Position numbers and translations under genes: made by a program. The notes under the pieces are model-generated. The model made no database searches and was not told the origin of the DNA. It saw only the letters and a program-made list of their open reading frames with translations. A stretch of 64,000 nucleotides of DNA, from assembly GCA_950097265.1 (NCBI GenBank), contig CATNDJ010000005.1, positions 29,508 to 93,507 of the forward strand, in the 5' to 3' direction. The stretch comes from an uncultured Oscillibacter sp. Lineage in GTDB: Bacteria > Bacillota > Clostridia > Oscillospirales > Oscillospiraceae. Positions 1-64,000 of the stretch are shown piece by piece (position 1 is the stretch's first letter; the number at the start of each line of letters is the position of its first letter).

Positions 1-333
1 CACGTCCATCAGGCACAGCTCGAAGAGATCCCTGTGGGCGGACTGGTTGATGTGGAGCACCGCCTGGCGGCGCTCCAGGGCGAAGCGGGCGGCGGTCTCC
101 AGGCAGTCTGCCAGGGAGAGAGAGGGACCCTGGGCGGCGATGATGCGGTCCGCCTGGTCCATGATGATCTCCTCTAGAAGGGCGGGGATATCTTTAAAAT
201 GATAATAGAAGGTGTTTCGGTTAACCCCGCAGTCCTGGACGATGTCCTTGACGGTGATTTCCCGGAGGGGCCGTTCCTCCAGCAGGCGGAGGAAGGCGGC
301 CTTGACGGCCTCTCTGGCAGGGGAAGCGGTCAT
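1..333 (-). CDS. TetR/AcrR family regulator (partial, runs off window start)
   Basis: Manual minus-strand translation MTASPAREAVKAAFLRLLEERPLREITVKDIVQDCGVNRNTFYYHFKDIPALLEEII..., typical TetR HTH; start overlaps the stop of the upstream TetR gene (TCATGA). Confidence 0.85.
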   Translation of the reverse strand, partial: MTASPAREAVKAAFLRLLEERPLREITVKDIVQDCGVNRNTFYYHFKDIPALLEEIIMDQADRIIAAQGPSLSLADCLETAARFALERRQAVLHINQSAHRDLFELCLMDV

Positions 334-932
334 GAGGTCCTCCTCTCTTCACGGGGAAACAGCCCGGCGGCGGCGCTGTCCGCCATGCGCTGGGCGGCGG
401 CCAGAAGCTCCGCCTTGGGCAGGGCCATGTCTTTCTCGAACCACTCCGCCAGAAGACCGATGAAGCCCCAGGCCAGGAAGTTCAGCAGGTAGTCCGTCAG
501 CCGGGGATCCTCCGGGCGGAACCAGGTCCGGACCAGGGGCGCGCCGTTCTTGTGGACCAGCTGCTGGATGGCCTGGAAGAAGCCGCTGGCCTCGCTGCTG
601 GCGAAGAGGACGGCGCAGGTCTCCCGGTGCTCCACGGCGAAATCCAGCACGGGCTCGAACACCGGGGCCACGCCGCCCACGGCAAAGGTCTCCTGCATGT
701 GGGCGTCCACCAGATCCTGGAGCTCCGCCAGCAGGTCCTCCTCCACGCTGCGCAGCAGCTCCGCGGTGCCGGAATAGTGGAGGTAAAAGGTGGCCCGGTT
801 CATGTCCGCCTCGTCGGTCACGTCCCGGACGGAGATGTCGGAGAAGGTTTTCCGCTTCATCAGCTCCAGAAGGCTCTCCTTTAATAATTTGCGGGACCGC
901 CGGGCCCGGCGGTCTTCTGGGTTTTTCGACAT
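330..932 (-). CDS. TetR/AcrR family transcriptional regulator
   Basis: 200 aa; N-terminal HTH RKTFSDISVRDVTDEADMNRATFYLHYSGTAELL. Confidence 0.9.
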   Translation of the reverse strand: MSKNPEDRRARRSRKLLKESLLELMKRKTFSDISVRDVTDEADMNRATFYLHYSGTAELLRSVEEDLLAELQDLVDAHMQETFAVGGVAPVFEPVLDFAVEHRETCAVLFASSEASGFFQAIQQLVHKNGAPLVRTWFRPEDPRLTDYLLNFLAWGFIGLLAEWFEKDMALPKAELLAAAQRMADSAAAGLFPREERRTS

Positions 933-978
933 AAGGGTCCTCCTTTGGACAAGTTAGGCATCTGCCCGCTTTTGTCTA

Positions 979-1007
979 TTGACCAAATTTCCTGCTTTTA
1001 CTATAAT
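979..1007 (+). promoter_or_regulatory. Sigma-A-like promoter TTGACC-N17-TATAAT for the MMPL operon
   Basis: TTGACC 979-984, 17-nt spacer, TATAAT 1002-1007. Confidence 0.75.
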
Positions 1008-1028
1008 CGACTTAAGTCAATAAGTCAA
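1000..1028 (-). promoter_or_regulatory. Divergent sigma-A-like promoter TTGACT-N17-TATAGT for the TetR genes, containing palindrome GACTTAAGTC
   Basis: Minus strand: -35 at 1028-1023, -10 at 1005-1000; perfect 10-bp palindrome at 1009-1018. Confidence 0.7.
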
Positions 1029-1068
1029 CACTAATCTTTTATTTGACGTTAGTTGATTATTTGGAGGA

Positions 1069-4065
1069 ATGGTTATGACTTGGCAAAGCATGAGAAAGCG
1101 GGCTTCCGCCCTGGTTCTGGCGGCGGTTCTGACCGTGACGCTGACGGTTCCCGCCGCTGCGGCGGAGGCCATCGGAGACGGCGTGGCCCCCACCTGTGAC
1201 GAGGCGTACTACGCCACGCTGGACTATTACGGAAATCTGCTGGAGGGCAGCGTGGTAAAGAGCTGCTCCATGAATGGAAAAAGCAGCCTGACGGACTACG
1301 GCGTCTATGACGAGGTGATAAACCTCACCGACGGGACCGCCCCGGTAACGGGGGAGGGAGGAAGCGTTTCCTTCCGGTTCACGGGCGGCGTGCCGGACCG
1401 CTTCTATTTCGAGGGCAAGACGAAGAAGCCCTTTGAGGACCTGCCCTGGACCATCACCCTGCGCTACACCCTCAACGGAGTCCCCGCCAAGGCGGAGGAT
1501 TTGGCGGGGAAGCAGGGCGTGGTGGAAATTCTTCTAGACGTCGTGCCCAACGAGCTGGCCGGCGACTATGCCCGGTACAATTACACCCTGGCCGCCACGG
1601 CCCTGTTCAATCAGGACGACATCCTCTCCCTGGAGGCGGAGGGGGCCCAGGTTCAGCTGGTGGGCAACCTGCGGACGGTCCTGTTTCTCTGCCTCCCCGG
1701 GGAGGAACAGCACTTTACCATCCGGGTGGGGAGCAGCGACTTTTCCTTCGGCGGCCTCACCGTGCTGATGATGCCCGCCACCCTGGCCCAGCTGGAGGAA
1801 ATCTCCAAGCTCAGCCAGCGGAAGGACGACCTGGAAGAAGATTACCGGGCCCTCTCCGGCAGCCTGGACGACCTGCTGGACGCCCTGGCGGACATTCAGA
1901 ACGGCCTTTATGCCTCCGCCAAGGGCCTGGACCAGCTGGAGGCGGCCCGGGGGACCTTCTCCGGCGGCAAGGGCGCGCTCTATGAGGGCACGGACCGCCT
2001 CCGGGGGGACCTGAGCAACCTGGCGGATATTTTGGACCCGGTAGAACAGCGCATCCAGATTCTGAGCCAGACCGTGACGGACTCCAAGGCCGTCCTCAAC
2101 GAGATGACCGACGCCACGGTGACCCTCCAGGACCAGCTGGCGGAAATGGAGGAGGCCCTGTACGGCCTGGAGCAGGGGACCTACGACCTGCGGAGCGTCA
2201 TTGACCTGGCGGCGGACATGGAAGGCAGCCTCCTTCGCCTGGAAAGGGCCCTGGGCGGCGTCCACGTGGGCGGCGGAAACGTCTCTTCCTCCAGCGGAAA
2301 AGCGAAGGCCATGGTGGATAAGGTGAAGAATGTCCGGGGAGCGTATGACGCCAAGGACACCGCCACCTTCCTCCAAAAGATGCTGGAGGCCCAGGGAGAG
2401 GGAAGCGCGGCGGCCCAGGCCAAGGCGGCGGGCATGGCCAAGCTGCTGGCGGCGTCGCAGGCCCCGGGCTTCACTCCCGATATGCTGCCCCCCGACCAGC
2501 AGGCGGCCCTGTCGGCAGCAAAGCAGCTGGAGGGGCTCCGCCAGGCCAAGGACCAGACCAACATGGGCTTCCAGGATTTCTGCGGGAAGCTGCCAAACGT
2601 CACAGAGAGCCAGGCTAAGCAGATGAACGACCTGTGGCTGATCTACAACAGCGGCGGCTCCGTCTCCGGAAAGGCGGTTCTGCGGAACCGCCCCGTTTCC
2701 GAGCTTGAAAGCCCCGCCGCTCCAGTCCCGGAGCAGCCTCAAGCTCCAGAACAGTCTCAAACCCCGGAGCAGCCTCAAGCTCCGGAACAGCCCGAAATCT
2801 CGGAGCAGCCCCAGCCTTCCGGGGAAACTCCGGAGCCGCAGTCCCCGGAAACGCCTTCCGGAGCGCAGGAAGAACCTTCCGCGCCGGACCCGGCGGACCA
2901 TTTGGAGACGGAAGAACCCGAGCCCCAGGCGGCAGAGAGCACGGAGACCGCGGAGCCCTCCGAGAGCCCGGGGATCCTCAGGAAGGGCCAGATGTCGGCC
3001 CGGCTGGTGGTCTACGGAGAATTGGACGAGGATTCTTCCGATGAGGGAGACTCCGGCGAAGAAAGCTCCGGCGAGGGAGATTCCGGCAGTACCCCGGACG
3101 ATATTCCCGCACCGGATAACACCCCCGCTCCGGACGACACTTCGTCTCCGGGCGAAATTCCCGCCCCGGGAGAGACCCCCTCTCCGGACGATACGCCCGC
3201 CCCCGGCGGCGGTTCCGGCGGCGGCGAGACTGGGGACGGCTCCGAGCCGAAACCTGACAAACCTCCCGAAAACAACACCGTGGGCGGCGCGGTGGTGGAC
3301 CTCATCACCAGCGGCCTGGACAGTGCCGCCGCCCAGATCGGCGCCATCCAAAGCCAGCTCAACGCCTCTCTCAACGAGATTAAGCGCCCCACCGCCGCCG
3401 TGGCGGGGGACCTGGCAAACCTCTGCGGAGAGCTGAACATCCTGTTGGACGGCCTGGACGACGCGGAAGACCTGATGGCCGCCCTGGGCCAGTCCTCCGG
3501 GACCCTGCGGGAGATTCTGGCGGATGTGGACGCTTTGCGGACCGTGCTGAACGATTATGAGCCCACTCTTCAGGAAGCCCTGGCCAATGCCGGGACCCTC
3601 AGCGCCTCCGCCGTGACCACCATCCGGGACACGGAGACCCTGCTTGCCGACGCGGAGAACCTGGCCCGATCCACGGGGAAGGATCTGGACGCGGGGACGA
3701 AACAGTCCCTCCGGGGCCTCTCCGCCGCCCTGCGGCAGACCGCCAAGGCCCTGGCCACCACCCAGCAGGTGAAAGAGGCCAAGAACACCGTGACCCAAAT
3801 CATCGAGGACACCTGGAACGAATACACCGGAGATGTGAACAACATCCTGCTGATGGACGCCACGGCGGAGCCGGTCTCCCTGACGGATGAGCGGAACCCC
3901 GCCCCCGGCAGCATCCAGGTCCTCATCCGCACCCAGGAAATCAAGACAGCGGACGCGGAGGAGGACGAGGACTCCGCCGCCGAAAAGGAACAGACCACCT
4001 TCTGGGGACGGGTGACCCAGATGCTCCGGGACTTCTGGAACGCCGTCACCGGCGTCTTCCGCTGA
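1069..4065 (+). CDS. Secreted/membrane-associated partner of MMPL exporter, unknown function, coiled-coil plus Pro-rich linkers
   Basis: 998 aa; N-terminal signal-like segment (LVLAAVLTVTLTVPAAAAEA), long helical regions, Pro/Glu/Gln and Pro/Asp-rich repeats; 18 nt upstream of MMPL gene. Confidence 0.75.
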   Translation: MVMTWQSMRKRASALVLAAVLTVTLTVPAAAAEAIGDGVAPTCDEAYYATLDYYGNLLEGSVVKSCSMNGKSSLTDYGVYDEVINLTDGTAPVTGEGGSVSFRFTGGVPDRFYFEGKTKKPFEDLPWTITLRYTLNGVPAKAEDLAGKQGVVEILLDVVPNELAGDYARYNYTLAATALFNQDDILSLEAEGAQVQLVGNLRTVLFLCLPGEEQHFTIRVGSSDFSFGGLTVLMMPATLAQLEEISKLSQRKDDLEEDYRALSGSLDDLLDALADIQNGLYASAKGLDQLEAARGTFSGGKGALYEGTDRLRGDLSNLADILDPVEQRIQILSQTVTDSKAVLNEMTDATVTLQDQLAEMEEALYGLEQGTYDLRSVIDLAADMEGSLLRLERALGGVHVGGGNVSSSSGKAKAMVDKVKNVRGAYDAKDTATFLQKMLEAQGEGSAAAQAKAAGMAKLLAASQAPGFTPDMLPPDQQAALSAAKQLEGLRQAKDQTNMGFQDFCGKLPNVTESQAKQMNDLWLIYNSGGSVSGKAVLRNRPVSELESPAAPVPEQPQAPEQSQTPEQPQAPEQPEISEQPQPSGETPEPQSPETPSGAQEEPSAPDPADHLETEEPEPQAAESTETAEPSESPGILRKGQMSARLVVYGELDEDSSDEGDSGEESSGEGDSGSTPDDIPAPDNTPAPDDTSSPGEIPAPGETPSPDDTPAPGGGSGGGETGDGSEPKPDKPPENNTVGGAVVDLITSGLDSAAAQIGAIQSQLNASLNEIKRPTAAVAGDLANLCGELNILLDGLDDAEDLMAALGQSSGTLREILADVDALRTVLNDYEPTLQEALANAGTLSASAVTTIRDTETLLADAENLARSTGKDLDAGTKQSLRGLSAALRQTAKALATTQQVKEAKNTVTQIIEDTWNEYTGDVNNILLMDATAEPVSLTDERNPAPGSIQVLIRTQEIKTADAEEDEDSAAEKEQTTFWGRVTQMLRDFWNAVTGVFR
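2728..2830 (+). repeat. Tandem PEQPQA-like coding repeat
   Basis: Repeated ccggagcagcctcaagct / ccagaacagtctcaaacc units encoding EQPQAPEQSQTPEQPQAPEQPEISEQPQ. Confidence 0.75.
3090..3219 (+). repeat. Tandem APDDTP/SPGE-like coding repeat
   Basis: Encodes TPDDIPAPDNTPAPDDTSSPGEIPAPGETPSPDDTPAPGG in the same ORF. Confidence 0.7.
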
Positions 4066-4083
4066 CGGGAGAGGAGAACCGCC

Positions 4084-6306
4084 ATGATTGAGAAAATCGC
4101 CCATAAGCTGACCCGAAAACCAAAGCTGGTGGCGGCCGTCGCCCTGCTGATGCTGATTCCCTCCATCATCGGCTATGCCGCCACCCGGATCAACTACGAC
4201 ATTCTGTCCTACCTGCCCCAGGATCTGCCCTCCTCCCAGGGGGAGCAGCTTCTGGAAGAGCCCTTCCGCATGGCGGCCACCAGCATGCTGATTGTGGAAG
4301 GCATGCCCGCGGGCTACACGAATCAGCTGATTCAGGACATCCGGGACGTCCCCGGCGTGTCCAGCGCCGTGTGGATCAGCAACCTGGTGGGCATCCAGGT
4401 CCCCGTGGAGATGATTCCGGCGGACCTCCGGGAGATGTTCTTTTCCGGCCAGGCCACCATGATGCTCATTCAGTACGACCACCCCGGGGCCTCCGACGAG
4501 ACCATGGAGGCCATTCAGCAGGTGCGCTCCGTCTGCAACGAGCGCTGCTTCCTGGCGGGCTTCTCCGTGGTCATCAAGGACACCCGGGACGTAATGGACG
4601 GAGAGCTGCCCATTTTCGTGGGCCTGGCCGTGCTGCTGGCCCTGGTTGCCATGAGCGTCACCCTGGAGTCCACGGTGCTGCCCTTTGTGTACCTGGCCAG
4701 CATCGGCATGGCCGTGGTCTATAACTTCGGAAGCAACGTCTTCCTGGGCCAGATCTCCTACATCACCAAGGCCATCGCCGCCGTGCTGCAGCTGGGCGTG
4801 ACCATGGACTACTCTATCTTCCTCTACCACCGCTATGAGGAGGAGCGGGAGCACTACGAGGATAAGCGGGACGCCATGACCCAGGCCATCATCGCCGCCT
4901 TCCGTTCCCTCTCCGGCAGCAGCATGACCACCATCGCGGGCTTCCTGGCCCTTTGCTTCATGCGGCTGACCCTGGGCCGGGACATCGGCGTCGTCATGGC
5001 CAAGGGCGTGGTCCTGGGGGTGGCCACGGTGATCCTGGTCCTGCCGTCCCTGGTGCTGATTTTCGACAGGCAAATCGGAAAGCACAAGCACAAAACCCTG
5101 ATTCCTTCCTTTGAGAAGGTAAATGGTTTCATTCTCCGGTACAGGATCCCCCTGGTGGTGCTGACGGTGCTGCTGTTTTTCCCGGCGGTCTACGCCCAGC
5201 GCCACGCGGACATCTACTACAAGCTGGATGAGTCCCTGCCCCGGGACCTGCCCTCCATCGTCAGCAACGAAAAGCTGAAGGACGATTTCGACATGGCCAC
5301 CAGCCATTTCGTCGTCCTCCGGGACGACCTCAGCGCCGCCGACATGGGAGAGATCGAGCGCCGGATGGAGGAAGTGCCGGGCATCACCTCCGTGGTCTCC
5401 TTCCACAAGCTGCTGGGGACGGGCATTCCCGACTTCTTCATCCCGGAGGACGTGCGGGATATGCTCCGCCAGGGCGGCTGGCAGCTGATGATGATCAATT
5501 CCAGCTATGCCCCGGCGACGGACCAGGTCTCGGGCCAGCTGGACGCCATGAACAAAATTCTGCACAGCTACGATCCCTCCGCCATGATTACCGGGGAAGG
5601 GGCTATGTACCGGGACCTGATCGACACCTCGGCGGTGGACTTCCAGGTGACCAATTACATCTCCATCGCGGCCATCTTCCTCATCATCGCTTTTGTCTTC
5701 AAGTCTGTCTCCGTCCCGCTGGTGCTGGTGGCCACCATTGAGCTGGCCATCTTCATCAACCAGGGCTGCTGCTACTTCCTGGGCACGGAGATTCCCTTCA
5801 TCGCCCCCACCATCATCAGCTGCGTCCAGCTGGGAGCCACGGTGGACTACGCCATTTTGATGACCTCCCGTTTCCAGGAGGAGCTGAAGAAGGGTCTGGA
5901 CCGGAAGGAGGCCATCCGCATTGCCGCGGCTTCTTCCGACGCGTCCATCGTTACCAGCGCCCTGGTGCTGTTCTGCGCTACCCTGGGGGTGTCCTTCGTG
6001 TCCTCCATCGACCTCATCGGGGCCATCTGCGTCATGCTGGCCCGGGGCGCGCTGATCTCGGCGCTGGTGAGCATCTTCCTGATGCCCGCCATTCTCCTGG
6101 TCTGCGAGCCGGTGTTCAACAAGACCAGCTGGCGCTGGAAGACCCCGGACCCCGCTCCGGCCCTGCCCGCCGGGGAGGCAGAAACGCTCCCCGCCTCCGG
6201 GACGGAAGCGCTGCCCGCCGCAGAGGAGCCTCATCCGGCGGCCTCCGGGGAGGAGACCCCGGCGGCGGCCATTGAGATAGAGCCGGTTACGGCGAACGCA
6301 GAGTAA
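4084..6306 (+). CDS. MMPL/RND family transporter
   Basis: 740 aa; duplicated TM blocks with MDYSIFLYHRY...E and VDYAILMTSRFQEEL motifs typical of MMPL proteins. Confidence 0.92.
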   Translation: MIEKIAHKLTRKPKLVAAVALLMLIPSIIGYAATRINYDILSYLPQDLPSSQGEQLLEEPFRMAATSMLIVEGMPAGYTNQLIQDIRDVPGVSSAVWISNLVGIQVPVEMIPADLREMFFSGQATMMLIQYDHPGASDETMEAIQQVRSVCNERCFLAGFSVVIKDTRDVMDGELPIFVGLAVLLALVAMSVTLESTVLPFVYLASIGMAVVYNFGSNVFLGQISYITKAIAAVLQLGVTMDYSIFLYHRYEEEREHYEDKRDAMTQAIIAAFRSLSGSSMTTIAGFLALCFMRLTLGRDIGVVMAKGVVLGVATVILVLPSLVLIFDRQIGKHKHKTLIPSFEKVNGFILRYRIPLVVLTVLLFFPAVYAQRHADIYYKLDESLPRDLPSIVSNEKLKDDFDMATSHFVVLRDDLSAADMGEIERRMEEVPGITSVVSFHKLLGTGIPDFFIPEDVRDMLRQGGWQLMMINSSYAPATDQVSGQLDAMNKILHSYDPSAMITGEGAMYRDLIDTSAVDFQVTNYISIAAIFLIIAFVFKSVSVPLVLVATIELAIFINQGCCYFLGTEIPFIAPTIISCVQLGATVDYAILMTSRFQEELKKGLDRKEAIRIAAASSDASIVTSALVLFCATLGVSFVSSIDLIGAICVMLARGALISALVSIFLMPAILLVCEPVFNKTSWRWKTPDPAPALPAGEAETLPASGTEALPAAEEPHPAASGEETPAAAIEIEPVTANAE

Positions 6307-6340
6307 AAAAAGCCCCCGGAGGATGTTCCCCCGGGGGCTT
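6305..6340 (-). terminator. Rho-independent terminator of glpK
   Basis: Stem AAGCCCCCGG/CCGGGGGCTT with T6 on minus strand. Confidence 0.85.
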
Positions 6341-6352
6341 GCCGCATGCTGC

Positions 6353-7852
6353 TCAGTCCTCGTCCTTCGCCCAGGCCATGGCGCAGCGCACGGCCCGCCT
6401 CCAGCCCTTCAGCAGTTCTTCCCGCCGCTCCGGGGAGATGGAGGGGGTGAAGGTCCGCTCACAGGTCCAGTTGCCCTTGATTTCCTCCTGGTTCTTCCAG
6501 AAGCCGGAGGCCAGCCCCGCCAGGTACGCCGCCCCCAGGGCGGTGGTTTCGATGCACCGGGGCCTCTGGATTTGGGTGTCCGACAGATCCGCCTGGAACT
6601 GCATCAGGAAGCTGTTGGCGCTGGCCCCGCCGTCCACCTTGAGGGACCCCAGGGCCAGGCCGGATTCCTCCTTCATGGCCGCCAGCAGGTCGTTGGTCTG
6701 ATAGGCCAGGGACTCCGTTACCGCCCGGATGAAGTGTTCCCGGGTGACGCCCCGGGTAAGGCCCGCCACGGTGCCCCGGGCGTAGGGCTCCCAGTAGGGG
6801 GCTCCCAGGCCCACGAAGGCCGGGACCACGTAGACGCCCCCCGCGTCCTCCAGCCGGGAGCAGATTTCCTCCGTCCGGGCGGCGCTGTCCAGCAGGCGCA
6901 TCTCGTCCCGGAGCCATTGAATGGCGGCCCCGGCGATGAAGACGCTGCCCTCTAAGGCATAGCGGACCTCGCCGCCGGCCCCGGCGGCGATGGTGGTGAG
7001 CAGCCCCCGCTTGGAGGAGACCGCCTCCGCCCCGGTGTTCATCAGCAGGAAGCCTCCGGTGCCGTAGGTGCTCTTCACATCCCCCGGCTCGAAACCGCAC
7101 TGGCCGAAGAGGGCGGCCTGCTGGTCGCCCGCGGCGGCGGCAATGGGGATGGTCCCGCCAAACTTGTCCGTCTCGCCATACACGCAGCTGCTGGGCAGGA
7201 CCTGGGGCAGCAGGGAAGCAGGGATGCGGAAATAGTCCAGCAGCTCCCGGTCCCACTGAAGTTTGCGGATGTCAAAGAGCATGGTCCGGGAGGCGTTGGT
7301 GTAGTCCGTGGCGTGGACCTGCCCGCCGGTGAGGTTCCAGATAAGCCAGGAATCCACGGTGCCGAAGCGCAGCTCACCCCGCTCCGCCCGCTGCCGGGCC
7401 CCGGGAACATGGTCCAGGATCCACTCCAGCTTGCTGGCGGAGAAGTAAGCGTCGGGAATCAGGCCGGTTTTCTTCCGGACGGCCTCTTCCAGCCCGTCCC
7501 GCCGGAGCTGTTCGATGCGGTCCGCCGTCCGGCGGCACTGCCAGACGATGGCGTTGCAGACGGGCTTTCCGGTGCCGGCGTCCCAGACCAGGGTGGTCTC
7601 CCGCTGGTTGGTGATGCCGATGGCGGCGATTTCCTCCGCCCGGGCGTCGGCCTTCTGCATGGCCTCCATGGTGACGCCCATCTGGGTGGCCCAGATGTCC
7701 ATGGGGTCGTGCTCCACCCAGCCGGGCTGGGGGTAGATCTGGGGGAACTCCTTCTGGACCACGGAGCGGACCGCCCCCTGCCGGTCGAAGAGGATGCACC
7801 GGGAGCTGGTGGTGCCCTGGTCCATGGCGATTACGTATTGTTTCTCGTTCAC
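6353..7852 (-). CDS. glpK: Glycerol kinase
   Basis: FGGY kinase: [54 protein letters not shown] start with GGAGGTG upstream; alternative GTG at 7876. Confidence 0.97.
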
Positions 7853-7872
7853 CTCCGCACCTCCCGCGCCGG

Positions 7873-8799
7873 TCACAGGACGCCCTTGAAGAAGTCGACG
7901 ATGCCCTGTTCCACCTGGTCCTTGAGATCGGCGTAGTTGTGAATTTCGTGGCGGTAGCCGTCGTAGATTTTTGTAGTCACTTTATGGCCGGATTCCTCCA
8001 GCCAGGCAGAGACCTGCTTGACGCCCTCGCCGTACTGGCCCACAGGGTCCTCGCCGCCGGCGATGTTATAGATGGGCAGTTCCTTGGGCACCTTCTCGGC
8101 CCAGGCGGGGCCGGTGATAAAATCGATCATCTGGCAGAAGTAGAGGAAGGAGCGGTTGCTGGTGGGCCGGGAGAAGGCGTCCAGGGGGTCCATGGCGTGG
8201 TCCGCCTGGACATAGGGGTCGGAGCAGATCCACTCGTTGCCGAACCGGATTTCCTCCGTGCACCGCTCGCACATCCAGCCCAGCAGCGCCCCGGCGGCGT
8301 TGGGGTCGGAGCTCTCCCCTTGTCCGGCGTCCACGGCGGCCTGGAGCATGGCCATGCCCTGTTCCAGTCCCGGGAAGACGCCGCTGGTGCCGCAGAGGGT
8401 GACGGCGGCAAGCTCTTCGCCGTAGGCCGTGATGTAGTCCCGGGCGATGAAGGAGCCCATGCTGTGGCCGAAGAGGAAGTAGGGAAGACCGGGATACTTC
8501 TCCTTGACCAGCTTTGTCAGGGTGTGCTCGTCCTCCATCATGGTGTGGGGGCCCTTGCCACCCCAGTTGCCCCAGGAGCCGTTGACCACGGCGGTCCGGC
8601 CGTGGCCCACGTGGTCGTCCGCCGCCACGATGAACCCGGCGTCCAGAAATTTGGAAATCATGTGGAGATACCGCCGGGAGTGCTCTCCGAAGCCGTGAAC
8701 CAGTTGGATGACGCCCAGAGGCTTGGCGGCGGGGACGTAGATCCACCCCTGGACCTGGTCTCTCCCGTTGAAGGACTGGAAGCTGATCTCGTGTAACAT
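7873..8799 (-). CDS. Alpha/beta hydrolase, monoacylglycerol lipase-like (serine aminopeptidase S33 fold)
   Basis: [21 protein letters not shown] nucleophile elbow, terminal [12 protein letters not shown] at 8799 preceded by GGAGGAGC. The longer 9024 start is not supported. Confidence 0.9.
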
Positions 8800-9014
8800 G
8801 GCTGCTCCTCCTGTTCCGGGGCGGAAGCCCCTGTAAATTGACCGGAAAATTAAGGAATTAAATAAAGTATACCGTGCCCCGCCGCCGCTGTCAACCAAAA
8901 GCGGCGGAGAAGCCGGGGCTGAAGAATTTTTTCCCGGAAAGGGCTTGCCATTTGGCGGGAAATCCGTTATGCTATTCATAAAGTCTTTATAAAAAGAACG
9001 AGGAATGAGAAGCC

Positions 9015-10133
9015 ATGACCACATCGCCCACCAACAACATGGACGTAAAGCGGCGCAACCGAGTGAATACGCTGCGCTGCATCCTGAAAAGCGACCGGGT
9101 CTCCCAGATGGAACTGACTCAGAAGCTGGCTCTGAGCTGGCCCACGATTTTGCAGAACGTGAAGGAGCTGACGGAGCTGGGCCTGGTGCAGGAGGACGGC
9201 ATGTACGCCTCCACCGGAGGCCGGAAAGCCAAGGCCTACGCTCCCGTGCGGGACGCCCGAGTGGCGGTGGGCGTGGACCTGACGGCGGACCACGTAAGCG
9301 TGGTGCTGACGGATCTGGGGGGAAACCTGCTGAAGCAGGCCACGGGGGCCCTCCGCTTCTCCCTGGAGGATATCTATTTCAAATACCTGGGGGGCCTGCT
9401 CCAGCGCTTCGTGGAGGCCAACGGGGCGGCGGACCGGATTCTGGGGGTGGGAATCGCCCTCCCCGGCGCCGTGGACGAGGAACGAGGGCTCCTCCGGGAG
9501 TCTCACGCCCTGGAGCTGCGGAATGTGCCCCTCAGCCGCTTTACCCAGCAGATTCCCTGGCCCTGCCGCTGCATCAACGCCGCCCACGCCGCGGGCCTGG
9601 CGGAGTTCCGCGGCGCGGAGGGGGACATGGTCTATCTCTCCCTGGACGACACCGTGGGCGGGGCCATCCTCCGGGACGGGAGCCTGTACATGGGAGACCA
9701 CCTCCGGGCGGGGGAGTTCGGCCACATGACCCTGGTTCCCGGCGGCCGCCGGTGCTGGTGCGGGAAGGCGGGCTGCCTGGACGCCTACTGCTCTGCAAAG
9801 GTCTTGTTGGACCACGCCGGGGGAAGCCTCTCCGCTTTCTTCGAGGAGCTCCGCTCCGGGGACGCCGAAAAGCGGGAGGTCTGGCGGGAGTACCTGGAGC
9901 ATCTGGCCGTGGCGGTAAACAACCTCCACGCCGCCTTTGACTGCGGCGTGATCGTGGGGGGCCGGGTGGGCGTCTGCCTGGAGGAGTTCGGAGAGCTGCT
10001 GCGGGCGCTGCTGGCGGAGCGGAATCCCTTCGAGCAGGACGCGTCCTATTTGAAGTACAGCCGCCGTCCCCAGGAGGCCGCCGCCGCGGGCGCGGCGCTG
10101 ACGCAGGTGGAGGCGTTTTTGCAGGGGCTCTGA
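9015..10133 (+). CDS. ROK family protein with N-terminal HTH
   Basis: 372 aa; N-terminal wHTH, VGVDLTADHVSVVLTDLGG, CWCGKAGCLDAYCS zinc motif. Confidence 0.9.
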   Translation: MTTSPTNNMDVKRRNRVNTLRCILKSDRVSQMELTQKLALSWPTILQNVKELTELGLVQEDGMYASTGGRKAKAYAPVRDARVAVGVDLTADHVSVVLTDLGGNLLKQATGALRFSLEDIYFKYLGGLLQRFVEANGAADRILGVGIALPGAVDEERGLLRESHALELRNVPLSRFTQQIPWPCRCINAAHAAGLAEFRGAEGDMVYLSLDDTVGGAILRDGSLYMGDHLRAGEFGHMTLVPGGRRCWCGKAGCLDAYCSAKVLLDHAGGSLSAFFEELRSGDAEKREVWREYLEHLAVAVNNLHAAFDCGVIVGGRVGVCLEEFGELLRALLAERNPFEQDASYLKYSRRPQEAAAAGAALTQVEAFLQGL

Positions 10134-10147
10134 GTACATCAAAAATA

Positions 10148-10185
10148 AGCGCCGTCCCAGCCGGGACGGCGCTCTTTGTTTTTAC
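10148..10185. terminator. Bidirectional terminator between convergent genes
   Basis: AGCGCCGTCCC-AGCC-GGGACGGCGCT flanked by A-rich and T-rich runs. Confidence 0.85.
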
Positions 10186-11414
10186 CGGCCGCCGTCCCGC
10201 TCCTCTCCGAAGACGGCTTGGCAGGTCTCCAGGGCTTTGTCCAGCTCCTGCCGCAGGGCGGCCCCGGTCTCCTGGGAATCCAGGGCGGCGTGGATATCCA
10301 CCAGCTCGAAGCGGGGAGAAGTCCCCTGGGCCCGGTGGAGCATGTACATGGGAGCGTAGGCGTAGTCCGTGACCTGGGTTTTCCCGGTTTCGCTGTCCCG
10401 GGTAAGGGTCAGAGTCAGCACCGCCGTAACGTCCGTGCTGGGCTTGGTCTGGGAGGAGATGAAGTTTCCCAGGGAGTAACAGACGAAGCCCTGCCGCCCG
10501 TCCGGGAGAGTGCGGATCTCCATGGGCTGGGGCACGTGGGAGTGGCCCCCCAGGATGATGTCTGCGCCGTTTTCAAAGAGGAAGTCCGCCAGCTCCTCCT
10601 GATAGCGGTTCTGGGTCAGCTTGTACTCCAGGCCCCAGTGAATCATCACCGCCACCAGATCCGTCTCCATGGCCCTGGCCGCCTCCAGGTCCGCGGCCAG
10701 GCGGTCCCAATCCGGCTTGGAAAGGGTGGTCAGGTAGTCGGTGTTGAAGACGTTCAGGGCGTAAGGGTGCTTCTTGGGCAGGGGAATGCCGTTGGTGCCG
10801 TAGGTGTAGCCCAGGAAAGCTACGGAGATGCCGCCCACGTCCGCCACGGCGACGCCGCGGTCAAATTCTTCCTGGGTTCGGCTGGAGCCCACGTGGGCCA
10901 GGCCCGCCCCGTCCAGCACGTCCAGCGTCCGGCTGAGACCGGAAAAGCCCCGGTCCAGGCTGTGGTTGTTGGCGGTGAGGCACAGGTCGAAGCCCAGGGA
11001 CTTCAGGTCATAGGCCATGTCGTCGGGGGAGTTGAAGGCGGGATAGCCGGAGTAGGGCGGGCCGCCGGAAAGGGTGGTTTCCAGGTTGACCACCGCGTAG
11101 TCCGCCGCCTCCACATAGGGCCTCGCGGCGGCCATGATCCGGGCGTAGTCGTACCGTTCTCCGTTCCAGGCGTCGTTGGTGACGGGCATGTGGCTCATGG
11201 CGTCGCCGCAGACCGCCAGGGTGGCCGCGGTAGGCTCCGGCGGCGCGGGCTCTTCCGGAAGGGTCTCGGGCTCCGCCGGGGCAGGGGGGAGGGCGGAAAT
11301 GGAGCGTTCCTCCCGCTCCGCCGGGGCGGGGGCCGCCGCTCCGGCGGGAACGCCGCCGCAGGCGCTGAGCAGCAGCGGCAGGCAGAGCAGGAGAGAGAGA
11401 AGCCGCGGCTTCAT
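10182..11414 (-). CDS. CapA family lipoprotein (poly-gamma-glutamate synthesis-type metallophosphoesterase)
   Basis: Lipobox LLLSACGG; CGDAMSHMPVTNDAW, NLETTLSGG, TANNHSLDRG, HWGLEY, GHSHVPQPME. Confidence 0.9.
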   Translation of the reverse strand: MKPRLLSLLLCLPLLLSACGGVPAGAAAPAPAEREERSISALPPAPAEPETLPEEPAPPEPTAATLAVCGDAMSHMPVTNDAWNGERYDYARIMAAARPYVEAADYAVVNLETTLSGGPPYSGYPAFNSPDDMAYDLKSLGFDLCLTANNHSLDRGFSGLSRTLDVLDGAGLAHVGSSRTQEEFDRGVAVADVGGISVAFLGYTYGTNGIPLPKKHPYALNVFNTDYLTTLSKPDWDRLAADLEAARAMETDLVAVMIHWGLEYKLTQNRYQEELADFLFENGADIILGGHSHVPQPMEIRTLPDGRQGFVCYSLGNFISSQTKPSTDVTAVLTLTLTRDSETGKTQVTDYAYAPMYMLHRAQGTSPRFELVDIHAALDSQETGAALRQELDKALETCQAVFGEERDGGR

Positions 11415-11581
11415 GGAAGGGCCTCCTTTCGGGGAAAACGATTCTGAAAAGGCCCCCGCAGCCGGGGACTTTCGACTTGATTATAGCGGTTTCCCGCCTG
11501 CTTGTCAACGAATGTGCCGGGAGGGCGCGCCCCGGTCCCGGCGGGCTGTTTTTTTAGAGGGTCTAAAATAAGTGGAAACCA

Positions 11582-11611
11582 TTGACAAAGGGGCTTCCCG
11601 GCTTCTATAAT
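11582..11611 (+). promoter_or_regulatory. Sigma-A-like promoter TTGACA-N18-TATAAT
   Basis: Direct match upstream of MCP gene. Confidence 0.7.
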
Positions 11612-11673
11612 AGAACACAGATAAGGCTTTGCGGACGCGACGGAATCCAATCATAAAATAGAGGTGGAGAGAG

Positions 11674-13638
11674 ATGAAGAGTATCCGGAAGAAAATCACG
11701 GTGTGCCTGATGGCGACGGTGCTGGCGGCGCTGTTCGCGGTGGGTGCGGCCAGTATTGGCCTGAATTACAGAAGCACCATCGCCACGGTGGAACAGCTCA
11801 TGAGCCAGACTGCCGTTCTGGCCTCCGAGCGTATTGAGCAGGAGCTGACCGCCTACAAGAACGTAGCCATGGACACGGGCCGCATCACCCAGCTGGCCAA
11901 TTCCTTCACGCCGGTGGAGGAAAAGTGGGCCATCATCGACGAGCGGGTGAGCCTCCACGGTTTCCAGCGGGGCAATGTGATCGGCCTGGACGGAATCAGC
12001 ATTTTTGACGGGAAGGACTACTCCGACCGGGAATATGTCCAGCAGGCCCTACAGGGCAACGTCTACGTCTCCGAGCCCCTGGTCAGTAAGGTGACCGGAG
12101 AGCTGTCCATCATGGTGGCCGCGCCTATCTACTCAAACCGCGGGCTCATCTCGGGCGTGGTGTACTTCGTCCCGCCGGAGACCTTCCTGAACGACATTGT
12201 GTCCTCCATTAAAATCGGCGAGAACAGCCGGTCCTATATGATCAACAAAAACGGAGACACCATAGCCGACATCACTTTGGATACCATCACCACGCAAAAC
12301 GTGGAGCGGGAAGCTCAGAGCGATTCTTCCCTGAAGAGCCGGGCCGCCATCCACGTGGCCATGCGCCGGGGAGAAAACGGCTTCGGCAGCATCCGGGCCA
12401 GCGACGGGCCCCGCTTTATGGCCTACGCCCCCGTGAAGGGGACCGACGGCTGGAGCGTCGCGGTGGCCACGCCGAAAATGAACTACCTGGCCGATACATA
12501 CTTCGGCATTGTGATCGACATCCTGGTAATTCTGGCCTCTATCCTGGCCTCTATCGTGGTGGCCCTGAAGCTGTCCGGCAACATCAGCGATCCCATGCGG
12601 GCCTGCGCCGAGCGGATGAAGCTGCTGACGGAGGGCGACCTGGAATCCCCGGTTCCCCAGGTCAGGGGCCGGGACGAGACGGCGGAGCTGACCCGCTCCA
12701 CGGCGGAGATGGTGACGGGACTGAATACCATCATTAACGACATCAGCTACCTCCTCACCGAGATGGCGAACCAAAACCTGGATATCCGGTCCTCGCACCG
12801 GGATGCCTACGTGGGGGGCTTCCAGACCATCCTGCTGTCCATGCGGACGCTGAAGGTGGAGCTCAGCAACACCATGCGCCAAATCAACGCCTCCGCCGGG
12901 CAGGTGTCCTCTGCCAGCAACCAGGTGTCCATGGGCGCCCAGACGCTGAGCCAGGGTTCGATGACCCAGGCCAGCTCCGTGGAAGAGCTGGCGGCTACCA
13001 TCACCGAGATTTCCGACAGCGCCAAGCGGACCTCTTCCGCCGCCGAAGAGGCGGGGCGTTTCGTGGGCCAGGCCGGCGGGCAGCTGGGGGTCAGCGTGGA
13101 GCACGTCAAGGAGCTCAACGAGGCCATGGAGAAAATTTCCAGCTCCTCCGAGGAAATTTCCAAGATTATTGCCACGATTGAAAATATCGCCTTCCAGACC
13201 AACATCCTGGCCCTGAACGCTGCGGTGGAGGCCGCCCGGGCGGGCACCGCCGGCAAGGGCTTCGCCGTAGTGGCCGACGAGGTGCGGAACCTGGCCACCA
13301 AGTCCGACCAGGCCGCCAAGGCCACCAAGGAGCTGATCGAGAGCTCGATTGCCGCCGTCAGCGAGGGAAGCCGGGCGGTGAGCCTGGTGACCGAGTCCCT
13401 GGAGCAGACCAGCCAGTCCGCCGGAAACGTGACCACGCAGATGGACATCGTGGTCCAGGCCGTGGAAAATCAGACCGCCGCTATCAACCAGGTCACCGAG
13501 GGCATTGACCAAATCTCCTCCGTGGTCCAGACCAACAGCGCCACGGCGCAGGAGAGCGCCGCCGCCAGCGAGGAGCTGTCCGCCGAGGCGGCCAGCCTGA
13601 AGCAGCTGGTGGACCGCTTTACCCTGGCACGGGACTGA
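11674..13638 (+). CDS. Methyl-accepting chemotaxis protein (Cache-type sensor, HAMP, MCP signalling domain)
   Basis: 654 aa; hairpin [47 protein letters not shown]. Confidence 0.96.
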
Positions 13639-13663
13639 GAGCGCCGTTTCAAGGTGAAATAAT

Positions 13664-13710
13664 CCACAAAAAGAGGCCCCGCAGCCCGGCTGTGGGGCCT
13701 CTTTTTGTGG
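13664..13710 (+). terminator. Long inverted repeat terminator
   Basis: CCACAAAAAGAGGCCCCGCAGCC / GGCTGTGGGGCCTCTTTTTGTGG. Confidence 0.85.
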
Positions 13711-13747
13711 AGCATCCCCGAAAATAAGGTAAATACAGAAATTGAGG

Positions 13748-13775
13748 TTGACAAAATCAGGATTTTTGTTACAAT
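13748..13775 (+). promoter_or_regulatory. Promoter TTGACA-N16-TACAAT for DUF3798/ABC locus
   Basis: TTGACA 13748-13753; TACAAT 13770-13775. Confidence 0.65.
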
Positions 13776-13786
13776 AGATAGCGTTC

Positions 13787-13829
13787 AAAAGGCGTACGCC
13801 TTTTTTTCATGGTTTGCCTACAAACCATG
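13787..13829 (+). promoter_or_regulatory. Two consecutive inverted repeats in the leader of the DUF3798/ABC locus
   Basis: AAAAGGCGTACGCCTTTT perfect palindrome (13787-13804) followed by T-run; CATGGTTTG-CCTA-CAAACCATG (13808-13829). Confidence 0.7.
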
Positions 13830-13879
13830 AGGGCAGGCTGTCTGCGCCCGGAAGACACAAAAATTTTTGGAGGTTTGCA

Positions 13880-15157
13880 ATGAAGAAGTTTTTCAGCATG
13901 CTGCTGGCGCTCGTGATGCTTCTGGCTCTCGCGGGCTGCGGCGGCGACACCAAGGCCCCTGCGCAGGATCAGGGCGGCTCCTCTGACGCCGGCCAGACCG
14001 ATCAGGGCGGGGAACCTGCCGATACCGGAGACGCCGCCGACGTGGGCGACTACCACATCGGCATCGTGACCGGCTCCGTCTCTCAGTCCGAGGACGACCG
14101 CCGGGGCGCCGAGGCCTTCCAGGCCAAGTACGGCGAGGATAAGGTTACCCTGGCCATCTATCCCGACAACTTCACCGAGGAGCTGGAAACCACGATCCAG
14201 ACCATCGTGAATATGTCCGACGATCCTCTGATGAAAGCCGTCATCGTCAACCAGTCCATCCCCGGCACCACCGAGGCTTTCCGGCAGATCAAAGAGCGCC
14301 GCCCCGACATCCTCTGCATCGCCGGCGAGGCTCATGAGGACCTTCCCGAGATCGGCTCCGCCGCCGACCTGGTCTGCAACAACGACTTCGTCTCCCGCGG
14401 CTACCTGATTATCCGCACCGCCCATGAGCTGGGCGCGGACACCTTCGTCCACATCTCCTTCCCCCGCCACATGGCCTATGAGACCATGAGCCGCCGCGTG
14501 GCCGTCATGCGGGAGGCCTGCAAGGAGTTCAACATGGAGTTCGTCCTGGAGACCGCTCCCGACCCGACCTCCGATGTGGGTATCCCCGGCGCTCAGGCCT
14601 ATATCCTGGAGAACGTCCCCGCCTGGGTCCAGAAGTACGGTGAAAACGCCGCCTACTTCTGCACCAACGACGCTCACACCGAGCCCCTGCTGAAACAGCT
14701 GGTTGAGTACGGCGGCTACTTCATCGAGGCCGACCTGCCCTCTCCTCTGATGGGCTATCCCGGCGCTCTGGGCCTGGACCTCACCGAGGAGGCCGGCGAC
14801 TTTGAGAAGATCCTGGCCAAGGTCGAGTCCGCCCTGGTTGAGAAGGGCGCCGCCGACCGCTTCGGCACCTGGGCCTACTCCTATGGCTACACCCTGTCCG
14901 CCGGCCTGGCCGAGCACGCCAAAAACGTCATCGAAGGCAAATGCGAAATCACGGATATGGACGCCGTGGCCGAAGCCCTGAACGTCTATTCTCCCAAGGC
15001 CCAGTGGAATGGCGCGGGATACACCAACGCCACCACCGGAGTCAAGAGCGACAATGTGTTCCTGATTTACCAGGATACCTATATCATGGGTGATCCCGGT
15101 CACTTCATGGGTAATGCCGACGTAGAGATCCCCGAGAAGTACTACACCGTCAGCTGA
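13880..15157 (+). CDS. DUF3798-type substrate-binding lipoprotein
   Basis: Start at GGAGG-preceded ATG; MKKFFSMLLALVMLLALAGCGG lipobox; YHIGIVTGSVSQSEDDRRGAEAFQAKYG; upstream of ABC genes. Confidence 0.85.
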   Translation: MKKFFSMLLALVMLLALAGCGGDTKAPAQDQGGSSDAGQTDQGGEPADTGDAADVGDYHIGIVTGSVSQSEDDRRGAEAFQAKYGEDKVTLAIYPDNFTEELETTIQTIVNMSDDPLMKAVIVNQSIPGTTEAFRQIKERRPDILCIAGEAHEDLPEIGSAADLVCNNDFVSRGYLIIRTAHELGADTFVHISFPRHMAYETMSRRVAVMREACKEFNMEFVLETAPDPTSDVGIPGAQAYILENVPAWVQKYGENAAYFCTNDAHTEPLLKQLVEYGGYFIEADLPSPLMGYPGALGLDLTEEAGDFEKILAKVESALVEKGAADRFGTWAYSYGYTLSAGLAEHAKNVIEGKCEITDMDAVAEALNVYSPKAQWNGAGYTNATTGVKSDNVFLIYQDTYIMGDPGHFMGNADVEIPEKYYTVS

Positions 15158-15182
15158 TCTAATTTCAAAATCGTCTGCCGCA

Positions 15183-15210
15183 CGGGGAGGAGGACCTGTC
15201 CTCCTCCCCG
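15183..15210 (+). terminator. Intercistronic 12-bp hairpin (attenuator/mRNA-stabilising type)
   Basis: CGGGGAGGAGGA-CCTG-TCCTCCTCCCCG, followed by only TTTT. Confidence 0.55.
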
Positions 15211-15293
15211 CGCTGGTTTTGACTTGACCGAGGGCGGCAAAGGTCCCCGCCCGTGCGCCGCGGCGCATGGAACAAATGAGATAGGGTGGATGT

Positions 15294-16883
15294 ATGACAA
15301 ACAACGTGAACCCCTTGCTGCAGATGCAGAACATCAAAAAGGACTTTTTTGGCAACCAGGTTCTCACCGACATCAATTTTACTCTGGGTGAGGGCGAGGT
15401 CTTGGGCCTGTGCGGCGAAAACGGCGCGGGCAAGAGCACGTTAATGAAGATTCTTTTCGGTATGGACGTCATCCGGGAGACCGGAGGCTACAGCGGCGAC
15501 ATCCTGCTGAACGGCCAAAAAGTGGAATTCAACACTCCCTTCGACGCGCTGGAGGCGGGTATTGGCATGGTACATCAGGAGTTTTCCCTGATTCCCGGCT
15601 TTACCGCCAAGGAAAATATCCTCCTGAATCGGGAGCCCTGCAAAAAGAATATTGTTTCAGAGGTGTTCGGCGACCGCCTGAACACTCTGGATTATAAGGA
15701 GATGGACCGGCGTTCCTCCGCCGCCATCGAAAAGATGGGCGTCGCCATTGACGCCGAAATGGTCATCAGCGATATGCCCGTGGGCCACAAGCAGTTCACG
15801 GAAATTGCCCGGGAGCTGAGCAAGGACCAGCTGAAGCTGCTGATTTTGGACGAGCCCACCGCCGTGCTGACGGAAAAGGAGGCCGAGGCCCTGCTGGACT
15901 CCATCCGGGGCATGGCCGCCCGGGGCATCTCCGTCATCTTCATCACCCACCGCCTCCACGAGATTCTGGCGGTGTGCGACAAGGTGGTGGTTATGAGGGA
16001 CGGCTTCGTGGTCCGGGACGTCCCCGCCAAAGAGACCAGCGTGGAAGACATCACCAAGTGGATGGTGGGCCGGGACGTGCAGAGCGCTTCCATAGGGGAG
16101 GTTCGCTCCAACGACGGGGCCCGGACCATCATGTCCATCCAAAACCTCTGGGTGGACATGCCCGGCGAGACGGTGCGGGATGTCTCCCTTGATATTAAAG
16201 AGGGCGAAATTTTGGGCATCGGCGGCCTGGCGGGCCAGGGCAAGCTGGGCATCCCCAATGGCGTTATGGGACTCTACGAGGCCGGCGGACGGGTGGAGTT
16301 CAACGGTGGGGAAATTCCCCTGAACAACCCCCGGAAGTGCCTGGATTCCTCCCTGGCCTTCGTGTCCGAGGACCGGCGGGAGGTGGGCCTCCTGCTGGAC
16401 GAGAGCCTGGAGTGGAACGTGGCGTTCCCCGCCATGCAGATTCAGGAGAAGTTCCTGAAACGGCTGCTGGGCGGCTTCATCAAGTGGCGGGATGAAAAGG
16501 GCATCCACGAGGTGACCCAGAAGTATATCGACGAGCTGCAAATCAAGTGTACCAGCTCCAAGCAGAAGGCCAAGGAGCTCTCCGGCGGCAACCAGCAGAA
16601 GGTGTGCCTGGCGAAAGCCTTCGCCCTGGAGCCCAAGTTCCTCTTCGTGTCCGAGCCCACCCGGGGCATCGACGTGGGCGCCAAGGCCCTGGTGCTGGAG
16701 GCGCTGAAGGAGTTCAACCGGGACAGCGGCGTTACCGTCGTCATGATCTCCTCCGAGCTGGAAGAGCTGCGGCAGACCTGCGACCGCATTGCCATCATCT
16801 CCGGCGGACAGGTGGCGGGCATCCTGCCGGCGGCGGCGTCCTCCGAGGAGTTCGGCCTGCTGATGGTCAGCAAGGTCAAGTAA
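15294..16883 (+). CDS. Sugar-type ABC transporter ATP-binding protein (RbsA/MglA-like, two ATPase domains)
   Basis: GENGAGKSTLMKILFG, LILDEPTAVLTEKEA, LSGGNQQKVCLAKAF, SEPTRGIDVGAK. Confidence 0.95.
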   Translation: MTNNVNPLLQMQNIKKDFFGNQVLTDINFTLGEGEVLGLCGENGAGKSTLMKILFGMDVIRETGGYSGDILLNGQKVEFNTPFDALEAGIGMVHQEFSLIPGFTAKENILLNREPCKKNIVSEVFGDRLNTLDYKEMDRRSSAAIEKMGVAIDAEMVISDMPVGHKQFTEIARELSKDQLKLLILDEPTAVLTEKEAEALLDSIRGMAARGISVIFITHRLHEILAVCDKVVVMRDGFVVRDVPAKETSVEDITKWMVGRDVQSASIGEVRSNDGARTIMSIQNLWVDMPGETVRDVSLDIKEGEILGIGGLAGQGKLGIPNGVMGLYEAGGRVEFNGGEIPLNNPRKCLDSSLAFVSEDRREVGLLLDESLEWNVAFPAMQIQEKFLKRLLGGFIKWRDEKGIHEVTQKYIDELQIKCTSSKQKAKELSGGNQQKVCLAKAFALEPKFLFVSEPTRGIDVGAKALVLEALKEFNRDSGVTVVMISSELEELRQTCDRIAIISGGQVAGILPAAASSEEFGLLMVSKVK

Positions 16884-16896
16884 GGAGGGAAATGAA

Positions 16897-17946
16897 ATGA
16901 TAACGGGATATGTATTACCGCCGGTGCTGAAAAAAATGGGCTTTCCCCGGCTGATTATCTCCGGGTTTTTGCTGGTCCTCTTTATCCTGACCCCCTTCGT
17001 CGGGGTCGACCTGCCTACCCAGATTACCAATATCATCAACCGCTTCAGCTGGAACGCGGTGCTGGTCCTGGCCATGGTGCCCATGATCCACGCGGGCTGC
17101 GGACTGAACTTCGGACTGCCCCTGGCGATCATCTGCGGCCTCCTGGGGGGCACGCTGTCCATCCAGCTGGGCTTCACCGGGACCATGAGCTTTGTCATGG
17201 CGATTGTGATCGCCACCCCCTTCGCGGTGCTTCTGGGCGGGGGCTATGGGCTGTTGCTGAACCGGATCAAGGGCGGCGAGATGATGATCGCCACCTATGT
17301 GGGCTTTTCCGTCATGTCCTTTTTCTGCATGATGTGGCTGCTGCTGCCCTATTCCAGTCCAACCATGGTGTACGGACTCTCGGGCAACGGCCTGCGGCCC
17401 ACCATTTCCCTGGATGGCTTCTACAATCAGGTGCTGGCGAAGATTCTGCATATCAAGATCGGGAACATTGAGATACCCACGGGTTCTTTGCTGGTCTTCG
17501 CCCTGCTGGCCTTTTTGATGTGGGCTTTCCTCCACACCAAGACCGGCACCGCCATGACGGCTGTGGGCTCCAACGCCGCTTTTGCCCGGGCTGCGGGCAT
17601 CAACGTGGACCGGACCCGGATGCTTTCCGTCATCATGTCTACCTGGCTGGGGGCCATGGGCATCCTGATGTACCAGCAGGGCTTCGGCTTCATCCAGCTT
17701 TATAACGCACCCAACAACCTGACCATGCCCACGGTGGCGGCCATCCTGATCGGCGGCGCGTCGGTCAATAAAGCCAGTATCCCCCATGTAATCATTGGTA
17801 CGATTTTGTTCCAGGGCATCGTGACCATGACCCCCACGGTGATGAACTCCGCGATCCACATGGACATGAGCGAGGTTATCCGGATTATCGTTTCCCAGGG
17901 CATGATCCTCTACGCCCTGACCAGAAAGACGGAGGGTGCGAAATGA
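16897..17946 (+). CDS. ABC transporter permease (RbsC-like)
   Basis: 349 aa polytopic; AVGSNAAFARAAGINVDRTRMLSVIMSTWLGAMGI. Confidence 0.9.
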   Translation: MITGYVLPPVLKKMGFPRLIISGFLLVLFILTPFVGVDLPTQITNIINRFSWNAVLVLAMVPMIHAGCGLNFGLPLAIICGLLGGTLSIQLGFTGTMSFVMAIVIATPFAVLLGGGYGLLLNRIKGGEMMIATYVGFSVMSFFCMMWLLLPYSSPTMVYGLSGNGLRPTISLDGFYNQVLAKILHIKIGNIEIPTGSLLVFALLAFLMWAFLHTKTGTAMTAVGSNAAFARAAGINVDRTRMLSVIMSTWLGAMGILMYQQGFGFIQLYNAPNNLTMPTVAAILIGGASVNKASIPHVIIGTILFQGIVTMTPTVMNSAIHMDMSEVIRIIVSQGMILYALTRKTEGAK

Positions 17947-19070
17947 ACGGGAAAAAGAACATCCCCGCCGGAAAGAGGCTTTTGGAACTGGTGCGGAACA
18001 ACGCCGTGCCCATCATGTTCATCATCATCTGCGCCGTCTTTATCCCCATGGCGGGCTTCTCGCCCAGCTATCTGCTCAATGAGATTGTCACCCGCATGGG
18101 CCGGAACCTGTTCCTGGTGCTCTGCCTGCTGTTCCCCATCATGGCGGGCATGGGCTTGAACTTTGCCATGACCCTGGGAGCCATGGGCGCGGAGATCGCC
18201 GTCATCCTGGTGGCGGACTGGCAGATCTGGGGTATCCCCGGCGTGGTGCTGGCCATGATTTTGTCCATTCCCTTCTCCGCCCTGCTGGGCTTTATCTGCG
18301 GCACGCTGCAGAACATGGCCAAGGGCCGGGAGATGATTACCAGCTATATCATCAACTTCTTTATCAACGGCTGGTATCAGCTCATCGTGCTGTATATCAT
18401 GGGGGCGGTGATCCCCATCATTCACGCCAGCATCATGCTGCCCCGGGGCTACGGCATCCGGAACACCGTCAGCCTCCTGAATATGCGCCAGTGCCTGGAC
18501 GACCTGCTGGCCATCCGGGTCGCGGGCGTGAAGATTCCCGTGTTTACCTTTATCCTGGTGGGTCTTCTGTGCCTGTTCATCGTCTGGTTCCGCCGCACGA
18601 AGCTGGGCCAGGACATGCGGGCCGTGGGCCAGGATATGGAGGTAGCCAAGGCCGCGGGCATCAACGTGGACCGGACCCGCATCATCTCCGTGGTCATGTC
18701 CACCGTCTGCGCCGGCTTCGGCATGGTGATCTATCTCCAGAACATCGGCAACCTGCCCACTTACACTGGACATGCGCAAATCGGCATGTTCTGCATCGCG
18801 GCCCTGCTGGTAGGCGGCGCGTCGGTGGAAAAGGCCGGTATCGGCAACGCCTTCCTGGGCGTGATCCTGTTCCACATGATGTTCATCGTGGCCCCCGGCG
18901 CGGGTGCGTTCATCACCGGGGACTCCATGGTGGGCGAGTACTTCCGCGTGTTCCTGTCCTACGGCGTGATTACCCTGGCCCTGATTATGTACGAGGCCAA
19001 GAAGCGGATGGCGAAGAGCAAGGCGGGCCAGGAGCTGGCTGAGGCCCAGGTGAGGAAGGAGGACGCGTGA
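17943..19070 (+). CDS. ABC transporter permease (RbsC-like)
   Basis: 375 aa polytopic; AVGQDMEVAKAAGINVDRTRIISVVMST; overlaps preceding stop. Confidence 0.9.
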   Translation: MNGKKNIPAGKRLLELVRNNAVPIMFIIICAVFIPMAGFSPSYLLNEIVTRMGRNLFLVLCLLFPIMAGMGLNFAMTLGAMGAEIAVILVADWQIWGIPGVVLAMILSIPFSALLGFICGTLQNMAKGREMITSYIINFFINGWYQLIVLYIMGAVIPIIHASIMLPRGYGIRNTVSLLNMRQCLDDLLAIRVAGVKIPVFTFILVGLLCLFIVWFRRTKLGQDMRAVGQDMEVAKAAGINVDRTRIISVVMSTVCAGFGMVIYLQNIGNLPTYTGHAQIGMFCIAALLVGGASVEKAGIGNAFLGVILFHMMFIVAPGAGAFITGDSMVGEYFRVFLSYGVITLALIMYEAKKRMAKSKAGQELAEAQVRKEDA

Positions 19071-19576
19071 TGAAAGCGAAGACGAGAAGAATCCTCTTTT
19101 CCCTACTGCTGGTGCTGGTGTTGATAGCTGTCGCCGCCGTCATGATGGTGATTGGCCGGGGGCATACCGTTTACTTCGACAACAAAACCCTGGAGGACTA
19201 TCAGGGCCAGGAGTACAAGGCCTTTGACAAGGTGCTTGTCACCGTCAAGGGCGAGCAGGTTGCCAAGCTGGCCAAGCGGGACCGGGGCATGGCTATCTGG
19301 ATTGGCCAGAACTTCAAGATGATCTTGGAGGTCACCCGGGAGAAGGGCGGAGAGTCCGAGATCCATGAGATCGACTTGAAGCTGCCCTACAGCGTGGACG
19401 GCATCGTCATCAATCTCCCCGCCCTGCTGGCGGGCCTGCCTGAGGAGGCGTGGTTCTCCGAGTTCGTTCCCGCCGTGACGGAGGAGCCCGTCGAGGAGGT
19501 TCCCGGCGAGGGCGACGAGTTCGGCCTGGGCCTGGAGGGCGAGCTGGGCCTGGAGGAAGGCTTGGGCGACATTTAA
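19067..19576 (+). CDS. Small membrane-anchored protein of unknown function (possibly DUF6672)
   Basis: 169 aa; one N-terminal TM, soluble domain, acidic Glu/Gly/Leu-rich C-terminus; overlaps the permease stop. Confidence 0.75.
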   Translation: MMKAKTRRILFSLLLVLVLIAVAAVMMVIGRGHTVYFDNKTLEDYQGQEYKAFDKVLVTVKGEQVAKLAKRDRGMAIWIGQNFKMILEVTREKGGESEIHEIDLKLPYSVDGIVINLPALLAGLPEEAWFSEFVPAVTEEPVEEVPGEGDEFGLGLEGELGLEEGLGDI

Positions 19577-19599
19577 ATTCCACGGCATCGGGAAACAAT

Positions 19600-19637
19600 A
19601 GGACCGCCCCGCCAAAGGCGGGGCGGTCCTTGATTTG
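19600..19637 (+). terminator. Strong hairpin between small anchored protein and pepD
   Basis: AGGACCGCCCCGCC-AAA-GGCGGGGCGGTCCT then TGATTT. Confidence 0.7.
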
Positions 19638-19660
19638 ATGGATTGAAGGAGGAAACCCTT

Positions 19661-21121
19661 ATGGCAGTACTGTCCGGCCTGGAGCCGAAAGCGGTATTCG
19701 AGTACTTTGAAAAGCTGTGCGCCGTGCCTCACGGCAGCGGCAATACCAAGCAAATCAGCGATCTGTGCGTGGGCTTCGCCAAGGAGCTGGGTCTGAAATG
19801 GCGGCAGGACGAGTCCAACAATGTGATTATCTGGAAGGACGCCAGCCCGGGCTGTGAGGACGCGCCCCCGGTTATCCTCCAGGGCCACATCGACATGGTC
19901 TGCGTCAAAACGGAGGACTGCGCCAAGGACATGGCGAAAGAGGGCCTGGACCTCCGTACCGACGGGGAATGGGTCTGGGCGGAGAAAACCTCTCTTGGAG
20001 GGGACAACGGCATCGCCGTGGCCATGATCCTGGCTATCCTGGCGGACGGCAGCCTGCCCCATCCGCCTCTGGAGGCGGTGTTCACCGTGGACGAGGAGGT
20101 GGGCCTGGAGGGGGCCTTCGCTCTGGACTGCTCCGATCTGAAGGGACGGAAGCTGGTGAACCTGGACTCGGAAGAGGAGGGGGTTTTCACCGTCTCCTGC
20201 GCCGGAGGCGTGCGGGTGGACTGCTTCCTGCCCGGCGTGAAAGCGCCGCTGAACGGCGAGGCGGGCTATGAGATTTCCCTGGAGGGCCTCCTGGGAGGCC
20301 ACTCCGGTGCGGAGATCCACAAGGGCCGGGCCTCTGCCAACCAGGTCATGGGCCGGGTGCTCTACAGCGCCATGGAGCGCGTTCCCGGCCTGCGGCTGGC
20401 GGACATCCGGGGCGGGAAGTTCGACAACGTGATTTGCTCCCGGAACCACGCTAAGGCCGCCGTCCCGGCGGACCGGGCAGCGGAGTTCGAGGCGTTCATC
20501 CGGGAGTTTGACAAGGCCCTCAAAAACGAGTACGCGGGCTGCGACGGCGGCATCACGCTGACCTGTGAAAAAACCGCCCTGGGCGGGGCGCTGACCCCGG
20601 AGGCGACGGCGAACATCCTCCGCACCCTGCTGGCGGTACCCCAGGGAGTCCAGGCCATGAACGTGGATTTTCCCGGCCTGGTGCAGACCTCCCTGAATAT
20701 GGGCGTGATGGAGCTGAAGGAGGACGGGCTTTACTTCGGTATCTCCGTCCGCTCCTGCATCGCCACCCAGAAGGAAATGATGGTCCAGCGGCTGAGGGCC
20801 ATTTTAGAGCTGGGCGGGGGCTCCTTCACCCTGCGGGGCAACTACCCCGGCTGGCAGTACGACCGTAATTCCGCCCTGCGGGAGGAGGTTCTGGCTGCCT
20901 ACCGGGCGGTCTGCGGCAAAGAGGGGACCATCGAAGCCACCCACGGCGGCCTGGAGTGCGGATTGTTCGTGGAGAAGCTGCCGGGGCTGGACGCGGTGTC
21001 CTTTGGCCCGGAGCTCCACGATGTGCATTCCGTCAAGGAGCGGCTGAACGTGGCATCCACCCGGCGGGTGTATGAGGTGACCCGGGAGCTTTTGAAACGG
21101 GAGAGCACTGCCCGGAAATAA
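19661..21121 (+). CDS. pepD: Aminoacyl-histidine dipeptidase (PepD-like, M20)
   Basis: VILQGHIDMVCVKTED, GGDNGIAVAMILAIL, FTVDEEVGLEGA, HGGLECGLF. ATG with AAGGAGG upstream. Confidence 0.93.
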   Translation: MAVLSGLEPKAVFEYFEKLCAVPHGSGNTKQISDLCVGFAKELGLKWRQDESNNVIIWKDASPGCEDAPPVILQGHIDMVCVKTEDCAKDMAKEGLDLRTDGEWVWAEKTSLGGDNGIAVAMILAILADGSLPHPPLEAVFTVDEEVGLEGAFALDCSDLKGRKLVNLDSEEEGVFTVSCAGGVRVDCFLPGVKAPLNGEAGYEISLEGLLGGHSGAEIHKGRASANQVMGRVLYSAMERVPGLRLADIRGGKFDNVICSRNHAKAAVPADRAAEFEAFIREFDKALKNEYAGCDGGITLTCEKTALGGALTPEATANILRTLLAVPQGVQAMNVDFPGLVQTSLNMGVMELKEDGLYFGISVRSCIATQKEMMVQRLRAILELGGGSFTLRGNYPGWQYDRNSALREEVLAAYRAVCGKEGTIEATHGGLECGLFVEKLPGLDAVSFGPELHDVHSVKERLNVASTRRVYEVTRELLKRESTARK

Positions 21122-21128
21122 GAGGCAA

Positions 21129-21156
21129 AAGGGCCATTCCCCTGGGAATGGCCCTT
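21129..21156 (+). terminator. Terminator after pepD
   Basis: AAGGGCCATTCC / GGAATGGCCCTT. Confidence 0.7.
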
Positions 21157-21211
21157 GACTTTCCCGGGATAAGGTGTATCATTTCAGTAGAGATTACTTG
21201 TACGGAGCGGG

Positions 21212-22954
21212 GTGTGGATCACGAGACGGAATCGATATGGACGGCGCTACGGGCGCCGGGGGACCCATGCCCGGCGGACCCGGGGACAGACCCAGCGGCT
21301 GGTGAGGGTGTGGACGGCGGGAGCTGTCCTCCTGCTGGCCCTGGCGGCGGTGTTCCTCCTCTTCCGGGGCGGGGAGCGGCCCGGGTTTGAGAGGGGGGAC
21401 CTGCTGGCCACGGTCAACAGCGGCGGAGACGTGGAGCTGTATTGGCCCGAAAGCGATGTGCCCTCGGCGCTGTATGAGGTGAAGTACGTCTGCGGGGAGA
21501 CCCAGGGGACCCGCTATTGCTCCCAGCCCTCGCTTCGGCTCTCCGGCCTCCCGGCGGGGGAGAAGCTGGAGCTTCAGGTCCGGGCTCAGGCGAACCGGAA
21601 GGGGTTCTTTGGCGGGTCCCGGCGCCTGGACAGCTGGAAGACCCTCCGGACAGAACTCGTTCTGCCTGAGGAGCCGGAGATTCCGGCAGGGGCGGCGGAC
21701 CTGCCCAGCGGCGGAGCGCTGGCGCTTACTTATCAGGAGACGACCCCCCGGCTGTGCGTCCTGGAGTGGAACGGGACCCGGTGCCACCACTTTGAGGTCC
21801 GGCGGCGGGCGGGGGAGACCTGGGAGACCATAGCCCGGCTGACGCCGGAGGAGCATATGCGCTATGACCTGGGGCGGCTGGGCTCTGGGTCCTATAACCG
21901 CTTCCAGGTTGCCGCCGTGGACGGCGACGGCGCGGAGCTCCAGGCGGAAGAAGTCTCCCTCTGGGCCTCCGTTTCCCCGCTCTATGCCACCGTCTGGCCC
22001 ATTGAGAACATGAACTTCTGGGAAAATCCCAGCGGCGGGGTGCGCCTGGGCTCCGTCCCCGGGGGAACCGCCCTCTGCGTCCTGGCGGAGGAGGGGAACT
22101 GGTTTCGGGTCCGCTATGGGGAGGACTATGGCTGGGTGGACAGCCGCTACTGCATGATTGACCTCCCGGAATACGTGGGGGACCACTGTGCCTATGACAT
22201 CACCAACAGCTACGACTCTCTTTTCGCCGTCCATGGCTCCCCCATCCGGGAGGTCACCCATCAGGTGCTCCCGGGTTACGAGGATGTCCGGCTGGAGGAC
22301 GGGACCTTCCTGGTCCCCTATCTGTACCCCTGCGCGAAAAAGCTGCTCACCGCCGCTCAGGCGGCGGAGGCCGACGGCCTCCGGCTGAAGATTTACGAGG
22401 CCTTCCGTCCCCAGCGGGCGACCCGTTTTTCTTACGACGCCACGGAAAAGCAGTTGAAGGACCCCGCGCTGACGGAGGCCGGGGGACAGGTGGGGATGAG
22501 TCTTTCCAAGCTGATGACGGACAACGGCCGCTTCAACCTGGGCAGCTTCCTGGCCCGAACGATTTCCTCTCACAACCGGGGCATTGCCCTGGATCTGACG
22601 CTGGAAAAGATCGACGGCGGAGAGGAATTGGAGATGCAGAGCGTGATCCACGACCTGAGCTGGTACTCGGAGACCTATCTGAACACGCTCAACGCCAAAC
22701 TGCTGGAGGGCTATATGAAAGCCGTGGGCATGAATGGCCTCAGCTCGGAGTGGTGGCACTTCCAGGATGACGACACCCGGAAGGCCATCGGATTGAACAG
22801 CAGCCTGGAAAAAGGCGTCAGCCCCGAGGGCTGGACCCAGGACGACGGCGGCTGGCGCTACCGCAGGGCCGGCGGGAGCTTTGTCCGGGGAACCGTCCTC
22901 ACGGTGGACGGCAGGACCTATACCTTTGACTCGGAGGGTTACGCGGCGGGCTGA
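21212..22954 (+). CDS. Membrane-anchored M15D (VanX-like) D-Ala-D-Ala dipeptidase-type protein with SH3-like domain
   Basis: One N-terminal TM; SH3-like WENPSGGVRLGSVPGGTALCVLAEEGNWFRVRYGEDYGWVDS; YEAFRPQRATR; SSHNRGIALDLTL; SSEWWHFQ. Confidence 0.88.
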   Translation: MWITRRNRYGRRYGRRGTHARRTRGQTQRLVRVWTAGAVLLLALAAVFLLFRGGERPGFERGDLLATVNSGGDVELYWPESDVPSALYEVKYVCGETQGTRYCSQPSLRLSGLPAGEKLELQVRAQANRKGFFGGSRRLDSWKTLRTELVLPEEPEIPAGAADLPSGGALALTYQETTPRLCVLEWNGTRCHHFEVRRRAGETWETIARLTPEEHMRYDLGRLGSGSYNRFQVAAVDGDGAELQAEEVSLWASVSPLYATVWPIENMNFWENPSGGVRLGSVPGGTALCVLAEEGNWFRVRYGEDYGWVDSRYCMIDLPEYVGDHCAYDITNSYDSLFAVHGSPIREVTHQVLPGYEDVRLEDGTFLVPYLYPCAKKLLTAAQAAEADGLRLKIYEAFRPQRATRFSYDATEKQLKDPALTEAGGQVGMSLSKLMTDNGRFNLGSFLARTISSHNRGIALDLTLEKIDGGEELEMQSVIHDLSWYSETYLNTLNAKLLEGYMKAVGMNGLSSEWWHFQDDDTRKAIGLNSSLEKGVSPEGWTQDDGGWRYRRAGGSFVRGTVLTVDGRTYTFDSEGYAAG

Positions 22955-22978
22955 CCGCGATTCTCACGAAAATGAAAA

Positions 22979-23024
22979 GACGGACCGAACAAATTTTTTT
23001 GTCCGGTCCGTTTTATTTTTTGCA
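22979..23024 (+). terminator. Terminator
   Basis: ACGGACCGAACAAA...TTTGTCCGGTCCGT then TTTATTTTTT. Confidence 0.75.
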
Positions 23025-23101
23025 AAACTGCCCATATGTCCTTTTCCGGCGGGCCCGGGATGGGGTATCATGGAGCCATCAACAAAAAAGGAGTGGGCCC
23101 C

Positions 23102-23953
23102 ATGAAAAAAGTCGAGCGCGCGTACGCCTCCCTGAGGGAGCGGGTCGGGACGGAGTGGATTCTGTACCTGCTGGCCTTCGTCTTCATCCTCATTGCGGAC
23201 TCCATCGGACAGATTAAGATTCCCGTCTGGAAGGGCACCTTCATCATCTTCCCCATTTTCTACGCCCTGTTCCTGGGCGTCCTCACCGGGCCCAACGTGC
23301 TGAAAATCCTGGACGACAAGAAGGTCAAGGCCGCCTCCGGCCTGGTGGGCGTGGCCATCCTCCCCTTCGTGGCCAAGCTGGGCATCAACGCCGGGGCCAA
23401 CATCTCCATCGTCATCTCCGCCGGGCCCGCCCTGCTCCTCCAGGAGTTCGGCAACCTCTGCACCATTTTCCTGGCCATGCCCATCGCCCTGATGCTGGGC
23501 CTTAAGCGGGAGGCCATCGGAGCCACCCACTCCATCAACCGGGAGACGAACCTGGCGCTGATGCAGGACATGTTCGGCGCGGACTCCCCGGAGGCCCAGG
23601 GAAGCCTTTCCGTGTACATCGTCGGCGGCATGGTGGGCACCATCTACTTCGGCTTCATGGCCTCCATGGCCGCGGCCACCGGCCTCTTCCACCCCTACGC
23701 CCTGGGCATGGCCTCCGGCGTGGGCGCGGGCATCCTGATGAGCTCCGCCGTGGCGGCCCTCTCCGAGGTTATGCCCGCCTGGGCGGACCAGATTGCCGCC
23801 ATGGCCTCCGCCAGCGAAACCATCTCCGGCATCGACGGTATCTACATGGCGATCTTCATCGGCGTGCCCCTGTGCAACTTCCTGTACCGCAAGCTGGAGC
23901 CCACTCTGGGCCGCCTGACGAAATCCGGCCGGGAGCTGGCCGGAAAGAATTGA
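23102..23953 (+). CDS. DUF3100-like multi-TM membrane protein
   Basis: 284 aa; IIFPIFYALFLGVLTGPNVLKILDDKKVKAAS, family assignment from recall; ATG with ribosome-binding site. Confidence 0.7.
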   Translation: MKKVERAYASLRERVGTEWILYLLAFVFILIADSIGQIKIPVWKGTFIIFPIFYALFLGVLTGPNVLKILDDKKVKAASGLVGVAILPFVAKLGINAGANISIVISAGPALLLQEFGNLCTIFLAMPIALMLGLKREAIGATHSINRETNLALMQDMFGADSPEAQGSLSVYIVGGMVGTIYFGFMASMAAATGLFHPYALGMASGVGAGILMSSAVAALSEVMPAWADQIAAMASASETISGIDGIYMAIFIGVPLCNFLYRKLEPTLGRLTKSGRELAGKN

Positions 23954-23966
23954 GGAGGAGAGCGCT

Positions 23967-24413
23967 ATGACCATTAAGGATTGGATTTTCGTCCTGGCCA
24001 TCTCCGGCCTGGGCATGATGACGGCCAATTTTATCGGCTTCGACGTGGCCTTTTCCGAGTCCCTGCCCGGCGTGCTGGTGCTGCTGCTCATCGCCTTGTG
24101 CGCCGCGGGCCTGGCCCATGTCATCCCCCTGAAGCTGCCCACGGTGGCCTACTGCTCCATCCTGGGGCTGCTGTGCGCCTGCCCCCTGTCCCCCGTGTCC
24201 CAGTTCGTTATTGAGTCTGCCGGGAAGATCAACTTCACCGCGCCCCTGACCATGGTGGGGGCCTTCGCCGGCATGTCCATCAGCAATCAGCTGAAGATGT
24301 TCCTCAAGCAGGGCTGGAAGCTGATCTTGATCACCGTTCTGGTGATGACGGGCACTTTCTTCGGCTCCCTGGTGGTGGCCCAGGTGGTGCTGGGGCTGAC
24401 CCATGCCATTTGA
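23967..24413 (+). CDS. Small multi-TM membrane protein, likely partner of DUF3100-like protein
   Basis: 148 aa, about 4 TM; 13 nt after preceding gene, overlaps next gene. Confidence 0.75.
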   Translation: MTIKDWIFVLAISGLGMMTANFIGFDVAFSESLPGVLVLLLIALCAAGLAHVIPLKLPTVAYCSILGLLCACPLSPVSQFVIESAGKINFTAPLTMVGAFAGMSISNQLKMFLKQGWKLILITVLVMTGTFFGSLVVAQVVLGLTHAI

Positions 24414-25158
24414 GCTGCTCCTGGCGGCCCTGGGGAGCTGCGCCGTGGGGCTCTTCATCGGCTGGTGCGGCGTGGCGGGCTTCCTGCTGCCCATCCTGTT
24501 TGTAAACGCCTGCGGGCTTAGCGTCACAGAGTCTCTGCTGCTGAGCTTTCTCTGCTTCGCCGTCTCCGGGGCCGTCGGCTCCTGGAACTACCACCGCCGG
24601 GGAGAGCTGCCCCTGCGGCCCGCCCTGATTCTCTCCGCCGGGAGCCTGGCGGGGGGGCTGCTGGGGGCGGCCCTGGGGGGGCTGCTGGAGCCGGAGACCG
24701 TCAAGGTGGTGCTTTACATCGTGGTATTTCTCTCCGGCCTTGCCATCGCCATCCGGGAGCTCCGGCCCCCAAAAGGGCCTGAAAAGGGGAGCGCCTTTCC
24801 CAAGCCCCTGCCCTTGCTGGTCCTGGGTTTTCTAACGGCCCTGCTCTGCGCCCTCTCCGGGGCGGGGGGGCCGGTGCTGGTGATGCCCCTGCTGGTGGCC
24901 TTGGGCGTTCCCGCCAAGACGGCGGTGGGCGTGGCCCTGCTGGATTCCGTGTTCATTGCCTTGCCCGCCGTCGCCGTGTACGGGAGCCGCTGCGCGTCCC
25001 TGACCGCTCTGGCCCCCATTCTGCTGGCGGCGGTTCTGGGTCACGCCGCCGGGGTCTTTGCGGGCAGCGTCACCGCCGCTCATGTGCCCCAGTCCCTGCT
25101 GAAACGGGGCGTGGCCCTGTTCTCCATCTGCTTTTCCCTGTTCATGCTGTTGAAATAG
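24403..25158 (+). CDS. Sulfite exporter TauE/SafE family protein
   Basis: 251 aa; repeated G/A-rich TM blocks, LSGAGGPVLVMPLLVALGVPAKTAVGVALLDS. Confidence 0.88.
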   Translation: MPFELLLAALGSCAVGLFIGWCGVAGFLLPILFVNACGLSVTESLLLSFLCFAVSGAVGSWNYHRRGELPLRPALILSAGSLAGGLLGAALGGLLEPETVKVVLYIVVFLSGLAIAIRELRPPKGPEKGSAFPKPLPLLVLGFLTALLCALSGAGGPVLVMPLLVALGVPAKTAVGVALLDSVFIALPAVAVYGSRCASLTALAPILLAAVLGHAAGVFAGSVTAAHVPQSLLKRGVALFSICFSLFMLLK

Positions 25159-25169
25159 GAGGGTTCCCC

Positions 25170-26498
25170 ATGCCGAATGATCTTCGCTGCGACCTGCTTC
25201 TCACCGGCACCCGTTATCTCTCCCCGGACATGGCTGTGGTTTCCGGGAAAGCCATCGCCGTCCGGGACGGTCTTATTTTGGATATTGTGGACCAGGAAAA
25301 CTGCGCCTATCAGGCGGAAACCGTTCTTACCGGCTCCCGGCTTCTCTGGATGCCCGGCCTGGTGGACGGACATCTGCACACCAGCCAGCAGCTCCTTCGG
25401 GGCCGTCTGCTGGACGAAAAGCCCGTCATCTGGAAGCGGGTCAACGTCCCCTTTGAGAGCCGCTTGGACGAGGAGAGCTCCCGCCTCAGCGCGGAGCTGG
25501 CGGCCATGGAGATGATCTCCTGCGGCACCACCGGCTTTGTGGACGCGGGGGGGAAGTACCCGGAGGTTTACGCCGGGGTATACCAGGCGGCGGGGCTCCG
25601 GGGGCGGCTCAGCGTCATGACCAACGACAATCCCTTCTGCCCCGAGAGCCTCCGGGCTTCCTCGGTCCCGGCGGCGGTGGAGCGCCTGCGGGCCATGAAA
25701 AGCGCCCTCTCCGGCCTTTTGAAGCCCATCTACTCCGTCACCACCCCCACCGCCGTCAGCGAAGAGCTGCTCCGGGCGGTCTTTGAGGCCGCGGCGGAAG
25801 ACGGCGTGCCGGTGGAGACCCACATGAATGAGTACGCCAGCGAAGTGACGGACTTCATCGAGCGCTATGGGGAGCGTCCCTTCGTCTGGCTGGAAAAAGA
25901 GGGCCTGCTGGCCGCTCCGATGACGGCCCCCCACTGTATCTTCCTCAGCCCGGAGGAAATCGCCGTCATGGCCCGGCGGCAGGTCCGAGTTACCCACTGT
26001 CCCTTCTCCAACTGCGGCAAGGGCGTGCCCCCCACGCCCCAGCTTCTGGCCGCCGGGGTCCCCGTGGGCCTGGGCACCGACGGCTCCGCCCACGGCGGGC
26101 TGGACCTCTTCCGGGAAATGCGTCTCTTCCGGGGCGTGATGAACGTCACCCGGGGCGTGAGCACCGCCGATTCCTGCGTCATGCCCGCGGAGACCTTGTT
26201 GAAAATGGCTACCCAGGGCGGCGCGGCGGCGCTGATGGAGCCCGGCCTGGGCGTCATTCAAAAGGGCGCTCCTGCGGATCTCATCGCCGTGGACACCGGC
26301 GCGCCCCACCTCTGGCCCACCCAGAATCTGGTTCATACCTTGGTGGAGAGCGCCAGCGGGGCAGACGTGCGGCATTCCATCGTAAACGGAAAACTGCTGA
26401 TGCGGGACCGGGAGCTGCTGACCATCGACGGGGAGCGGGTCCGCCGGGAGGCGGAGCGCTTGTTTGAAAAACAGCCCTGGCTCCGGGACTGGAAGTAA
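25170..26498 (+). CDS. Amidohydrolase family protein (TrzA/AtzA/MTA-deaminase-like)
   Basis: MPGLVDGHLHTSQQ, ETHMNEYASE, APHCIFLSPEE, LGTDGSAHGGLDLFREMRL. Confidence 0.9.
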   Translation: MPNDLRCDLLLTGTRYLSPDMAVVSGKAIAVRDGLILDIVDQENCAYQAETVLTGSRLLWMPGLVDGHLHTSQQLLRGRLLDEKPVIWKRVNVPFESRLDEESSRLSAELAAMEMISCGTTGFVDAGGKYPEVYAGVYQAAGLRGRLSVMTNDNPFCPESLRASSVPAAVERLRAMKSALSGLLKPIYSVTTPTAVSEELLRAVFEAAAEDGVPVETHMNEYASEVTDFIERYGERPFVWLEKEGLLAAPMTAPHCIFLSPEEIAVMARRQVRVTHCPFSNCGKGVPPTPQLLAAGVPVGLGTDGSAHGGLDLFREMRLFRGVMNVTRGVSTADSCVMPAETLLKMATQGGAAALMEPGLGVIQKGAPADLIAVDTGAPHLWPTQNLVHTLVESASGADVRHSIVNGKLLMRDRELLTIDGERVRREAERLFEKQPWLRDWK

Positions 26499-26512
26499 AA
26501 AATGCCCTTGTG

Positions 26513-26560
26513 CGCCTCTTGCAGCCGTGTTATCATGGCTGTAAGAGGCGTTTTTTATTT
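26513..26560 (+). terminator. Terminator after amidohydrolase gene
   Basis: CGCCTCTTGCAGCC-N10-GGCTGTAAGAGGCG then TTTTTTATTT. Confidence 0.9.
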
Positions 26561-26582
26561 GAAAGGAATGGAGGTGCTCCCC

Positions 26583-27302
26583 ATGCGCTACGGCGAGCTG
26601 CTGGAGCTGGCCCCGGGCCTGCGGGAGTTCGCCGCCCGGATCCCGGAGGAACTGGACGGCGGTTTCCAGCTCAGGACCTATCCCGCGCACACCCTCATCC
26701 ACCAAAAGGACAGCCCCCTGGAGCGGATCGGCATCCTGCTCCAGGGGACCTTCCGGGTGGTGAACGAGTTTGAAAACGGCAACGTGTTCATGATTGAAAT
26801 GAACGAGGCGGTGTCCTTTATCGGGGAGGTGACCCTGCTGGCCGGAGCGGCCACCACCTCCGTGACCATTGAGACGGTGACGGACTGCCTGGTGGCCTCG
26901 CTGCCGGCGGAGGCCTTTGACGCGTGGCTGCAGAGGGACATTCAGCTGCTCCGGGCCGTCAGCCGTCATGTGGCCGCCAAGCTGTACTGCTCCAGCTACA
27001 GCCGGGGAGAGCGGCTGTTTTACTCCGCCAAGTACGTGCTGCTGAAATACCTGGTCCGCCAGGCGGAGGAACAGGGCGTCCGGTCCGCCGGGCAGGTGGT
27101 TTTAAACAAGACCCGCCGGCAGATCAGCGAAGAGGTGGGCCTGACGGAAAAGACCATCAACCGGACCCTGACCCAGTTTGTCAAGGACGGGGTGCTTTCC
27201 ATCCAGCGGGGCAAGACCGCTTTCAGTGCCGAACAGTATCACCGGGCCCAGCGGGAACTGAGGGTCTATATGTCCCAGAGCAGGAACGGGACCCGGGCCT
27301 GA
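26583..27302 (+). CDS. Crp/Fnr family transcriptional regulator
   Basis: Cyclic-nucleotide-binding-like domain + HTH KTRRQISEEVGLTEKTINRTLTQFVKDGVLSIQRGK. Confidence 0.9.
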   Translation: MRYGELLELAPGLREFAARIPEELDGGFQLRTYPAHTLIHQKDSPLERIGILLQGTFRVVNEFENGNVFMIEMNEAVSFIGEVTLLAGAATTSVTIETVTDCLVASLPAEAFDAWLQRDIQLLRAVSRHVAAKLYCSSYSRGERLFYSAKYVLLKYLVRQAEEQGVRSAGQVVLNKTRRQISEEVGLTEKTINRTLTQFVKDGVLSIQRGKTAFSAEQYHRAQRELRVYMSQSRNGTRA

Positions 27303-27334
27303 CGGTGGAGGGCGCTTTCCTGCGGACGGAAAGA

Positions 27335-27354
27335 CGCCGGCCGCAAGGCCGGCG
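27335..27354. other. GC hairpin with GCAA loop between convergent genes
   Basis: CGCCGGCC-GCAA-GGCCGGCG; no clear U-tract. Confidence 0.5.
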
Positions 27355-27379
27355 CATGGAGCGAAAACAGGAGGGGACC

Positions 27380-28267
27380 CTATTGCCGGTAGAACGCGGC
27401 AATGTAGTCTTCCACGTCCCGGCGGCTCCCCTGGAAGGGGCCGGGAGTTTCCATCTTAAGGGAGACCAGGGCCGTGCTGTACAGGAGAGCCTCTTCGACG
27501 CCCGCCCTCCGGCGCTCCGTGATATACCCGGCGAAGGTGGTGTCCCCCCGCCCCGTCCGGCCGGAGAGATTTCGGGCCCTGATGGGGCAGGTGTAAACGG
27601 TTTGGCCGTCGTAGGCCAGCACCTCGGTATTATGGGTAATCAAAATCTCCCTGGCGCCCCATTGGTGGAGGAGCTTGGCCGCCTCCGCCCGGTCCGTAAG
27701 GCCGGTGAGGATTTCCGCCTCAGCGGCGTCGGTCTTCAGGTAGTCGATGAAGGGCAGGTAGTCCTTTTTCTCCGCCCAGTCGTGGAAAGCCATGGTTTTG
27801 TCCGGCTCCACGTGCCGCAGGAGGCACTGCACGTCCACCGCCACCTTGCCGTGTTTCGAGGCTTCGGCGAAGAGAGAGCCGTCGAAGTCGCCGTAGACCA
27901 GGCCGGCAAAATGGTAAATATCCGCCTCGATATCCGGCAGCTCCGCAAAGCGGAAGGGATCGCAGACGCCCATGGAGGTGCAGGCGCGCTTTTCCTTATC
28001 GGCGGTGAAGTACTGGTTGCGGATGGAGCAGGTGACCCGGGAGGGCTTCCAGTACAGGTCCGCCCCGGAGTCCCGGAAGCGGGCCTCCACGTCGGCGTCG
28101 GCGGGGTTCAGCTTGGTGAACAGGGCTGTTTTGTTCCCGCTCCTGGCCGCGGCGAAGCCGGAGGCCACCACGGCCCCGCCGACTTCCTTTCGTTCATTGC
28201 CTTGATAGTCGATGTTGTGATCCAGGGATACGGGCCCGATGATCAGAACGTCGTATTTTTTTTTCAT
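27380..28267 (-). CDS. PfkB family carbohydrate kinase
   Basis: DVLIIGPVSLDHNI, VGGAVVASGFAAARSG, NLSGRTGRGDTTFAGYI. Confidence 0.9.
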   Translation of the reverse strand: MKKKYDVLIIGPVSLDHNIDYQGNERKEVGGAVVASGFAAARSGNKTALFTKLNPADADVEARFRDSGADLYWKPSRVTCSIRNQYFTADKEKRACTSMGVCDPFRFAELPDIEADIYHFAGLVYGDFDGSLFAEASKHGKVAVDVQCLLRHVEPDKTMAFHDWAEKKDYLPFIDYLKTDAAEAEILTGLTDRAEAAKLLHQWGAREILITHNTEVLAYDGQTVYTCPIRARNLSGRTGRGDTTFAGYITERRRAGVEEALLYSTALVSLKMETPGPFQGSRRDVEDYIAAFYRQ

Positions 28268-28280
28268 ATGGCTTCGCTCC

Positions 28281-29270
28281 TTAGAGAGTTTCGTATTCTG
28301 CGGTGAATGCGCCGCCCGCCCCGATATGGAACACAAGCGCCTGATGGGGAGGCAGGTCCAGGCCGGGAAGCCGGGGACAGTCGGAGAACCAGAGGTCCGC
28401 GCCGCTGTCCGACAGCAGCCGGAGGAGCTCCGGGTGGGCGCTGTGGTAGCGTCGGTCGCTGGAGGCGCAGCAGACCACGGCCCTGGGCCGGATCCGCTCG
28501 ATCAGGGCGGCGTCCGCCCCGTCCCGCTGGCCGTGGTGGCCGACCTTGAAGATGTGGGCCGCCAGGTCCTCCGGGGCGATCCCGGCGCAGCCCAGGCGGT
28601 TGGCGTCGCCCGGCAGCAGGATGCGGGTTCCCCGGTACTCCAGCAGGAGAACGGCGCTGTAGTTGTTCATGGCCCCGTCCAGGGCGGAGAGCTTTCGGGG
28701 GAAGGCTTCTGGGTCCTCCTCCCGGTACAGGTCCTCGTAGAGGGAGGCAAGCTCCGCCGCCTTGACGGGGGAGGGGCCCAGGCAGCGGATGGTCAGCCCG
28801 GGACAGGGGCGGGCGCTCCATCCGGCGGAGAGAGTCCGAAGAACGCCGCCTCCGGCCTCCGCCCTGGCGCAGAGGACACGGTAGTCGTTGACGGACTGAA
28901 GGAATTTTTTCTGGGAGAGGGTGGCCCCCTCCAGGGGGGGCAGAGACCGCAGAGAGCGGTGGAGATCCTCCGGAAGGGTCTGCCAGAGCTCCCCGGGGGG
29001 CCAGCGGTCCGGCAGGGAAACCAGGCCGCAGAGATGGTCCTCATGGACGTGGGTGACGGCCATGACGTCGATGTGGTCCAGTCCCCGGGCGGCCAGGTAT
29101 TCCCCGAAGGGGATGCGGCCGGAGGAGCGGTCCCGGTATTCCTCCTCCTCGGCGCTGCCGCCGTCGACGGTCATGGTGAAAACGCCGCCGGGGCGGGCGT
29201 GGTCCGGGCACTCCAGCAGAATGGCCTCCCCGTAGCCCACGTTTACAAATGTCAGCTTCATCTCTTCCAT
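28281..29270 (-). CDS. MBL-fold metallohydrolase
   Basis: VTHVHEDHLCGL, ILLPGDANRLG, FKVGHHGQRDGA. Confidence 0.9.
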   Translation of the reverse strand: MEEMKLTFVNVGYGEAILLECPDHARPGGVFTMTVDGGSAEEEEYRDRSSGRIPFGEYLAARGLDHIDVMAVTHVHEDHLCGLVSLPDRWPPGELWQTLPEDLHRSLRSLPPLEGATLSQKKFLQSVNDYRVLCARAEAGGGVLRTLSAGWSARPCPGLTIRCLGPSPVKAAELASLYEDLYREEDPEAFPRKLSALDGAMNNYSAVLLLEYRGTRILLPGDANRLGCAGIAPEDLAAHIFKVGHHGQRDGADAALIERIRPRAVVCCASSDRRYHSAHPELLRLLSDSGADLWFSDCPRLPGLDLPPHQALVFHIGAGGAFTAEYETL

Positions 29271-29274
29271 CGGC

Positions 29275-30174
29275 TTATCCCATCGCCCGCTTGATATAGA
29301 GGCTGGAGAGGAGAAGGACCAGCACCGTCATGACGATGGCGCCGGCGCTGCCGAAGCCGAAGTCCAGAGACTTGATTCCGTAGTTATACAGGTATTGCGT
29401 AATCGTGGAGGTGGTGTTGGCCGGTCCGCCGCCGGTGAGGAGGTTTACCTTGTCGAAGAGGCGGAAGCTGTCGATGGTCCGCAGCAGGGCGCAGAGGGCC
29501 AGGCTGTTTTTGATGTTGGGGATGGTGACGTAGAAAAGGATTTTGACGGAGTTTGCCCCGTCGATGCGGGCGGCCTCGTATTGGGCATGGGGCACGGACT
29601 GAAGGGCGGCGTACAGCAGCAGGAAGACGAAGGGGGCGCTTTGCCACACGTCAATCAGAAGCAGCATGCCGAAGGCGGTGCGCATATCGGAAAACCAGTT
29701 GAATACGGGCAGGCTCAGGGCCTCCATCACCTGGTTGACGATGCCGTAGTTGGGAGAGAGCATCATCCGCCAGCTCAAGGCTACCGTCACGGTGGGCAGC
29801 AGGTAGGGCAGGAGCAGCAGCGTCCGCATGACCTTTTGTCCCCGGGTGAGGCTGTTGACCAGAAGGGCCATGCAGAAGCCGATGAGCATCTCGAAGATCA
29901 CCGCCAGGAGGGTGAATTTCACCGTATTCAGGATGGCCTGGCGGAAATAGGCGTCGTTAAGAAGCTTCGTGTAGTTCCCTAAGGCGATAAAGGAAGCGGG
30001 CTTCTGAAGGTTCCGCAAAAGGTTGTAATCGGTGAAGCTGTAGAAGAGGGTGAACAGCAGGGGATAGGCCGTCATGACCAGCAGGACCAGCATGGTGGGG
30101 CTGATCATCCCCAGGCCGAAGCGCCTCGCGGCGCTCCCGGCGGCGTGGTTTTTCACAAGTTGGTGTTTTCTCAT
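29275..30174 (-). CDS. CUT1-type ABC sugar transporter permease (MalF/UgpA-like)
   Basis: EAARIDGANSVKILFYVTIPNIKNSL EAA motif. Confidence 0.93.
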   Translation of the reverse strand: MRKHQLVKNHAAGSAARRFGLGMISPTMLVLLVMTAYPLLFTLFYSFTDYNLLRNLQKPASFIALGNYTKLLNDAYFRQAILNTVKFTLLAVIFEMLIGFCMALLVNSLTRGQKVMRTLLLLPYLLPTVTVALSWRMMLSPNYGIVNQVMEALSLPVFNWFSDMRTAFGMLLLIDVWQSAPFVFLLLYAALQSVPHAQYEAARIDGANSVKILFYVTIPNIKNSLALCALLRTIDSFRLFDKVNLLTGGGPANTTSTITQYLYNYGIKSLDFGFGSAGAIVMTVLVLLLSSLYIKRAMG

Positions 30175-30199
30175 AAGCGCCTCTCTTTTCTGGGGGGAT

Positions 30200-30251
30200 A
30201 AGGCGCCTCCCGGCGCCTTTGGGAGGGCCGGGACGCCCGAAGGCGTCCCGG
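30200..30251 (-). other. Two tandem intercistronic hairpins (second with UUCG loop on the transcribed strand)
   Basis: AAGGCGCC-TCCC-GGCGCCTT and CCGGGACGCC-CGAA-GGCGTCCCGG (minus strand loop TTCG). Confidence 0.65.
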
Positions 30252-30334
30252 TTCATCTCTCAAGTCAAAGCGGAGCTCACGCTGCCGCCGCTCCGGCCCG
30301 GTGTTCCTCCGGACAGACGGAGCGAGTCAAGGTT

Positions 30335-31612
30335 TTACCCCATGAGCTGCTCGAGGTTGGCCTGGGCGTCGGCCAGGCCCTGGTCCACGGTTTTCACGCC
30401 GTTAACGATGTTGTCCATTTCGGTGCCCAGGGTGGTGTAGAACTGGGTCCACTCGGCGATGACGGGGCGGTACATGCCGCTCTCCAAGGCTTTGCAGACC
30501 ACTTCATACTGAGGATAGGTGGCCAGGACGTCTGCGTCCTGAAGGCTGGAGTACCGGCAGGGCACGCCGCCGGAGGGGACGGTGGATTTCTGCACGTCGG
30601 CGTCCATCAGATAGGACAGCAGTTTTACCGCCAGCTCTTTGTTTTGGCTGTTGTTGGGTACGCCGATGGTCCAGATGCCGTAGACGTTGGAGTTGTAGGC
30701 TTTCGCTCCGGCAGAGGCCGCGCCGCTGAGGGCGATATAGTCCGCCGTGGAGTCGGCGGTGGGCGTGTACCAGCCGGGCCAGCCGATGCCCATCGTGCCC
30801 GCGCCGGTGTCCACGGAGGCAATGAGATCGTCCTTTACCTGGGCTTCGCCGGTGGCGATGAGCTTCAGGTAGTAGTTCATCGCCGCTTTAAATTCTTCGG
30901 TGTTGACGGTGGGTTTGTTATTTTCGTCAATGACCCAGCCGCCGAAGGACAGCAGGATGGGAAGGAAGTCTACCACCAGGTTGTTCTGGTTATCGCCCCG
31001 GTAAATGAAGCCCTTTTTGCCGGCGGCCTGGGCGCTTTCGCAGATGGCCAGCAGATCGTCCAGGCTCTGAATCTGGTCGGCGGAATACCCGGCGGCCTCC
31101 ACGTTGGCCTTGTTGAACATCAGTACGGTGACGTTGCCATAGTAGGGGGCCAGATACAGCTGGCCGTCCACATAGCAGATCGTGGTGGTGGCGGGGATGA
31201 CGTCGTCATCCAGCTCGTAGCCCAGGTCCGACAGGTTGGCCAGGACGCCGCTGTCGGTAAACTCGGCCATCCAGGAGCCGTCCACCATGCACAGGTCGTA
31301 AGTGCCGGCGGAGTTGATGGCGTCCAGGGCGATGCCGGAGTACAGGTCGGACTCGGAGAGCTCCTGCACTTCGCAGGTGACGTTGTTTTCGGCCTCAAAG
31401 GCGGGAAGGCACTCCTTGATGACGTCGGCGTAGGTTCCGGCCCGCAGGATCAGGGTCAGCTTGGTGGGAGCGGCGGAGCCGCCGGAGCTGCCGGAATCTC
31501 CCTGAGCGGGGGTGCTTCCGGAAGTGTCGCCGGTCTGGCCGGACTTGCCGCCGCAGGCGGCCAGGGACAGGACCATGACCAGAGCCAGCAGGAACGCGAA
31601 CAGCTTTTTCAT
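30335..31612 (-). CDS. Extracellular sugar-binding lipoprotein of ABC transporter
   Basis: MKKLFAFLLALVMVLSLAACGG lipobox; family 1 SBP features. Confidence 0.93.
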   Translation of the reverse strand: MKKLFAFLLALVMVLSLAACGGKSGQTGDTSGSTPAQGDSGSSGGSAAPTKLTLILRAGTYADVIKECLPAFEAENNVTCEVQELSESDLYSGIALDAINSAGTYDLCMVDGSWMAEFTDSGVLANLSDLGYELDDDVIPATTTICYVDGQLYLAPYYGNVTVLMFNKANVEAAGYSADQIQSLDDLLAICESAQAAGKKGFIYRGDNQNNLVVDFLPILLSFGGWVIDENNKPTVNTEEFKAAMNYYLKLIATGEAQVKDDLIASVDTGAGTMGIGWPGWYTPTADSTADYIALSGAASAGAKAYNSNVYGIWTIGVPNNSQNKELAVKLLSYLMDADVQKSTVPSGGVPCRYSSLQDADVLATYPQYEVVCKALESGMYRPVIAEWTQFYTTLGTEMDNIVNGVKTVDQGLADAQANLEQLMG

Positions 31613-31669
31613 TTCTTTTCCTCCTAATCTTGTTGACGTGGCTGCGTTTGCTTGCGGGGGAATATTTTG

Positions 31670-32509
31670 TTACTCTTTGACAGCGCCGCTTGAAAGACCG
31701 GAAATCAAGTAGTTCTGCGCAAAGATCACAAACAGGGTGATGGGGATGACGGAGATCACGCCTCCCGCCGCCACCAGGCCGAAGTTGGTCAGGTTGTCCT
31801 CCGTGTTCAGCAGGGCCAGGGCCAGGGGTACGGTGTTGTTGGCGGGGCTGCGGGTAAAGATGACGGTGTAGGTGTATTCGTTCCAGGCGTACATGAAGCT
31901 GAGCATGGCCACCGCCGCGATGCCCGGGGCCACCAGGGGCAGGACAATCCGCACGAAGAGCTGCCATTCCGTGGCGCCGTCCACCTTGGCGCTCTCCTCT
32001 ACCTCCTCGGGGAGGTCCTGGAAGAAGCTGATGAGAAACCAAATGATCAAAGGCACGTTGATCAGCACGCAGGCCAGGGCCACGGGAAGTTTGGTATTCA
32101 GCACGCCCAGCTTGTTGAACATGATATACAGCGGGATGGTGAAAGCCACCGGCGGCAGCACCCGCACCAGCAGGACCCAGTAGGTCAGGGGCTTTTTCAG
32201 CCCGAAGCGGAACCGCCGCCGGGCCAGGACATAGGCCGCGCAGACACCCACCAGCAGGGACAGAATCAGAGAACTGAAGGTGGTCTGGAGGCTGTTGACA
32301 ATGGCCTGGCCGAAGCCTTCGCCGGTGAAGAGCTGAGCGAAATGCTCCGCCGTCAGGGACTGGGGCAGCAGGGGAATGTGGCCCCGCATTTCGTCCGTGG
32401 GGCGGATGGCCATCGCCAACAGCCAATAGATGGGAAACAGCGAGGTCAGCAGCAGCAGGGCGCAGAGCGCCGCCTTGACTGCGGCCGCCGCTTTCTTCTT
32501 TGTTTTCAT
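31670..32509 (-). CDS. CUT1-type ABC sugar transporter permease (MalG/UgpE-like)
   Basis: EESAKVDGATEWQLFVRIVLPLVAPGIAAV EAA motif. Confidence 0.93.
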   Translation of the reverse strand: MKTKKKAAAAVKAALCALLLLTSLFPIYWLLAMAIRPTDEMRGHIPLLPQSLTAEHFAQLFTGEGFGQAIVNSLQTTFSSLILSLLVGVCAAYVLARRRFRFGLKKPLTYWVLLVRVLPPVAFTIPLYIMFNKLGVLNTKLPVALACVLINVPLIIWFLISFFQDLPEEVEESAKVDGATEWQLFVRIVLPLVAPGIAAVAMLSFMYAWNEYTYTVIFTRSPANNTVPLALALLNTEDNLTNFGLVAAGGVISVIPITLFVIFAQNYLISGLSSGAVKE

Positions 32510-32581
32510 GGCGTTCCTCCTTGTCTTTCCCGGCCGAACGCCGGTCCTTCTAAGTATATGCGTTTTTTCCGGGAAAAAAGG

Positions 32582-33568
32582 CTAACTGGAACCCCGGATG
32601 CGAAGTTCGGCGGGGACCACGGTGACCGGAGGACATTCCTCCCCGTTCAGCAGGGCGTGAAGACGGTCCACCCCCAGCTCGCCGATGAGGCGGCAGTTGA
32701 TGTGGACGGAGGTCAGCTCCGGCTCGACCATGCCGCAGATAGTGGAATCGTCGAAGCCCACCACCGCCAGGTCGTCCGGAACCTTCAGCCCCAGGCGAAG
32801 GGCGGCTTTCAGCACCCCGGCGGCAATCACGTCGTTGATACCGAGGACGGCGTCGGGCCGGTCCTTCCGGCTCAGCAGCTCCTGGGCCATCCGGGCGGCG
32901 CTTTCGACGGTGGGATCGCACATGGCCACAGGGTAGGCTCCCGCGTCAAGGCCATGCTCTTCCATAATTTGCAGGAAGGCGTTATAGCGCTCTCCCACGA
33001 TGTAAGGGGAGAAGCGCCCGGCAATCATAGCGATGCTGCGCCGTCCCCGCTGTATCAGGTGCTCCACCGCCAGGCGGATGCCGCCGTATTCGTCGGACAG
33101 CACGCAGGGGAGGTCGAAGCCCGGCATGCGATTGTTCACCAGCACCACGGCCACGCGCTTGCTCTGAAATTCAGAGACCATGTCCGCCTGGGCGCTACCC
33201 CCCAGGATGACGCCTTCCACCTGTTTGTTTTGGGCGGTGCCCGCCGCCTGGGCCCAGTCCGAGGCCGTGGAAATCACAAGCTGGCGGTCCGACTGCATGG
33301 TCCGCCGCATGATGCTCTCGCAGATGCGGGCGTAAAATTCATCCAGGATGGTGGCGTCCTTCTTGCAGATGAGGAAGGCAATTTTATCCGTCCGCTGGCG
33401 CACCATGGCCCTGGCGATGGCGTTGGGGGAGTAGTGCAGAATTTCCGCCGCCTCGAAAACCTTCTGCCGCGTGGAGTCCCGGACCCGGTCGGGATCGGAA
33501 AAAGTGCGGGACACCGTGGCTGTGGAGACGCCGGAAAGGCGGGAAACATCATAAATTGTGGCGTTCAT
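32582..33568 (-). CDS. LacI family transcriptional regulator
   Basis: MNATIYDVSRLSGVSTATVSRTFSDPDRVRDSTRQKVFEAAEILHYSPNAIAR. Confidence 0.95.
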   Translation of the reverse strand: MNATIYDVSRLSGVSTATVSRTFSDPDRVRDSTRQKVFEAAEILHYSPNAIARAMVRQRTDKIAFLICKKDATILDEFYARICESIMRRTMQSDRQLVISTASDWAQAAGTAQNKQVEGVILGGSAQADMVSEFQSKRVAVVLVNNRMPGFDLPCVLSDEYGGIRLAVEHLIQRGRRSIAMIAGRFSPYIVGERYNAFLQIMEEHGLDAGAYPVAMCDPTVESAARMAQELLSRKDRPDAVLGINDVIAAGVLKAALRLGLKVPDDLAVVGFDDSTICGMVEPELTSVHINCRLIGELGVDRLHALLNGEECPPVTVVPAELRIRGSS

Positions 33569-33597
33569 GAGAATCCCTCCCCTCTCTTTCACAAAAA

Positions 33598-33609
33598 GTA
33601 AGCGCTTAC
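33598..33609. promoter_or_regulatory. LacI/cre-type operator GTAAGCGCTTAC
   Basis: Perfect 12-bp palindrome 30 bp upstream of lacI-type start codon. Confidence 0.75.
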
Positions 33610-33782
33610 ATTTTTGGAACAAAAATAATCAAAAGCGCTGGATTTCAAGATCAAAGACTCTTGCCTTTTTCTTAAACATTACCATCCTGACAAAAAAACC
33701 GCAAGTAGGAAAACGCATTTTTGGTGAAAAAAATGGTTTTGTATAGTTTTGTCTGTGCAAAATGTTACAATTTTCTTAAAAA

Positions 33783-33796
33783 TGTAATCGCTTACA
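33783..33796. promoter_or_regulatory. Second LacI-type operator TGTAATCGCTTACA
   Basis: Near-perfect palindrome related to the 33598 site. Confidence 0.7.
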
Positions 33797-34025
33797 TAGA
33801 ATGAATGTTTGCATTGAAAGGGGAAAGCCGGAAGCGGGCCGGTTCATGCGCCTGGAGAAATTATCCAGGAAGCCCGGATTGATTTCGACAAAAAGCAGGG
33901 AAGGGACGTGCTATCATCAAATTTGAAAGCCTGTCCTGTTTTGCCTACCGGCGGGAAGACGCCCGGCAGAGGGACGCTCCGGCGTTTTTGCATCAGGCAT
34001 ATTTTTGGTAAAAGAGGGGAAACAT

Positions 34026-34331
34026 ATGAAGATCCAGGTGAAGAACGCGGACCGGAACCTGCTGCTGGAGCTCAGCGGGGAGCTGGACCACCAGGGGGCC
34101 CGGACCGCCCTGCGGGAGCTGGAGGAGGCTTTGGACGCGGCGCTGCCCCGGAAGCTGGTGCTGGACTTGTCGGGAGTGACCTTCATGGACAGCTCCGGCA
34201 TTGCGGTAATTCTCCGGGCGCGGCAGAAAATGCAGCTTCTGGACGGCGGGCTGCTGGTGCGGGGCGTGCCGCCCCAGGCCCGGCGGGTCCTGGATGCCGC
34301 AGGCATTAACCGTCTTGTAACGATCAAATGA
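34026..34331 (+). CDS. spoIIAA: Anti-sigma F factor antagonist (STAS)
   Basis: LVLDLSGVTFMDSSGIAVILRARQKM; first gene of spoIIA-type operon. Confidence 0.93.
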   Translation: MKIQVKNADRNLLLELSGELDHQGARTALRELEEALDAALPRKLVLDLSGVTFMDSSGIAVILRARQKMQLLDGGLLVRGVPPQARRVLDAAGINRLVTIK

Positions 34332-34344
34332 GGAGGTTTACATA

Positions 34345-34788
34345 ATGAGGACCAAGGCAGTCAACGAGGCCATCCTGAGCTTTCCCAGCCAGAGCCGGAA
34401 CGAGGGGTTTGCCCGCTCCGCCGCGGCCTGCTTCGCCGCCCAGATGGATCCCACCTTAAATGAGCTGGAGGATGTGAAAACCGCCGTCAGCGAAGCGGTG
34501 ACAAACGCCATTGTCCACGGCTACCCGGACGCCATCGGCAGCGTGACGCTGAAGCTGCGGGTGCTGCCGGGGAATGTGCTGGAGCTGACGGTGAAGGACC
34601 ATGGCCGGGGTATCCCGGACGTGGAAAAGGCACGGCAGCCCATGTTCACCACCGGCGGGGAGGAGCGCAGCGGCATGGGCTTCACGATTATGGAGAGCTT
34701 CATGGACAAGGTGACGGTGCGGTCTGCTGTGAACAAGGGGACCACGGTGGTGATGCGGAAGAAGCTGGCCTCCCGTTTGAAGAAATGA
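34345..34788 (+). CDS. spoIIAB: Anti-sigma F factor (serine kinase)
   Basis: DVKTAVSEAVTNAIVHGYPD, VKDHGRGIPDVEKARQPMFTT, GMGFTIMESFMD. Confidence 0.95.
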   Translation: MRTKAVNEAILSFPSQSRNEGFARSAAACFAAQMDPTLNELEDVKTAVSEAVTNAIVHGYPDAIGSVTLKLRVLPGNVLELTVKDHGRGIPDVEKARQPMFTTGGEERSGMGFTIMESFMDKVTVRSAVNKGTTVVMRKKLASRLKK

Positions 34789-35489
34789 GCGCCGCGCTGG
34801 AGCTCCTCCGGGCGGCGCAGCAGGGGGACCGGGACGCCTGCGAACAGGCGGTCATTGAAAACAACGGTTTGATTTGGAGCGTGGTCCGGCGGTACTATGG
34901 CCGGGGCGTGGAGCCGGACGACCTGTATCAGCTGGGCTGCCTGGGCTTTTTGAAGGCGGTCCAGGGCTTTGACTTTGACTACGGCACCTGCTTTTCCACC
35001 TACGCCGTGCCGAAAATCGCGGGGGAAATCCGCCGCTTCCTCCGGGACGACGGAGCCGTGAAGGTAGGGCGGAGCATTCGGGAGCAGGCCCAGACTCTTT
35101 ACACCGCCCGGGAACGCCTGCGCCACGAGCTGGGCCGGGAGCCGGCCCTCTCGGAGCTGTCGGAAGCCACGGGCCTGACGCCGGAGGAGATTGCCCGGAC
35201 GGACCTGGCCACCGACGCGCCGGAGTCCCTTCAGCAGGAGACGGCGGACGGCCTGACCCTGGAAGGTGCCCTGGGCACCGAGGCCCCGGAGGAGGGGCTG
35301 GTGGAGCGCATCGCCCTTCGGGAGGCCATCGACCGCTTGCCGGAGAAGGAGCGCATGACGATTCTCCTCCGCTATTTTAAGGGGCTGACCCAGGAGCAGA
35401 CGGCCCGGGTGGTGGGAGTGTCTCAGGTGCAGATATCCCGGCTGGAGCGCCGGGGGCTGAAACGGCTGCGGGAGAGCTTTGAGGCTTAA
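34785..35489 (+). CDS. sigF: RNA polymerase sporulation sigma factor SigF
   Basis: Sigma-70 regions 2-4; overlaps spoIIAB stop (ATGA); FSTYAVPKIAGEIRRFLRDDG. Confidence 0.95.
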   Translation: MSAALELLRAAQQGDRDACEQAVIENNGLIWSVVRRYYGRGVEPDDLYQLGCLGFLKAVQGFDFDYGTCFSTYAVPKIAGEIRRFLRDDGAVKVGRSIREQAQTLYTARERLRHELGREPALSELSEATGLTPEEIARTDLATDAPESLQQETADGLTLEGALGTEAPEEGLVERIALREAIDRLPEKERMTILLRYFKGLTQEQTARVVGVSQVQISRLERRGLKRLRESFEA

Positions 35490-36231
35490 ACCAGTCCTCC
35501 CCCTGAAACTCCGTCATAGTTGTCCAGTAGCGCTTAGGCATGTTGCTCATCCTCAGGCGGGGGTTCTCCCGCTCTTTAATGGCGATGGTATCGTAAAACC
35601 GTTTCCACAGCAGGCGGTAGCGGGCCTCCGCCTCGTCCGGCGGGGCCATCTGAAAGTCCGCCAGGGGCCGGATGACCGACTGACCGGGGACGTGGAAGAG
35701 GGCTTCCCTGTGGGTGCGGTCGTAGAGGAAAAAGCGCTCGTTGTGAAACCGGGCGGCGAAGTGCCCGCCCAGCACGGGCAGGACCCGGTTTTTCGGCTCA
35801 ATTTCCCCGCCCAGCACGCCTCCCAGGTCCGAGAAGCGGACGAAGCCTTTTAAGAGATGGACTTCCCCGTTTAGATGCCGGACGGCCCGGATGACCGGGT
35901 ACAGCGTCTCGTCGGAGCGGTTTCGGAGGAAGCCGGGCCCCTCCCGGAGCAGCTTGGCCACCAGCCGGAACAGGCACAGCTCCTTTTCCGGCAGACAGGT
36001 GAGAAAACCCCGCCGCAGCAGGACGGCGGCTTCCGGGGACAGGGCGGTTACCTTCCGCAGGACCCTGGCGGCGTGGCCCGGGTCCGTGGGGACCCTCCGG
36101 GAATCGAATAGGGTATAGACCTCGTCCCCGCCGGAAGAGAATCCGGCGGGGATTTCTCGATGGGCGTAGCTGTCGAAGACGCAGGAGAGGAAGCCGTCGA
36201 AGCTGCCGTCGTAATGGTACATCACTTCCAT
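35377..36231 (-). CDS. TIGR03915/DUF4130-like protein, putative DNA repair/modification partner
   Basis: MEVMYHYDGSFDGFLSCVFDSY...RMSNMPKRYWTTMTEFQ; directly downstream of SplB-like radical SAM gene; C-terminal tail reads antisense through sigF. Confidence 0.85.
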   Translation of the reverse strand: MEVMYHYDGSFDGFLSCVFDSYAHREIPAGFSSGGDEVYTLFDSRRVPTDPGHAARVLRKVTALSPEAAVLLRRGFLTCLPEKELCLFRLVAKLLREGPGFLRNRSDETLYPVIRAVRHLNGEVHLLKGFVRFSDLGGVLGGEIEPKNRVLPVLGGHFAARFHNERFFLYDRTHREALFHVPGQSVIRPLADFQMAPPDEAEARYRLLWKRFYDTIAIKERENPRLRMSNMPKRYWTTMTEFQGEDWFKPQSSPAAVSAPGAPAGISAPETLPPPGPSAPGSAP

Positions 36232-36252
36232 GGGACTCCTCCGGCAGCGCCA

Positions 36253-37527
36253 CTACGCCGTCTCCGGCCGGTTAAACAGGGACAGCTGTTCCCCTTCCGG
36301 CTGGGGCAGCGTGGGCCTCTCGGCGGCGATGAGCCCCCGCAAAAGGCTGTCCGGCGTGAAGCGCAGGCCCTCCGCCATTTTGCCGGAGGCGGTGAGAAAA
36401 TATTGGGCCCGCTTCATCACCACCCCCAGCTTTTTCAGGTTGTCGATGTGAAGGGGCCCCGTCCGCCGGGCGCTCAGGATCCGCCGGGCGGAAGTGACTC
36501 CCACGCCGGGAATCCGTAGCAGGGTTTCATAGGCGGCGGTGTTGACCTCCACCGGAAAGAAGTCCAGGTGGGCCAGGGCCCAGCTGCACTTGGGGTCCAC
36601 CCGGGTATCGAAGTCCTGGTGGCTTTCGTCCAGCAGCTCCTCTGCCCGGAAGCCGTAGAAGCGCAGCAGCCAGTCCGCCTGATAGAGCCGGTGTTCCCGC
36701 AGCAGGGGGGGCTTTACGTCCCTGGCGGGAAGCAGGGCGTGCTCCACCACCGGAACATAGGCGGAATAGAACACTCGTTTTAGACCATAGCGGTCATAGA
36801 GACCCTGGGTCAGCCGGAGGATGTGGAAGTCCGTGTCCCGGGTGGCCCCGACGATGAGCTGGGTGCTCTGCCCTGCGGGGGCGAAGCGGGGAGCGTGACG
36901 GTATTTCACCAGCTCCTCCCGGCTCTGCCGGTTCCGGGCTTGAATCTGCCGCATGGGAGCCAGAATGGCTCCTTTCGTCTTATCCGGGGCCAGGGATTTC
37001 AGTCCCGCCTCCGAAGGCAGCTCGATGTTCACGCTGAGCCGGTCCGCCAGGAGGCCCAGCCGCTCCACCAGCTCCGGCGACGTGCCGGGGATGGCCTTGG
37101 CGTGGATGTAGCCGTTGAAGCGATACCGCTCCCGGAGCAGGGCCAGGCAGCGGATCATCAGTTCCGTGGTGTAGTCCGGGCTGCGGAAGACGCCGGAGGA
37201 GAGAAACAGCCCCTCAATGTAGTTCCGCCGGTAGAACTGGATCGTGAGGTCTGCCAGCTCCTCCGGGGTGAAGGCCGCCCGCCTGGTCTCGTTGCTCCGG
37301 CGGTTGACGCAGTATTTGCAGTCGTACACGCAGCGGTTCGTCAGCAGCACTTTCAGCAGGGTGACGCAGCGCCCGTCGGCGGAGAAGCTGTGGCAGCAGC
37401 CCGCCGAGGCGGTGGAGGTATTGCCGATATACCCCTTTTTCGCCGCCCGGGTTCCGCCGCTGGAAGTGCAGGCGGCGTCATACTTGGCGGCGTCGGTGAG
37501 GACGGTCAGTTTCTCCAGGAGGTCCAT
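36253..37527 (-). CDS. Putative DNA modification/repair radical SAM protein (TIGR03916-like)
   Basis: CVYDCKYCVNRRSNETRR (CX3CX2C), C-terminal HhH-like LLRIPGVGVTSARRILSARR. Confidence 0.92.
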   Translation of the reverse strand: MDLLEKLTVLTDAAKYDAACTSSGGTRAAKKGYIGNTSTASAGCCHSFSADGRCVTLLKVLLTNRCVYDCKYCVNRRSNETRRAAFTPEELADLTIQFYRRNYIEGLFLSSGVFRSPDYTTELMIRCLALLRERYRFNGYIHAKAIPGTSPELVERLGLLADRLSVNIELPSEAGLKSLAPDKTKGAILAPMRQIQARNRQSREELVKYRHAPRFAPAGQSTQLIVGATRDTDFHILRLTQGLYDRYGLKRVFYSAYVPVVEHALLPARDVKPPLLREHRLYQADWLLRFYGFRAEELLDESHQDFDTRVDPKCSWALAHLDFFPVEVNTAAYETLLRIPGVGVTSARRILSARRTGPLHIDNLKKLGVVMKRAQYFLTASGKMAEGLRFTPDSLLRGLIAAERPTLPQPEGEQLSLFNRPETA

Positions 37528-37694
37528 CGCTTTTCACCCAGGGCCTGCCACAGCCGTACGTTCCAGGCCGCCGGGAGACAGGCCGCCTTGCGGGAGCGCC
37601 GGGCGGGACGCTCAATCAGGTCAATGAGGTGGAAGAGCTGGGCGGTCAGGATGGCGATGCCCAGGATGGTGAAAAAAAGAGTCCAGCCGGTCAT
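37506..37694 (-). CDS. 62-aa single-TM protein of unknown function, first gene of putative SOS operon
   Basis: MTGWTLFFTILGIAILTAQLFHLIDLIERPARRSRKAACLPAAWNVRLWQALGEKRWTSWRN; GGAGG 8 nt upstream; overlaps radical SAM start by 22 nt. Confidence 0.65.
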   Translation of the reverse strand: MTGWTLFFTILGIAILTAQLFHLIDLIERPARRSRKAACLPAAWNVRLWQALGEKRWTSWRN

Positions 37695-37731
37695 ATTGAA
37701 ATCCTCCATATAGAAATTTTGTTCGATTGCT

Positions 37732-37760
37732 ATTGTAACTCGAACAATCGTTCTTGTCAA
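37732..37760 (-). promoter_or_regulatory. SOS-type promoter: TTGACA-N17-TACAAT with LexA-like box between -35 and -10
   Basis: Minus strand TTGACAAGAACGATTGTTCGAGTTACAAT; GAAC-N4-GTTC core at 37742-37753. Confidence 0.8.
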
Positions 37761-37770
37761 GAGGAAAAAG

Positions 37771-37799
37771 AAAAAACGGCCCTTTTTTGGGGACCGTTT
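37771..37799 (-). terminator. Terminator of the 37818 gene
   Basis: Minus strand AAACGGTCCCC-AAAAAA-GGGCCGTTTTTT. Confidence 0.75.
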
Positions 37800-37817
37800 C
37801 AAAGCGGCGCAGGACTT

Positions 37818-38162
37818 TCACTGTACATTCAGGGATCCGTCCAGGTAAACCGATCTTCCGAAGCCCAGGAGAGGGAAGAAAAGAAAGGGCAGCAGCGCAA
37901 GTCCTGCGCCGAACCAAGCGCTGCGGTTAAAGGCGAACGCCAGGTCGATGCCGAGCCGCAGGAGAACATACACATTGTACACGGGCAGGAGCAGGAGAAG
38001 TGCCCGGCGGCCGCTGCCATAGAGCTCGTGAAACAGCAGGCAGGTGCGGCAGACCGGAAGCAGGGCCTCCCAGCCCGAACAGCCCATTTTCTGAAAGCAG
38101 CGCCACCGCCCAGCCGTTTCTATGGCCTGGAGCAGCGCTGCTGCGGCAATCACTGCGTTCAT
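37818..38162 (-). CDS. Small multi-TM protein (DUF5684-like)
   Basis: MNAVIAAAALLQAIETAGRWRCFQKMGCSGWEALLPVCRTCLLFHELYG...LLLLLPVYNVYVLLRLGIDLA. Confidence 0.65.
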   Translation of the reverse strand: MNAVIAAAALLQAIETAGRWRCFQKMGCSGWEALLPVCRTCLLFHELYGSGRRALLLLLPVYNVYVLLRLGIDLAFAFNRSAWFGAGLALLPFLFFPLLGFGRSVYLDGSLNVQ

Positions 38163-38220
38163 TTCTGTCTCTCGCCTCTTTTTGTTGCAAATACATCGCC
38201 TTCTTAAGGGAAATAGTAAC

Positions 38221-38252
38221 ACATAAGTATTCAAATGTCAACATATGCATTC
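38221..38252. promoter_or_regulatory. 12-bp direct repeat (20-bp period) in divergent DUF5684-like/XRE promoter region
   Basis: ACATAAGTATTC and ACATATGCATTC. Confidence 0.5.
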
Positions 38253-38292
38253 GGAGCGGACAGGGTTTTCGGATACACTTTTGGGAGAGGTG

Positions 38293-38544
38293 ATGGAAAT
38301 GAGCGAGATGCGCTTGAATCCCATTGTGGTCGGCGAGGTCATCGCTGCTTACCGGCTCCGGAAGGGGGTGACCCAGGAGGTGCTGAGCGGCTTGGCGGAC
38401 ATCGGCAGGACACACCTCAGCGCCATCGAGCGGGGCGGCCGGAAGCCCACCCTGGAGACGCTGTACCGGATCAGCCTGGCGCTGGACGTGAAGATGAGCG
38501 ACATCGTCCTGGACATCGAGCGGTCCCTGGGGAAGCCCCTTTAA
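38293..38544 (+). CDS. XRE-family helix-turn-helix regulator
   Basis: VIAAYRLRKGVTQEVLSGLADIGRTHLSAIERGGRKPTLETLYRISLALDV. Confidence 0.9.
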   Translation: MEMSEMRLNPIVVGEVIAAYRLRKGVTQEVLSGLADIGRTHLSAIERGGRKPTLETLYRISLALDVKMSDIVLDIERSLGKPL

Positions 38545-38614
38545 GGGGCTGGTATTTTTCAGGAAAAACTGGTATTATCAGGATATCGCACAACGCCGCA
38601 AAGGAGAACTTGCC

Positions 38615-39244
38615 ATGAAACGCTGCTTCATCTTCGCCGCCGGGAGCTTTTACGGCCTGCGGGAGCGCCCCGCCTCCGGCGATCTCGTCATCGCCGCCGA
38701 TGCGGGTTATCAAATCTGCCTAAGAGAGGGGATTGCGCCGGATCTGCTCCTGGGGGACTTTGACTCCATGGAGCCCCCGGCGGACTTCGTCCAGGTCCGC
38801 CGCCTGCCGGTGGAGAAGGACGACACGGACACCCTGGCGGCCTTGCGGGCTGGACTGGAACGGAAGTTTGATACTTTTTATATTTACGGCGGCACCGGGG
38901 GAAAGCGTCTGGACCACACCCTGGCGAATCTTCAATCCCTGCTGTTCCTCCGCCGGAGGGGGGCCAGGGGCTTCCTTTACGACGATGATTTCGTCTGGAC
39001 CGCCGTGGAGAACGAGGCGCTGACGGTCCCCAGAACGGTGGAGTGGGGATTGTTCTCCGCTTTCTGCTTGGGGGACCGGGCGGAGGGCGTGGACGAGGAG
39101 GGTTTTCAATACCCGCTGAAGGACGCCGTACTGACCCCGGAGTTTCCACTGGGCGTCAGCAACCACGTCCTGGAACCGGAAGCCCGGATCACGGTGCGGA
39201 AAGGGGCCCTGGCCGTGGGTTGGGAGCTGCCTCCGTTAGACTAA
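38615..39244 (+). CDS. thiN: Thiamine diphosphokinase
   Basis: IAADAGYQICLREGIAPDLLLGDFDSM, GGTGGKRLDHTLANLQSL. Confidence 0.92.
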   Translation: MKRCFIFAAGSFYGLRERPASGDLVIAADAGYQICLREGIAPDLLLGDFDSMEPPADFVQVRRLPVEKDDTDTLAALRAGLERKFDTFYIYGGTGGKRLDHTLANLQSLLFLRRRGARGFLYDDDFVWTAVENEALTVPRTVEWGLFSAFCLGDRAEGVDEEGFQYPLKDAVLTPEFPLGVSNHVLEPEARITVRKGALAVGWELPPLD

Positions 39245-39274
39245 ATATAGAATAACGAAATGACAAAAGCGCCC

Positions 39275-39303
39275 TTGATTATAGGTCGGCCTTCATGTAT
39301 AAT
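39275..39303 (+). promoter_or_regulatory. Promoter TTGATT-N17-TATAAT of Se-dependent xanthine dehydrogenase gene
   Basis: TTGATT 39275-39280; TATAAT 39298-39303; operator-like TAGGTCGGCCTT in spacer. Confidence 0.65.
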
Positions 39304-39314
39304 AGACAATAACG

Positions 39315-39330
39315 GAAAGGTCGACCTTTC
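39315..39330. promoter_or_regulatory. 16-bp perfect palindrome GAAAGGTCGACCTTTC just downstream of -10
   Basis: Direct reading; 35 bp centre-to-centre from related site in the promoter spacer. Confidence 0.75.
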
Positions 39331-39384
39331 TGAATACATGATGGCCGTGGGACCGAGGGCGGGCACGGAGGCAAGGAGTTTTTT

Positions 39385-41937
39385 ATGGCGGCATTTACCG
39401 TAAACGGCAGACCAGTCACCGTGGAGAAAAACCAGAAGCTGATCCGTTTCCTGCGGGACGGCCTGGGTTTGACCTCCGTAAAGGACGGGTGCAGCGAGGG
39501 GGCCTGCGGCACCTGCACGGTGCTCATCGACGGAAAGCCCACCCGGGCGTGCATCCCACAGACGGACAAGCTGGAGGGAAAGAGCGTTCTCACCGTAGAG
39601 GGATTGACAGACTTTGAGAAGCGGGCCTATACATACGCCTTCGGCCAGGCGGGGGCGGTCCAGTGCGGCTTCTGCATTCCGGGCATGGTCATGTGCGCCA
39701 AAGCCCTTTTGGACGGGAATCGGAATCCCACCCGGGAGGAAGCGGCCTTTGCCATTCGGAACAACATCTGCCGGTGCACCGGCTATGTAAAAATTATCGA
39801 CGCCATCCTGTTGGCGGCGGAGCTGCTCCGGGCCGGAGAGGTCCCGGAAATTCCGTCCGACTGGTCCCTGGGGGCCCGGGTGCCCCGGGTGGACGTGGAG
39901 GAGAAGGTTACCGGCACGGGAATTTACCCCGACGACGTTTACATGGAGGGCATGCTTTACGCTTCCGCCGTCCGGTCCGCGTATCCCCGGGCCCGGGTGC
40001 TGGCGATTCATACGGAGGAGGCCAAGCGACTTCCCGGCGTGGCGGGAGTCTTCACCGCCGCCGATATTCCCGGCAGCAACAAGGTGGGCCACCTGAAAAA
40101 GGACTGGGACACCATGATCGCCGTGGGGGATATTACCCACTACCTGGGCGACGCCGTCTGCATCGTGGCCGCCGAGGACCAGGAAACTCTGGCTAAGGCC
40201 AAGGCCCTGGTGAAGGTGGACTATGAGGAACTGCCCATGGTCCGGAATCCCGAAGAGGCCATGGCGGAGAACGCCCCCCTGGTCCACCGGGAGGGGAACC
40301 TGCTGGCCCACAAGCACATCCAGCGGGGAGACCCGGCGGCGGCCATCGCCAAGAGCAAGCACGTCCTCACGGAGAAGTTCTCCACTCCCTGGACGGAGCA
40401 CGCTTTCTTAGAGCCCGAGTGCGCCGTGGCCTATCCCGACGGGGAGGGGGGGATTATGGTTCTCTCCACGGATCAGGGGGCTTACGACACCCAGCACGAG
40501 ACCATGGGGATGCTGGGCCTCCCCCCGGAAAAGGTGAAGGTCCAAAACTGCCTGGTGGGCGGCGGCTTCGGCGGCAAGGAGGACGTGACGGTCCAGCACC
40601 ACGCCGCGCTGGCGGCCTATCTGACGAAGCGCCCGGTAAAGGTGAAGCTCAGCCGGGCGGAGAGCCTGCTGATTCACCCCAAGCGGCACCCCATGGAGAT
40701 GGAGTTTACCCTGGGCTGCGATGAAAACGGCGTCATCCAGGGCGTGAAGGCCAGCGTGGTGGCGGACACCGGGGCCTACGCCTCCCTGGGAGGGCCGGTG
40801 CTGGAGCGGGCCTGTACCCACGCCGCCGGGCCCTACAATTACCAGAACTTTGAGATTGACGGCTGGGCCTGGTACACCAACAATCCCCCTGCCGGGGCTT
40901 TCCGGGGCTTCGGCGTGACCCAGACCTGCTTCTGCATTGAGAGCCTTTTGAACCAGATGGCGGACGTGGTTGGCGTCAGCCCCTGGGAGATTCGCTACCG
41001 CAACGCCATCCGCCCCGGCCAGGAGCTGCCCAACGGCCAGATTGTGGACGAATCCACCGGCCTGGTGGAGACCCTGGAGGCGGTGAAGCCCTACTATGAG
41101 AAGGCGAAATATGCCGGTCTCGCCTGCGCCATGAAGAACGCCGGCGTGGGCGTGGGCATCCCGGACACAGGCCGGGTGCGGCTGACGGTGGAGGACGGCA
41201 AGGTCCACATTTTCGCCGGGGCCTCCTGCATCGGCCAGGGCCTGGGCACGGTGCTGACCCAGATGATCTGCGACCAGACGGGCCTGAGGCATGAGGACGT
41301 TGTTTACGAGCGTTCCAACACCTACTTCGCGCCGGACTCCGGCACCACCTCCGGCTCCCGCCAGACCCTGTTCACCGGTGAGGCCTGCCGCCGGGCCTGT
41401 GAGGGCCTGAGGGCCGCCCTGGAGGAGGAGGGCCTGGCCTCCCTGAACGGGAAGGAGTTTTACGGCGAATACCTGGGCAAGACGGACCCCCTGGGGGCCG
41501 ACGTGCCCAATCCTGTCAGCCATATCGCCTACGGCTACGCCACTCAGGTCTGCATCCTGGATGAAGACGGGAAGCTGAAACAAATCGTCGCCGCCCACGA
41601 CGTGGGCAAGGCGGTGAACCCCCTGTCGGTAGAGGGCCAGATTGAGGGCGGCGTGGTGATGTCCATGGGCTACGCCCTGACGGAGCGCTATCCCCTGACG
41701 GACTGTAAGCCCAACGTGAAGTTCGGCACCCTGGGCCTGTTCCGGGCCAACCAGATTCCTGAGATTGTCCCCATCATCGTGGAAAAGCCGGGGCTGAACG
41801 TGGCCTGCGGGGCCATCGGCATCGGGGAGATTACCTCCATTCCCACCGCCCCCGCCATTGCCGATGCGTATTTCCGCTACGACGGAAAACGCCGCACATC
41901 CCTGCCTCTGGAGGGGACCCCCTACGCGAAAAAGTGA
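39385..41937 (+). CDS. Selenium-dependent-type xanthine dehydrogenase (fused [2Fe-2S] + molybdopterin domains)
   Basis: 850 aa; CSEGACGTC, CGFCIPGMVMCAKAL, NNICRCTGYVKI, then molybdopterin domains GGGFGGKEDV, AFRGFGVTQ, GASCIGQGLGTV. Confidence 0.92.
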   Translation: MAAFTVNGRPVTVEKNQKLIRFLRDGLGLTSVKDGCSEGACGTCTVLIDGKPTRACIPQTDKLEGKSVLTVEGLTDFEKRAYTYAFGQAGAVQCGFCIPGMVMCAKALLDGNRNPTREEAAFAIRNNICRCTGYVKIIDAILLAAELLRAGEVPEIPSDWSLGARVPRVDVEEKVTGTGIYPDDVYMEGMLYASAVRSAYPRARVLAIHTEEAKRLPGVAGVFTAADIPGSNKVGHLKKDWDTMIAVGDITHYLGDAVCIVAAEDQETLAKAKALVKVDYEELPMVRNPEEAMAENAPLVHREGNLLAHKHIQRGDPAAAIAKSKHVLTEKFSTPWTEHAFLEPECAVAYPDGEGGIMVLSTDQGAYDTQHETMGMLGLPPEKVKVQNCLVGGGFGGKEDVTVQHHAALAAYLTKRPVKVKLSRAESLLIHPKRHPMEMEFTLGCDENGVIQGVKASVVADTGAYASLGGPVLERACTHAAGPYNYQNFEIDGWAWYTNNPPAGAFRGFGVTQTCFCIESLLNQMADVVGVSPWEIRYRNAIRPGQELPNGQIVDESTGLVETLEAVKPYYEKAKYAGLACAMKNAGVGVGIPDTGRVRLTVEDGKVHIFAGASCIGQGLGTVLTQMICDQTGLRHEDVVYERSNTYFAPDSGTTSGSRQTLFTGEACRRACEGLRAALEEEGLASLNGKEFYGEYLGKTDPLGADVPNPVSHIAYGYATQVCILDEDGKLKQIVAAHDVGKAVNPLSVEGQIEGGVVMSMGYALTERYPLTDCKPNVKFGTLGLFRANQIPEIVPIIVEKPGLNVACGAIGIGEITSIPTAPAIADAYFRYDGKRRTSLPLEGTPYAKK

Positions 41938-41943
41938 CGGCAA

Positions 41944-41972
41944 AAGCCGGGGCGGTTCGCCCGCCCCGGCTT
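41944..41972. terminator. Hairpin between convergent genes
   Basis: AAGCCGGGGCGG-TTCGC-CCGCCCCGGCTT. Confidence 0.65.
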
Positions 41973-41977
41973 GAGGA

Positions 41978-42553
41978 TTATTGCTCCAGTTCCGCCAGCG
42001 CCGACCGCGTGTCTACGTCCGTCAGCTCCTGCTCCGCCGTCTCCAGCAAAATGAGGTCCTCCTCGTGCCGCCGGATGACGGTATTGCCCCCGCGGTCCTC
42101 GGTGAGGGCCAGCAGCTCCGGAAAAAACCGGGCGGGGAAAACGCAGGGATTTCCCCGGACCCCGCCGTGGGCCAGGGCGGCGATGTTATCCGGCCGGCTT
42201 TGCCACAGCTCTGCCAGGGCCCGGACGCTCTCTTGCCTTAAGAGCGGCTGGTCGCTGACCAGGAACATCGCCCCGGCGCAGTTCCCCAGGGACTCCAGCC
42301 CCAGCCGGATGGTGTGGCTGATACCCCAATCCGGGTGTTCGTTCCGGACGGCGGAGAAGCGAAACCGCTCCGCCAGCTCCATGACCTCCGGGTACTGGGT
42401 CACCACGGCGACTTTTTCAAATTCCTCTCCCGGCACCGCCTCCAGCGCCCGGAGGATGAGGCTCCGGCCTCCCACTCCGGCGGCCAGCTTATTCTCCCCG
42501 AACCGGCGGGCGTTCCCCGCCGCCATGACCACGCAGCCCAATTTCAGCGCCAT
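41978..42553 (-). CDS. mocA: Molybdenum cofactor cytidylyltransferase-like nucleotidyltransferase
   Basis: CVVMAAGNARRFGENKLAAGVGGRSLILRAL, FLVSDQPLL, GNPCVFPARFF; between two xanthine dehydrogenase loci. Confidence 0.85.
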   Translation of the reverse strand: MALKLGCVVMAAGNARRFGENKLAAGVGGRSLILRALEAVPGEEFEKVAVVTQYPEVMELAERFRFSAVRNEHPDWGISHTIRLGLESLGNCAGAMFLVSDQPLLRQESVRALAELWQSRPDNIAALAHGGVRGNPCVFPARFFPELLALTEDRGGNTVIRRHEEDLILLETAEQELTDVDTRSALAELEQ

Positions 42554-42665
42554 ACGATTACCCCCAGCGTTTCCATGATAAAAGCAGTATATCCTCTTTT
42601 CTCCCGTTCAGTCAAGCGCGCCTGTTCCTCGGGAGCGAAGTTGTAATCAAAAAGGAGGGCACCCA

Positions 42666-44960
42666 ATGAGCAAATGCGTCGGCAAGAGCGTGACCCGGGT
42701 GGACGCCTACGAAAAGGCGACGGGCCGGGCCAAATACATGGACGACCTCTGCGGCCGCGAAGCCCTGATTGCGAAGATCTGCCATTCCACCATTGCCCAC
42801 GGCTTCGTGAAGTCCGTGGACACGGCGGCGGCGGAGGCCGTTCCCGGCGTGGTCAAAATTCTGACCTGCTTCGATGCGCCGGACGTCGAGTTTCCCACGG
42901 CGGGCCATCCCTGGTCCACGGACCCCCATCACCAGGACGTAGCGGACCGGAGGCTGCTGAACCGCCATGTGCGCTACTACGGCGACGAGGTGGCCGTGGT
43001 CATCGCCGAGGACGAGATTGCCGCCGCCCAGGCCGTTCGGGCTCTCAAGGTGGAGTACGAGGAGCTGCCCTTCGTCCTGGATGTGCAGGAGGCCATGAAG
43101 GACGGCGCGCCTCAGATTCACGAGGGCCGGGCGAACAACATCCTGGCTCACTCCGACGTGAGGCGGGGGGACTACGAGGCCGCCCGGCAGGAACCCGGCC
43201 TTATCAAAGTCGAAGGCTGGTACGACACCCCCACGGTCCAGCACTGCCACATCGAGAACCACGGCTGCTTCGCCTACGAGGAGGCGGGCCGGGTGGTGGT
43301 GGTCAGCTCCACCCAGATTCCCCACATCGTCCGCCGGGTCGTCGGCCAGGCTTTGGGCATTCCCTGGGGTAAGGTCCGGATTATCAAGCCCTACATCGGC
43401 GGGGGCTTCGGCAACAAGCAGGACGCGCTGTACGAGCCCCTGTGCGCCTGGTGCTCCACCCAGGTGGGCGGGCGGCTGGTGAAGCTGGAGTGCAGCCGGG
43501 AGGAGACCTTTGTGTCCAACCGGGTCCGCCACGCCATCCGCACCCATATCATCTCCTACGTCCGGCCCGACGGCACGCTGGTGGCCCGGAAGCTGGAGGC
43601 CTTCTCCAACCAGGGGGCCTACGCCTCCCACGGCCACGGCATCGTGGCCAAGGGCATGAACGCCTTCCCCCAGCTCTATCCCTGCCTCAACGTGGAGTGC
43701 GACAGCTGGACGGTGTACACGAACCGGCCCTCCGCCGGGGCCATGCGGGGCTATGGCATTCCCCAGGCCATGTTCGCCGGGGAAAGCCACATCGACGACA
43801 TCTGTAAGGCCATCGGCATGTCCCCCCTGGAGTTCCGCCGGAAAAACCTGATGCCTGTGGGCTATGTGGACGGCTTCTCCAAGAACGAGCTGTACCACGA
43901 CACCTTCAATCAATGCATGGACAAGGCCCTGGAGCTGCTGGACTATGAGAAGAAGTTCCGGGAATACCAGAACCAGACCGGGCCGGTGCGCCGGGGCGTG
44001 GGCCTGGCGGTCTTCTGGTATAACACCGCCGTGTGGCCCATTTCCCTGGAGTCCTCCTCCTGCCGCATGGTACTGAACCAGGACGGGTCTTTGCAGTTCC
44101 AGACCGGCGAGACGGAGATCGGCCAGGGCTGCGACACGGCCTACTCTCAGATGGTGGCGGACGCCGTGGGGATTCCCCTCAGCGATGTCCACGTGGTTTC
44201 CACCCAAGATACCGATATCACCCCCTTCGGCACCGGAGCCTACGCCTCCCGGCAGACCTATATCGGCGGCTTCTCCATCATGCAGACGGCCCTGGCCCTC
44301 CGGGAGCGCATCCTGGAGGTGGCTCACGAACAGACCCGGATGCCCGTTTCCAACCTGGACCTGGCGGACGGCCAAATCGTCCGGAAATCCGACGGGCGGG
44401 TGTTGAAGTCCCTGGGGGACCTGGCTACGGAGAGCCTGTATTCTCTGGAGCACAGCCGGCACATCACCGCCGAGACCACGGCGCAGATCAAGTCCAACGC
44501 CTACTCCTTCGGCTGCTCCTTCGCCGAGGTGGAAGTGGACATTCCCATGTGCAAGGCGACCCTGCTGCGGCTCATCAACGTCCACGACTGCGGGACCCTC
44601 ATCAATCCCGCCCTGGCGGAAGCCCAGGTCCACGGCGGCATGTCCATGGCCATCGGCTACGGTCTCTCCGAGGAATTGAAGTTTGACGAGAAGACTGGAA
44701 AGCCCCTGAACAACAACCTGCTGGACTACAAGCTGTCCACCTTTATGGACCACCCCGCGCTGGAGGTGGGCTTTGTGGAGAACCCGGAGCCCACGTCTCC
44801 CTACGGCACCAAGGCCCTGGGCGAGCCCCCGGCCTGTTCGCCGGCCCCGGCCATCCGGAACGCCATCCTGAACGCCACCGGCGTGGCCGTTGATTCCTGC
44901 CCCATCACGCCCCACGTCCTCTACCGGAAATTCCGGGAAGCGGGACTGATCGAAGAGTAA
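42666..44960 (+). CDS. xdhA: Xanthine dehydrogenase molybdenum-binding subunit
   Basis: 764 aa; GGGFGNKQDAL, GAMRGYGIPQAMF, TGETEIGQGCDTAYSQM. Confidence 0.93.
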   Translation: MSKCVGKSVTRVDAYEKATGRAKYMDDLCGREALIAKICHSTIAHGFVKSVDTAAAEAVPGVVKILTCFDAPDVEFPTAGHPWSTDPHHQDVADRRLLNRHVRYYGDEVAVVIAEDEIAAAQAVRALKVEYEELPFVLDVQEAMKDGAPQIHEGRANNILAHSDVRRGDYEAARQEPGLIKVEGWYDTPTVQHCHIENHGCFAYEEAGRVVVVSSTQIPHIVRRVVGQALGIPWGKVRIIKPYIGGGFGNKQDALYEPLCAWCSTQVGGRLVKLECSREETFVSNRVRHAIRTHIISYVRPDGTLVARKLEAFSNQGAYASHGHGIVAKGMNAFPQLYPCLNVECDSWTVYTNRPSAGAMRGYGIPQAMFAGESHIDDICKAIGMSPLEFRRKNLMPVGYVDGFSKNELYHDTFNQCMDKALELLDYEKKFREYQNQTGPVRRGVGLAVFWYNTAVWPISLESSSCRMVLNQDGSLQFQTGETEIGQGCDTAYSQMVADAVGIPLSDVHVVSTQDTDITPFGTGAYASRQTYIGGFSIMQTALALRERILEVAHEQTRMPVSNLDLADGQIVRKSDGRVLKSLGDLATESLYSLEHSRHITAETTAQIKSNAYSFGCSFAEVEVDIPMCKATLLRLINVHDCGTLINPALAEAQVHGGMSMAIGYGLSEELKFDEKTGKPLNNNLLDYKLSTFMDHPALEVGFVENPEPTSPYGTKALGEPPACSPAPAIRNAILNATGVAVDSCPITPHVLYRKFREAGLIEE

Positions 44961-44975
44961 AGGAGGGCCCAGCGT

Positions 44976-45857
44976 ATGTATGACATGAAAGCCCTGTACC
45001 AGGCTGAGAGCGTCAAGGACGCCGTGGCCTTGCGGCTGGCCCATCCCGAGGCCCAGATCATCGCCGGAGGCTCCGACGTACTGGTCCAGATGCGGGAGGG
45101 CAAACGGGCCGGGGCGGAGCTCATCTCCATCCAGACCCTGGACGAGCTCCGGGGCGTGTCCCTGAAGGAGGACGGGACCCTGCGCATCGGCTCCCTGACC
45201 AGCTTTTCCCATATCACCCGGGACCCGCTGATCCAAACGTACATCAACGTTTTGGGCGAGGCCGTGGACCAGGTGGGCGGACCCCAGATTCGGAACATCG
45301 GCACCATCGGGGGGAACACCTGCAACGGCGTTACCTCCGCCGACTCCGCCTCCACCCTCCACGCCTGGGACGCCATTGTGGAGCTCACCGGCCCGGAGGG
45401 CGTCCGCCGCCAGCCCATCCACGATTTCTACATCAAGGCAGGCAAGGTGGACGTCCGGGAAGGGGAGATTCAGACCGCCATTTTAATCCCCAAAGAGAGC
45501 TATGAAAACTGCTTCGGACACTATATCAAGTACGCCATGCGCAGCGCCATGGACATCGCCACCTTGGGAACCTCCGTCAACGTCCGCCTCTCCGCCGACA
45601 AGAAAGCGGTGGAGCGGGCCCGGGTTGCCTTCGGCGTAGCGGGCCCCGTGCCCCTGCGGGCCGCGCATGCCGAGGAACTGGCCAAGGGTCGCCCCGTTAG
45701 CCTGGAGCTGGCGGAACAGTTCGCCCGGGCGGTCAAGGAGGACATCAATCCCCGGGACTCCTGGCGGGCGGCTAAGGATTTCCGCCTGCACATCGCCGTG
45801 GAGAGCGCGAAGCGGGCCTTCATTGAATCCGTAAGACTGGCGGGAGGTGACCTGTGA
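44976..45857 (+). CDS. xdhB: Xanthine dehydrogenase FAD-binding subunit
   Basis: AQIIAGGSDVLVQMREGKR, GGPQIRNIGTIGGNTCNGVTSADS. Confidence 0.93.
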   Translation: MYDMKALYQAESVKDAVALRLAHPEAQIIAGGSDVLVQMREGKRAGAELISIQTLDELRGVSLKEDGTLRIGSLTSFSHITRDPLIQTYINVLGEAVDQVGGPQIRNIGTIGGNTCNGVTSADSASTLHAWDAIVELTGPEGVRRQPIHDFYIKAGKVDVREGEIQTAILIPKESYENCFGHYIKYAMRSAMDIATLGTSVNVRLSADKKAVERARVAFGVAGPVPLRAAHAEELAKGRPVSLELAEQFARAVKEDINPRDSWRAAKDFRLHIAVESAKRAFIESVRLAGGDL

Positions 45858-46363
45858 TGGAAAAGCATCAGATCCAGTATCAGACAGTCCGTTTCAACCT
45901 GAACGGCAAGGACGTGGAGCGGACGGTGGACGTCCGGGCCAGCCTCACCGACATGCTGCGAAACGACTTCCGGATGACCTCCGTGAAAAAGGGCTGCGAG
46001 GTAGGGGAGTGCGGGGCCTGCAACGTCCTCATCGACGGGGAAGCCTTCAACTCCTGCATCTACCTGGCCGTCTGGGCCGAGGGCAAGAAGGTCCGCACCC
46101 TGGAGGGCCTTCTGGGCCCCAACGGCGAGCTCTCCGATATCCAGCAGGCCTTCGTGGACGAGGCGGCCATTCAGTGCGGCTTCTGCTCCCCGGGCTTCAT
46201 CCTGACGGCGGTGGAGATTCTGGAGAGCGGGAAAGAGTACACGGACGGCGAGCTTCGGAAGCTCCTCTCCGGCCACCTGTGCCGGTGCACCGGATACGAA
46301 AACATCCTCCGGGCGGTGAAGAAGACCATGTACAAGCGCCTGGGGAAAGATGTGCCGCGGTGA
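45857..46363 (+). CDS. xdhC: Xanthine dehydrogenase [2Fe-2S] subunit
   Basis: CEVGECGACNVLIDG, CGFCSPGFILTAVE, LCRCTGYENI. Confidence 0.94.
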   Translation: MEKHQIQYQTVRFNLNGKDVERTVDVRASLTDMLRNDFRMTSVKKGCEVGECGACNVLIDGEAFNSCIYLAVWAEGKKVRTLEGLLGPNGELSDIQQAFVDEAAIQCGFCSPGFILTAVEILESGKEYTDGELRKLLSGHLCRCTGYENILRAVKKTMYKRLGKDVPR

Positions 46364-46380
46364 CTTGGTAATAATGTAAG

Positions 46381-46415
46381 AGCGGCGGAACGCATAAGCG
46401 TCCCGCCGCTTTCCT
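46381..46415. terminator. Hairpin between convergent xdhC and aldolase
   Basis: AGCGGCGGAACGC-ATAA-GCGTCCCGCCGCT. Confidence 0.65.
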
Positions 46416-46417
46416 GT

Positions 46418-47083
46418 TCAATAGCCTGTCTTTTTGCCGTCCGGCTGTCCGTAGGATTGGAAGCGCTCCACCACGTCGTCCATGGCCTCCCTGCCTAGCA
46501 CGTTGGGCGTTCCGATACAAAGGGCCCGGTATTGGAGCTCCGCCACGTATTCCATGTTCAGCGCCAAGCCATAGGCCCCGGCGATGTCCCTGCCGCAGGC
46601 CACCAGCCCGTGGTTTCCCAAGAGGACCGCGTCGCTGTTCCCGGCGGTCTCCACGGCGGCCTCCGCCAGCTCCAGAGTGCCGAAGGGGTAGTAGGGCACG
46701 CAGGGGATCTCCGCCGCTCCCGCATCGGCGATGGCGTAGTGAACGGCCTGAAGGGGAAGGCCCAGCACGGCGAAGGTAGTGCAGTACATGGAGTGGGTGT
46801 GGACCACGGCCCGGATCTGGGGCTTGCGCTTGTAAAAGAGGGTGTGGAGGGCCCATTCGCTGGAGGGCTTCCGGGCCCCCTCCACGATATTGGCTTCCAG
46901 GTCCGTCACCACCACGTCCTCCGGCCGGGTATCAAAGTAGCCGATGCCGGAGGGGCTGACGGCCATCAGGCCCTGCTCCGGGACATAGATGCTGAGATTG
47001 CCGCTGGTGCCGGTGCAGAGCCGGTCGGCGCTCATTCGTTTGCCGTACTCCACCACCAGCTCCCGTTCCTTCTGTAACAGCAT
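46418..47083 (-). CDS. Class II aldolase/adducin family protein (fuculose-1-phosphate aldolase-like)
   Basis: GTSGNLSIYVPEQGLMAVSPSGI, PSSEWALHTLFYKRKPQIRAVVHTHSMYCT, NHGLVACG. Confidence 0.92.
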   Translation of the reverse strand: MLLQKERELVVEYGKRMSADRLCTGTSGNLSIYVPEQGLMAVSPSGIGYFDTRPEDVVVTDLEANIVEGARKPSSEWALHTLFYKRKPQIRAVVHTHSMYCTTFAVLGLPLQAVHYAIADAGAAEIPCVPYYPFGTLELAEAAVETAGNSDAVLLGNHGLVACGRDIAGAYGLALNMEYVAELQYRALCIGTPNVLGREAMDDVVERFQSYGQPDGKKTGY

Positions 47084-47096
47084 GGCTGTAACCTCC

Positions 47097-48150
47097 TCAA
47101 TAAAAATCCCGGACCTCCGTGTCGAAATAGCGGTCCAGCAGATAGGGGACGTAGACCCCCTTGTCCGTCACCACGCCGGAAATCAGGTGAGGGGGCGTGA
47201 CGTCGAAGGAAGGATAGACGCCCTTGACCTCCGGGACGGTGTTGGGGACGCCCCAGGAGCTGAGCACCGGCCCGGGGTCCCGGTGTTCGATGACGATGTC
47301 TTTCGCAGAACGCTTGTCCCCGTCGGGGATGCCGGTGACATAGTAGGGAATGCCGAAGTACTTGGCCAGAATCGCCATTTGGAACGTGCCGGTTTTGTTG
47401 GCGATGTGCCCGTCCCGGGCGATGGCGTCGGCGGCGGAGGTAAACAGGCCGATTCCCTCCCGCTCCATGGCGTAAGCGGCCATGTTGTCTGTGAGGACCG
47501 TGGTGTCGAAGCCCGCCTGGGCGAAGCAGCTGGCCGTGAGCCGGGCCCCCTGGAGAAAGGGCCGGGTTTCCGCGCAGAAGACCCGGAAGGACTTCCCCGT
47601 CCGGCGGGCGGCCCGGATGAGGGTCCCGATGATGGTTTCCCCATAGCACTGGGTCAGAATGGCCCCGCCCTCCGGGATGAGCGTTTCCAATTGGTCCCCC
47701 ACCAGCTGCATGACGCCGTAGCGCCGGTTCAGGGACGCCAGCGTGTCCTCCACAATGGCGGCCACAGGGTCCTGCCCCGCCTCCAGTGCCGCCTCCGCCA
47801 CGTCGGCGCAGCGGAAGGTAATTTTTCCGTAGCGCCCGGCAGTGGTGGGCCGGGCGTGGGCCAGATCATGGGCCGCCCGGCGGAGAAAGGCGGCCTGTTC
47901 CGCCTTCCCCTTGCCCCGGACCTGGTAGGCCGCCAGGGCCATGCCCATGCCCACGGCGGTATAGGGCCCGGCGCTCTGGGTCACCATGTCCGCGATGGCC
48001 CGGACGACCTCTTGGTAGGTCTCGCAGACCTCAAACCGGACCTCCCGGGGATAGACCCGGCGGTCCAAAATGCGGATCTTCCCGTCCTCATACCAGGCTA
48101 CGTTCTCATACCGCAGGAGAAAGGGCATCCCCTCGTCCATCCGTTTCATG
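47097..48150 (-). CDS. mtnA: MtnA-like (eIF2B alpha/beta/delta fold) methylthioribose-1-phosphate isomerase family protein
   Basis: GAILTQCYGETIIG, VFCAETRPFLQGARLTA, VLTDNMAAYAM, NKTGTFQMAILAKYFGIPYYV. ATG at 48150 with AAGGAGG. Confidence 0.85.
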
Positions 48151-48312
48151 TGCCGCGCCTCCTTCGTGACGGGAGTTTTCCCCGTCAAGGGTTTTCAACA
48201 TCATACCGCATCGGGAGGAAAATTGCAAACGGAAGGACTGGAAAAACCGTTGCCTTTTTTCCGTCCTTCCGCTATACTGAACCCCATCAAAGAGGAGAGG
48301 GAGGCGGTTCCC

Positions 48313-49554
48313 ATGACGGAACTTCTGAGGCACGCGGAAGAGATTTACGGCGCGGCCATCCGCCGGGCCCTGCCGGACGCGGCGGTGAAGGAGGCTTTGA
48401 AGGCGTTCCGCCCCGGCCCCGGCCGGACGCTGTTGGTATCGGTGGGCAAGGCGGCTTGGCGGATGGCCGCCGCCGCCCTGGAGGCCGTGGACGCGGACGG
48501 CGGCCTGGTGGTGACGAAATACGGCCACAGCCAGGGGCCCCTTCCCGGCCTGGAGATTCTGGAGGCGGGGCACCCGGTGGCGGACGCCGCCTCCTTCACC
48601 GCGGCGGAGCGGGCGCTGGCGCTGGTCCGGGGCCTGGGCGAAGAGGACTCTGTGCTGTTCCTCCTCTCCGGCGGGGGCTCCGCCCTCTTCGAGTCGTCGG
48701 ACCTTCCCCAGGAGGAATTTCAGGAGATCAACCGCCGGCTCTTGGCCTGCGGCGCGGACATCCAGGAGGTCAACCGGATCCGCAAGCGCCTGTCCAACGT
48801 AAAGGGAGGGCGCTTCGGCGCGGCCTGCGCCCCGGCCCGGGTGTTTTCTGTGGTGCTCTCCGACGTGCTGGGGGACCGGCTGGACATGATCGCCTCCGGC
48901 CCCGCCGCCGTGGACGCTTCTACCCTGGAGGAGACCCTGGCGGTGGTGGAGAAGTATCATTTGGAGCTGTCTCCCAAGGCCCACGGCCTGCTGGAACGGT
49001 CCCTGCCCCCGGCGCTGCCCCATGTGGAAAGCTGTATCTGCGGCAGCGTCTCCCAGCTCTGCCGGACGGCGGCGGAGGTCTGCCGGGAACTGGGCTATGA
49101 GGTCCGCATCCTCACGGACCGGGCGGAGGGAGAGGCCCGGGAGACCGGGGAGGCCCTGGCCCAGGCCCTGCTTCGGGAGCGGAAGGCGGGAAGGCCCCTG
49201 GCCCTCATCCTGGGCGGGGAGACCGTGGTGAAGCTTACCGGCGGGGGGAAGGGGGGTCGGAACCAGGAGCTGGCTCTGGCGGCGGCCCCCATCCTGGCGG
49301 GGACGGAGGGAACGGCCCTGTTTTCCGTGGGTTCCGACGGCACCGACGGCCCCACCGACGCGGCGGGGGGCTATGTGGACGGCGGAACCCGGGACCGCCT
49401 TCGGGCCCTGGGGATTGAAATTCCGGCGGTGCTGGCGGAGAACGACTCCTATCACGCCCTGGAGAAAATCGGGGGCCTGATTGTCACCGGCCCCACGGGG
49501 ACCAACGTCAACGATCTGAGCGTGGGGCTGTATTGGCCCCCGGATATGCCATGA
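48313..49554 (+). CDS. Glycerate 2-kinase, GckA/MOFRL type
   Basis: VSVGKAAWRMAAAA, LLSGGGSALFE, GGETVVKLTGGGKGGRNQELALAA, SVGSDGTDGPTDAAGGYVD. Confidence 0.93.
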   Translation: MTELLRHAEEIYGAAIRRALPDAAVKEALKAFRPGPGRTLLVSVGKAAWRMAAAALEAVDADGGLVVTKYGHSQGPLPGLEILEAGHPVADAASFTAAERALALVRGLGEEDSVLFLLSGGGSALFESSDLPQEEFQEINRRLLACGADIQEVNRIRKRLSNVKGGRFGAACAPARVFSVVLSDVLGDRLDMIASGPAAVDASTLEETLAVVEKYHLELSPKAHGLLERSLPPALPHVESCICGSVSQLCRTAAEVCRELGYEVRILTDRAEGEARETGEALAQALLRERKAGRPLALILGGETVVKLTGGGKGGRNQELALAAAPILAGTEGTALFSVGSDGTDGPTDAAGGYVDGGTRDRLRALGIEIPAVLAENDSYHALEKIGGLIVTGPTGTNVNDLSVGLYWPPDMP

Positions 49555-49557
49555 AGA

Positions 49558-49592
49558 GAGCGGAGAGGACCGGAAGGACCTCTCCGCTTGTT
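49558..49592. terminator. Hairpin between convergent glycerate kinase and lysE-type genes
   Basis: AGCGGAGAGG-N10-CCTCTCCGCT then TGTTT. Confidence 0.65.
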
Positions 49593-49602
49593 TGGTTCAC
49601 GT

Positions 49603-50208
49603 TCAGTGGGGCAGGACCAAACTGACGGCGCACAGAGCCAAGGCGGCGGCGCAGACGACGTCCACGGCCTTGCGGTGATTGGCAAAGAGCCTCTGCAAAG
49701 CCGCCCCGGCGAAGAGCCAGACCAGATTGGCGACGGGTCCCGTGAAGGGCAGGAACAGCCCCACCGCCAGCAGGGACCAGAAGGACCTGCTGTAGGGCAG
49801 GACGTAGGAGGCCAGGGCCATGAGGCAGAAAATCATAACCTTCACGTTGGTGAGCTGCACCAGCAGCCCCGTGAGGAAGCCCGGGGCCTCCGGGGCCTGT
49901 CCCTCCGGCCCGGCGGAGGAGCGGAGGGTATGCCAGGCCATCCAGAGGAGATAGGCCGCGCCCACCCAGGAGAGAAGGCCCACGTATTGGTTCAGCACCG
50001 TGCCCAGAAAGAAGGTCACCAGCACGGAGGCCATGGACACCAGAAAGAAGCCGGTGAACAGCCCCCGCCACTGCCGCAGGGCGGGCCCCTTTCCGTACCG
50101 CAGGGCGGTGGAGAGAGAGCAGAGGTTGGCGGGGCCGGGGGTGATGGCGCCCACGTAACAGTAGAGCAGGAAGGAGGGGAGAAGGGACAGGGGCATGACG
50201 GGCACCAT
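49603..50208 (-). CDS. LysE family translocator
   Basis: 201 aa; YVGAITPGPANLCSLSTALRYG, multi-TM. Confidence 0.9.
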   Translation of the reverse strand: MVPVMPLSLLPSFLLYCYVGAITPGPANLCSLSTALRYGKGPALRQWRGLFTGFFLVSMASVLVTFFLGTVLNQYVGLLSWVGAAYLLWMAWHTLRSSAGPEGQAPEAPGFLTGLLVQLTNVKVMIFCLMALASYVLPYSRSFWSLLAVGLFLPFTGPVANLVWLFAGAALQRLFANHRKAVDVVCAAALALCAVSLVLPH

Positions 50209-50311
50209 CCTTTGGTTGAGATGAGCCCATCATAACAGAAAAAAATCTATTTGAAAAGCGAAAGTTTTTGAAGTATACTATTGATAAAAGCGATGAATAG
50301 GAGGGAAGCCC

Positions 50312-51259
50312 GTGGAACTGAAAAATCTTCGCACCTTCCAGACCGTGGTAGACCAGGGGAGTTACCAAAAGGCGGCGGAGCGGCTGGGCTACACCCAGTC
50401 CACCATCACCGTCCAGATCCAGCAGCTGGAGGAGGAGCTGGGGATTCCCCTCTTTGAGCGGGTGGGCCGGAGGATGGTTTTGACGGAGGCGGGGGAACGG
50501 GTGCTGCCCCAGGCCCGGGAGCTGCTGGCGGCGGCGGACCGCCTGCTGGAGAGCGAGCGGGCGGGCCGGGCGCCTGCGGGCACGCTGCGGGTGGACCTGG
50601 CGGAGACCCTGCTGTGCTACCGGATGCAGCCGGTGATCCGGGCCTTTCGGGAGCGGGCCCCTCAGGTCCGGCTGGTCATTCGGGACTGCAACTGTATGAG
50701 GATTCCCCAGGGCGTACGGGACGGGTCCTGCGACTTAGGGGTGGGCTACGACATGGACTGGAACCGGGAGGCCCTGGAGGTGGAGTCCCTGGGGAGCTAT
50801 GACATCGTGCTGCTGGCCTCCCCGGACTTCACGGAGCCGGACTTTACCACCCCGGGCCAGAAAAAGGCGGTCTCCCTGGTCACCGACGAACCGGACAGCA
50901 TCTTCCGCCGCCGCCTGGAGGACTACCTCCGTCAGCGGGAGATCGAGCTGGACGTGACCCTGGAGCTGTGGAGCATTGAAACCATCAAGCGCTGTGTCAT
51001 GAGCAATCTGGGCTTTACCTACCTGCCCCGCTTTGTGGCGGAGGAGGAGCTGGCGGACGGGCGGCTGGTAGAGCTGAAAGCCCCCATCTCCGGCGTGCCC
51101 GCCCCGGCTCTGTGCGCCTGGCGGAAGGGCAGGTGGGTCACCCCCGCCATGGAGCTCTTTCTGGAGCTTCTGCGGGAGGCTCTGGCGGAGGAGGCGCCCT
51201 CAGTGCCGCCGCTTCCGCTCCAGCCCCGGATCCCTCCGCTGGAAGGGCTTGTCGATTAA
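50312..51259 (+). CDS. LysR family transcriptional regulator
   Basis: MELKNLRTFQTVVDQGSYQKAAERLGYTQSTITVQIQQLEEELGIPLFERVGRRM; divergent from lysE-type gene. Confidence 0.95.
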   Translation: MELKNLRTFQTVVDQGSYQKAAERLGYTQSTITVQIQQLEEELGIPLFERVGRRMVLTEAGERVLPQARELLAAADRLLESERAGRAPAGTLRVDLAETLLCYRMQPVIRAFRERAPQVRLVIRDCNCMRIPQGVRDGSCDLGVGYDMDWNREALEVESLGSYDIVLLASPDFTEPDFTTPGQKKAVSLVTDEPDSIFRRRLEDYLRQREIELDVTLELWSIETIKRCVMSNLGFTYLPRFVAEEELADGRLVELKAPISGVPAPALCAWRKGRWVTPAMELFLELLREALAEEAPSVPPLPLQPRIPPLEGLVD

Positions 51260-51478
51260 AATGATGTCGTCCCCGATGCGCTGGATGCAGTCCCAGGGAA
51301 TGTAAAATTCCTCTCCCCGCCCGAAGAGGCCGAAAAACCGGGCGGGCCCGTAGACCACGATGGCCACCGTCTGTCCTTCCGGGGCCCGCAGGTCCAGGTC
51401 CGCCACCAGCCCAAGGCGGGAGCCGTCGTTGATGTTGATGACCTCTTTTCGCCGGAGGTCCCGAAACCGGAACTGCAT
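51200..51478 (-). CDS. ylmC: YlmC/YmxH family sporulation-associated PRC-barrel protein
   Basis: FRFRDLRRKEVININDGSRLGLVADLDLRAPEGQTVAIVVYG; adjacent to sigG as in B. subtilis region. Confidence 0.88.
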   Translation of the reverse strand: MQFRFRDLRRKEVININDGSRLGLVADLDLRAPEGQTVAIVVYGPARFFGLFGRGEEFYIPWDCIQRIGDDIILIDKPFQRRDPGLERKRRH

Positions 51479-51644
51479 GGACTTCAACTCCTTTCAAGGA
51501 AGCCTATGCGCCCCCCGGGCCGTCCTATTCTGACAAAAGGTCCCAGTATAGGAAAAATGGCCTCTGGAGATACTGACCTTGCGGCGGCAAGAGGGGAAGA
51601 CCCCGCCCGCCGCGCAGTCAGTATACACAGAGGGGGCGGCTTTC

Positions 51645-52415
51645 TTGCAGGGAAAAGTCGAGATCGCGGGAGTCAACACCGCCAAGCTGAAGGTGCTGAA
51701 AAACGAGGAGACCATGGCCCTTCTCCGCCGGACCAAGGAGGGGGACCAGGAGGCCCGCCGCCAGCTCATCGAGGGGAACCTGCGGCTGGTGCTGTCGGTG
51801 ATCCAGCGCTTTTCCAACCGGGGGGAGAACGTGGACGACCTCTTTCAGGTGGGCTGCGTGGGACTCATCAAGGCCATCGACAACTTCGACGTCAGCCAGC
51901 CGGTGAAGTTCTCCACCTACGGCGTGCCCATGATCATCGGCGAGATCCGCCGCTATCTCCGGGACAACAGCGCCATCCGGGTCTCCCGGTCCATGCGGGA
52001 CACGGCCTACCGGGTGCTGCAGGTCCGGGAGCGGCTGATTTCCGAGACCCAGCGGGAGCCCACGGTGGAGCAGATTGCCAAGGAACTGGATATCCCCCGG
52101 GAGGACGTGGTGTTCGCTATGGACGCCATCGTGGACCCGGTGTCCCTCTACGAGCCGGTGTACTCCGACGGCGGGGACGCCCTCTGCGTCATGGACCAGG
52201 TCCGGGACACCCAGAACACCGACGAGCACTGGACGGACCGCATCGCCCTGAAGGACGCCCTGAAGCGCCTGGACGACCGGGAGCGGCGCATTTTGTCCCT
52301 GCGGTTCTACGAGGGAAAGACGCAGATGGAGGTTTCTGCAGAGGTAGGCATCTCCCAGGCCCAGGTCTCCCGGCTGGAAAAAGGGGCCATCAACACCATC
52401 AAGAAGAACATCTGA
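51645..52415 (+). CDS. sigG: RNA polymerase sporulation sigma factor SigG
   Basis: KVEIAGVNTAKLKVLKNEETMALLRRTKEGD, FSTYGVPMIIGEIRRYLRDN; probable TTG start after AGAGGGGG. Confidence 0.94.
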   Translation: MQGKVEIAGVNTAKLKVLKNEETMALLRRTKEGDQEARRQLIEGNLRLVLSVIQRFSNRGENVDDLFQVGCVGLIKAIDNFDVSQPVKFSTYGVPMIIGEIRRYLRDNSAIRVSRSMRDTAYRVLQVRERLISETQREPTVEQIAKELDIPREDVVFAMDAIVDPVSLYEPVYSDGGDALCVMDQVRDTQNTDEHWTDRIALKDALKRLDDRERRILSLRFYEGKTQMEVSAEVGISQAQVSRLEKGAINTIKKNI

Positions 52416-52419
52416 CGCG

Positions 52420-52447
52420 AGGCCCGCCTTTCCGGCGGGCCTTTTTC
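52420..52447 (+). terminator. Terminator of sigG
   Basis: AGGCCCGCC-TTTCC-GGCGGGCCT-TTTT. Confidence 0.88.
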
Positions 52448-52512
52448 GCGCTTTCCCTTGTATTTCCTGCCGGGAACTGTTATAATGAAGCAGCTATGAA
52501 AGGGGGAGGACC

Positions 52513-53172
52513 ATGGATTTCGGCGGGCTTGTCCGCTCCATTGACTGGGATTTTCTGGAGAACACCCTGACGAGGGTCCTGGCCGTCCTCCTCTGCCTGA
52601 CGGTTCACGAGACCTGCCACGGCCTGGCGGCCTATGCCTTGGGGGACCCCACGGCCCGGGACCGGCGCCGCCTGAGTTTGAATCCCCTGCGGCACATCGA
52701 CTGGCTGGGCCTGGGCATGATGCTGGTTGTGGGCTTCGGCTGGGCCAAGCCTGTGCCGGTGGATCCCCGGCATTTTAAAAAGCCTAAGCAGGGCATGGCC
52801 CTGACGGCCCTGGCAGGGCCGGTTTCCAATTTGCTGCTGGCCCTGCTGGCGGTGTTCCTGAGCCGGGAGATTTATGCCCATGGGTTTTGGATACCCATGG
52901 AGGCCCGAGTTCCCCTCTTTCAGTTCCTGCTCTACACCCTGGCCCCCCTGTCCATCGGCCTGGGGCTCTTCAACCTTCTGCCCATCCCGCCTTTGGACGG
53001 GAGCAAGGCGCTGGGGGCTTTCCTTCCGGACCGGGCTTATTTCAGTCTGATGCGCTACGAGCGCTACGGCATGCTTCTGCTGCTGGCCCTGAGCTGGTTC
53101 GGCGTCACGGGGGACCTCGTCAGCGGGTCCATCCTGGGGGTCTACCGCTTCTTCTTCGAGCTGTTCTTCTAA
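52513..53172 (+). CDS. Site-2 protease family membrane metalloprotease (M50)
   Basis: LTVHETCHGLAAYALGD (HExxH), LFNLLPIPPLDGSKAL. Confidence 0.92.
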   Translation: MDFGGLVRSIDWDFLENTLTRVLAVLLCLTVHETCHGLAAYALGDPTARDRRRLSLNPLRHIDWLGLGMMLVVGFGWAKPVPVDPRHFKKPKQGMALTALAGPVSNLLLALLAVFLSREIYAHGFWIPMEARVPLFQFLLYTLAPLSIGLGLFNLLPIPPLDGSKALGAFLPDRAYFSLMRYERYGMLLLLALSWFGVTGDLVSGSILGVYRFFFELFF

Positions 53173-53203
53173 AATCCGCGCCCCGGCGCGGTGGGAGGTA
53201 TCT

Positions 53204-53998
53204 TTGGAAAGTCCCGTATTCAAACTGGAAAAGGTGGTCCACTCCCGGACGGCGGAGCTCCAGGATTTCGAGGGGCCCCTGGATTTGATTTTATTCCTGC
53301 TGGGGAAGAACAAGATGGAGATTCAGGACATCTCCATTTCTCTTATCTGCGACCAGTACTTAAGCTGGCTGGACCGGCGGAAGGAGCTGGACCTGGAGGT
53401 CGCCAGCGAGTTCGCCGCCATGGCCTCTCACCTGGTTTATCTGAAGACCCGGATGCTCCTCTCTATCGAGGACGAGGAGGCCAAGAGCGAGATGGAAGCC
53501 CTCATCCAATCCCTGGAGGAACGCCGCCGGGGAGAGAGCTACGCCTACGTGAAGGCCATGGGGGAGAGGCTGGCTCCCCTGGGAGAGTTCGGCCGTAGCG
53601 TCTGCGTCCGGGGGCCGGAGCCCCTGGAGCCCGGAGAGATTCTCTACGACCACCGTCCCCGGGATCTGCTGCGGGCCATGCGGGAGCTCCAGAGCCGGGC
53701 GGAGCGGAAGCTGCCTCCGCCCAAGGCGGCCTTCCAGGCAATCGCCCGGCACGAGCCCTACCCGGTGGAGCGGAAGGCCCGGGATATCCTGCGCCGTTTG
53801 AAGGATGGGACCGTCACCCGCTTCCTCCAGCTCTTTCACGGCAGCCGGAGCCGCAGCGAGATTGTGGCCACTTTCCTGGCGGTGTTGGAGCTGTGCCGGT
53901 CCCATGTGCTGCAGCTGACGGGCTCGGAGACCGAGTGCACCGTCCGGCAGGTGGGAGACCCGCCGGAGCATCTCAATCCCCAGGCGGAGGAATCCTAA
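53204..53998 (+). CDS. scpA: Segregation and condensation protein A
   Basis: LQDFEGPLDLILFLLGKNKMEIQDISISLICDQYL; TTG start with GGGAGG. Confidence 0.95.
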   Translation: MESPVFKLEKVVHSRTAELQDFEGPLDLILFLLGKNKMEIQDISISLICDQYLSWLDRRKELDLEVASEFAAMASHLVYLKTRMLLSIEDEEAKSEMEALIQSLEERRRGESYAYVKAMGERLAPLGEFGRSVCVRGPEPLEPGEILYDHRPRDLLRAMRELQSRAERKLPPPKAAFQAIARHEPYPVERKARDILRRLKDGTVTRFLQLFHGSRSRSEIVATFLAVLELCRSHVLQLTGSETECTVRQVGDPPEHLNPQAEES

Positions 53999-54007
53999 GG
54001 AGGTCCC

Positions 54008-54619
54008 ATGGAGAGAAAAGAAATTGAATCCGCCGTGGAGGCGATTCTGTTCGCCTCCGGCGAACCCATACAGATTAAGCGGCTCTGCGCCGCCCTGGAG
54101 CTGGCCCGCCCCGCCGTGGAGCGGGCGCTGAAGGACCTGGGGGATCGCTACGCCTTCGACCAACGGGGCATCCGCCTGGTTCAGATGGACGACTGCTGGC
54201 AGCTTTGCTCCGCCCCGGAGTTTGGAGACGCGGTGCACCGGGCCCTGGAGGTCCGCAAATCCGCCAAACTCAGCCAGCCGGCCTTGGAAGCCCTGACCAT
54301 CATCGCTTACTATCAGCCCACCACCCGGGCCTATGTGGACCAGATTCGGGGAGTCGACAGCTCCTACACCATGAGCCTGCTGTTAAACCGGGATCTCATC
54401 GAGGAGTGCGGGCGCCTCCAGGTGCCGGGGCGGCCCCGGCTTTACAGGACTACGAAGCAGTTTCTCCGGGCTTTCCACCTCAGCAGCCTGGAGGACCTGC
54501 CGGAACTGACGGAGCCTTCCGAGGAGGAGGACCCCCTGGACCCGGAGGCCGACGGCCAGATGCGCCTGGGGGAGAATGGGGAAATTGTGTCGGACCGGGA
54601 GGAAGAAGAGACGGAATAA
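54008..54619 (+). CDS. scpB: Segregation and condensation protein B
   Basis: VEAILFASGEPIQ, LSQPALEALTIIAYYQPTTRAYVDQIRGVDS. Confidence 0.95.
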   Translation: MERKEIESAVEAILFASGEPIQIKRLCAALELARPAVERALKDLGDRYAFDQRGIRLVQMDDCWQLCSAPEFGDAVHRALEVRKSAKLSQPALEALTIIAYYQPTTRAYVDQIRGVDSSYTMSLLLNRDLIEECGRLQVPGRPRLYRTTKQFLRAFHLSSLEDLPELTEPSEEEDPLDPEADGQMRLGENGEIVSDREEEETE

Positions 54620-54637
54620 GGAAGGGAGGCGCCGCCT

Positions 54638-55336
54638 ATGGCGTGGCTTTGGATACCGGCGGTCATTGTGCTGCTGATCGCCCTGCTTTGCTGGACCCGG
54701 GTGGGGGTCTGGGCGGCCTTCGGCGGAGGGGAGCTCCGCCTGGATGTGAAATTCGGCCTCCTGCGGATACATATCCTCCCCGCTAAGCCCAAGAAGCCCA
54801 AGGCGGAGAAGCCGAAAAAAGAGAAGAAAAAGCCTAAGGAGGAGCCGGGAGCTGAAAAGCCCGAATCCAAATTCTCCTTTACCCTGGAGGACGGGGAGGA
54901 CGCCCTGCGCACCATGCTTCCGCCTCTGAAACGGGCGCTGAGGCGGTTTGGCCGGGGCATCCGGATAAAGCCCCTGCGGCTGTCCCTGGTTCTGGGAGGA
55001 GAGGAAGACCCCGCCGCCGCGGCACAGCTCTACGGAGAAATTCAGGCCGCCGTCTGGACGGGAATGCCCCTGCTGGAGAGGCTGCTGGATATCCGGAAGC
55101 CCTATATTCACACGGATGTGGACTTCACCGCCTCCGGCACGGCGGTGGAGGGAGAGGCCGGGGTGACCCTCCGCGTCGGCACGCTGCTGGCCATGGGCTT
55201 CGGCCTGGCCTTCCCGGTTCTGGGCTGGTTCCTGCGCTGGCGGAAGCGGTGCAAGACCCGTCTGCCGAAGCCGGAGAAAAAGCCCCCCGAGGACCCAAAG
55301 CCCCAGGAGGCCCAAACTGAAAATCCCGCCGCATAA
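54638..55336 (+). CDS. DUF2953 domain-containing protein
   Basis: N-terminal TM, Lys/Pro/Glu-rich linker, conserved position between scpB and gerW. Confidence 0.75.
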   Translation: MAWLWIPAVIVLLIALLCWTRVGVWAAFGGGELRLDVKFGLLRIHILPAKPKKPKAEKPKKEKKKPKEEPGAEKPESKFSFTLEDGEDALRTMLPPLKRALRRFGRGIRIKPLRLSLVLGGEEDPAAAAQLYGEIQAAVWTGMPLLERLLDIRKPYIHTDVDFTASGTAVEGEAGVTLRVGTLLAMGFGLAFPVLGWFLRWRKRCKTRLPKPEKKPPEDPKPQEAQTENPAA

Positions 55337-55387
55337 GGCGTTCAGGACAGGCATACGTAAAATCTGACGATAGGAAGGAAGTACAAA

Positions 55388-55789
55388 ATGGACAATGAGA
55401 AAAAAAGCAAGGTCAGCGATCTGATGCAGTCCACCATTGAAAAAATCCACGAGCTGGTGGATACCAACGTCATCGTAGGCCAGCCCATCAACACCCCGGA
55501 CGGCGTGACCCTGATCCCCGTTTCCCGGGTCAATTTCGGCTTTGGCAGCGGCGGCGGGGACTACGGCAAGGCCCCGAAGGAAAACTTCGGCGGCGGAGGC
55601 GGCGCGGGAGTGAAAATCGACCCCGTGGCCTTCCTCATCATCAAGGACGGCGTGACCCGGGTGCTGCCCGTGGCGGCGCCCCCGGTGACCACGGTGGACC
55701 GGATCATCGACATGGCGCCGGACCTGATGGATAAGGCGGAAAAATTCCTGGACAAGAAAAAGGCGGAGAAGGAGCAAGAATCCATCTGA
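55388..55789 (+). CDS. gerW: GerW family sporulation protein
   Basis: NVIVGQPINTPDGVTLIPVSRVNFGFGSGGGDYG. Confidence 0.93.
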   Translation: MDNEKKSKVSDLMQSTIEKIHELVDTNVIVGQPINTPDGVTLIPVSRVNFGFGSGGGDYGKAPKENFGGGGGAGVKIDPVAFLIIKDGVTRVLPVAAPPVTTVDRIIDMAPDLMDKAEKFLDKKKAEKEQESI

Positions 55790-55838
55790 GCTGGGCATAC
55801 TATCATCACTTGACTGCTGAGAAACGGAGTGGTGACGC

Positions 55839-56909
55839 TTGCTGAAAACTTTCCCCTTCCGGCGGGCCGGGGCGCTGTTTTTGGCCCTGGTCTGCCTGCT
55901 GACAGGCCGGGCGGAGGCGGTGGAGGTCTCCGCCTCCGCCGCCGTTTTGATGGATATGGACAGCGGCCGGGTGCTCTATGAAAAAAACGCCGGGGCCCGG
56001 ATGCTGATTGCCAGCACGACGAAGATTTTAACGGCCCTGGTGGCCATCCGGGATGGGAATCTCAGCGACACGGTGAAGGTGAGCCGGGAGGCTGCTTATA
56101 CCGAGGGCTCGTCCATGTATCTCAAGGAGGGGGAGGAGCTGACCCTGGAGACCTTGCTGTACGGCCTGCTTCTCTGCTCCGGGAACGACGCCGCCGTGGC
56201 GGTGGCGGAGCACGTGGGGGGCAGCGTGGAGGGTTTCGTGGAGCGGATGAACGACACGGCCCTGGAGCTGGGCATGGAGGATTCCTCCTTCGCCAATCCC
56301 AACGGCCTGGACGACGAAGAGCACTATTCCACCGCTTACGACATGGCCCTGCTGGCCCGGGCGGCCATGGGGAACGAAACCTTGGTCCGCATCGCCTCTA
56401 CCCGGACGGTGACCATCGGCGGGCGGACCATGACAAATCACAACAAATTGCTCAGCTACGTGGACGGCTGCCTGGGCCTGAAGACCGGCTATACCCGGGC
56501 GGCGGGCCGGACCCTGGTGAGCTGCGCGGAGCGCCGGGGCCAGCGGCTCATCGCCGTGACCCTCCAGGACGGCAACGACTGGGCGGACCACCAGAGCCTC
56601 TACGACTACGGCTTTGCCGCCTATCCCGCCAAGCGGATGGCCCAGCTGGGCCACGAGCTGGCGAGGGAAGAAGGGGTCCCCCTGATTGCGGCGGACAGCT
56701 TCGCCTGGCCCCTGGCCCAGGGGGAGAAGCTGGAAACCGATTGGAAGCTGGACCGCCCCCTGTCCGCTCCCCTCCGGGCGGGTACGAGGGTGGGGGAGGC
56801 GGTGTTCTCCCTGAACGGCAAAGAAGTGGGCCGGGTGGCCCTGCTCTGCGGGGAAACCCTGCCGCCCAAGGCGGAGTCCGCCATGAACACGCTGCGAAGC
56901 TACAGGTGA
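55839..56909 (+). CDS. D-alanyl-D-alanine carboxypeptidase (PBP5/DacF-like, S11)
   Basis: ASTTKILTALVA (SxxK), CSGNDAAVA (SxN), GLKTGYTRAAG (KTG). Confidence 0.95.
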   Translation: MLKTFPFRRAGALFLALVCLLTGRAEAVEVSASAAVLMDMDSGRVLYEKNAGARMLIASTTKILTALVAIRDGNLSDTVKVSREAAYTEGSSMYLKEGEELTLETLLYGLLLCSGNDAAVAVAEHVGGSVEGFVERMNDTALELGMEDSSFANPNGLDDEEHYSTAYDMALLARAAMGNETLVRIASTRTVTIGGRTMTNHNKLLSYVDGCLGLKTGYTRAAGRTLVSCAERRGQRLIAVTLQDGNDWADHQSLYDYGFAAYPAKRMAQLGHELAREEGVPLIAADSFAWPLAQGEKLETDWKLDRPLSAPLRAGTRVGEAVFSLNGKEVGRVALLCGETLPPKAESAMNTLRSYR

Positions 56910-56913
56910 AGCG

Positions 56914-57642
56914 ATGGAAGAACGACTGCAAAAGCTCCTCTCCGCCGCCGGGGTCTGCTCCCGGCGGACGGCGGAGGGTTACATAGAGGCGGGCCGGGTG
57001 ACGGTGAACGGCGAGACCGCGGTCCTTGGGACCAAGGCCAATCCGGACCGGGACGACGTGCGCCTGGACGGCAGGCCCCTGCCTGGCCGGGCGGAGACGG
57101 TGTATCTGATGCTGAACAAGCCCAGAGGCTATGTCACTACCCTCTCCGACGAGAAGGGGAGGAGGACCGTGGCGGAGCTGGTGGCGGACTGCGGCGTCCG
57201 GGTATACCCTGTGGGACGGTTGGACCTGGACTCAGAGGGACTGCTGCTGATGACCAACGACGGAGCGCTGGCCCGGAGGCTGACCCACCCCAGCGAGGAG
57301 ATCGAGAAGACCTACCACGTCTGGGTCAAGGGCCCGGCGGAGGGAGCGGCGGAGCGCCTTTCCCGCCTCCGGGACCTGGAGGGGGAGCCCATTCGTCCTG
57401 CCCGGGTGGAGACCCTGGGCCGGGGAGAGGGGACGGCAAAGCTGGCCGTCACCATCCGTCAGGGGAAAAACCGCCAGGTTCGCCGGATGTGCGCTGCCTG
57501 CGGTCTGGAGGTGACCCGCCTCCGCCGGGTGCGGGAGCACACGCTGGAGCTGGGGGCCCTGCCGCCGGGGAAGTGGCGGCGCTTGACGGCGGGGGAAGCC
57601 GAGGCCCTGAAAGGGCGCGCCCGGCCGGAAGAAAAAGAGTGA
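56914..57642 (+). CDS. Pseudouridine synthase (RsuA/RluB family)
   Basis: S4 domain RLQKLLSAAGVCSRRTAEGYIEAGRVTVNG, PVGRLDLDSEGLLLMTNDG. Confidence 0.95.
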   Translation: MEERLQKLLSAAGVCSRRTAEGYIEAGRVTVNGETAVLGTKANPDRDDVRLDGRPLPGRAETVYLMLNKPRGYVTTLSDEKGRRTVAELVADCGVRVYPVGRLDLDSEGLLLMTNDGALARRLTHPSEEIEKTYHVWVKGPAEGAAERLSRLRDLEGEPIRPARVETLGRGEGTAKLAVTIRQGKNRQVRRMCAACGLEVTRLRRVREHTLELGALPPGKWRRLTAGEAEALKGRARPEEKE

Positions 57643-57646
57643 GAAA

Positions 57647-57680
57647 AGGGGAAGCCCGGCAGCGCCGGGCTTCCCTTATC
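57647..57680. terminator. Bidirectional terminator overlapping the HxlR-type stop codon
   Basis: AAGGGAAGCCCGGC / GCCGGGCTTCCCTT, 3-nt loop. Confidence 0.75.
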
Positions 57681-57999
57681 CGTTCTGCGCTTTATACTCC
57701 TGGCCCCAGCTCCACATGGCGTCCAGCACCGGTTTCAGGCTGTATCCCAGCTCCGTCAGGGCGTACTCCACCCGGGGCGGCACCTCCGGATAGACCGTCC
57801 GGGTCAGCAGGCCGCTGCTTTCCATTTGCCGGAGCTGAGCGGTCAGCACCTTCTGGCTCACGCCGCCGATGGACTTTTTCAATTCGCCGAACCGCTTTGT
57901 GCCGGAGAGCAGGTCCCGCAGAATCAAGACTTTCCATTTGTCGCTGATAAGCGTCAGGGTTGTTTCTACCGGGCAGGCCGGAAGCTCTTTCGCCGTCAT
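57676..57999 (-). CDS. HxlR family transcriptional regulator
   Basis: CPVETTLTLISDKWKVLILRDLLSGTKRFGELKKSIGGVSQKVLTAQLRQME. Confidence 0.94.
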   Translation of the reverse strand: MTAKELPACPVETTLTLISDKWKVLILRDLLSGTKRFGELKKSIGGVSQKVLTAQLRQMESSGLLTRTVYPEVPPRVEYALTELGYSLKPVLDAMWSWGQEYKAQNG

Positions 58000-58163
58000 G
58001 TGAACGCCTCCCGTTTTCAGTGATTCCCGTCGGGGCTGTACCGCCATTTTACGGCACAGGACGGGCCGCTGTCAAGCGGAAGGCGTTTCAAACCGGCCTC
58101 CAAAAATTTTTCCAGGCCGCGGAGAAAGCCCGGGGCCCGTTGAAAATGCTCAATCGTTTCCCT

Positions 58164-58213
58164 CGGGTAACCGCCCGATTGTTACCCGCAGGTACCTAGG
58201 CCACAATATTGTG
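58164..58213. promoter_or_regulatory. Inverted repeats in HxlR/MBL divergent intergenic region
   Basis: CGGGTAAC-N9-GTTACCCG (58164-58188) and perfect palindrome CACAATATTGTG (58202-58213). Confidence 0.7.
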
Positions 58214-58301
58214 CGTACTTCACAGGCCCGGGACGCTCTGCTATGATGGGAGCATCAAAGGGAGGACATCCCGAAGGAAAAACGATTTGGAGGTATTTTC
58301 A

Positions 58302-59093
58302 ATGAACAAGCACGATTTTACAACGGTGAAGCTGAGCCAAGGCGAGATGCATATTTATGACTTCGGCGCCGTAAGGCTCCACGCCTATCAGACCGGAGAT
58401 CCCCTGGCGGACGAGGTGTTCCTGCTGGAAAAGGCGGGCCGCTTTGTGGTTCTGGAGTCCCCCTGCTTTGTGGACAGCATCGCCGCGCTGGCGGAGTACC
58501 TGGAGGGGAAAACGGTGGCCGGAATGCTGGTGGCCTACCACGGAGCAGGAGCGTCCTTCCTGCCGCCGGTTCCCAAATACGCCACGGCCAACGCCGTGGA
58601 GTACTCGGAAAAGGGCGGCGGAAAGGCCCTGATTCAGCAGTTTGCCGGGGTTTTCGGCGGCGCTTTCGACAGCGGCGTCCACGCCGTCACCCATGTGGTC
58701 GGGGAGGGAACAACGTCCATCGGGGGAATCGACTTCATCATCCATCCCACGGCCGAGGCCTTTGACGTGGAAATCCCCGAGATCAACGCGGTCTATACCC
58801 ACATGCTGGGCCACGACTGCCACTCCATCGTGGCGGGCGCAGGACACGCGGATGAAATCATCGGCCAGCTGAAGCGCTATATTCAAAAGGGCTGCAGCCT
58901 TATCCTCACCTCTCACTACACGCCCGAGGATTTGAAGGACGCCCAGACGAAAATCGACTATCTGGAGCGGCTGAAGGAGATAGCGGCCGCCAGCACGGAC
59001 GGCGAGGCCTTTAAGGCGGAGGTGAAAGCCCGGTATCCGGAGTACAGCGGAGAGAACTACCTGGAGATGACCGCCGGTTTCTTCTTCGCCTGA
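58302..59093 (+). CDS. MBL-fold-like protein lacking the canonical HxHxDH motif
   Basis: 264 aa; LLEKAGRFVVLESPCFVDSIAALAEYLEGKTVAGMLVAYHGAGASFLP, HMLGHDCHSIVAGAGHADEI, TSHYTPEDL. Confidence 0.7.
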   Translation: MNKHDFTTVKLSQGEMHIYDFGAVRLHAYQTGDPLADEVFLLEKAGRFVVLESPCFVDSIAALAEYLEGKTVAGMLVAYHGAGASFLPPVPKYATANAVEYSEKGGGKALIQQFAGVFGGAFDSGVHAVTHVVGEGTTSIGGIDFIIHPTAEAFDVEIPEINAVYTHMLGHDCHSIVAGAGHADEIIGQLKRYIQKGCSLILTSHYTPEDLKDAQTKIDYLERLKEIAAASTDGEAFKAEVKARYPEYSGENYLEMTAGFFFA

Positions 59094-59097
59094 TGAG

Positions 59098-59132
59098 ACG
59101 GCTCCCTGCGGGAAAGACCCGCAGGGAGCCGT
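59098..59132 (+). terminator. Hairpin downstream of MBL-like gene
   Basis: ACGGCTCCCTGCGGG-AAAGA-CCCGCAGGGAGCCGT; weak U-tract. Confidence 0.6.
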
Positions 59133-59308
59133 TATGGTCTGCGCCTTCCAGGCAGAGGCGGAGCGGCGGGGGGATGCCCTAAAATTGCCGGAGAGAAAAA
59201 CAGCGGCTTTTTTCTCCTCCGGCGATTGCGTTTTCCGGGGAACTGTGGTATATTGATAAGAATTGGATCAGGCCCCGGAATCTGGGGCCGGACTGCGAGG
59301 TGCAAATT

Positions 59309-60310
59309 ATGGAAAACCAGAAGAAACGAATTTTCAGCGGCATCCAGCCCAGCGGCGATTTGACCCTGGGGTCTTATATGGGCGCGATTAAGAACTGGGT
59401 GGCCCTCCAGGAGGAATACGAGTGCGTGTACTGTATCGTGGACATGCACGCCATCACCGTCCGGCAGGTCCCGGCGGACCTGCGCCGCCGGGCGCTGGAC
59501 CAGCTGGCCCAGTATGTGGCCTGCGGCCTGGACCCTGAGAAAAGCATTTTGTTCATCCAGAGCCACGTGCCCCAGCACGCGGAGCTGAGCTGGGTGCTGA
59601 GCTGCTATACCCAGTTCGGGGAGCTCAGCCGCATGACCCAGTTCAAGCAGAAATCCCAGCAGCACGCCGACAACATCACCGCCGGGCTCTTCACCTACCC
59701 GGTGCTCATGGCGGCGGACATCCTGCTCTACCAGACGGACCTGGTGCCCGTGGGCGAGGACCAGCGCCAGCATGTGGAGCTGTGCCGGGACATCGCCCAG
59801 CGATTCAACGGCGTCTACAGCGACACCTTCACCCTGCCGGAACCCTTCATCCAGAAGGTGGAGCAGGGCGCCCGGATTATGAGCCTGGGCAATCCCATGA
59901 ATAAAATGAGCAAGTCCGACCCCGACGGCTGCGTCAACCTGATGGACTCCCCGGAGGTCATCCAGCGGAAGTTCAAGCGGGCCGTCACCGACAGCGAGAC
60001 CGCCGTCCGCTACGACAAGGAAAATAAACCCGGCGTTTCCAACCTGCTGACCATCTACTGCGCCGCCTCCGGCAAGACCCTGGAGGAGGCGGAGGCCGAG
60101 TTCCGGGACCAGGGCTACGGCGTCTTCAAACCCGCCGTGGGCGACGCGGTCATTGAGCTGCTGCGCCCCATCCGGGAGGAGGCCCAGCGCCTCATGGCGG
60201 ACAAGGCGTATTTGGAAGGCATCTACCGCCAGGGCGCGGAACGGGCCTCCCGCATCGCCGGGCGCACGCTAGCAAAGGTATACAAGAAAGTGGGCTTCCT
60301 GCCCCGATAA
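59309..60310 (+). CDS. trpS: Tryptophan--tRNA ligase
   Basis: RIFSGIQPSGDLTLGSYMGAIKNW, ILLYQTDLVPVGEDQRQHVEL, NKMSKSDP (KMSKS). Confidence 0.96.
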   Translation: MENQKKRIFSGIQPSGDLTLGSYMGAIKNWVALQEEYECVYCIVDMHAITVRQVPADLRRRALDQLAQYVACGLDPEKSILFIQSHVPQHAELSWVLSCYTQFGELSRMTQFKQKSQQHADNITAGLFTYPVLMAADILLYQTDLVPVGEDQRQHVELCRDIAQRFNGVYSDTFTLPEPFIQKVEQGARIMSLGNPMNKMSKSDPDGCVNLMDSPEVIQRKFKRAVTDSETAVRYDKENKPGVSNLLTIYCAASGKTLEEAEAEFRDQGYGVFKPAVGDAVIELLRPIREEAQRLMADKAYLEGIYRQGAERASRIAGRTLAKVYKKVGFLPR

Positions 60311-60322
60311 GGAGAACACGAC

Positions 60323-61462
60323 ATGCCCTTAGATAACCGGCTGATTGCTTACGTGGCCCTGGCGCTGCTGGCGGCGCTGGTCGTCAGCTTCCTCATGACC
60401 CCGGTGGTAAAGACCTTCGCCTATAAGGTGGGGGCGGTGGACGTGCCCAAAGACGCCCGCCGGATGCACAAGGTGCCCATTCCCCGCCTGGGGGGGCTGG
60501 CGATTTTCATCGGTTTTATGGTCAGTGTCCTCATCCTGGGCGGCATCCGGGGGAACGGCCAGATGCAGAGCATCCTCCTGGGCTCCGTCATCATCGTGGT
60601 GCTGGGGGTAGTGGACGATATTTGCCCCCTGCCCGCCATGCTGAAATTTGTGGTCCAGATCGCCGCAGCCCTGATTCCCGCCCTCAACGGCGTGGTTATC
60701 CAGGCTTTTTCCAACCCCAACATCTTCTCCGACAGCCTTTACTGGGTGCTGGGGCCCCTGTCCGTGCCGTTCACGGTGCTCTGGATCGTGGCCATCACCA
60801 ACGCAGTGAACCTCATCGACGGGCTGGACGGCTTGGCCAACGGGGTCTCCGCCATCTCGGCCACCACCATGCTGGTCATCGCCCTCCTGGCCTCCGAGGC
60901 CCAGGTCGCCATCGTCATGGCGGCGCTGGTGGGGGCCTGCGTGGGCTTCATGCCCTACAACCTCAATCCCGCCAAGATGTTCATGGGGGACACCGGAGCC
61001 ACCTTCCTGGGGTATATCCTGGCCACCATGTCCATTCAGGGCCTTTTTAAGTTTTACGCGGTGATCTCCTTCGCCGTGCCCTTCCTGATTCTGGGGCTGC
61101 CGATTTTCGACACGGCCTTTGCCTTCATCCGCCGCCTGGCCCACGGACAGAGCCCCATGCACGCCGACCGGGGGCACATCCACCACCGGCTCATCGACAT
61201 GGGATTGAACCAGAAGCAGGCCGTGGCGACGCTGTACGTCATTTCCGCCATGCTGGGCCTCTCCGCTGTGGTGCTGACCACCGGGGGCGAGCAGAAGGCC
61301 ATGCTTTTCTTCGTGACGCTGTGCATTGTGGGAGCGGTGGCCGCCCGGGTGGTGTTCCCCAAGGAGATCCGGGAGGAGCTCCATGAGGAAATCGAAGAGC
61401 TGCGGGAGCTGGGACACCACGGCGAACACACGGAAAAAAGGGAAGGGGGCAAGGAGGACTGA
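60323..61462 (+). CDS. tagO: Undecaprenyl-phosphate N-acetylglucosaminyl-1-phosphate transferase (TagO/WecA)
   Basis: NAVNLIDGLDGLANGVS, FMGDTGATFLGYIL, HADRGHIHHRLIDMG. Confidence 0.94.
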   Translation: MPLDNRLIAYVALALLAALVVSFLMTPVVKTFAYKVGAVDVPKDARRMHKVPIPRLGGLAIFIGFMVSVLILGGIRGNGQMQSILLGSVIIVVLGVVDDICPLPAMLKFVVQIAAALIPALNGVVIQAFSNPNIFSDSLYWVLGPLSVPFTVLWIVAITNAVNLIDGLDGLANGVSAISATTMLVIALLASEAQVAIVMAALVGACVGFMPYNLNPAKMFMGDTGATFLGYILATMSIQGLFKFYAVISFAVPFLILGLPIFDTAFAFIRRLAHGQSPMHADRGHIHHRLIDMGLNQKQAVATLYVISAMLGLSAVVLTTGGEQKAMLFFVTLCIVGAVAARVVFPKEIREELHEEIEELRELGHHGEHTEKREGGKED

Positions 61463-62614
61463 ATGAAGAGCGTGCGTATTATGAGCGTCTTCGGCACCCG
61501 GCCGGAGGCCATCAAAATGTGCCCCCTGGTGAAGGAACTGGCCTCCCGCTCCGGCATTGAGAGCCTCTGCTGCGTCACCGCCCAGCACCGGCAGATGCTG
61601 GACAGCGTGCTGGAGGTCTTTCACGTCCGGCCTGACCGGGACCTGAACATTATGACTCCCCGGCAGACCCTCTCTGGCATTACCAGCAAATGCCTGCTGG
61701 GCATGGACGAGGCCATCGACGAGCTGAAGCCCGACATGATTTTGATCCATGGCGACACCTCCACCACCTTCGCCGGAGCCCTTTCCGCCTATTACCACCA
61801 GGTAGCCGTGGGCCATGTGGAGGCGGGCCTGCGGACCTATGACAAATACGCCCCCTTTCCCGAGGAGATGAACCGGGTGCTGACCTCCGCCCTGGCGGAC
61901 CTGCACTTCTGCCCCACTGCCGGAAACCGGGAAAATCTCCTCCGGGAGGGCCGGAATCCGGAGGATATCTTTGTCACCGGCAACACCGTCATCGACGCGC
62001 TGAAAACTACCGTCCGAAAGGATTACCGCTTCGCAACGGACGAGCTGAACTGCCTGCCCTACGGGGAAAAGAAGGTGATTCTGGTCACCTGTCACCGCCG
62101 GGAGAACTACGGCGAGCCCATGAAAAACATCATGCTGGCTCTCCGGCAGATCGCCGAGGAGAACCGGGACGTGGAGCTGGTTTATCCTGTCCACCTCAGC
62201 CCTGTGGTCCGGGAGGCGGTGGACCAATATCTGCGGGGCGCGCCCCGGGTCCATTTGATTGACCCGCTCCCCGCCGATGAGATGCACAACCTGATGGACC
62301 GCTGCTATATGGTGCTGACGGATTCCGGCGGGCTCCAGGAGGAGGCCCCGGCCCTGGGCAAGCCCGTGCTGGTCCTCCGCCGGGAGACGGAGCGCCCCGA
62401 GGCCGTGGCCGCCGGGACGGTGAAGCTGGCGGGCGTGGTCCAGGACGATATCGTTACCATGGGGACCCGGCTCATCCGGGACCGGCGGGCCTACGACAAA
62501 ATGGCCCATGCCGTAAACCCCTACGGAGACGGGAACGCGTGCCGCCGCATTGCCGACGCCGTCGAATGGCGCTATGGCCTCCGGAAAGAGCGTCCCGCCG
62601 GTTACGAGGCATAA
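61463..62614 (+). CDS. wecB: UDP-N-acetylglucosamine 2-epimerase (non-hydrolysing)
   Basis: VFGTRPEAIKMCPLVKEL, HGDTSTTFAGALSAYYHQ, GHVEAGLRTY, LTDSGGLQEEAPALGKPVLVLR. Confidence 0.95.
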   Translation: MKSVRIMSVFGTRPEAIKMCPLVKELASRSGIESLCCVTAQHRQMLDSVLEVFHVRPDRDLNIMTPRQTLSGITSKCLLGMDEAIDELKPDMILIHGDTSTTFAGALSAYYHQVAVGHVEAGLRTYDKYAPFPEEMNRVLTSALADLHFCPTAGNRENLLREGRNPEDIFVTGNTVIDALKTTVRKDYRFATDELNCLPYGEKKVILVTCHRRENYGEPMKNIMLALRQIAEENRDVELVYPVHLSPVVREAVDQYLRGAPRVHLIDPLPADEMHNLMDRCYMVLTDSGGLQEEAPALGKPVLVLRRETERPEAVAAGTVKLAGVVQDDIVTMGTRLIRDRRAYDKMAHAVNPYGDGNACRRIADAVEWRYGLRKERPAGYEA

Positions 62615-62620
62615 CGGGAC

Positions 62621-63403
62621 ATGGACAAGCGAAAGCTGAATTGGATCACCTGGGCGGTGATGGGCCTGGCCATTCTCCTGGTGGCGCTGATGCTGGAGGG
62701 CAGCTTAAACCACACCGCCCATATTACCCTCCCACCCTCCGACCTCCCCCGAGATCCTTCCGCCGGGGACGACGGCAGGGACGCGGCGCTGACGGTGGTG
62801 GAGATTACGCCGGAGACGGTCCAGGCCGCGATTGCCAGCCTGGCCAGGCCGGAAAACTACGGCCGGAGCATGACGGTGGAGTACCTTTGGGACGGCGGTG
62901 CCGGGAGCCACGAGCTCTATACCATCGTCCGGGGGCCCTGGACCCGGGTGGACCGGGGGCTGCCGGACGGAAATACCAGAATCAGCGTCACCAATGGGGA
63001 GGACACCTATATCTGGTACGGCTACGGGGAGGACGCGGAAGTCGCGGTCCTGCCGGCGGGGGAGTTTTCCGCCGACGTGGAACAGTCCATCCCCACCTAT
63101 GAGGACATTTTGGACCTGCCCGTGGAAACCATCATCCTGGCAGACTACCGGCCTTTGGAGGCGCTGACCTGCATCTATGTGGAGACGGCGCCGGACGAGG
63201 CGGGTTATTCCACACGGTATTGGGTCAGCGTGGAAAACGGCCTTTTGGTCCAGGCGGAGCGGCTGCTGGGGGAAAAAACCGTCTACCGGATGACCTCTCT
63301 CTACGTGGATCAGACGGAATATGACGCCTCGCGCTTCACCCTCCCCGACGGCACGGTGCTGCTGGAGGAGGATGGAGCGGAGCCTATGGAGCCCATGCGC
63401 TGA
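62621..63403 (+). CDS. Membrane-anchored hypothetical protein
   Basis: 260 aa; one N-terminal TM, extracytoplasmic beta-rich domain; 6 nt after wecB. Confidence 0.7.
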   Translation: MDKRKLNWITWAVMGLAILLVALMLEGSLNHTAHITLPPSDLPRDPSAGDDGRDAALTVVEITPETVQAAIASLARPENYGRSMTVEYLWDGGAGSHELYTIVRGPWTRVDRGLPDGNTRISVTNGEDTYIWYGYGEDAEVAVLPAGEFSADVEQSIPTYEDILDLPVETIILADYRPLEALTCIYVETAPDEAGYSTRYWVSVENGLLVQAERLLGEKTVYRMTSLYVDQTEYDASRFTLPDGTVLLEEDGAEPMEPMR

Positions 63404-63407
63404 AACG

Positions 63408-63438
63408 AAAAAAGGACGGGAGTTCCCGTCCTTTTTTT
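63408..63438. terminator. Bidirectional terminator
   Basis: AAAAAAGGACGGG-AGTT-CCCGTCCTTTTTTT. Confidence 0.88.
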
Positions 63439-63469
63439 GTTTACAAAATCAGCAGCAGGCCCAGGGCCA

Positions 63470-63967
63470 CTAATAGCTCCTCGTCCGCGTTTTCCCGGAA
63501 AAGGAAAAACAGCAGCGCCAGCAACAGCAAATCCCCGGTATCCACGTGATCCAAATGAAACTGATCCAGCAGATGCTGGAGAAGGCCCGAGAGACCATCC
63601 CCGGGCCGCCCGCCGTAAGGCGGGCGGCCTCCCGGCCCATTTTGCGGCGGGCCTCCCGGCGGGGGGCGGCCAGCCCTAAGCGGAACACCACGTTGTCCAG
63701 GCGACGCTCCAGCAGGGTCATGAGCTCATCGCCGGTGTTGCCCTTCATGCGGGCGGCCTTCTCGTAGTAGGCGCGGAACTGCTTCTCCAGCACGCCGTAC
63801 ACGAACTTGACCTTCTGCTTCTCGGTGAGCTGAAGCGCGTACTCGCTCTTCTTAGGGCGGCGCTGGGGGCCGGGATTCCGGTTGGACTCCTTGTTCACGC
63901 CCATGACGGCGGGGGAGATGCCCAGCGTGCGGCAGCGCTTCAGGTAGGGCTGCATATTCTTAGCCAT
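63470..63967 (-). pseudogene. rpsD: Ribosomal protein S4 reading frame, C-terminal half not recognisable
   Basis: [34 protein letters not shown]...[23 protein letters not shown] is S4; following [30 protein letters not shown]... is not. Confidence 0.7.
63604..63629. other. Perfect 11-bp hairpin at the rpsD divergence point
   Basis: GGCCGCCCGCC-GTAA-GGCGGGCGGCC. Confidence 0.6.
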
Positions 63968-64000
63968 ATCGGTTTTCCTCCTTCCAGATCAGACGCGGCG

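Follow-up and report, generated by a model that had tools for sequence, protein, structure and literature searches.

The sporulation sigma factor gene sigF and a putative DNA repair gene of an uncultured Oscillibacter sp. lie tail-to-tail on opposite strands and have exactly 113 nt of their 3' ends in common, an arrangement best explained (probability about 0.7) as an ancient convergent overlap that arose when the repair gene lost its stop codon and the intergenic terminator disappeared. Both losses would predate the split of several Oscillospiraceae genera, having taken place in their ancestor, with translation of the repair gene then continuing in one antisense phase up to a Phe-Lys pair of sigF, which fixes the 113 nt. 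The overlap may have been tolerated because the resulting tail is disordered, and selection on that tail is probably weak, acting chiefly to keep it soluble, disordered and made of Pro/Ala/Ser/Gly, and to shun hydrophobic residues and early stops. Stop-codon mutation is regarded as the chief origin of convergent overlaps (PMC2174442). The present case resembles the overlaps described there in being tail-to-tail, with a stop lost and reading running on to the next antisense stop, but it is long, has been kept over several genera, involves a key sporulation sigma factor and carries a measurable wobble constraint. Several observations weigh against this explanation, namely the modest size of the constraint, which may partly act at the RNA level, the 7-10 congeners without overlap, and the shorter overlaps of some other genera, so that tail length has not been preserved.

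Geometry and history of the overlap

In the window (the whole 64,000-nt stretch of DNA analysed), sigF (34785-35489, plus strand) is the third gene of spoIIAA-spoIIAB-sigF, and the top NCBIfam matches of its product are NF004052 (2.3e-73) and TIGR02885 SigF (1.3e-72), both under their curated cut-offs. Upstream on the same strand lie spoIIAA (34005-34331) and spoIIAB (34345-34788; TIGR01925 above cut-off). The latter overlaps the start of sigF by the ATGA at 34785-34788, a pattern typical of translational coupling. The minus-strand gene at 35377-36231 encodes a DUF4130/TIGR03915 putative DNA repair protein of 284 residues, which matches TIGR03915 above cut-off over residues 5-242 (201.7 bits) and PF13566 over residues 81-241. 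The open reading frame coordinates bear out the 113-bp convergent antisense overlap of the initial annotation (35377-35489, both strands). They also agree with its description of a tail that runs past the domain end, antisense to the helix-turn-helix of sigF, as the family match stops at residues 241-242 and is followed by SSPAAVSAPGAPAGISAPETLPPPGPSAPGSAP. Opposite this tail stand sigF residues 198-234, including the region 4 helix-turn-helix (Pfam Sigma70_r4, 181-230), in such a phase that the middle base of every tail codon faces a sigF wobble base.

The overlap is not an accident of one genome. Among 86 genomes of the genus sample (Oscillibacter/Dysosmobacter-like), 68 carry the repair gene and 67 loci were read. 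In 60 of these the gene overlaps sigF, the shared stretch measuring exactly 113 nt in 51, 104 nt in six and 107, 134 and 236 nt in single loci. The seven loci lacking an overlap comprise five with a gap of 29-73 nt and two, arranged as in O. ruminantium and O. valericigenes, in which the repair operon lies 1.5-3.5 kb from sigF and the genes are not adjacent. Within O. valericigenes, the genes stand apart in Sjm18-20, and the overlap occurs in the culturable An-series isolates. Other Oscillospiraceae genera overlap too, mostly by 60-128 nt, and the shorter overlaps found in some of them measure 12, 24, 60, 80 and 86 nt (12 and 24 nt in one genus each). In many genera the repair pair is distant from sigF and the tails are short and ordinary. 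A FastTree phylogeny of 91 taxa, built from SpoIIAB, SigF, DUF4130 and the radical SAM protein and rooted at the midpoint, places the overlap at the root and requires at least eight changes of state. On this tree the overlap is ancestral, and the congeners without it are therefore mainly secondary losses. Relatives whose genes end normally, which in the initial annotation would point to simple stop-codon loss and count against its inference, do exist, but on the tree they are derived.

End point and wobble-site constraint

The overlap ends at the first antisense stop that sigF offers. Opposite codons Phe198-Lys199 of sigF (TTT AAG, 35376-35381, plus strand) the repair gene's frame meets an unavoidable stop, TAA (35377-35379), since in this phase a TTY followed by A in sigF always gives TAA or TGA on the other strand. 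Of 76 distinct sigF sequences with an overlap, 62 place the antisense stop at Phe-Lys/Arg, 13 place it at Leu/Phe-Thr and one has it at Ile-Ile. Since the nearly invariant Phe-Lys of region 4 forces the stop, the overlap length stays constant at 113 nt, and this length is mechanical, dictated by the sigF protein; an overlap of 110 or 119 nt reflects a sigF C-terminus of different length.

Such a mechanically fixed length is also what a purely neutral overlap would show, with a tail of no consequence and a conservation that is a by-product of sigF. Of 16 relatives in which the repair gene makes no use of this antisense frame, 9 nevertheless have it open as far as the same Phe-Lys stop, so openness by itself is no evidence of function. 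Neutrality is nevertheless unlikely in view of the wobble sites, which were compared with codon-box-matched wobble columns outside the overlap, drawn from these same genes and genomes, the phylogeny thus being common to both sets. Across 61 overlap genomes, wobble diversity is lower in the overlap (-0.090, P=0.0006). Parsimony changes per tip amount to 0.177 against 0.238 in matched columns (ratio 0.74, P=0.0003; ratio 0.78, P=0.0023, once columns able to mutate to a stop are dropped). In congeners lacking the overlap the ratio is 1.05 and the diversity difference +0.086 (10 genomes), a value attained by none of the subsets of 10 overlap genomes. Wobble sites in the overlap therefore evolve at about 0.75 times the matched rate solely where the overlap exists, which also rejects a chance open frame as the whole story. 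The contrast depends on 7-10 non-overlapping congeners, and it carries most weight because the diversity measure differs by up to about 0.1 between other windows of sigF. In addition, early antisense stops are rarer where the overlap exists (1 of 76 sequences compared with about 4 of 16 others, as raw counts uncorrected for kinship).

The extension thus behaves as coding sequence, under a constraint beyond sigF's own, although the effect is modest and could partly have an RNA-level cause. As wobble change is reduced only where the overlap exists, we infer that translation probably extends through the tail and that the tail is under weak constraint.

The SOS operon, transcription termination and sporulation

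The repair gene is the last of an operon on the minus strand that begins with a 62-codon gene (37506-37694), whose 3' end overlaps the start of a radical SAM gene (36253-37527). The latter encodes a putative DNA modification or repair protein (TIGR03916, 646.8 bits, cut-off 343.5), the partner of TIGR03915. As in the known TIGR03915/TIGR03916 pair, both genes are present and adjacent and both score above cut-off, whereas the Oscillibacter pair stands behind a membrane peptide gene with LexA boxes and lies tail-to-tail with spoIIA. The operon is preceded by a sigma-A-type promoter, TTGACA-17-TACAAT (37732-37760, minus strand), with 11 of 12 consensus matches. Its spacer contains a LexA-type box, GAACGATTGTTC, at 37742-37753 on the minus strand (GAACAATCGTTC), and a second, degenerate box, GAACAAAATTTC (37713-37724, minus strand), which is exact in many relatives, follows 29 nt downstream. 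This promoter/two-box layout (37713-37760) is common to 56 loci, and 55 of 67 relatives have an exact LexA-type box ahead of the operon. Of 29 lexA promoters of the genus, 21 contain the core box with no more than one mismatch, mostly as GAACAAATGTTT, and that of the window's own genome reads AAACAAATGTTT; the same box was not found in the region upstream of recA in this genome. Membership of the repair operon in the SOS (LexA) regulon, proposed in the initial annotation as a putative SOS operon, is well supported by these sequence matches across the genus. Other AT-centred GAAC-N4-GTTC sites of the same genome mark possible further SOS genes, one site preceding a gene for a NUDIX-like hydrolase and the other lying near an EcoRI-type adenine methyltransferase-like gene (L241 1501-1512; L237 1501-1512).

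The first gene of the operon encodes a 62-aa single-helix membrane peptide with homologues in about 72 loci from several Oscillospiraceae genera. These homologues span 34-75 aa (typically about 40 aa), lack annotation, share the pattern MTGWTxFFxLVGVxxLTAQLFRxIDxIERPxRR and mostly have Arg-rich ends, and searches of Pfam and NCBIfam gave no family match. The peptide resembles the YneA, SosA and DinQ class in its small size, its one hydrophobic helix and its control by a LexA box, but it differs from that class in sequence motif and has no sequence family match. Its promoter and shape make it a candidate for an SOS division inhibitor or for a peptide acting on membranes, and a more direct candidate for a damage response than a sporulation brake.

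No canonical terminator above the coding-sequence control was found between sigF and the repair gene on either strand, nor in the window over the 330-380 nt or so that follow each stop codon, nor on either strand in 62 overlapping congeners, in keeping with the missing hairpin reported in the initial annotation. Two possible terminators were rejected as no stronger than the coding controls: GCGGGGGTTCTCCCGC-TCTTT within the repair gene, near 35557-35578, and, in some relatives, a hairpin-TTTTT that lies about 300 nt beyond sigF. Strong terminators followed by T-runs stand directly 3' of sigF in the non-overlapping loci L007, L057 and L059 (-35.5, -29.1 and -31.1 kcal/mol). L057 and L059, which are arranged like L151 and L145, show the separation of repair operon and sigF known from O. 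ruminantium and O. valericigenes. For Rho, no protein reached the family cut-off in 53 genomes of the genus; weak matches far under the cut-off were the only ones in these genomes and in the window's own genome, and Rho-dependent termination was accordingly set aside. The genus appears to lack Rho, and with neither local terminators nor Rho, antisense read-through becomes plausible, making mutual 3' antisense transcription of the SOS operon and spoIIA plausible as well. Under the stop-codon-loss explanation, the two mRNAs may thus share more than 113 nt at their 3' ends, and an effect on sporulation would be a possible side effect and not the reason why the overlap exists.

The initial annotation had offered this read-through as a possible damage-to-sporulation brake. 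In such an excludon-like scheme, DNA damage would lead to cleavage of LexA, the SOS promoter would fire and polymerase would read through sigF and further into spoIIA. Colliding polymerases or the cleavage of double-strand RNA would then lower spoIIA expression. The SOS promoter with its one or two conserved LexA boxes and the same core box at lexA, the lack of both a strong terminator and a recognisable Rho, and the retention of the arrangement across genera are all consistent with it. Excludon schemes include convergent genes without a terminator (PMC7154746), and the present locus resembles them in having opposed units of different physiology with no terminator between, but here overlapping transcripts are a prediction and mutual repression is hypothetical. 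Further, in C. difficile a lexA mutant sporulates poorly, and in B. subtilis Sda provides a DNA-damage checkpoint on sporulation (PMC4689574). As the explanation of the overlap, however, the brake is decidedly unlikely and not the leading one. The two units have only their far 3' ends in common, with the SOS promoter about 2.3 kb away, and any effect would act in cis alone and only when both promoters fire in one cell. The overlap length is dictated by the Phe-Lys of sigF. At least eight state changes occurred on the tree, and at least five congeners have lost the overlap, one loss being accompanied by a strong sigF terminator (L007/L223), and sigF and the repair gene stand apart in O. valericigenes and O. 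ruminantium. That a conserved SOS-sporulation excludon operates in these Oscillospiraceae, apparently without Rho, with damage lowering sigF expression in cis, is improbable. Concerning spoIIA control, a Spo0A box noted by eye (TTCGACA, 33884-33890) was dismissed as a conserved element, the exact box being present in just 47 of 94 upstream regions.

Composition of the tail and implications

The composition of the tail follows largely from its phase. GC-rich sigF wobble bases, facing the middle bases of the tail codons, yield Pro, Ala, Ser, Thr and Gly, and the P/A/S/G make-up of the tail thus appears to be mostly due to them. At the same positions, overlap genomes differ from non-overlap genomes in P/A/S/T (65% vs 52%), hydrophobic residues (11% vs 17.5%) and stops (0.3% vs 1.6%), and sigF makes unusual use of ATA and GGG codons at the overlap sites. 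This enrichment in small residues solely where the tail is used, the unusual codons at tail sites and the reduced wobble change could indicate that the tail is a useful extension of the repair protein, kept because it serves as a flexible linker, contacts a partner or adds stability; this is quite improbable, given that the family profile is complete without it, that orthologues elsewhere end about 10-30 residues past the core, that its length differs among lineages and several have lost it, and that the wobble bases explain most of its composition. A strongly selected domain is rejected, since both length and sequence drift and some lineages lose the tail.

Collectively, the stop-codon-loss explanation makes this locus a clear example of a long-standing convergent coding overlap in which the protein sequence of the partner sets the end point. 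It also allows the coding cost to an important partner gene to be measured, with relatives that have lost the overlap as the reference. If a conserved SOS-sporulation excludon were true, it would constitute a route to delayed sporulation distinct from Sda. If the read-through is real, these bacteria, which apparently lack Rho, would provide a natural setting in which to ask whether antisense transcription from a DNA-damage operon is able to restrain sporulation.
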